20,100 bases of DNA from the IMG/VR virus record IMGVR_UViG_3300025849_000289, positions 1-20,100 of that record. One strand, given 5' to 3'. The translations under genes and the position numbers were made by a program. The stretch is from a virus. Positions within the stretch are counted from its first letter, which is position 1, and every line of letters starts with the position of its first letter. The notes under the pieces are model-generated. The model saw only the letters and a list, made by a program, of their open reading frames with translations, was not told where the DNA came from and ran no database searches. Below are positions 1-20,100 of this stretch, piece by piece.

Positions 1-453
1 AATATCTCTAACACTAAAACCTAGCTTTGCCAATTCTGTTTGCAAGGCTACAACTTGAACTGCAGTATAAGCAGTTGACTCACCTAATTCTTTAGCTTGG
101 TTAGATAGTATTGTTATTTCCTCTGCAGTAGCACCCGATACTGCTTTTAAACCCGATAAAGATTTTTGAAAACTAGCACCTAATTCTGCTGCTGACTTAA
201 ATAAAGCAACTAAAGAACCAAAAGCCACAACCAAAGCACCTACCCCTGTGCTAATCATTGCTGCTTTCAATCTTCCTAGCATCGGAATAGCTCCTGTTAC
301 TGCATCACCAAATCCTTTAAAAGCATTCCTTAATCCTGTTCCTGCTTTCTTGCCTTTTTTACTTGTATCCTCTACCTCTTTGTTAAGTTTTTTTACATCC
401 TTAACTGCCCCTTCGGTATTTGCTTTTATTGTTATTTGTTTTACTTGAGCCAT
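1..453 (-). CDS. Tail tape measure protein, N-terminal part (cut by window edge)
   Basis: Reading from the ATG at 453, an uninterrupted frame runs off the left edge (151 codons visible). After a charged, lysine-rich start of about 40 residues come a hydrophobic stretch around residues 62-88 and then the pattern ALFKSAAELGASFQKSLSGL, followed by KAVSGATAEE and TELAKLGFS. This order is typical of the N-terminus of TP901-type tape measure proteins, which set tail length and fill the tail tube. It is the last visible gene of the tail operon and overlaps the small gene before it by 13 nt. The family identification rests on motif memory; the full length is unknown because the gene continues outside the window. 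Confidence 0.88.
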   Translation of the reverse strand, partial: MAQVKQITIKANTEGAVKDVKKLNKEVEDTSKKGKKAGTGLRNAFKGFGDAVTGAIPMLGRLKAAMISTGVGALVVAFGSLVALFKSAAELGASFQKSLSGLKAVSGATAEEITILSNQAKELGESTAYTAVQVVALQTELAKLGFSVRDI

Positions 454-584
454 TTTATTTCTTTTTTAAGAACTTTAAACCCTTCCTTTAGGGTAGTTGG
501 TAACTTGTATTTTCCTTGTGCTATTCTTATATCCTCTGCATCCCCATCAACTTCTTCTAGCATTTTAATTATCATCTTTATCAT
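441..584 (-). CDS. Small tail-operon protein, 47 aa, unknown function
   Basis: This 47-codon frame starts with an ATG whose last bases form the TGA stop of the 720-aa tail gene (ATGA overlap at 584-581) and ends 13 nt inside the tape measure gene. The product is charged, begins MIKMIIKMLEEVDGD and ends KEIKWLK. Its position just before the tape measure, with coupled starts on both sides, argues that it is translated. I recognise no family. It exactly fills what would otherwise be an unusual gap in a very compact operon. Confidence 0.65.
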   Translation of the reverse strand: MIKMIIKMLEEVDGDAEDIRIAQGKYKLPTTLKEGFKVLKKEIKWLK

Positions 585-2743
585 AACACATTTATTAATT
601 CGAAACTCGTTTCTCCTGTTTGGAAATTAGTAGACATAGAGTTTATTTTATACCTTTCATTGTTTGCTTCTATTACGTTATTCAACTTTAAATTGTATAA
701 AATATTTAAAGGTAAGTATGCCTTCACTTTAATGAATCTTCTTTTAATGTTAAATGATTCAGAAATAAAAGTATTGTAATAGCCTTCAAATAAACTATTG
801 GAAAAGTCACTGTTTAATGTCCATTCATTTATTTCATTTTGAAAGTTTATGTTTTCAACACTAACATTTGGATTAAGTGAAACACTATTTGAGGGAACTA
901 TTACATTAGTTTTTGTTTGGTTTGTGTTTAGTGTTGGTCTTACAGAAACGTATGTTGCTGATCCAAATGCTTGAGATTGTTTTATTGGGTAAAACAGTAA
1001 AGGTTTACCTATATAAGGTTGAACATTTTCATTTACAGAAATGCCATACATTATATTGGTTTGAGAATTAGATGCACTAGTGTTTAAATCATTTAACCTT
1101 TCCATTTGCATATGCTCAAAAGGTATTTTAACATCATAAACATCTGATGGAGCATCGTATATTTGTCCATCTAAAGTGTAACGGATTTCACCCCATCCAA
1201 CATTATTTAACTGATTGTATTTTTTAGCTAACAAAGTTCCTGTTCCTTCGTATAGGAAATTAATTTGTTTATAAGGTAAGGCAACATCTACTTTACTAGA
1301 ACGAGTATCTAAAAACTCATCAATAGAGTATTCATTTGATGTAGTGCCTCCTATCTCATTCCAATCCCTTAATTCATCTTGCCATTCTGATGTTTGTAAA
1401 TTCCATAATCCTGTGTCTAAACTTGTAAAATAATCATCGTAGGTTTTAACAACTATTTTAGAATCCTCATAGTAAGCAACTAAATTGAACATTTTAAATA
1501 TCCCTGTAAGGAAATCAATGATTTTCATTTCGGGTATTTGCTCATTTATAATAAAAGGAACTGCAAGAGGTATTGTAATATTTCCACTTGCCGTAGCACT
1601 AAAATTATCTGTCCAATATACTTGATTATTACCATCAAAATAATTACCTCCCATTTCTAAGGTTGCAGTTGAGAATACAACTTGTTCTGTTGAACCTAAA
1701 ACAAAAGTGTAACCTAAAGGAGCAAGGAAATTAAAATCAGTAATTGTAAGTGACAAAGAGCCTGTAACAATTCCCGATGAGTAAAATTGAGAACCCGATC
1801 TATTTATTGTTAATGTCCATTCTTTGTTTAGGTCAGTTGGCACAATGTAAACATCAAACTTTGTTATTACGTTATTAGGGGGAGATGAGTACTGACTAAG
1901 AATTTGAATCGTTGTTCCGTTGTTGCTTATTGTTGTTCCGCTTGTAGGTGTCCAAGTTGATATCGGTAAAGACAATTGATTTGCTCCTTCTGTTCCTATG
2001 CCTACGCTTCCGCTTTTTCGGTGTAACCAAAGAAACAAACCGTAGTAGGCTTTATTATCTGAATTAAAAAAGTCATCAGAAAAACTTAAACCTGCAGGAA
2101 CTAAGTAATCTGTTGATATTGCATCTATAATTTTAGCTACTCTTAAAGCATATTTTAAATCTGAATAAAAAACACCTGCACCCGAATTTAATTGATAATA
2201 CATATTATTGGTTCCCGAAACAATAGGAGAACTACTATCATAAAAAATAGGATTCGTATGGCTAATTAAAGGAACAACTAAATCTTCAGTTTCGGGATCA
2301 ACAGACATTGCTGCTAGTACTGTGGTTGGTTCGTACGTTGTATTGTAAGTATCTAAATCTAATGAATCAATTTGATTAGTTCCTAGTAAATCCTTAAGGT
2401 TTACAGTCTCACCAAAAAAAGTAATTCTATAAGCATAGGCTTTATTATCTTTTAAATCAACACCATCTAAACGCATTAACCCTGTTTTAAATGGAATATA
2501 ATTTAACTCAATTGATGCAGGTTGTTTTCTTCTAGCATCAAACCCTCCTACTATATTAAAATTATAGTAATGCTCAAATAGAATATTATTTGTTGAACTA
2601 GCAGGGACTGAGAATGTTTGAGTAAATTCTGTAAAAATTTTGTCAACCTTATTTATATTTTTTAAAGATTGAGTGAGTTTAATTGTTTCATCTTTGAATA
2701 AATCAAGTCTAGTAGAACCAACATAAATCTGAACTTTCTGCAT
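581..2743 (-). CDS. Large phage tail protein, 720 aa (putative distal or baseplate component)
   Basis: A 720-residue protein rich in Asn, Thr, Ser and aromatic residues, with beta-type composition typical of tail structural proteins. The N-terminal part contains a pattern (FTQTFSVPAS, then HYYNFNIVGGFDARR, then IPFKTGLMRLDGVDLK) that I recall from tail-region proteins of Bacteroidetes phages that are usually left unnamed. The start overlaps the stop of the upstream gene (TAATG), and the end overlaps the 47-aa gene by 4 nt, so the block is translationally coupled. It lies directly upstream of the tape measure gene. An exact role (Dit- or Tal-like, adhesin carrier) cannot be decided from the sequence alone. 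Confidence 0.75.
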   Translation of the reverse strand: MQKVQIYVGSTRLDLFKDETIKLTQSLKNINKVDKIFTEFTQTFSVPASSTNNILFEHYYNFNIVGGFDARRKQPASIELNYIPFKTGLMRLDGVDLKDNKAYAYRITFFGETVNLKDLLGTNQIDSLDLDTYNTTYEPTTVLAAMSVDPETEDLVVPLISHTNPIFYDSSSPIVSGTNNMYYQLNSGAGVFYSDLKYALRVAKIIDAISTDYLVPAGLSFSDDFFNSDNKAYYGLFLWLHRKSGSVGIGTEGANQLSLPISTWTPTSGTTISNNGTTIQILSQYSSPPNNVITKFDVYIVPTDLNKEWTLTINRSGSQFYSSGIVTGSLSLTITDFNFLAPLGYTFVLGSTEQVVFSTATLEMGGNYFDGNNQVYWTDNFSATASGNITIPLAVPFIINEQIPEMKIIDFLTGIFKMFNLVAYYEDSKIVVKTYDDYFTSLDTGLWNLQTSEWQDELRDWNEIGGTTSNEYSIDEFLDTRSSKVDVALPYKQINFLYEGTGTLLAKKYNQLNNVGWGEIRYTLDGQIYDAPSDVYDVKIPFEHMQMERLNDLNTSASNSQTNIMYGISVNENVQPYIGKPLLFYPIKQSQAFGSATYVSVRPTLNTNQTKTNVIVPSNSVSLNPNVSVENINFQNEINEWTLNSDFSNSLFEGYYNTFISESFNIKRRFIKVKAYLPLNILYNLKLNNVIEANNERYKINSMSTNFQTGETSFELINVL

Positions 2744-3732
2744 TACCGAACATTGTTTATATAATCAAAAGCCATATCAAACTCCATTGTATAATCAATC
2801 AACTTATCATTCAAGCTAGTCTTATAAGTGAATGAACTTGTATTAATAATTACAGGAACTACTTGCTCTATTGATGGATCGTAGGGATCGGGTTGTGTTA
2901 GCCAAATTTGTTTACTTAACATTAAGTCTTCAAAGAAAGGATTAGCACCCTCGGGATAATACCCACTACTTAAAACTATTTTTTGATTTGCTGATTTATT
3001 AAAGACTGATTTAGTTGGTGAGTTTACAGAATAAGTTGGAGAACTTCCATTTAAGGTTATTGTATTAGCGTTATAAGTTTCCTTTGTGGAGGTCGTTGTT
3101 TTTACACTTTTTAAAAAGAACCACAAGTCCTGTAACGCTCCGTATTTATTTACAAACGTTATCTTATTTCCATCTCCATACTTACTGCAATTAACTCTAA
3201 TAATATTAACTAAAACATTACCGCTTGGTGTAGCTAAAGTAATTGTTTGAGGACTACTTGCATCAAACCCTGTGTAAGATAAAACACTATTTGTTGAAAC
3301 AGGAACAACACCCGATACTCCAATAGGAGCATAAAAGTAATAACCATCCTTAATAACATCCTTTTCGATTAACCATTCATAAGTACTTACTGTTGGGTTT
3401 ACTCCTTGCATAAAAGTACCGTATCCATCAAATCCTTTGTGGGTTGTTGCACTTGATGCGGAACTGCTACCCGTTCCATTTTGCCCACTATAAGATCTAT
3501 ATAAAAAACTAATATCTACTGTTTGTGCGGTATGCGTTCCATTAAAAGTAATGTTTAAATAATCTCTTACTAATTCAGATATTTCAAAAGTTAATACAGT
3601 TCCAACAGTTCCGTTTTTTATAATGTTGTATCTAAGTGTTCCATCAATACTTAATTCTATTCCAACACTATTTATTCCACTTGCAACAGTAACGGTTTCT
3701 AATCTTGGTGATCTCAATAAAATGTTTGCCAT
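2743..3732 (-). CDS. Putative phage tail structural protein, 329 aa
   Basis: The protein opens with MANILLRSPRLETVTVASG and is rich in Ser, Thr, Gly and Tyr, which suggests a beta-rich virion protein. It has no signal peptide, no transmembrane segment and no catalytic motif that I can see. The pattern FEISELVRDYLNITFNG near residues 50-65 and YSGQNGTGSS near 80-90 match my memory of conserved but unnamed tail-module proteins of Bacteroidetes phages. It starts 2 nt after the stop of the HK97-gp10-like gene and ends in a TAATG overlap with the 720-aa gene. A tail assignment follows mainly from this context. Confidence 0.65.
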   Translation of the reverse strand: MANILLRSPRLETVTVASGINSVGIELSIDGTLRYNIIKNGTVGTVLTFEISELVRDYLNITFNGTHTAQTVDISFLYRSYSGQNGTGSSSASSATTHKGFDGYGTFMQGVNPTVSTYEWLIEKDVIKDGYYFYAPIGVSGVVPVSTNSVLSYTGFDASSPQTITLATPSGNVLVNIIRVNCSKYGDGNKITFVNKYGALQDLWFFLKSVKTTTSTKETYNANTITLNGSSPTYSVNSPTKSVFNKSANQKIVLSSGYYPEGANPFFEDLMLSKQIWLTQPDPYDPSIEQVVPVIINTSSFTYKTSLNDKLIDYTMEFDMAFDYINNVR

Positions 3733-3734
3733 AA

Positions 3735-4289
3735 TTATTTTTTTACTCCTAATACAATAGAATTTTCTACATCTATCGCAAAGGCATTTATTACTTCGTT
3801 AGGTAAATTTTTAAAGGCTTTCTCAAAGGGTTTAGTAAAGAACATACTTGGAGTAATACCCGCTAAATATATACTTCTTGTAATTAAAAATTGAGTTGTT
3901 TTTCTAGGTAAAAATCTGCCTGTCTTTTTATCTCTTATCCCTTTAATGTTTTTTTTAACCGTCCATTTATTAATAGCTTTCCTTAATCCTCTACTCTTCA
4001 TAGATCCGAATTTATAAGGACTATTCTTTCCTTTCTGAATTCCTTTCCATTTAGAATTTTTAGGTAATGAGTTTGGGTTCTTTCCTCTAACTCCCTTATC
4101 AACAAATTCTCCGTAACTCTCCATCATAAAGTCTAATAAGAAAGCATTCTGCTCCTCATCTAGATCATCCTTAATAGAATTGTATAAAGATCCTCCTCCC
4201 TTCTTTTGTCTAGTTAGATTACTCTTGCTCTGCTGAACAACGTATTTACCAAACTTCTCTAAAGCCTCACTTGTTTTAATTAAATTCAT
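3735..4289 (-). CDS. HK97 gp10-like tail completion protein (putative)
   Basis: A basic 184-residue protein with many Lys, Arg and Ser. The segment MMESYGEFVDKGVRG at about residues 55-70 resembles the 'YA.fVE.GTr' motif of HK97 gp10-like head-tail connector or tail completion proteins, which help to join tail to head. A C-terminal hydrophobic-amphipathic part (ITPSMFFTKPFEKAFKNLP) is also usual in this family. The start overlaps the previous stop by one base (TAATG). The family call is an inference from this motif, the size and the place among tail genes; a homology search would settle it. Confidence 0.6.
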   Translation of the reverse strand: MNLIKTSEALEKFGKYVVQQSKSNLTRQKKGGGSLYNSIKDDLDEEQNAFLLDFMMESYGEFVDKGVRGKNPNSLPKNSKWKGIQKGKNSPYKFGSMKSRGLRKAINKWTVKKNIKGIRDKKTGRFLPRKTTQFLITRSIYLAGITPSMFFTKPFEKAFKNLPNEVINAFAIDVENSIVLGVKK

Positions 4290-4759
4290 TAGCAGTATCG
4301 AATATCGTTATAAATAAGAACGTCAAAAGTTGATGTCCATCCCGCTAATTCATTTTCGAATCTATCGTAAAAAGGTTCAAGTGTAGCGTTTCCATCAAGC
4401 TGATATTTATCTTGATGTAAGTCTCCTCCCCTAAGAACTTGAATTAATTTATTAGAAACCGAAAGCTGAGTGTTTAATATATCTTGAAGATTATTATTTC
4501 CTCGAAATAGATCCGTTGTCTCCTCCTTACTTTGATCAACAATATCCATATTTAGTATGCTTATACTAAAACGTAAAACACCATCTTCTTGACTTACTTG
4601 ATTTACCATTAAATGCGCTAAAGGAAAAATATCTTGCTTCTCTAAATTGATGTCATCTAAGTTACCTTGAGTAACGGTTTTAGTATTAATATCAGAAAGT
4701 AAATTATCCTTTATCGTTTCGGTCAACTGATAGTATCCTCTTATTCCTTGGTTGCTCAT
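4289..4759 (-). CDS. Putative minor tail or tail terminator-like protein, 156 aa
   Basis: This 156-residue protein contains LEKQDIFPLAHLMVNQ near residues 49-64 and ends with FENELAGWTSTFDVLIYND. I recall this combination (FPLAH followed later by LAGWT.TFDV) from conserved, unnamed tail-module proteins of Bacteroidetes phages. Size and neighbours fit a tail terminator or completion role, but there is no direct motif proof. Its ATG overlaps the stop of the -1 frame extension of the chaperone gene (ATGA at 4759-4756), and this is one of the best arguments that the -1 frame is really used. Confidence 0.6.
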   Translation of the reverse strand: MSNQGIRGYYQLTETIKDNLLSDINTKTVTQGNLDDINLEKQDIFPLAHLMVNQVSQEDGVLRFSISILNMDIVDQSKEETTDLFRGNNNLQDILNTQLSVSNKLIQVLRGGDLHQDKYQLDGNATLEPFYDRFENELAGWTSTFDVLIYNDIRYC

Positions 4760-5492
4760 TTCTTTTTATTTCTTATTTGTTGAGTTTCTACTTCGCTTTT
4801 TTCTTTAATAAAGGATAGCATTGTTAAGCATTCGTGTAAATTTAATTTTGTGATATCTTCAAATCTTGTAATATCTCCTTCAGCGAGTGTATAGACTGAG
4901 CCATACCACCCCCACTTTTGGGAGAATCCCGATGCGATTGATGTAGTTTCTGATGATCCTTCGAAGAGGGACTCGTAACGTGAAGTGATAGATCCTTCCC
5001 TAAAAGAAACAAAAAAAAAATAGAACTGATGACCGCATCTAAGGGCATATAAGCCATTGAATCTTTATTAAGAGGGTTATACTCCTCTATTAAGTATTTA
5101 TTCGCTGAGCGTTGCTTAACGGGTCTATAAAGGACGTTCATTGCTAAACTCATATTGTCCCAATTACCAATATAAGTATCTAGATCAATATACTCTCCTA
5201 GTGTTAGTTCTTCTAGGTTCGGATGAAAGCCGTAGTTAACTCCGTTCATTTTAAAGAAACGAACTAAATCGGGTTCTTGAGCAAACATCTCTCTTAGTAT
5301 TTCACTAATATTATCCGCATCTGATATTTGAATCTTTAGAACATCTTTATACTCTACGTTGCAAAAAATCTCAATCATCTTACATTGTAGGGAATACTCA
5401 TCTTTAGTTTCTGACTCTACTTTTAAGAACCTTTGATATTGGTCTAAGGTTATTTCTGATAGGTGAGTAGGTATCTTAATACTTGCTTTCAT
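4756..5492 (-). CDS. Tail assembly chaperone, long form made by -1 frameshift (GT-like)
   Basis: The gene starts at 5492. After about codon 160 it meets a run of ten T (minus strand, 5020-5011). If the ribosome slips back one base there, translation continues for 84 more codons and stops at 4756, in an ATGA overlap with the next gene; the fusion would have 245 residues. The extension is gene-like: KWGWYGSVYTLAEGDIT, then FEDITKLNLHECL, then LSFIKEKSEVE, a pattern I know from the C-terminus of Bacteroidetes phage tail chaperones. Two-form tail chaperones made by frameshifting are common in long-tailed phages (lambda G and GT). A slip of RNA polymerase on the homopolymer, or a sequencing indel, is the alternative. 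Confidence 0.7.
4842..5492 (-). CDS. Tail assembly chaperone, short form (G-like), 216 aa
   Basis: This is the unshifted product, beginning MKASIKIPTHLSEITLDQYQ. Residues 1-157 contain the conserved part (QCKMIEIFCNVEYKDVL, NGVNYGFHPNLEELTLGEYID, VLYRPVKQRS) known from Bacteroidetes phage proteins placed before the tape measure. After the T run the zero frame stays open for 56 more codons and ends LKEILQDLKISQN. Both frames are open over the same bases, so the 3' part may be dual-coding, as in true G/GT systems. It is the first gene after a strong terminator at 5532-5558, so it probably opens the tail transcript, although I see no convincing promoter in the 90 nt before it. Confidence 0.75.
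   Translation of the reverse strand: MKASIKIPTHLSEITLDQYQRFLKVESETKDEYSLQCKMIEIFCNVEYKDVLKIQISDADNISEILREMFAQEPDLVRFFKMNGVNYGFHPNLEELTLGEYIDLDTYIGNWDNMSLAMNVLYRPVKQRSANKYLIEEYNPLNKDSMAYMPLDAVISSIFFLFLLGKDLSLHVTSPSSKDHQKLHQSHRDSPKSGGGMAQSIHSLKEILQDLKISQN
5011..5020 (-). other. Slippery T10 run, probable -1 frameshift site
   Basis: The minus strand reads A-T10-G here, with zero-frame codons ATT TTT TTT TTG. A one-base backward slip keeps perfect codon-anticodon pairing in the T run. Downstream, the -1 frame is open for 84 codons and ends exactly at the start of the next gene. The position two thirds into a tail chaperone gene is where programmed slips usually occur. Confidence 0.65.
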
Positions 5493-5531
5493 AATAGTAG
5501 TAACGAAATTTTTAATATAATTTATAAGGCA

Positions 5532-5558
5532 TAAAAAAAGGGAGACATTTCTGCCTCC
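5532..5558 (-). terminator. Rho-independent terminator before the tail operon
   Basis: On the minus strand the RNA would form GGGAGGCA-GAAA-UGUCUCCC: an 8-bp stem with one G-U pair and a GNRA tetraloop, followed directly by seven U. It lies between the 95-aa gene and the chaperone gene. It separates the terminase and small-gene transcript from the tail transcript. Confidence 0.85.
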
Positions 5559-5581
5559 CCTTTAACCAAACAAAAAAAATG

Positions 5582-5869
5582 CTATAATAATGCCATCTTT
5601 AAATCCCTTTCTAAGTGTGAACACTTTTGCATCCATTCAAGCCTTTGCTTTTGAACCTTAGTAATATACTTATCTCTTTTGTTTACATCATCTCTCAACC
5701 TTGCAGTATAGAAATGCATTTCTCCTAATGCCTTAAGCATAGCCAAAGTTTCTTTATTGTTTGGCTTTATCTTCTTCCATTCATTTAGTATATCGGAACA
5801 AAGTGTTGCATTACTCCAATATTCTAAATCTCTTATTTCGGTTATCTGTTCCATTGTTACTGAGTCCAT
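5582..5869 (-). CDS. Coiled-coil hypothetical protein, 95 aa
   Basis: An all-alpha, charged protein of 95 residues with many Lys, Glu, Arg and Leu; the second half (RLRDDVNKRDKYITKVQKQR) could form a coiled coil. There are two possible starts, MDSVTMEQ at 5869 and the internal ATG five codons later; I kept the longer one. It ends shortly before a strong terminator and is therefore the last gene of the transcript that holds the terminase. I do not recognise a family. It could be a small structural or regulatory protein; nothing visible decides this. Confidence 0.6.
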   Translation of the reverse strand: MDSVTMEQITEIRDLEYWSNATLCSDILNEWKKIKPNNKETLAMLKALGEMHFYTARLRDDVNKRDKYITKVQKQRLEWMQKCSHLERDLKMALL

Positions 5870-5877
5870 AGGTAAAC

Positions 5878-6216
5878 TTAATAAATACTAATTAAATTAT
5901 TTAGAATAGGAATAATAACATTATCTCTTTGCCTATAAGTTGAACACTCTTCGTCATCGCAATAGATAGCCATCTCATCTATTTCAAATAAATATTCGTA
6001 AGTGCCATCATCGGTTCGCATATAACCGTATTCCTCGTAAGTTTCGGCATCGTGGATAGTTTTCCTAACGCAGATAACATCTGCAAAAATTTCTATACAA
6101 CCGATAGTCCAATATAACTCCTCTCGATGTATCTCATCATCACCCATTGGGATCTCCTTTACTTTTAAATCGTGAAGGATATCTTTTAATTCTAAATCTG
6201 TAAATAAATCTTTCAT
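5878..6216 (-). CDS. Acidic hypothetical protein, 112 aa
   Basis: The frame is open from 6240, but I chose the ATG at 6216 (MKDLFTDLELKD), because the bases before it (TTAACTTAACCACAAAAAAG) match the A-rich leader seen before several other small genes here; the longer version would also overlap the upstream stop. The protein is very acidic in its C-terminal half (IDEMAIYCDDEECS) and has no signal peptide or transmembrane part. Highly acidic small phage proteins are sometimes DNA mimics or host inhibitors, but that is only a possibility and I recognise no family. Confidence 0.6.
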   Translation of the reverse strand: MKDLFTDLELKDILHDLKVKEIPMGDDEIHREELYWTIGCIEIFADVICVRKTIHDAETYEEYGYMRTDDGTYEYLFEIDEMAIYCDDEECSTYRQRDNVIIPILNNLISIY

Positions 6217-6236
6217 CTTTTTTGTGGTTAAGTTAA

Positions 6237-6425
6237 TCAATATTTTTTTATTAATTCTAGATCGTAATAATCTGCTACATAATTAATGTGCTTCTGAGTA
6301 GTGACTGACCAATATCCTAACTGAACTAATTTACCTCCTTGTATTAAGGCAACCTTTGTAGAATAACTCCACACCTCGTTATTGTGGATTCTTAAGTTTT
6401 GCTTGTATTTTTTTAGTGTAATCAT
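6237..6425 (-). CDS. Hypothetical protein, 62 aa
   Basis: A 62-residue basic protein beginning MITLKKYKQNLRIHNNEVWS and ending DYYDLELIKKY. It carries a typical local leader (TTAACTTAAACAAACAAAA) and a G5/C5 hairpin upstream, so it is a self-contained cassette like its neighbours. There is no transmembrane segment or Cys cluster. The aromatic-rich pattern (STKVALIQGGKLVQLGYWS) suggests a small beta-fold. No family is recognised. Confidence 0.55.
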   Translation of the reverse strand: MITLKKYKQNLRIHNNEVWSYSTKVALIQGGKLVQLGYWSVTTQKHINYVADYYDLELIKKY

Positions 6426-6448
6426 TCTTTTTTGTTTGTTTAAGTTAA

Positions 6449-6463
6449 GGGGGTTTTACCCCC
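6449..6463 (-). terminator. G5/C5 hairpin between small genes
   Basis: The minus strand reads GGGGG-TAAAA-CCCCC just after the stop of the 83-aa gene and just before the leader of the 62-aa gene. The stem is strong but is followed by TTAACTT rather than a T run, so it may be an mRNA-stabilising or processing hairpin instead of a terminator. Confidence 0.5.
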
Positions 6464-6471
6464 CATTTAAT

Positions 6472-6723
6472 TTAATTGTTAAATGTAAAAATAAAGTCTT
6501 TAGGTATTCTTTTTTTACATTCTGATCCTACCCAATGAAATCCTTGATCATCAATACCTTGATCTTCATCAGTATTTATAATATTACCATTTGTTAAAAG
6601 ATGTACAAAATACTTCTCGTTTTTAACTTCTTTGTTGCAACAAATGCACTCCATATCATAACCTCCTTCATCTTGAATTTTACTATAAAAATTCTCTATA
6701 TCAATTTCTTTAAAATTATTCAT
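6472..6723 (-). CDS. Small Cys-rich, possibly zinc-binding protein, 83 aa
   Basis: This 83-residue protein has Cys26, Cys28 and Cys29 (MECICCNKEV) and Cys69 (GSECKKRIP), with a His at 41, which could make one zinc site. The arrangement 'CxxCxK... HxVGSxCKK' looks like a treble-clef type small domain. It is acidic between the Cys groups (INTDEDQGIDDQ). The gene has a leader TTAACTTAATCAAAACAGAT directly before ATG and hairpins on both sides. I recognise the general zinc-ribbon look but no named family; the role may be nucleic-acid or protein binding. Confidence 0.6.
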   Translation of the reverse strand: MNNFKEIDIENFYSKIQDEGGYDMECICCNKEVKNEKYFVHLLTNGNIINTDEDQGIDDQGFHWVGSECKKRIPKDFIFTFNN

Positions 6724-6745
6724 ATCTGTTTTGATTAAGTTAAAA

Positions 6746-6760
6746 GGGGTGATTAACCCC
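6746..6760 (-). terminator. G4/C4 hairpin between small genes
   Basis: The minus strand forms GGGGTTAATCACCCC followed by TTTTAACTT. Position and sequence match the hairpins at 6449-6463 and 17339-17357. A weak terminator or an RNA processing or stability element is possible. Confidence 0.5.
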
Positions 6761-6768
6761 CCATTGAA

Positions 6769-6966
6769 TTAGTATACTTTAATTATTTCGTGTGGTTCAA
6801 CTGAAAATCCTTCAGATGCATAACCTCCATCTATTCCTTTTGTATTGTATTTAATAATTGATTTATTAAATTTTGGTATATAAATGCTATATATTTTTCT
6901 AGTATATACATCATTTGTTCCTTCAATTTGAAACCTTATTCTTTGTCCTACTTTTAAATTTTCCAT
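6769..6966 (-). CDS. Small beta-rich (SH3-like) hypothetical protein, 65 aa
   Basis: A 65-residue protein opening MENLKVGQRIRFQIEG, a pattern that often begins a small SH3-like or KOW-like barrel, and closing with SVEPHEIIKVY. The ATG follows an A-rich leader (AATTAAACAAACAAAAACAAA). It is the first gene after the noncoding stretch that follows terL. The gene at 13625-13777 has a similar look but no clear sequence identity. Function unknown; the SH3-like label is an inference from the hydrophobic pattern. Confidence 0.55.
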   Translation of the reverse strand: MENLKVGQRIRFQIEGTNDVYTRKIYSIYIPKFNKSIIKYNTKGIDGGYASEGFSVEPHEIIKVY

Positions 6967-7100
6967 TTTGTTTTTGTTTGTTTAATTATTAATCTTGATG
7001 TGAAGGTAATTGAATAAAGTTATAAAAAAAAAGTTTTATAAGTTTATTTGCAATTTATTTTGTATTTTGGAAATTATCGGGCTTTGCCAAAAATGACTAA

Positions 7101-7144
7101 GGGTCTAAATAGGATCTATTGAGGGTCTAACTAGGGTCTAACTA
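7101..7144. repeat. Four 11-bp tandem repeats at the 3' end of terL
   Basis: On the plus strand four units follow each other without a gap: GGGTCTAAATA, GGATCTATTGA, GGGTCTAACTA and GGGTCTAACTA. The last unit covers the terL stop codon. The 11-bp period puts each copy on nearly the same face of the helix, as in protein-binding arrays. The stretch from 6967 to 7100 next to it is noncoding and AT-rich, with A and T runs. Candidate uses are a terminase recognition site, a replication iteron or a ParB-type site. Confidence 0.8.
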
Positions 7145-8304
7145 ATTGTGTATTTCCCGAAATTAGGCTTTGAAAGAAGTGAATAGGTAGCGTATCTGCA
7201 AGGGTCTATTAGGTGATTGTTTTTATCAATAGGGGTATTAATTAACTTTCCTGTTCTATCCTCTTGCCATTTATAGTTACGAAATTCTTGAATTGTATTA
7301 GTAGATGAACTTAATACATTAATCTTATATCTTTTTAGTAAGTCTATTCCCGCATTAACGGAGTCTTTACCTTTTACCGAAGGGAAGATCTTGTGACCCA
7401 TTCTTCTTAACTCATCAATAAGTCTAGGTTCTGCCGAGTCGGCATAGATAGGTTTATTCTCTAAGTGTTGATCTAGTAAAAACTTGTGTATATCATTAGT
7501 AGTCATCTGAGTCCTATATAAATGCTCTCTAACGTACAAATTAAAATCTTCTATATAAACGCTTATCAATGTAGTTGGATCGTTAGAATAGCCAAAGTCC
7601 ATTCCATAGGATATTAGTTCTGCGTCTTTAGGAATCTGATCTACTTCGTAATATCTAAAGATAGTGGATCTACTTGAAGACCTCTCCCCTAATCCGTAGA
7701 TCTGCCAATACTGTTCATCAGTCTCCTTAAGTCTTTCAATCTCCTGTCTAATACTATCTTCAAGAAAAGGATTATTGAGATAAGTAGTTTTAAAGAAATC
7801 ACAATCATCACGAGTAATAACTTTATCATAAAGCCAATGATATTCTTCACTAGGGTTAAAATCAATTATTATTCTTTCTTGTGTTCTAAAAATTAATTGT
7901 TGCCAATCCTCCCAATACAATTCGTTTGCCTCGTTAATAAAAAGCAAGTCTCTTTTTCTTCCTCTTATCTTTTGACTTTGGTCTAAGCTAGTAAACTCAA
8001 CTAAGTTACCAAATAGGTTATATTCAGAATTAGACTTGTTGTGGTAATCTTCATTGTATATCTCGTTTGATCTAAGTATCTCTAAGAAATCTCTTAAAAC
8101 AGTTGCTCTTAAACTAGGGAATGTTTTTCTACAGATCGTTATAATCTTCCCTTCATTATTAGAACAGTATTCAAATATAATCCAAAGCAAAATATTGTAG
8201 GTTTTACCGCTCCTAGTTCCACCTTGCTCAACTATTATTTTCTTCTGACTATTTACTAAATGTCTAAAGACAATATTAGTTTTCAGAATCTTCGATCTTA
8301 TCAA
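7138..8304 (-). CDS. terL: Terminase large subunit
   Basis: The DNA-packaging motor and nuclease, 388 residues, near the normal length for the PBSX/Terminase_3 group. The ATPase part shows Walker A GGTRSGKT at residues 28-35, Walker B LLFINEA at 120-126 and a DFNPS motif at 148-152. The nuclease part has acidic residues in MDFG (Asp236), YADSAEP (Asp289) and HLIDPCRYA (Asp367), the usual three-Asp RNase H-like set. All needed residues are present, so it should be active. It overlaps terS by 29 nt. Unusually, no portal gene follows it; five small unknown genes come next. Confidence 0.95.
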   Translation of the reverse strand: MIRSKILKTNIVFRHLVNSQKKIIVEQGGTRSGKTYNILLWIIFEYCSNNEGKIITICRKTFPSLRATVLRDFLEILRSNEIYNEDYHNKSNSEYNLFGNLVEFTSLDQSQKIRGRKRDLLFINEANELYWEDWQQLIFRTQERIIIDFNPSEEYHWLYDKVITRDDCDFFKTTYLNNPFLEDSIRQEIERLKETDEQYWQIYGLGERSSSRSTIFRYYEVDQIPKDAELISYGMDFGYSNDPTTLISVYIEDFNLYVREHLYRTQMTTNDIHKFLLDQHLENKPIYADSAEPRLIDELRRMGHKIFPSVKGKDSVNAGIDLLKRYKINVLSSSTNTIQEFRNYKWQEDRTGKLINTPIDKNNHLIDPCRYATYSLLSKPNFGKYTIS

Positions 8305-8635
8305 TTATTTCTACTTTAAAATTACTAGGCATTCCATCCGCTCCTGTTATCTCTTGCCTCTCAACGTATCCTCTTTTCTTTCCTCTAGTCTTAAGGAAGA
8401 AGATTATTTCAGCAGTCCTATTACTATCGATATTTTCAAACAATTTACTTTCAACAAAGTCTAAAGCGATATCATCTACACTTACTACTTGCTCAGCAAA
8501 TTCCTCATCTGTCTTAACCCATTGATAAAAAGTTGAAGTTCCAACTCCCGCTTTTTTACAAGCAGTTGTTACAACCCCTAATGATTTTCTTAAGGCTTCA
8601 AGTACAGCCTTTTTATTGTGTCCCGTTTTGTCCAT
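8276..8635 (-). CDS. terS: Terminase small subunit (putative)
   Basis: A 119-residue protein with an N-terminal helix-turn-helix: VLEALRKSLGVVTTACKKAG followed by VGTSTFYQWVKTDEEFAEQV, a pattern common in phage small terminase subunits, which recognise the packaging site on concatemeric DNA. The C-terminal part (ITGADGMPSNFKVEII) probably reaches the large subunit. It sits directly before terL with overlapping frames and 23 nt inside the end of the cytosine methyltransferase gene. This chain suggests that modification and packaging proteins are made together. Confidence 0.85.
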   Translation of the reverse strand: MDKTGHNKKAVLEALRKSLGVVTTACKKAGVGTSTFYQWVKTDEEFAEQVVSVDDIALDFVESKLFENIDSNRTAEIIFFLKTRGKKRGYVERQEITGADGMPSNFKVEIIDKIEDSEN

Positions 8636-9656
8636 TTTTTAACCATTGATTATATATTTGATTACTTATATTTGCCATCATTAAAGGTAGTACAGATCTT
8701 CCCATCGTTGTTACGGGATTAGTATCTAAGAAATTATAATCCTTCGGGAATGTTGATAATAGCCTAACCTCTTCTTTATTTAGTTTTCTTTTATAGATAG
8801 GATGCACTACACTATAAGCACCCGCATTTCCTGTTGTAGCGGTAATAGTAGGACAAGGCTTATTTAAAGAAGGCTTTACTAAATTAAAATGTTTCTTGTG
8901 ACTAGACCCTATTTCAACTTCACCCCAAAGTTTATCTAAAGAGTATTTAGAAATGTCGTTTTCAAATATACTCCAATACTTTTTAGTAACATCAAAATTA
9001 ACTTTAGGGACATCGAAATTTAGATTCAGTTTCTTATTCTTAAGATCCTTTCGTGATCCTATTATAAATACTCTATTCCTTAACTGAGGTAAACCCATAG
9101 ATGCTGCAAATAAAGAAAAGACTTGTATATCATAGTCATCAGATAGTCTATTAATAACATTAAGAACGTAAATCTTTGCATTACCTTTTATTATCCCGCT
9201 TACATTTTCAAGTAGAAAAACTTTTGGATTTAGTTTTTTTATTGTATCCGAATAGATATAAACCAAATCATCCTTTACTTGTTTAATCCCTTCGTATAAA
9301 GACTTCTTTCCCCAAATATCTTCTCTAGATCCCGATGTAGAAAATGCTGCGCAAGGAGGAGATCCATCTAGTATATCTAAATTGTATAGTTCTTTTGGTA
9401 AGTCAGTTCTTTTATTGAAATCTCTAATATCCTCTAAATAAAAATGTTTAGGGTTTAGATTCTTTTTATAGATCTTACTAAAATGCTCAGTAAACTCAAC
9501 ACCACCTAAGTGATCGAATCCCGCTAACTTATAACCCATTGTAGAACCTCCCCCGCAAACGAAAGTTCCAAAGACTTTTTTATTATGCTTCTTTACCTTA
9601 AGGTCATCTGTTAAATTCCATTCTAAAGGAAAAATATTTTCAGTTACTTTCTGCAT
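8613..9656 (-). CDS. Cytosine-C5 DNA methyltransferase with unusual motif X (GRSV); candidate carboxymethyltransferase
   Basis: This 347-residue enzyme has the ordered C5-methyltransferase motifs: I (TFVCGGGSTMGYKLAGF, 31-47), IV (GSPPCAAFS with catalytic Cys102), VI (LLENV, 148-152), VIII (QLRNR, 191-195), IX (PCPTITA, 267-273) and X (319-322). Motif X is normally GNSV or GNAV; here it is G-R-S-V, with Arg320 (codon AGA) in place of the conserved Asn. In the engineered variants Dcm N436K and M.MpeI N374K, which as I recall change this Asn, a basic residue lets the enzyme use carboxy-SAM and make 5-carboxymethylcytosine. The gene overlaps a CmoA-like gene by 13 nt and terS by 23 nt. No restriction enzyme is nearby, so it looks like an orphan anti-restriction or hypermodification enzyme. 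Confidence 0.9.
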   Translation of the reverse strand: MQKVTENIFPLEWNLTDDLKVKKHNKKVFGTFVCGGGSTMGYKLAGFDHLGGVEFTEHFSKIYKKNLNPKHFYLEDIRDFNKRTDLPKELYNLDILDGSPPCAAFSTSGSREDIWGKKSLYEGIKQVKDDLVYIYSDTIKKLNPKVFLLENVSGIIKGNAKIYVLNVINRLSDDYDIQVFSLFAASMGLPQLRNRVFIIGSRKDLKNKKLNLNFDVPKVNFDVTKKYWSIFENDISKYSLDKLWGEVEIGSSHKKHFNLVKPSLNKPCPTITATTGNAGAYSVVHPIYKRKLNKEEVRLLSTFPKDYNFLDTNPVTTMGRSVLPLMMANISNQIYNQWLKNGQNGTQ

Positions 9657-10285
9657 ATATATCCTTTAAAATTTAGGGATTGAAAGAAGGGTTCTATTTT
9701 ATTAAATCCCGCTTCTTTAAGTAGAAGAATATTCTCAGAAGAATTTAATGAGTTCATTATATTTCTTAAGGAAAACTCCTTATCTAAAATTTCCTTTGCA
9801 GAAAAGGTTTCTTGCTTATTAGTATAATTAGCAAAAGTAAACACTTCTTGAATTACCCCATCCTCACAGATCTCTTTCTCGCAAAATATAAAAGCACCGT
9901 TAGTATTTAAAGAGTTATAAACCTTAGTTAAAATATCTAGTCTTTTATTAATGTCAATAAACTGAAGAGTAAACACCGAGATGATTAAGTTTGTTTTCAT
10001 TATCTCGAATTCATCTTTAGTTATATCCTCTTTAATTAGATTGCAATTCGTTTTTATAAAATTAGAATCAACTACATCATATCCAATACAACCCACATTA
10101 TAGGCTTTATTTATCTTATCTAATAACCTTCCCGAAGTGCAACCAAGATCAATTACTATTGTATTCTCTTTAATAAAAAAAGAACACATATTTAAAATTA
10201 AATAATCTAGTAAATCATAACCCTTAATAGAGTTATTAATGTGATTATCAAAGTTTTCAATACTATCAAAACTAAACTTTTCCAT
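9644..10285 (-). CDS. CmoA-like SAM-dependent enzyme (candidate carboxy-SAM synthase)
   Basis: A class I SAM-binding protein of 213 residues with motif I VIDLGCTSGRLLDKI (44-58). It aligns from memory over nearly its whole length with E. coli CmoA (247 aa): F..I..SI.GYD near 15-24, FTLQF at 105-109, VYNSLNTNGAFIFCEK at 122-137, LRNIM at 173-177, LLLKEAGF at 187-194 and FFQSLNFKGYI at 200-210. CmoA turns SAM plus prephenate into carboxy-SAM for tRNA wobble modification by CmoB; no CmoB is seen here. Arg199 of E. coli CmoA, which binds the carboxylate, corresponds to Glu170, while an Arg lies one helical turn later (Arg174), so the product may differ. The gene overlaps both its neighbours, ParB-like and the C5 methyltransferase. 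Confidence 0.75.
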   Translation of the reverse strand: MEKFSFDSIENFDNHINNSIKGYDLLDYLILNMCSFFIKENTIVIDLGCTSGRLLDKINKAYNVGCIGYDVVDSNFIKTNCNLIKEDITKDEFEIMKTNLIISVFTLQFIDINKRLDILTKVYNSLNTNGAFIFCEKEICEDGVIQEVFTFANYTNKQETFSAKEILDKEFSLRNIMNSLNSSENILLLKEAGFNKIEPFFQSLNFKGYICRK

Positions 10286-10808
10286 AATTCAATAACTTTA
10301 AAAGTGCTAACTCTAGATTAGCATCTAACTTACTTAACGATTCTTTTACAAAAAGATACTCCTCTTGATTGAAATTTAATTTTAAAACTTGCTCATCCTT
10401 AAAGTCATCTAGGTCTACCTCTTGATCATTATAATCCTTATCACTAAACTCAAAACTATCAACTCCCCAATCACTTAGTTCATTAGTCTCCCATTCATTA
10501 GCTAAAAGATCCCAATCCCATTCTCCGAATCCTACATTGTCTTTGATTATAAACTCTTTTTTTTGTTTATCAGTCCAACCTTCAGCGACATCAACCCAAA
10601 CTTTTTTTAATCCCGCTTCTTTACAAGCCTTTAATCTCATATTGCCTCCTAGAACCATCATCGACTCATCTACAACAATAGATCTCTTTTCTAGCATTTC
10701 GGGAAACTCCTTAATACTATTAACTAGCTTAATGAATTTACTATCCTTTATTACTCTAGGGTTCTTAGGATTACTTAAGACCTCACCTATACTAACTTGC
10801 TTTTTCAT
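10272..10808 (-). CDS. ParB/Srx-fold protein
   Basis: A 178-residue protein with the N-terminal ParB/sulfiredoxin-like domain: NPKNPRVI at 13-20 and GGNMRLKACKEAG at 54-66, followed by WVDVAEGWTDKQKKEFIIKDN. This domain (CTPase or nuclease-like) is common in phages, often beside or fused to DNA methyltransferases. The C-terminal third is acidic (KDYNDQEVDLDDFKDEQ). A helix-turn-helix domain for DNA binding, as in chromosomal ParB, is not visible, so a plasmid-partition role is unlikely. The start overlaps the previous small gene (ATGA) and the end overlaps the CmoA-like gene by 14 nt. It could guide or regulate the modification enzymes or the packaging, but this is inference. Confidence 0.8.
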   Translation of the reverse strand: MKKQVSIGEVLSNPKNPRVIKDSKFIKLVNSIKEFPEMLEKRSIVVDESMMVLGGNMRLKACKEAGLKKVWVDVAEGWTDKQKKEFIIKDNVGFGEWDWDLLANEWETNELSDWGVDSFEFSDKDYNDQEVDLDDFKDEQVLKLNFNQEEYLFVKESLSKLDANLELALLKLLNYGKV

Positions 10809-10975
10809 TTTATCTCTGTTTGTTCTATAATAAAAGTCTTAGTTTGTCTTATCATAAAGTTCTGATCTTTCTTACTTTTAAACGTTTTAGGAATTTTAAT
10901 ATAAATCGCATTAGGATCTTCCTCTGTAAAATATTCTTTAAACCTATCTATAATTGAATTAATTAACTTTTTCAT
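10805..10975 (-). CDS. Small basic hypothetical protein, 56 aa
   Basis: This frame of 56 codons fills the gap between the DnaA-like gene and the ParB-like gene. It starts at the ATG at 10975, inside the last codons of the DnaA-like gene (17-nt overlap), and ends in a perfect ATGA overlap with the ParB-like start (10808-10805). The product begins MKKLINSIIDRFKEYFTEED and is basic in the middle (KIPKTFKSKKDQ). Both boundary overlaps support translation. No family recognised. Confidence 0.65.
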   Translation of the reverse strand: MKKLINSIIDRFKEYFTEEDPNAIYIKIPKTFKSKKDQNFMIRQTKTFIIEQTEIK

Positions 10976-11351
10976 ATTTCTCAATTTTCTTTTTTAAATT
11001 TTTAACCTTCGTTTCTAACATATGTATTTTATCAAGAGTATCAAGATCTATTGGTTCAAAGTTAAATTGTTTTTCTAACTCTTCTAACTTTCCATTTTCC
11101 TCCTTATAAACCTTATAGTAATGATGAGAATGAATAATCGTTGCGTGAGTTATTGTTCTACTATTTGCCTTAAAAAATAAACAAATATTAGTCCATCTTA
11201 AATTCATCCTCTCTCTAAGGATGTAAATCAATAATGACCTATAATGAATCACCTCTTTTCTCCTTGTATTCTCAAATACATCAACTCCTGTTTTTTTTAT
11301 TATCTTATTGCTTACTTCCTGTGCTGTCATTTTATATTTTTTTAGCTTCAT
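10959..11351 (-). CDS. DnaA domain IV-like DNA-binding protein
   Basis: A 130-residue protein. Residues 28-82 look like the helix-turn-helix domain IV of DnaA: TRRKEVIHYRSLLIYILRER, then LRWTNICLFFKANSRTITHA with R65-T66-x-T-H69-A70-T71 at the place of the DnaA signature (GRDHTTV). The C-terminal 45 residues are a Lys/Glu coiled coil. The AAA+ ATPase domains of DnaA are missing. Such proteins could bind DnaA boxes of the host or phage. The likely work is recruitment or blocking at an origin, or transcription control. It overlaps its neighbours by 20 and 17 nt. The domain call is from pattern memory. Confidence 0.6.
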   Translation of the reverse strand: MKLKKYKMTAQEVSNKIIKKTGVDVFENTRRKEVIHYRSLLIYILRERMNLRWTNICLFFKANSRTITHATIIHSHHYYKVYKEENGKLEELEKQFNFEPIDLDTLDKIHMLETKVKNLKKKIEKYEKVN

Positions 11352-11523
11352 TTAATACTTGATTCCAAAACCTATTCTGATGTTTATATCCGTAAACGTA
11401 ATCAATCATCTTCTCCGAAAAGATAACAACGCATTTCTTTGCTGACTCTCTATCGATAGATGCCTCATTCATAAACTTAGATATTAATATTTCAGTATAA
11501 ATAATAGAATGTTTTTCTATCAC
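11332..11523 (-). CDS. Small paralog B of a tandem pair, 63 aa
   Basis: The product shows a pattern (ISKFMNEASIDRESAKKCV then YGYKHQNRFWNQVLNEAKK) that matches the preceding gene with equal spacing: IS.[FY][IM].E...D..SAKK.V.I and [HY]Q..FW..V. The two genes therefore arose by duplication. The protein is small and alpha-helical, without a membrane segment or Cys pair. It overlaps paralog A by 4 nt (ATGA type) and the DnaA-like gene by 20 nt. Function unknown. Confidence 0.65.
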   Translation of the reverse strand: MIEKHSIIYTEILISKFMNEASIDRESAKKCVVIFSEKMIDYVYGYKHQNRFWNQVLNEAKKI

Positions 11524-11711
11524 TTTAAATACCTCTTAACTTCTGTCCAAAATTCTATCTGATATCTATAAGGTAAACCCCATTTAAATATCTCATCTAT
11601 TAAAATCAAAACTCCTTTCTTTGCAGAATCCTCATCAACACCACATTCACTAATATATCTGCTGATTAATTTCTGCGCTTGGTCACTTGCATTCTTTTCT
11701 CTATCTGTCAT
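11520..11711 (-). CDS. Small paralog A of a tandem pair, 63 aa
   Basis: This 63-residue helical protein (ISRYISECGVDEDSAKKGV followed by YRYQIEFWTEVKRYLK) is a diverged copy of the next gene downstream; both have exactly 63 residues. The conserved positions SAKK, Q..FW and the EV/QV end indicate selection on the product. It overlaps the MazG-like fragment by 4 nt, so translation is coupled. I recognise no named family. A hetero-oligomer of the two copies is possible. Confidence 0.65.
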   Translation of the reverse strand: MTDREKNASDQAQKLISRYISECGVDEDSAKKGVLILIDEIFKWGLPYRYQIEFWTEVKRYLK

Positions 11712-11890
11712 AACTCTTTTTTTAATTTTTCAATATACAACGTTGCATCCATTAGTTCTTCTTGAAGATGAATAAGCCATTCTAAGCTACTCAAATCATT
11801 CCTGTCTAATGTCACACCGTATTTTTTAATTCCTGTCTCTGATCGTTCTTTAAACCTAGTTAAAACTCTTTCTAATATATTATCTCTCAT
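11708..11890 (-). CDS. MazG-like/all-alpha NTP-PPase-like small protein, 60 aa
   Basis: Sixty residues: FKERSETGIKKYGVTLDRND at 13-32 and LEWLIHLQEELMDATLYIEK at 36-55. The pattern KYG..L....LS.LEWL.H.QEE.MD...Y is widespread in phages, and the EE..D group resembles the metal-binding helix of all-alpha NTP pyrophosphatases (MazG, dUTPase type). With only 60 residues it would have to act as an oligomer. A nucleotide-pool or housecleaning role is possible but unproven. It overlaps the following gene by 4 nt and the preceding mini-membrane gene by 11 nt. Confidence 0.6.
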   Translation of the reverse strand: MRDNILERVLTRFKERSETGIKKYGVTLDRNDLSSLEWLIHLQEELMDATLYIEKLKKEL

Positions 11891-11990
11891 TCGGTTTGTG
11901 TAGATCTATAAAATTTCCAATAATTAATATCAATCCGCTTAGTGCGAGAATCACCAACACTTTTAAAATCTTTTTACATTTCACTATCAT
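11880..11990 (-). CDS. Single-pass membrane microprotein, 36 aa
   Basis: A 36-codon frame starting at ATG 11990 (an in-frame GTG lies two codons later). A basic start (MIVKCKKILK) is followed by a hydrophobic helix VLVILALSGLILIIGNFI and a short polar end (DLHKPNER). It overlaps the genes on both sides, by 17 nt and 11 nt. The hydrophobic stretch fits one membrane span with the N-terminus inside. Size and shape are like phage toxin or membrane-modifier peptides, but no family is recognised. Confidence 0.5.
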   Translation of the reverse strand: MIVKCKKILKVLVILALSGLILIIGNFIDLHKPNER

Positions 11991-12147
11991 AAATTCTCTG
12001 TTTTAAGTTTTCAATCTCCTTATCTAATCTTCTTAATCCTCTAGTAAGACCAACTATTCTTAATTGATCTATACTCGGATCTTGAATCTCTTTTCTTCTT
12101 TCTTCCCTAATTTTTAACTTAGCATTCAACTCTGCATTTAAGTTCAT
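11974..12147 (-). CDS. Small coiled-coil protein, 57 aa
   Basis: The 57-codon frame starts in an ATGA overlap with the stop of the exonuclease gene (12147-12144) and ends 17 nt inside the microprotein gene. The product (MNLNAELNAKLKIREERRKE, then LTRGLRRLDKEIENLKQRI) is a charged, basic helical protein, probably a coiled coil. Coupled translation with the exonuclease makes it a credible gene and perhaps a partner. No family recognised. Confidence 0.6.
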   Translation of the reverse strand: MNLNAELNAKLKIREERRKEIQDPSIDQLRIVGLTRGLRRLDKEIENLKQRIYDSEM

Positions 12148-12845
12148 TCGATTCTTAGTTTTAATAAGTTATAACATTCACTATACTTTTCTTTTGCCTT
12201 CCCTCTATACCTTTCTTTAAAAAGTAAAAAAAGTTTTTTCCTATACTGATAATCAGTAACGCAATCTTTAAAATATTTTTCAGCAAATTTTTTTCCCTTA
12301 CCAAAAAAGTAATTGACATTGTCTGATTGGTCTCCGACAATCATCTGTTCGTAAAAATTATACATTGCCTCTTCTTTAGTTAAGTTACATAACTCCTTCG
12401 TGTGGTACCTATAAACTAATGCGGGAAATTGAAGATAGTCTTTATCTATACTAACTATCATTACTTGATCTCTTCCCCAAACTTCACTCAGCTTATTCCA
12501 ATAGATAGCAACTAAATCATCTGTCTCCATTCCTACTGCACAATGCGAATCGTAAGTGTCTCTAACGTAATTGTGAATTTCCTGTAAGAGAGGAGGCTTT
12601 TTTTGAGTAACTCTATTTGCCTTATATTTTTTAGTTATAAGTTTCCTAAAGTTTGCCCTTCCATCATTAAAGACTAGGACTTGAGTTACATTAAATTGAT
12701 CGGTTAAGTCGTTAATAATACTTTGAAAAACCTCATCAAACTTATAAGTAACATCTTCAATCTTCTCAAAAAACATTCCCTCCTCTCCCTTCGCAGAATA
12801 GCAACTTGCAAAAATTAAACTATCTGCATCTACTAATAAAATCAC
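12144..12845 (-). CDS. 5'-3' exonuclease (FEN/T7 gp6-like)
   Basis: A 233-residue member of the flap endonuclease/5' exonuclease group. Metal ligands: Asp6 and Asp8 in LLVDADSL, Glu107, Asp109 and Asp110 in METDDLVA, Asp134 and Asp136 in SIDKDYLQ, Asp172 and Asp175 in GDQSDN. The last group is followed by the GKGKKFAEKYF stretch expected for the helix-hairpin-helix DNA clamp. The whole catalytic set is present. In phages such enzymes remove RNA primers, degrade host DNA or create single-strand ends for the annealing protein (ERF, encoded upstream at 16200-16802). The gene overlaps both neighbours by 4 nt. Confidence 0.88.
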   Translation of the reverse strand: MILLVDADSLIFASCYSAKGEEGMFFEKIEDVTYKFDEVFQSIINDLTDQFNVTQVLVFNDGRANFRKLITKKYKANRVTQKKPPLLQEIHNYVRDTYDSHCAVGMETDDLVAIYWNKLSEVWGRDQVMIVSIDKDYLQFPALVYRYHTKELCNLTKEEAMYNFYEQMIVGDQSDNVNYFFGKGKKFAEKYFKDCVTDYQYRKKLFLLFKERYRGKAKEKYSECYNLLKLRIE

Positions 12846-13096
12846 TTTATAGGAATTTGTAAAAAAGGTCCATTAAAATTCATTACGTATTCTTCATCAA
12901 TATCAAAGCCTTCTTTTGTCTCAGCATTAAAAAAGGTTAATCTCTCCTTAATAAGTTCTATAAAAAACATATGCTGATAAGGTGTCGTGTTAATGTAGAA
13001 ATCAACTACATCTTGATAGTCATTTTTTAAAGTAGCCTCTTTTGCGGGGTTAACTTTTCCTTCTTTTATCTTTGGTTCAAATTTTTTGTTTTTCAT
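12842..13096 (-). CDS. Hypothetical protein, 84 aa
   Basis: The frame is open from 13138, but I chose the ATG at 13096 (MKNKKFEPKIKEGKVNPAKE), because the bases before it (TTAAAAACAGATATA) resemble the leader found in front of other genes here. A basic, unstructured N-terminus is followed by a more folded part with FYINTTPYQHMFFIELIKER. It overlaps the exonuclease start by 4 nt, so both are probably translated in a coupled way. No family recognised. Confidence 0.6.
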   Translation of the reverse strand: MKNKKFEPKIKEGKVNPAKEATLKNDYQDVVDFYINTTPYQHMFFIELIKERLTFFNAETKEGFDIDEEYVMNFNGPFLQIPIK

Positions 13097-13241
13097 TATA
13101 TCTGTTTTTAAGTTGTAAATAATCAAGCCAATAGTCAAACCAATTAAATTCTGATGACTTCCTAGCTTTTATATATTTCTTATAGGCTGCTTTTACTTCC
13201 CATTCTTGAATATCTTTTTCGATAATCCATTCGTATGACAT
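13077..13241 (-). CDS. Small aromatic-rich protein, 54 aa (overlapping frame)
   Basis: A 54-codon frame (MSYEWIIEKDIQEWEVKAAY, later NWFDYWLDYLQLKNRYNEKQ) that fills the gap between the zinc-ribbon gene and the 84-aa gene. It overlaps the end of the zinc-ribbon gene by 62 nt in another frame and the next start by 20 nt. The composition (many Trp, Tyr, Glu, Lys) is protein-like and unlike a random shadow. Without homologs, it is not clear whether this frame or the C-terminal end of the zinc-ribbon gene is the selected one. Confidence 0.45.
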   Translation of the reverse strand: MSYEWIIEKDIQEWEVKAAYKKYIKARKSSEFNWFDYWLDYLQLKNRYNEKQKI

Positions 13242-13404
13242 CGTTCAATAATTTAGTTGGATAACATTCTTGACAAACTACAAAATCGGGCAATGACTCT
13301 AGATCCTCCGAAGAAGATGCGTGATTCCCGCATTTAGGACACTCGATAACATATAACCCGCTATCGATTTTTTTTCTTTCTCTAAGTAATTTAGATCCGC
13401 TCAT
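13180..13404 (-). CDS. Zinc-ribbon-like protein, 74 aa
   Basis: Two CxxC pairs, CPKC at 22-25 and CQEC at about 44-47, are separated by about 20 residues, a standard rubredoxin-knuckle zinc ribbon. Short basic parts flank it (SKLLRERKKID at the start, RMDYRKRYSR at the end), suitable for nucleic-acid contact. The gene starts 4 nt inside the end of the previous one. The C-terminal 20 residues overlap another frame, which may be a real gene. The zinc-ribbon identification is from the Cys pattern; the partner is unknown. Confidence 0.6.
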   Translation of the reverse strand: MSGSKLLRERKKIDSGLYVIECPKCGNHASSSEDLESLPDFVVCQECYPTKLLNDVIRMDYRKRYSRMGSKSSL

Positions 13405-13613
13405 ACAAATAAATTATACTTGTCTAAACTCTCAGAAAACTCTCTGACTTCCTTGTCGTGCTTTGCAACTAAGCCTACACAAAACTCCTTAACCTCATCT
13501 ACGTTTTGAATACTCAAATTATTGTTAGATGAAAATTCAGCGGAAACTCCCGAATTAAAGGAGTAACGAATAATGGTATTTAATACATCTTCTGTAATGG
13601 TGTAACTTTTCAT
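13401..13613 (-). CDS. Hypothetical protein, 70 aa
   Basis: A 70-residue protein starting MKSYTITEDVLNTIIRYSFN and ending EFSESLDKYNLFV. It follows the leader AAAAAAAGCAGAT that closely matches the one before the next upstream gene (AAATAAAGCAGAT). It is probably a small alpha/beta protein, with no Cys pair and no membrane part. It overlaps the zinc-ribbon gene by 4 nt. No family recognised. Confidence 0.55.
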   Translation of the reverse strand: MKSYTITEDVLNTIIRYSFNSGVSAEFSSNNNLSIQNVDEVKEFCVGLVAKHDKEVREFSESLDKYNLFV

Positions 13614-13624
13614 ATCTGCTTTTT

Positions 13625-13777
13625 TTAAATTTCTGTTAAATCTGATTCGTGGAAAGACTCTGTATATCTTCCTATTCTTACAATAACGAAAGAACCGACA
13701 ATCTCTTCAACTGTTCCTTTTTTTCCTCCGTAACTATTAGAGATTTTAACTCTAGATCCTATACTTAACTTTTCCAT
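13625..13777 (-). CDS. KOW/SH3-like small protein, 50 aa
   Basis: A 50-codon frame in the gap between the nuclease-like gene and the 70-aa gene. The product begins MEKLSIGSRVKISNSYGGKK and continues GTVEEIVGSFVIVRIG, a clear KOW-like signature (GxxVxI ... GGxxGTVxxI) seen in small SH3-type barrels that bind RNA or DNA. The start is at ATG 13777 after the leader TTAAATAAAGCAGAT. A role in RNA binding is possible but not proven. Confidence 0.6.
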   Translation of the reverse strand: MEKLSIGSRVKISNSYGGKKGTVEEIVGSFVIVRIGRYTESFHESDLTEI

Positions 13778-13836
13778 ATCTGCTTTATTTAAGTTTGTTT
13801 GATATTGTAAATATAAACAAAAAACTTTATAAAAAG

Positions 13837-14271
13837 CTATTTATGCAAAATTATTTTGATTGCGTGTGATTCTTGTAGCAAATAGACATCCTTAAGAATT
13901 TTATTTTTATTCCACATAGTAGTCGATGGACAATACCTTTGAACGATAGGAGGCATTTTTAGGTTGTCTAGTCTATATAAATACTGACCTTTAAGATCAC
14001 TAACGTAATAGAACTTTTTTCCGACTAAATCCATTAAAGCATCGTATTTCTTTTTCTCTAATAGCTTAGTTGTCCAATAGTCTTTTCTAAATTTCATCTC
14101 CATCCAACATCTATATCCCTTCGGAGTACTACCAAAAGCATCGTAGATATCATTGTGATTAGGTGAAGGTTTTAAACTCCACCCTTTTAGATTAAGACAC
14201 AAGATCTTATTTATCTCTAGTTGTTTTAACTCGTTAAGTTGACTTAACATATAGCCTGTTAAGATCCTCAA
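13837..14271 (-). CDS. PD-(D/E)XK-like nuclease (putative)
   Basis: A basic 144-residue protein. Residues 36-75 show SPNHNDIYDAFGSTPKGY then CWMEMKFRKDYWTTKLLEKKKYDAL: an Asp (44) followed at 58-60 by E-M-K, and then the Lys-rich helix of PD-(D/E)XK enzymes. Phage proteins with this layout include Holliday junction resolvases and VRR-NUC-like nucleases. It sits among recombination genes, which fits. The start at 14271 has an AGGATT just upstream; an internal ATG at 14250 is possible and would give less overlap with the previous gene. A structure prediction would confirm the fold. Confidence 0.55.
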   Translation of the reverse strand: MRILTGYMLSQLNELKQLEINKILCLNLKGWSLKPSPNHNDIYDAFGSTPKGYRCWMEMKFRKDYWTTKLLEKKKYDALMDLVGKKFYYVSDLKGQYLYRLDNLKMPPIVQRYCPSTTMWNKNKILKDVYLLQESHAIKIILHK

Positions 14272-14434
14272 TCATAATGTTAATCCTTTTAGGAGAACAC
14301 TTACAAGGAAGTTCTAATTTGTGATTAAAGCATTTAGCGTGAAGGTCGCAAACAAGTAGATACTCTTCGTGAGTAATAGTGTTCCCGTTGCCTTCTCTAA
14401 ACTTCTTCCATTCTTTTAAATCTTTTTTTACCAT
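14234..14434 (-). CDS. Small Cys/His-rich conserved phage protein, 66 aa
   Basis: The 66-residue protein has a dense metal-binding-like pattern: Cys29, His32, Cys35, His38, Cys44 and Cys46 (VCDLHAKCFNHKLELPCKCS), followed by PKRINIMIEDLNRLY. I recall a similar 'HEEY.LVC.LHA.YFNH...PC.CSPK' protein in many Bacteroidetes phages, next to a sigma factor. It overlaps the upstream 49-aa gene by 7 nt. Zinc binding is likely; the function is unknown. Confidence 0.65.
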   Translation of the reverse strand: MVKKDLKEWKKFREGNGNTITHEEYLLVCDLHAKCFNHKLELPCKCSPKRINIMIEDLNRLYVKST

Positions 14435-14577
14435 CTCCTTATACCGCTTATATTGTTTAGTTTTTTTCTCCTTTCATCACAACCGCAATCTACTCCTGTC
14501 TTTCTACTCAAGAAATCAACAACCGCCTTAATGCCTGTATACTTAGTGATGTAAAAAATTAAATCTCCTAGTTTCAT
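14428..14577 (-). CDS. Small conserved phage protein with CGC motif, 49 aa
   Basis: A frame of 49 codons starting in an ATGA overlap with the stop of the sigma factor gene (14577-14574) and ending inside the start of the next gene. The product begins MKLGDLIFYITKYTGIKAVV and contains DCGCDERRKKLN. I recall the same arrangement (F.TKYTGIK...DCGCD.RR..LN) in small proteins of other Bacteroidetes phages. Two Cys close together next to basic residues could bind a metal. The perfect couplings on both sides support it strongly. Confidence 0.7.
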   Translation of the reverse strand: MKLGDLIFYITKYTGIKAVVDFLSRKTGVDCGCDERRKKLNNISGIRRW

Positions 14578-15062
14578 AGTATTTTTTTTAGTTTTTCTTT
14601 AACTCTTTTAAAGGTATTGTAAAGAGAGTAATAAGGTATCTTAGTCTTTCTTGCTAAGTCGGCAATACTACTCCCATCATCAATGATTTCGTAAACCTTC
14701 TTATCGTACCAAAATAGTTGTTCTATCTCTACGTTAACCTTTTCTAAGGCTTTATAGTAATCAGTATCATCATCGATATTTACTTCCTCTTTAACGGTTT
14801 CTATATTGACAATATAAACCTTATTCTCTTTGCGTTTTAGATCCAAAAAGAGATTTCGAAGAACTCTAAAAACATAGGAGTAATTAAAATCATTATCACC
14901 ATATTTGATGTCTAATCCTTCACTTAGTTTTCTTTGAATCTTGATATACATTTCTTGTACTATATCTTCAGCGGTTTCTTTATTGCAACCAAAAGATTTA
15001 ACGATCTTAACCCAAGTCTTGTGATCATCCGCTATCTGATTTAAAATTTTTAAGTAGGTCAT
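14574..15062 (-). CDS. Small RNA polymerase sigma factor (sigma-70/ECF-like)
   Basis: A two-domain sigma factor of 162 residues. Region 2 is visible as AEDIVQEMYIKIQRKL (31-46) and YSYVFRVLRNLFLDLKRKEN (61-80); region 4 helix-turn-helix as SIADLARKTKIPYYSLYNTF near 127-146 with a basic end (KRVKEKLKKIL). I chose the ATG at 15062, which has GGAGAAG at a good distance; an upstream TTG at 15074 is less likely. It overlaps the ATPase gene by 38 nt. It probably redirects the host polymerase to middle or late phage promoters. Which promoters it uses cannot be decided here. Confidence 0.85.
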   Translation of the reverse strand: MTYLKILNQIADDHKTWVKIVKSFGCNKETAEDIVQEMYIKIQRKLSEGLDIKYGDNDFNYSYVFRVLRNLFLDLKRKENKVYIVNIETVKEEVNIDDDTDYYKALEKVNVEIEQLFWYDKKVYEIIDDGSSIADLARKTKIPYYSLYNTFKRVKEKLKKIL

Positions 15063-15858
15063 ATTCTTCTCCAATTACTTCGGGAAGTCCTATCTTGTTG
15101 ATCTTGAACGAAAACTTTTCGAAAGGAAACCCTCTGCTCCTCTTACAAGATACATTAACCCGTTCTTTGTGAACTGTGTTTAATTCTAGTTCAATTTGAG
15201 TTTCGCATTTCTTTTCTAAGAAAGATCCGAGATGCCCCGTAGGTTTAGAAGATCCGAAGTTAGAATGAATAACCGTTACAATGTGACACTTATACTTAGC
15301 AGTCCATTTCATTAGGTACTGCACGCATTGATTGCTTTGCTCCAAATCATTAACATCAGAAACAAGATCAGCTATTCCATCAATAATCACTAAACCAACA
15401 TCTTTAATCTGATCTAACGATTGCTCAATAACTTGTATCTTCTCAAAATAACTTAACTCCCTTAAAGCAAATGTATAATATTTTTCGGTAACTGATGACA
15501 TATCTACCGCTCTTCGGAAAACCCTAGAGGAATGAAAGTCACTTTGTTCTGTATCAAAATGAATTAAACTTCGATCTTGCCTATTTCCTCTTATCTCTCC
15601 GCTGAAATGATTTTCCCCTAAGTAGGCTGCCGAAAGCAAACTAATAAAGAATGTCTTTTTAGACTTTGGAGGTGCTTGAACAAAACTAAAATTGCCATAA
15701 GTACCTATTGGAATCTTAACAACCTCATTACCTCTCTTAGTCTTTAATACCGTATTACCTAAAGAGATTGCAATTGGTGGATACTTAACAATGTCTAGCG
15801 GGTTTATTTGACATTTCTTGAGCAATGCCTTTCTCTGTTCTATTGAAAGTTTCTTCAT
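15025..15858 (-). CDS. RecA-like AAA ATPase (RepA/helicase-type)
   Basis: A 277-residue P-loop ATPase of the RecA/DnaB type. A degenerate Walker A APPKSKKTFF lies at 62-71, a sensor-like FDTEQSDFHS at 101-110, Walker B VGLVIIDGIADL at 154-165 and a conserved VIHSNFGSSKPTGHLGSF at 196-213. The last resembles the 'H.NK....RGS' segment of plasmid RepA and AAA_25 proteins. In these phages it is thought to act as replication or recombination helicase. It begins about 12 nt after a strong hairpin-T9 terminator and ends overlapping the sigma factor gene. Confidence 0.8.
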   Translation of the reverse strand: MKKLSIEQRKALLKKCQINPLDIVKYPPIAISLGNTVLKTKRGNEVVKIPIGTYGNFSFVQAPPKSKKTFFISLLSAAYLGENHFSGEIRGNRQDRSLIHFDTEQSDFHSSRVFRRAVDMSSVTEKYYTFALRELSYFEKIQVIEQSLDQIKDVGLVIIDGIADLVSDVNDLEQSNQCVQYLMKWTAKYKCHIVTVIHSNFGSSKPTGHLGSFLEKKCETQIELELNTVHKERVNVSCKRSRGFPFEKFSFKINKIGLPEVIGEEYDLLKNFKSDSG

Positions 15859-15870
15859 ATAACTGTGGTT

Positions 15871-15898
15871 AAAAAAAAAGGGGGAACTTAATCCCCCT
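15871..15898 (-). terminator. Rho-independent terminator between SSB-like and ATPase genes
   Basis: The minus strand reads GGGGGATTAAGTTCCCCC followed by nine T, so the RNA would form a stem of at least 5 G-C pairs and a U9 tail. It lies between two replication genes and only about 12 nt before the ATPase start. It could be partial (attenuation), or be overcome by antitermination. Confidence 0.8.
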
Positions 15899-15915
15899 GT
15901 AAGATAATCAATTAT

Positions 15916-16203
15916 TTAAAATGGCAAATCGTTTGCTTCTGAGGGCATAGACTCCTCTTTAACTGCCGTTTTAATACTGCCATCTGTCCAATAGATCTTT
16001 CCGTTACCAATATACTCCTTGGCTTTCTTTGCGGATCTCTCTTCTTCTGATTGCGGGATTATTGCAGCAACGTTATTGCCAAATTTTGACTCATCATTTA
16101 TTGAAATATTGATTAAACAATAAACCGCTCCATCCTTTCCTTTATAGAAATTTTCTTGGGGTAGTTTATCTACTCTTAAGTTTATGCTTCCTAAACTGCT
16201 CAT
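15916..16203 (-). CDS. Single-stranded DNA-binding-like protein, 95 aa
   Basis: A 95-residue protein placed directly after the ERF annealing protein, with overlapping start and stop (ATGA at 16203-16200). The body (SINLRVDKLPQENFYKGKDG, then CLINISINDESKFGNNVAAI) resembles a short beta-type OB-like fold known from Bacteroidetes phages. The acidic C-terminus ends EANDLPF, which matches the SSB tail (D-[DL]-[IL]-P-F) that recruits partner proteins. Together these suggest an SSB-like role beside ERF, but the OB fold itself is inferred. Confidence 0.7.
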   Translation of the reverse strand: MSSLGSINLRVDKLPQENFYKGKDGAVYCLINISINDESKFGNNVAAIIPQSEEERSAKKAKEYIGNGKIYWTDGSIKTAVKEESMPSEANDLPF

Positions 16204-16802
16204 ACTAATTGCTCTTTTAAAGTTTGTTCGATGTCATCTGTTAAGATGAATTTCTCCTTGACATCATTAAGAGAATATCCATTTTTAATTGCTTTTACAA
16301 CCTTATCATATCTAGGTGTGTTTTTTAGAAGTTGTACCTTCTTACCTTCGTGATCATTTGTTGCATCAGCATCTTGTGTATCATCAATTAAAAAGAGATT
16401 GCCTAAAGCATATTTCTTTCCGTAAGATGATGCACTGCCGAACCTTTGAGGCATTTGCATACCTTTTTGATCCGTGTCTACTCCTACTATTGCAGTTGCT
16501 TTTATCCTTTGAACTCCATCAGATATAATAGCGGTAGCTTTAATAATGTAGTTATTAAGATACTTTTCTTTTATCTTAACACTTACATCGTATTCTAGTA
16601 GAAATGGTTTTACTGCTTCAAGTATATCCTCCGCTGAGCGAAAGTAATACTTACCAAATGAGTTAAATCTACTCTTCTTCGATTTAAACTTAGTTTGGAT
16701 TTGTGCTAATTTGTGGTTAAGTGATATTTCCAATTTTTGATTTTTAAAATTTAACCGTTTCGGGATTTTCCCTAGATTGCAATAACGCTTGTAGCATCGC
16801 AA
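16200..16802 (-). CDS. erf: ERF-family single-strand annealing protein
   Basis: The conserved ERF core is clear: KYYFRSAEDILEAVKPFLLE (51-70), DGVQRIKATAIVGVDTDQKG and GSASSYGKKYALGNLFLIDD (122-141), then TQDADATND. ERF proteins anneal complementary strands in recombination and repair. The annotated ATG at 16802 adds a Cys/Lys/Arg-rich part that overlaps the upstream gene by 59 nt and does not look like ERF. The TTG at 16733 (LEISLNHKLAQIQ) after TTTTAAAAATCAAAAA is a plausible true start. The gene is followed by an SSB-like protein, and the exonuclease lies downstream in the same region. Confidence 0.88.
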   Translation of the reverse strand: MRCYKRYCNLGKIPKRLNFKNQKLEISLNHKLAQIQTKFKSKKSRFNSFGKYYFRSAEDILEAVKPFLLEYDVSVKIKEKYLNNYIIKATAIISDGVQRIKATAIVGVDTDQKGMQMPQRFGSASSYGKKYALGNLFLIDDTQDADATNDHEGKKVQLLKNTPRYDKVVKAIKNGYSLNDVKEKFILTDDIEQTLKEQLV

Positions 16803-16899
16803 TCTTATTTTCCAACTTGTGTATTACTAATTGAAATTCTTGCAGTTCCAACTTATGCTGAAACTTGATTTCTTCTATTGATAGGATAGACTGTTCCAT
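16744..16899 (-). CDS. Small coiled-coil protein, 51 aa
   Basis: A 51-codon frame starting at ATG 16899, just 11 nt after a TACATTTG promoter-like box (16918-16911), and ending at 16744. The product (MEQSILSIEEIKFQHKLELQ, then LENKIAMLQALLQSRENPET) is an amphipathic coiled-coil helix. It is the first gene before ERF and could be a regulatory or structural partner. No family is recognised. Confidence 0.6.
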   Translation of the reverse strand: MEQSILSIEEIKFQHKLELQEFQLVIHKLENKIAMLQALLQSRENPETVKF

Positions 16900-16910
16900 C
16901 GTTTTTTTTA

Positions 16911-16918
16911 CAAATGTA
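16911..16918 (-). promoter_or_regulatory. Bacteroidetes-type -7 box TACATTTG before the ERF operon
   Basis: The minus strand reads TACATTTG, matching the Bacteroidetes -7 consensus TAnnTTTG, 11 nt before the ATG of the 51-aa gene. At the -33 position (19-nt spacer) only TTTT is found instead of TTTG, so the promoter is imperfect. An almost identical sequence (AAGTTTTTTGTTTAYATTT) occurs at about 13812-13830 before the KOW-like gene. Confidence 0.55.
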
Positions 16919-16946
16919 AACAAAAAACTTCAGAATTAAAACAACT

Positions 16947-17123
16947 CTAATCCCAACCCATTAATGATCTCTTTTCTTCTTCGGGCATTTCCTCTATATC
17001 TCTCCTAGTTAGGTTAGGATAATTAGCAAGTAAAGTCTCTTCAACTTGATCTTGTACATTAGTATAAATGTCTTCAAGATCTTTTTTTACATCTCCGAAA
17101 ATAAAATCTAGTGAATTTTCCAT
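16947..17123 (-). CDS. Acidic hypothetical protein, 58 aa
   Basis: The start at 17123 (MENSLDFIFGDVKKDLEDIY) was chosen because the stop of the previous gene lies only 2 nt away and the longer version would overlap it. The product is acidic with a PNLTRRDIEEMPEEEKRSLM end, which looks like a helical, possibly disordered regulator. It ends about 30 nt before the ERF promoter. No family recognised. Confidence 0.55.
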   Translation of the reverse strand: MENSLDFIFGDVKKDLEDIYTNVQDQVEETLLANYPNLTRRDIEEMPEEEKRSLMGWD

Positions 17124-17125
17124 TT

Positions 17126-17320
17126 TTATTTGATTAAATACCATTCTTTATAAAACCCTTTATAAACCTTTCTTTGACCAATAACCTTATATAAGATTCC
17201 TGTTCCTCCGCTTGTAATTACATAACAACCGCCTTTATAAACACCCTCCTTAAAAGTGATGGGTTTAAATCCTTTCTTCATCCCTATCATTGGGATTCTT
17301 AATTTTTGTCGTACTTTCAT
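17126..17320 (-). CDS. Small basic hypothetical protein, 64 aa
   Basis: A basic 64-residue protein, MKVRQKLRIPMIGMKKGFKP at the start and YKVIGQRKVYKGFYKEWYLIK at the end, with a glycine-rich middle (GGCYVITSGGTGI) typical of a small beta barrel. It has its own leader (CTTAACAGAACAGAA) and a G5/C5 hairpin upstream. Together with the two flanking genes it forms a cassette of small proteins. It may bind nucleic acid, but there is no named family. Confidence 0.55.
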   Translation of the reverse strand: MKVRQKLRIPMIGMKKGFKPITFKEGVYKGGCYVITSGGTGILYKVIGQRKVYKGFYKEWYLIK

Positions 17321-17338
17321 TTCTGTTCTGTTAAGTAA

Positions 17339-17357
17339 AGGGGGTGGTTAACCCCCT
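17339..17357 (-). terminator. G5/C5 hairpin between small genes
   Basis: The minus strand forms AGGGGGT-TAACC-ACCCCCT: a 7-bp stem with a 5-nt loop. It lies after the 94-aa gene and before the 64-aa gene, as in the cassettes near 6450 and 6750. A T run is short, so terminator strength is uncertain. Confidence 0.5.
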
Positions 17358-17363
17358 ATTTAT

Positions 17364-17648
17364 TTATACGCTATACACTTTGCTTTCCGCAGTTTTACGA
17401 AAGCTAATTTTTGGTTGCTTTAGTAAACCAAGAGAATGATCGTATTGATGACCTAACCCTAAATGTATTCTAAGAGTTTTACCATCGTAGCAACTAGTGC
17501 CTGTGTGAAATTCAGTTTTTGAATTCCAACTAGGATTACAATGAAACTCTTCTACGCTAAAATAATCAGAGACGGTAAATTCTATTTTTTTATCACCTCT
17601 TTCTTTTTTATAAGTTTCTAACTTGTTTATTAAATCTGAAATTTTCAT
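17364..17648 (-). CDS. Hypothetical protein, 94 aa
   Basis: The protein begins MKISDLINKLETYKKERGDKKIEFTVS, a pattern frequent in small phage proteins where an N-terminal helix precedes a beta sheet. It has His-rich parts (EFHCNPSWNS, LRIHLGLGHQYDHSLG) that could bind a metal. The leader TTAACCTAAACAAAAACAAG precedes the ATG. It is the first gene after the sRNA terminator at 17733-17763 and must have its own or read-through transcription. No named family. Confidence 0.55.
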   Translation of the reverse strand: MKISDLINKLETYKKERGDKKIEFTVSDYFSVEEFHCNPSWNSKTEFHTGTSCYDGKTLRIHLGLGHQYDHSLGLLKQPKISFRKTAESKVYSV

Positions 17649-17732
17649 CTTGTTTTTGTTTAGGTTAAATTAATAATAGAGTGAAGATATAAAGTTTTTA
17701 TTTAATAAAAAAGTGTTTAGACAAAAAAACAC

Positions 17733-17763
17733 AAAAAAAAAGGAGAAAAAATTAATTTTCCCC
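17733..17763 (-). terminator. Rho-independent terminator of the small RNA gene
   Basis: The RNA from the minus strand would be GGGGAAAA-UUAAUU-UUUUCUCC followed by U9: an 8-bp stem (one G-U pair) and a nine-base U tail. It is about 35 nt after a 9-bp hairpin and 70-100 nt after the promoter at 17833-17863. Confidence 0.85.
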
Positions 17764-17828
17764 TTCCGAACAGATATTGAGTAGTAGCTCTAACTACTCA
17801 AAGAAATATACCACCACAGTTTATTTAC
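17733..17828 (-). ncRNA. Candidate phage small RNA with own promoter and terminator (~95 nt)
   Basis: A strong Bacteroidetes promoter (TTTG-N19-TATCTTTG) is followed by about 95 bases without a convincing frame and by a Rho-independent terminator. Within it, TTGAGTAGT-TAGAGCT-ACTACTCAA (17801-17777) forms a perfect 9-bp stem with a 7-nt loop. Between hairpin and terminator lies the single-stranded UAUCUGUUCGGAA. The start of transcription is inferred to be about 5 nt after the -7 box. Antisense target or protein partner is unknown; I do not recognise a named RNA family. Confidence 0.6.
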
Positions 17829-17832
17829 GAAA

Positions 17833-17863
17833 CAAAGATACTAATTATAATTCATTTACCAAA
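17833..17863 (-). promoter_or_regulatory. Complete Bacteroidetes-type promoter TTTG-N19-TATCTTTG
   Basis: The minus strand carries TTTG at 17863-17860, exactly 19 bases of spacer and TATCTTTG at 17840-17833. Both boxes match the consensus for the primary sigma factor of Bacteroidetes, and the spacing is optimal. The -33 box is inside the last codons of ninG. It drives the candidate small RNA. Confidence 0.75.
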
Positions 17864-18225
17864 TCTTTATAAGTAGTAATAAGATCCTCAAGTTCATTTG
17901 TGGACAACTTGACTAAGAAATTACCTTTTAAAGCTAACTCATTTGCAGTACCCTCTCCGTAAATTTCATCAAGTCTTTTCCCAAAGATGTATTGTTCTCC
18001 TTGACTAAATATATTACACTTAGCACATTGAACTTGGCAATTAAGTTTATCCCACCTTGTTGAGTATTTTCTTCGACTTTGAAAGTGACCGCATTGAAGA
18101 TTCTTCCAATGATCTAGTTTACCACAAGTCAAGCACTCAGCTATATCATCTTTAGCGTATCTTCTTCTAATATATATAGAAAATATATTATCTAATTTCT
18201 TTACTATTTTACTTCTTTTTACCAT
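17845..18225 (-). CDS. ninG: NinG/Rap recombination protein
   Basis: A 126-residue NinG homologue (lambda Rap, recombination adept with plasmid). The zinc and nuclease-like signatures are present: CLTCGK (Cys31, Cys34), CGHFQSRRKYSTRWD (Cys45, His47, then Arg57-Trp58-Asp59) and QCAKCN (Cys67, Cys70), followed by the usual FSQGEQY and LDEIYG. Rap is a structure-specific nuclease acting on branched DNA. Its length is shorter than lambda NinG (about 200 residues) but typical for the family in Bacteroidetes phages. The last codons contain the -33 box of the following small RNA promoter. Confidence 0.9.
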   Translation of the reverse strand: MVKRSKIVKKLDNIFSIYIRRRYAKDDIAECLTCGKLDHWKNLQCGHFQSRRKYSTRWDKLNCQVQCAKCNIFSQGEQYIFGKRLDEIYGEGTANELALKGNFLVKLSTNELEDLITTYKDLVNEL

Positions 18226-18398
18226 TTAGCTTAATTAGCTATATAATATATACCCCCCTTGAGGGGGGTTATTAATTAGCTAATATATAGTGAAAATATT
18301 TTCTTTTTTCAAAGAACATTTATCTGATCCAAGCAACTTCCATCTTTTATAGGTTTTGCAAGTTTGGTCTTTACGACAAGGCAAAGGTAACAAAAAAA
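18226..18398. promoter_or_regulatory. Noncoding regulatory region upstream of ninG: hairpin, direct repeats, -7 box
   Basis: This 173-base stretch has no convincing gene. A perfect hairpin CCCCCC-TTGA-GGGGGG at 18253-18268 is flanked by two direct repeats of TTAATTAGCT (18231-18240 and 18272-18281), and a 12-bp palindrome GAAAATATTTTC follows at 18292-18303. At 18382-18389 the minus strand has TACCTTTG, a good Bacteroidetes -7 box, with no clear -33 box. Two tiny frames (7 and 15 codons) overlap in the leader (TAAATG). It looks like a promoter with a structured leader controlling ninG. Confidence 0.55.
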
Positions 18399-18611
18399 TT
18401 ATTTAATGGTTTCTTGAACCTCTTCCAAACTAATTTTACCTGTGACAAAGGCATAAACGGCTGCTGCTGCTACTAACAATCTAACCATTTGCTTAATGAA
18501 CCTTGGAGCAAAGAATCGACCTACTCCGCCTTCTTTTGACTTAATGTTCTCAACTAATTCACCCCCTATTGGGACTACTGTTTCTACGACTTTTAAAAAT
18601 ACTTTTAACAT
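18399..18611 (-). CDS. Small membrane protein, 70 aa (holin-like candidate)
   Basis: A 70-residue protein with an amphipathic N-terminus (MLKVFLKVVETVVPIGGELV), a basic middle (RFFAPRFIKQMVR) and one hydrophobic helix LLVAAAAVYAFVTGKI at 45-60. It stands directly after the other membrane protein and endolysin and is the last gene before the ninG control region. One membrane helix and its place in the lysis region make a holin, pinholin or antiholin possible. No family is recognised, so this stays a candidate. Confidence 0.6.
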   Translation of the reverse strand: MLKVFLKVVETVVPIGGELVENIKSKEGGVGRFFAPRFIKQMVRLLVAAAAVYAFVTGKISLEEVQETIK

Positions 18612-18616
18612 AATTT

Positions 18617-18892
18617 CTATTTTTTATATACTCGGTTTTCTAAATCTTTAATTCTTTCCTCATTCTTTTCCATTTCTTTAATGAGGTATTCTAATTTTTG
18701 GTTAACTACCCTTGTATCATCTTGTCTTATTATTTGTTTAGGCAAAGTCTTAGCGATTTCTATTTCACCTTGCAACATAAAATAAGAAGATGCAATTGAA
18801 AAAATCATTCCACCCGCTAACAATAATGTTTTAAAATCAACTTGGAAATCAGGTTTTTGATCTCCATCCACATCTACATTCAACTTAGTCAT
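18617..18892 (-). CDS. Membrane-anchored coiled-coil protein, 91 aa (spanin- or holin-like)
   Basis: The N-terminus (MTKLNVDVDGDQKPDFQVDF) is acidic and precedes a single transmembrane helix (LLLAGGMIFSIASSYFML, 23-40). The rest is a charged coiled coil (NQKLEYLIKEMEKNEERIKDLENRV). I recall the 'DxDGDxKPDFxxDFKTL' start in proteins beside endolysins of Bacteroidetes phages. The layout fits an inner-membrane spanin part or a class III-like holin. It overlaps the 44-aa gene by 4 nt. Confidence 0.65.
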   Translation of the reverse strand: MTKLNVDVDGDQKPDFQVDFKTLLLAGGMIFSIASSYFMLQGEIEIAKTLPKQIIRQDDTRVVNQKLEYLIKEMEKNEERIKDLENRVYKK

Positions 18893-19023
18893 TTTTTATC
18901 TTTAAAACTTTTGTAACAAATTGCAATTGCTTGTTCCTTCTTTGCTTCCTTCATCATTTCGGGAATACATCGCAACATAAAATCTTTCTGCTTCTCTTTG
19001 GGTTTAGGCTTTGGTATAGGCAT
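18889..19023 (-). CDS. Small FMxRC-motif protein, 44 aa
   Basis: A 44-codon frame (MPIPKPKPKEKQKDFMLRCI, then EAKKEQAIAICYKSFKDKK) ending in an ATGA overlap with the membrane protein start (18892-18889). The pattern P.PK....KDFM.RC....Q.IAIC...F matches a very common phage small protein ('FM.RC ... Q..AVC...W'), which I usually see close to portal or prohead protease genes. Its presence here in the lysis region is unusual. Function unknown. Confidence 0.7.
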   Translation of the reverse strand: MPIPKPKPKEKQKDFMLRCIPEMMKEAKKEQAIAICYKSFKDKK

Positions 19024-19090
19024 TTTAAGGGGTCTTTAAGGAATTATTTTTTAAATATAGTATAAGATATCGTTTTTAAAAGAAAGTCTC

Positions 19091-19603
19091 TTAAAACGTG
19101 TAATATCGCTTTGATGTTCCTCTCCTTACCATTTTTAATCTTTGCTTTCTATTTTTTTCCTCATTAATATAAGAGACGTGAATCCAATCGGGATTCTTAT
19201 CGTCACCCGCTTCCCAAATTAATTGATCGTAAGAAAGGTGTTCAGAGATGTAATTAAATAAATCAGAGTTTGTCTTTTCTCCTAAAGAATCAAGATCTAA
19301 CGCTTGTCCTTTTGAGTGCTGACTAGACTGCGCACCACCAATAGCTTTATTTAGATCGTAACTTCTATACATTGAGTTAATCCTAATTGGATGATCACAC
19401 CAATCCCTTAAAGGTTGGAAAACCTTATCAGCAATAAGCATCATATTAACCAAATGATCTTCGGTTGGATCATTCTTAATTCCTAACTTTTTAGCAGTAT
19501 CAGAATGAGTAGCCTCTTTATAACTTAGATTTTCACTAATCTTTGTTATCTTCTTTGATTTCTTCGTACTCTCCTGTTTTGAGGTCGATGTTAATTTTGC
19601 CAT
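19091..19603 (-). CDS. M15-type peptidase endolysin
   Basis: A D-Ala-D-Ala carboxypeptidase/L-Ala-D-Glu endopeptidase-like enzyme of 170 residues, with zinc ligands HSKGQALDLD (His96, Asp103) and DWIHVSY (His142), plus the supporting INSMYRS and WEAG segments of the M15_3 group. It should cleave the peptide of peptidoglycan and cause lysis. There is no signal peptide, so a holin would be needed. The ATG at 19603 gives a Lys/Ser/Thr-rich extension that overlaps the upstream gene by 68 nt; a start near residue 21 (K-ISENLSYKEATHS) would be more typical but has no standard start codon. Confidence 0.9.
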   Translation of the reverse strand: MAKLTSTSKQESTKKSKKITKISENLSYKEATHSDTAKKLGIKNDPTEDHLVNMMLIADKVFQPLRDWCDHPIRINSMYRSYDLNKAIGGAQSSQHSKGQALDLDSLGEKTNSDLFNYISEHLSYDQLIWEAGDDKNPDWIHVSYINEEKNRKQRLKMVRRGTSKRYYTF

Positions 19604-19772
19604 AATTTTCTTCTATTGATTCAAAAGTAATTTCTTGATGATCTAAAACATCATCTAATAAATGTAGCAACTTGTGCTTCCTTGATTCTAAAACACCCAA
19701 ATCGTGAGCGATAGAATTTTTTTGATTTTCTTGCTTAGTTAACGTTTCTAATTCTTGATCTGTAATTTTCAT
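19536..19772 (-). CDS. Coiled-coil protein next to the endolysin, 78 aa
   Basis: I chose the ATG at 19772 (MKITDQELETLTKQENQKNS); a TTG at 19787 is inside a promoter-like box and unlikely. The product is a helical, coiled-coil protein (GVLESRKHKLLHLLDDVLDH) with a short C-terminal strand part (YGKINIDLKTGEYEEIK). The final pattern 'YG.INIDLK.G.Y.EI' is one I recall from small proteins encoded beside endolysins in Bacteroidetes phages. It overlaps the endolysin frame by 68 nt. The function is unknown. Confidence 0.65.
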   Translation of the reverse strand: MKITDQELETLTKQENQKNSIAHDLGVLESRKHKLLHLLDDVLDHQEITFESIEENYGKINIDLKTGEYEEIKEDNKD

Positions 19773-19784
19773 AGTTTTTTTCTT

Positions 19785-19792
19785 CAAAGATA
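19785..19792 (-). promoter_or_regulatory. Bacteroidetes-type -7 box TATCTTTG before the lysis genes
   Basis: The minus strand reads TATCTTTG, identical to the -7 box of the small RNA promoter, 12 nt before the ATG at 19772. No TTTG is present at the -33 spacing. The same short distance to the start codon occurs at the ERF promoter. Confidence 0.45.
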
Positions 19793-19793
19793 A

Positions 19794-20054
19794 TTAATCT
19801 TCAGAAACTAATGTTAAATTCAAATCTTCTGCTACTATATCGTAAACGTAATCATCATCAGCACCCCAAGCAGTATATTGCTCACCACTAATTCCGAGGT
19901 TACCATTTGATACTTGATGTCCCTCTTCAGTTAGCAACTGCCAATAAAAAGAGGCTGCTTGTCCTAAAGTTACACTAGTACCTTGTACTTGTAACTGTGT
20001 GGCAGTTTTGGTTGTTCCATTCTGCCATATATCTATTGGTTCTATTTTTTTCAT
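19794..20054 (-). CDS. Small conserved phage protein, 86 aa
   Basis: An acidic 86-residue protein starting MKKIEPIDIWQNGTTKTATQ and containing WQLLTEEG, NGNLGISGEQYTAWGADDDY and a C-terminal VAEDLNLTL. I recall this 'NG.L.I.G.EY..W..DD.Y' pattern from small proteins near tail fibre and endolysin genes of Bacteroidetes phages. It has beta-type composition and no membrane segment, and could be a virion protein. The 46 bases upstream, to the window edge, show no clear gene start or promoter. Confidence 0.65.
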   Translation of the reverse strand: MKKIEPIDIWQNGTTKTATQLQVQGTSVTLGQAASFYWQLLTEEGHQVSNGNLGISGEQYTAWGADDDYVYDIVAEDLNLTLVSED

Positions 20055-20100
20055 AATTTACTCTTGTTTTAATAATGTGGGTAACCCTTACCCTTCTAGT

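Follow-up and report, generated by a model that had tools for sequence, protein, structure and literature searches.

A predicted small RNA gene behind ninG in marine phages, with seeds complementary to the start sites of phage genes

Genomic context of the unit

What is encoded in the short interval that follows ninG in this viral genome, and on which RNAs would its product act? The initial annotation read the interval as a self-contained phage small RNA (sRNA) gene whose product could regulate host mRNAs or phage mRNAs, or bind a defence protein. The window analysed here, i.e. the whole stretch of DNA under study, is an entire viral record of 20.1 kb, marked linear, and its transcription is mostly on the minus strand. 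On this strand the order is M15 peptidase/endolysin, small lysis-region genes, ninG, the sRNA unit, small genes, Erf-like annealing protein, AAA ATPase, sigma-like protein, 5'-3' exonuclease and terminase, which places the unit after the end of the lysis/ninG block and ahead of the replication block. The host probably belongs to the Bacteroidota, judging by the promoter type and by distant protein matches to Flavobacterium phages. No integrase family was found in 22 related (incomplete) records.

Architecture of the unit

The unit and its immediate neighbours comprise the following features.

17845..18225, minus strand: ninG/Rap-like endonuclease gene (Pfam PF05766, phrog_5034), the constant upstream neighbour in all homologs
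17833..17863, minus strand: Bacteroidota-type promoter TTTG-N19-TATCTTTG, a pattern match in the sequence
17733..17828, minus strand: predicted sRNA of about 95 nt, its start inferred from the -7 box, with a predicted fold
17804..17821, minus strand: conserved 5' element AACTGTGGTGGTATATTT containing seed 1, from homolog alignment, fold and start-site match counts
17801-17777, minus strand: 9-bp hairpin TTGAGTAGT-TAGAGCT-ACTACTCAA, with nine perfect pairs
17769..17777, minus strand: seed 2, AUAUCUGUU, predicted to be single-stranded; identified from homologs, complementarity to AACAGATAT and the predicted fold
17733..17767, minus strand: intrinsic terminator (stem 17767-17742, T9 17741-17733), conserved in homologs
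17681..17689, minus strand: TATCTTCAC, which may be the -7 box of a second promoter serving the small-gene cassette downstream, seen in the sequence and in better-conserved versions in homologs

The promoter, 9-bp hairpin and U9 terminator noted at the outset are all confirmed, on the same strand and in the right order (minus strand, 17863-17733). The TTTG of the promoter occupies 17863-17860 and is followed, after a 19-nt spacer, by TATCTTTG at 17840-17833. The position of the unit between ninG and the small-gene cassette holds overall, with the correction that the -33 box TTTG lies within the 3' end of ninG. The stretch AUAUCUGUUC separates the hairpin from the terminator, and the predicted fold of the sRNA has a z-score of -3.1 relative to dinucleotide shuffles. 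The absence of a convincing coding frame also stands: there is no ORF of at least 40 aa between 17648 and 17845, and GTG-initiated frames are not kept between homologs, so that the unit contains no conserved coding frame. A peptide reading beginning GTG GTG GTA TAT was rejected, being open in locus L029, closed by a TAG stop in the window, and not conserved in frame.

No Rfam 15 family exceeds its gathering threshold in the window (the top sub-threshold match is DapZ, with 20 bits against 56), and ARAGORN identifies no tRNA or tmRNA in loci L001, L002 and L003. A tRNA-like reading of the L002 hairpin (GGGTAGAGC...) was likewise discarded, given the negative ARAGORN result and the absence of this hairpin from the other homologs. 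The promoter match by itself is no better than chance (one found against 0.89 expected in the window), and the case for the unit therefore rests on conservation.

Conservation within the window lineage and beyond

Homologs were collected by a ninG search, which yielded L002, and by pattern scans, which yielded further loci; duplicates and chance matches were removed. The resulting 12 distinct RNAs of the window lineage (that of the window and 11 further versions) are every one located directly 3' of ninG. Common to the 12 aligned RNAs are the TAnnTTTG -7 box, CTGTGGTGGTATATTT, ATCTGTT and the terminator, and the 16-nt 5' element and AUCUGUU are kept in the 11 further distinct versions. Since the scan pattern was CTGTGGTGGTATATTT itself, its invariance is partly by construction, L002 being independent in that it was found by ninG. 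The flanking promoter, hairpin and terminator lie outside the search pattern, as does seed 2 in two of the pattern scans.

The hairpin is kept as a structure, its sequence differing in almost every lineage while pairing is maintained. Because this variable element is misaligned by MAFFT/RNAalifold, hairpins were tested individually. Eight distinct hairpins were each compared with 500 shuffles, of which at least 496 fold less well, and hairpin arms combined with their own partner reach a mean of -9.1 kcal/mol, compared with -4.6 kcal/mol for the partners of others. Loops and flanks are identical in L039 and L041, which differ by two compensatory pair changes. One finding that would have refuted the proposed gene, i.e. 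homologs in which hairpin and promoter are not conserved, was not encountered, as promoter, terminator and hairpin structure are all retained.

More distant relatives were found by a NinG-profile scan. In these phages the slot after ninG holds a shorter unit of promoter, GUUCUGUU and terminator, in which TAnnTTTG is followed by about 5 nt, (T)TCTGTTT and a terminator with U7-9; its RNA would measure about 50-60 nt, with the seed at the 5' end. Among the matches to TATATTTG-N2-5-GTTCTGTTT listed for viral contigs, 20 of 65 distinct ones combine an upstream ninG with a T7 run no more than 75 nt away, two have the T7 run only, and none has ninG only. Conservation of the whole unit (11 further homologs, and 20 of the 65 matches listed with ninG and T7) is thus above chance. 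The initial argument that chance can hardly account for the elements is upheld for the conserved whole unit, and fails for the promoter match taken alone. Judged by this comparative evidence, the unit is a self-contained small RNA gene of marine phages, as had been proposed; its expression has not been shown.

A pattern scan of genome contigs returned no unit, and a NinG scan returned a single unrelated MAG locus. In the isolated phages inspected, from Flavobacterium, Polaribacter, Riemerella and Bacteroides, another CDS comes close behind ninG, which leaves no slot for the unit; TTTG-N17-21-TAnnTTTG has no match in Flavobacterium phage 11b, and no isolated phage with the unit is present among those inspected. 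Many loci in the series L101-L139 have ninG and then a terminator, without promoter, seed or start-site motifs, and constitute natural negative controls.

Seed 2 and the start-site motifs

The unpaired stretch singled out beforehand for target prediction, UAUCUGUUCGGAA, includes the main seed. Both seeds are mostly predicted to be unpaired, with an unpaired probability for seed 2 of 0.89 in the predicted fold of the window RNA; in G002-G004 seed 2 is partly paired by prediction (unpaired probability 0.28-0.38). The exact complement of AUAUCUGUU, AACAGATAT(G), lies on the start codons of several genes of the window and its relatives. The predicted target sites in the window, including those of seed 1, are as follows.

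6722..6730, minus strand: predicted target AACAGATAT at the start of gene 6472-6723 (duplex with the seed 2 region, -15.6 kcal/mol)
13098..13106, minus strand: predicted target AACAGATAT, a seed 2 complement, before the ATG at 13096 (gene 12842-13096)
13612..13618, minus strand: predicted target (G)CAGATAT at the start of gene 13401-13613, from the sequence
13776..13782, minus strand: predicted target (G)CAGATAT at the start of gene 13625-13777, from the sequence
15861..15869, minus strand: predicted seed 1 target ACCACAGTT before the AAA ATPase gene 15025-15858 (9 contiguous pairs, -14.1 kcal/mol)
17322..17332, minus strand: weaker predicted target AACAGAACAGA before gene 17126-17320, from the sequence
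6223..6228, minus strand: possible seed 1 site ACCACA before the ATG at 6216, inside ORF 5878-6240, from the sequence

Motifs were counted in start regions (-20 to +4), with gene starts taken from our own scripted ORF calls. AACAGATA is present at 16 of 490 starts in 12 window-lineage genomes, and at 0 of 909 in 25 others (p = 4e-8). In the 11 genomes of the GUUCUGUU lineage its place as start-site motif is taken by AACAGAAC, found at 16 of 386 starts; the window lineage has AACAGAAC at 4 of 490 starts, and the A4 lineage at 0 of 387. The motif genes have 12 distinct N-termini for AACAGATA in the window lineage and 16 for AACAGAAC. Both motifs tend to stand at a fixed distance from the start codon (AACAGATA at -7 in 12 of 16 cases, AACAGAAC at -10 in 9 of 16). 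Of 17 window-lineage records 13 contain the pattern AACAGATATG, as does 1 of 25 others; the corresponding numbers for the reversed control pattern are 0 and 1.

When the letters of the sRNA seed are permuted, the observed count of 9-mer matches is never reached in 300 trials (W, A1). Among its own anagrams AACAGATA ranks 2 of 336, i.e. not first. In a held-out set of 11 new contigs with the GUUCUGUU unit, AACAGAAC is present at 10 of 246 starts, against a mean of 0.35 for its anagrams, and ranks first of 168. It is absent from all 788 starts of contigs that have a promoter-like match and no unit, and neither motif occurs among the 569 genes of 29 ninG contigs without the unit. The genomes compared are related metagenomic contigs, so the counts are not fully independent, and the seeds of the window lineage are short, with 7-9 nt for most targets. 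On this evidence of complementarity, pairing between seeds and start sites is well supported; that it takes place in the cell is inferred. Of the three kinds of partner initially envisaged, the evidence points to phage mRNAs.

It could be argued that AACAGATA and AACAGAAC are DNA sites of a phage protein, with an inverse copy in the sRNA region and only incidental pairing, and such protein sites could likewise vary between lineages. However, the sites are phased to the ATG and, at gene starts, occur only in sense orientation, which fits RNA and not DNA; moreover, the unit that contains the copy has a promoter and a terminator of its own, and the copy lies in a part predicted to be single-stranded. 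We regard protein sites as extremely improbable.

The A2, A3 and A4 lineages keep the unit, but matches to their own seed are hardly or not at all enriched at start sites; their targets may differ. The conserved units of the A4 lineage without clear phage start-site motifs would suit an sRNA that acts mainly on a host RNA or host defence protein, with phage start-site complementarity being secondary, and the variable hairpin could then be a protein-binding or decoy part. Such a role in the host seems very unlikely given the start-site covariation in two lineages and in the held-out set.

Two other leads were not retained. CCCCTTT in start regions is explained by the terminators of preceding genes. 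Complementarity to the first downstream gene only is greater for own than for swapped pairs (z = -4.2), but fits poorly in several lineages, and was therefore replaced by the multi-gene test.

Seed 1 and the AAA ATPase start

In the window lineage seed 1, UGUGGU, is in or near a small predicted hairpin loop, and its complement ACCACA(G) follows a similar distribution: ACCACA is present at 16 of 490 starts of the window lineage against 1 of 909 in others (p = 5e-7), with the AAA ATPase start region among the genes concerned. Across ATPase orthologs from 37 genomes, complementarity is greater for the own sRNA than for swapped ones (summed runs of 270 against 227 +/- 7), a test that is inflated by relatedness, and the fit between ATPase start and sRNA uses different segments in different lineages.

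The ATPase starts of G008, G009, G010, G013 and G016 carry CACCACA just before the ATG and ACAGATAT just after it, an order of the two seed sites that precludes one simple antiparallel duplex with one sRNA. In the A4 records G026, G028, G035, G037, G042 and G040 the ATPase gene starts with ATGCAAAACAAA, complementary over 9 nt to UUUGUUUUG in the sRNA of this lineage; the complement reaches 11 nt in G040, where it reads ACAAAGACAAA. It is possible that A4 relies on another seed, within the first codons.

Distribution of the predicted targets

Motif genes cluster downstream of the unit: 45 of 53 lie within 0-6.5 kb, as compared with 322 of 823 other genes (p = 4e-11), and none of the 53 is on the opposite strand. 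They are mostly small and without a known family, and also include the ATPase and the exonuclease. Being on the same strand as all 53 motif genes, and 0.1-6.5 kb from most of them, the sRNA does not belong to the cis-antisense class (OOP, sar, c4). It has the attributes of a trans-acting base-pairing sRNA, i.e. an accessible seed complementary to several non-overlapping mRNAs, with covariation (predicted pairing), its own promoter and intrinsic terminator, and no conserved coding frame.

The lambda pR' leader (6S RNA) is a short terminated transcript from a promoter near ninG that forms the leader of the late operon. By analogy, the RNA might chiefly be a leader or attenuator of the downstream operon, through which an antitermination factor permits read-through: the operon is preceded by a promoter, a short RNA and a strongly conserved terminator, close to ninG as in lambda. 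Unlike the lambda leader, the unit appears to be followed by a separate promoter, a second promoter-like sequence being present after the terminator in most homologs, and has complementarity to other genes. A leader would leave the covariation of seeds and start sites at genes kilobases away unexplained, and no Q-like protein was identified, albeit without a systematic search. We therefore give it little credence.

Proposed mode of action

The explanation that we consider likely is a trans-acting base-pairing sRNA that targets the initiation regions of the phage's own early genes, most probably for repression; its transcription, pairing in the cell, direction of effect and timing are inferred. 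What is observed is the gene architecture, its conservation, the maintenance of the hairpin, lineage-specific complementarity, start-codon phasing and clustering. Under this model a host-type promoter overlapping the end of ninG would give a transcript of about 95 nt ending at its own terminator. The hairpin next to seed 2 would have a structural role only, leaving seed 2 single-stranded before the terminator. Seeds 2 and 1 would pair with the initiation regions of several phage genes, mostly in the early/replication region downstream, and pairing at about -13 to +3 would hinder initiation.

Translational repression is favoured on the grounds that pairing would extend over the start codon or right up to it. 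Bacteroidota hosts lack Shine-Dalgarno-led initiation, and in Flavobacterium johnsoniae initiation is tuned by the structure of the start region and by adenines at -3, -6, -12 and -13 (PMC6847099), which supports the model, as this is the same region that sRNA pairing would cover. Damping or shut-off of early genes in the course of infection is plausible, given an apparently constitutive promoter and a gene copy number that increases with replication.

Activating sRNAs exist in bacteria, and the same RNA and pairing could instead activate or stabilise its targets, by opening structure or shielding 5' ends, so that early genes would be switched on together. The pairing evidence for this is identical to that for repression. 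Nothing directly separates the two, there being no RNA or protein data. However, pairing in the window lineage usually includes the first bases of the AUG (AACAGATA at -7 in 12 of 16), which normally blocks the ribosome, and the target leaders are A-rich, without obvious structure. Activation thus appears unlikely, though not negligible.

Relation to known systems

The closest counterpart in function may be T4 RegA, a protein repressor of about 30 mRNAs whose sites overlap the AUG or lie just 5' of it (PMC3014915). RegA is a single phage regulator of the initiation regions of many of the phage's own early or middle genes, as the sRNA would be. RegA is, however, a protein with loosely defined A+U-rich sites (PMC3014915), whereas the seeds of the sRNA are exact complements of the target motifs, and both differ in concert from lineage to lineage.

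Among phage RNAs, a 2025 review (PMC12197685) covers OOP, aQ, sar, c4, 24B_1, VpdS and PreS in its sections on replication/lysogeny and gene regulation. P22 sar and P1/P7 c4 are antisense RNAs that block translation by pairing near the ribosome-binding site, but are described there as controlling the antirepressor gene of temperate phages, as opposed to several scattered genes here, in relatives for which those 22 incomplete records yielded no integrase. Lambda OOP and aQ are also short phage RNAs controlling the phage's own genes, but are antisense to an overlapping gene, whereas the targets predicted here are on the same strand, distant, and would be reached through short seeds. VpdS (phage VP882) and PreS (lambda) are likewise trans-acting, VpdS being reported to affect phage and host mRNA levels, but are Hfq-dependent. 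As far as those sections of the review go, no shared start-codon motif is reported for these two, and none on many phage genes for any of the sRNAs described (PMC12197685).

In the open-licence literature on Bacteroidota phages, to which the search was limited, no such RNA was found, nor did we find a start-site control switch by sRNA described for such phages. Most of what is known of regulatory RNAs in phages comes from temperate systems of enterobacteria, in which the targets number one or a few; in the present case a single tiny RNA gene appears to coordinate many start sites in probable Bacteroidota phages. The unit provides seed-target pairs that can be put to sharp tests, and represents a natural experiment on how seeds are switched. 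It may also help to address early/late timing in marine phages that are abundant. It is conceivable, though we hold this with rather less than even confidence, that many Bacteroidota phages carry after ninG an RNA counterpart of RegA, an early-gene switch whose seed and motifs are rewritten together as a private code of each lineage. Were this the case, lineage-specific interference between co-infecting phages would be possible.

Other features of the window

The small protein encoded at 14574-15074 (minus strand) matches sigma-70 region 2 (PF04542, 26.7 bits, cut-off 24) and has a weak phrog sigma-factor match as well; it is possibly a phage sigma factor for later promoters, going by these matches. 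Two strong intergenic G5-6/C5-6 hairpins are located at 18252-18269 and 17339-17357. Similar hairpins precede many early genes in relatives, and early genes thus seem to be separated by internal terminators. A 65-aa gene at 6769-6966 (minus strand, MENLKVGQRIRFQIEGTNDVYT...) lies about 11 kb from the sRNA unit in the window, and near-identical starts are found directly downstream of the unit in L029, L039 and L044, which marks it as a mobile small gene. From reading of the sequence only, 8613-9656 (minus strand) likely encodes a C5 cytosine methyltransferase (motifs GSPPCAAFS and ENVSG), and is followed by a methyltransferase-like protein at 9644-10285 (minus strand).
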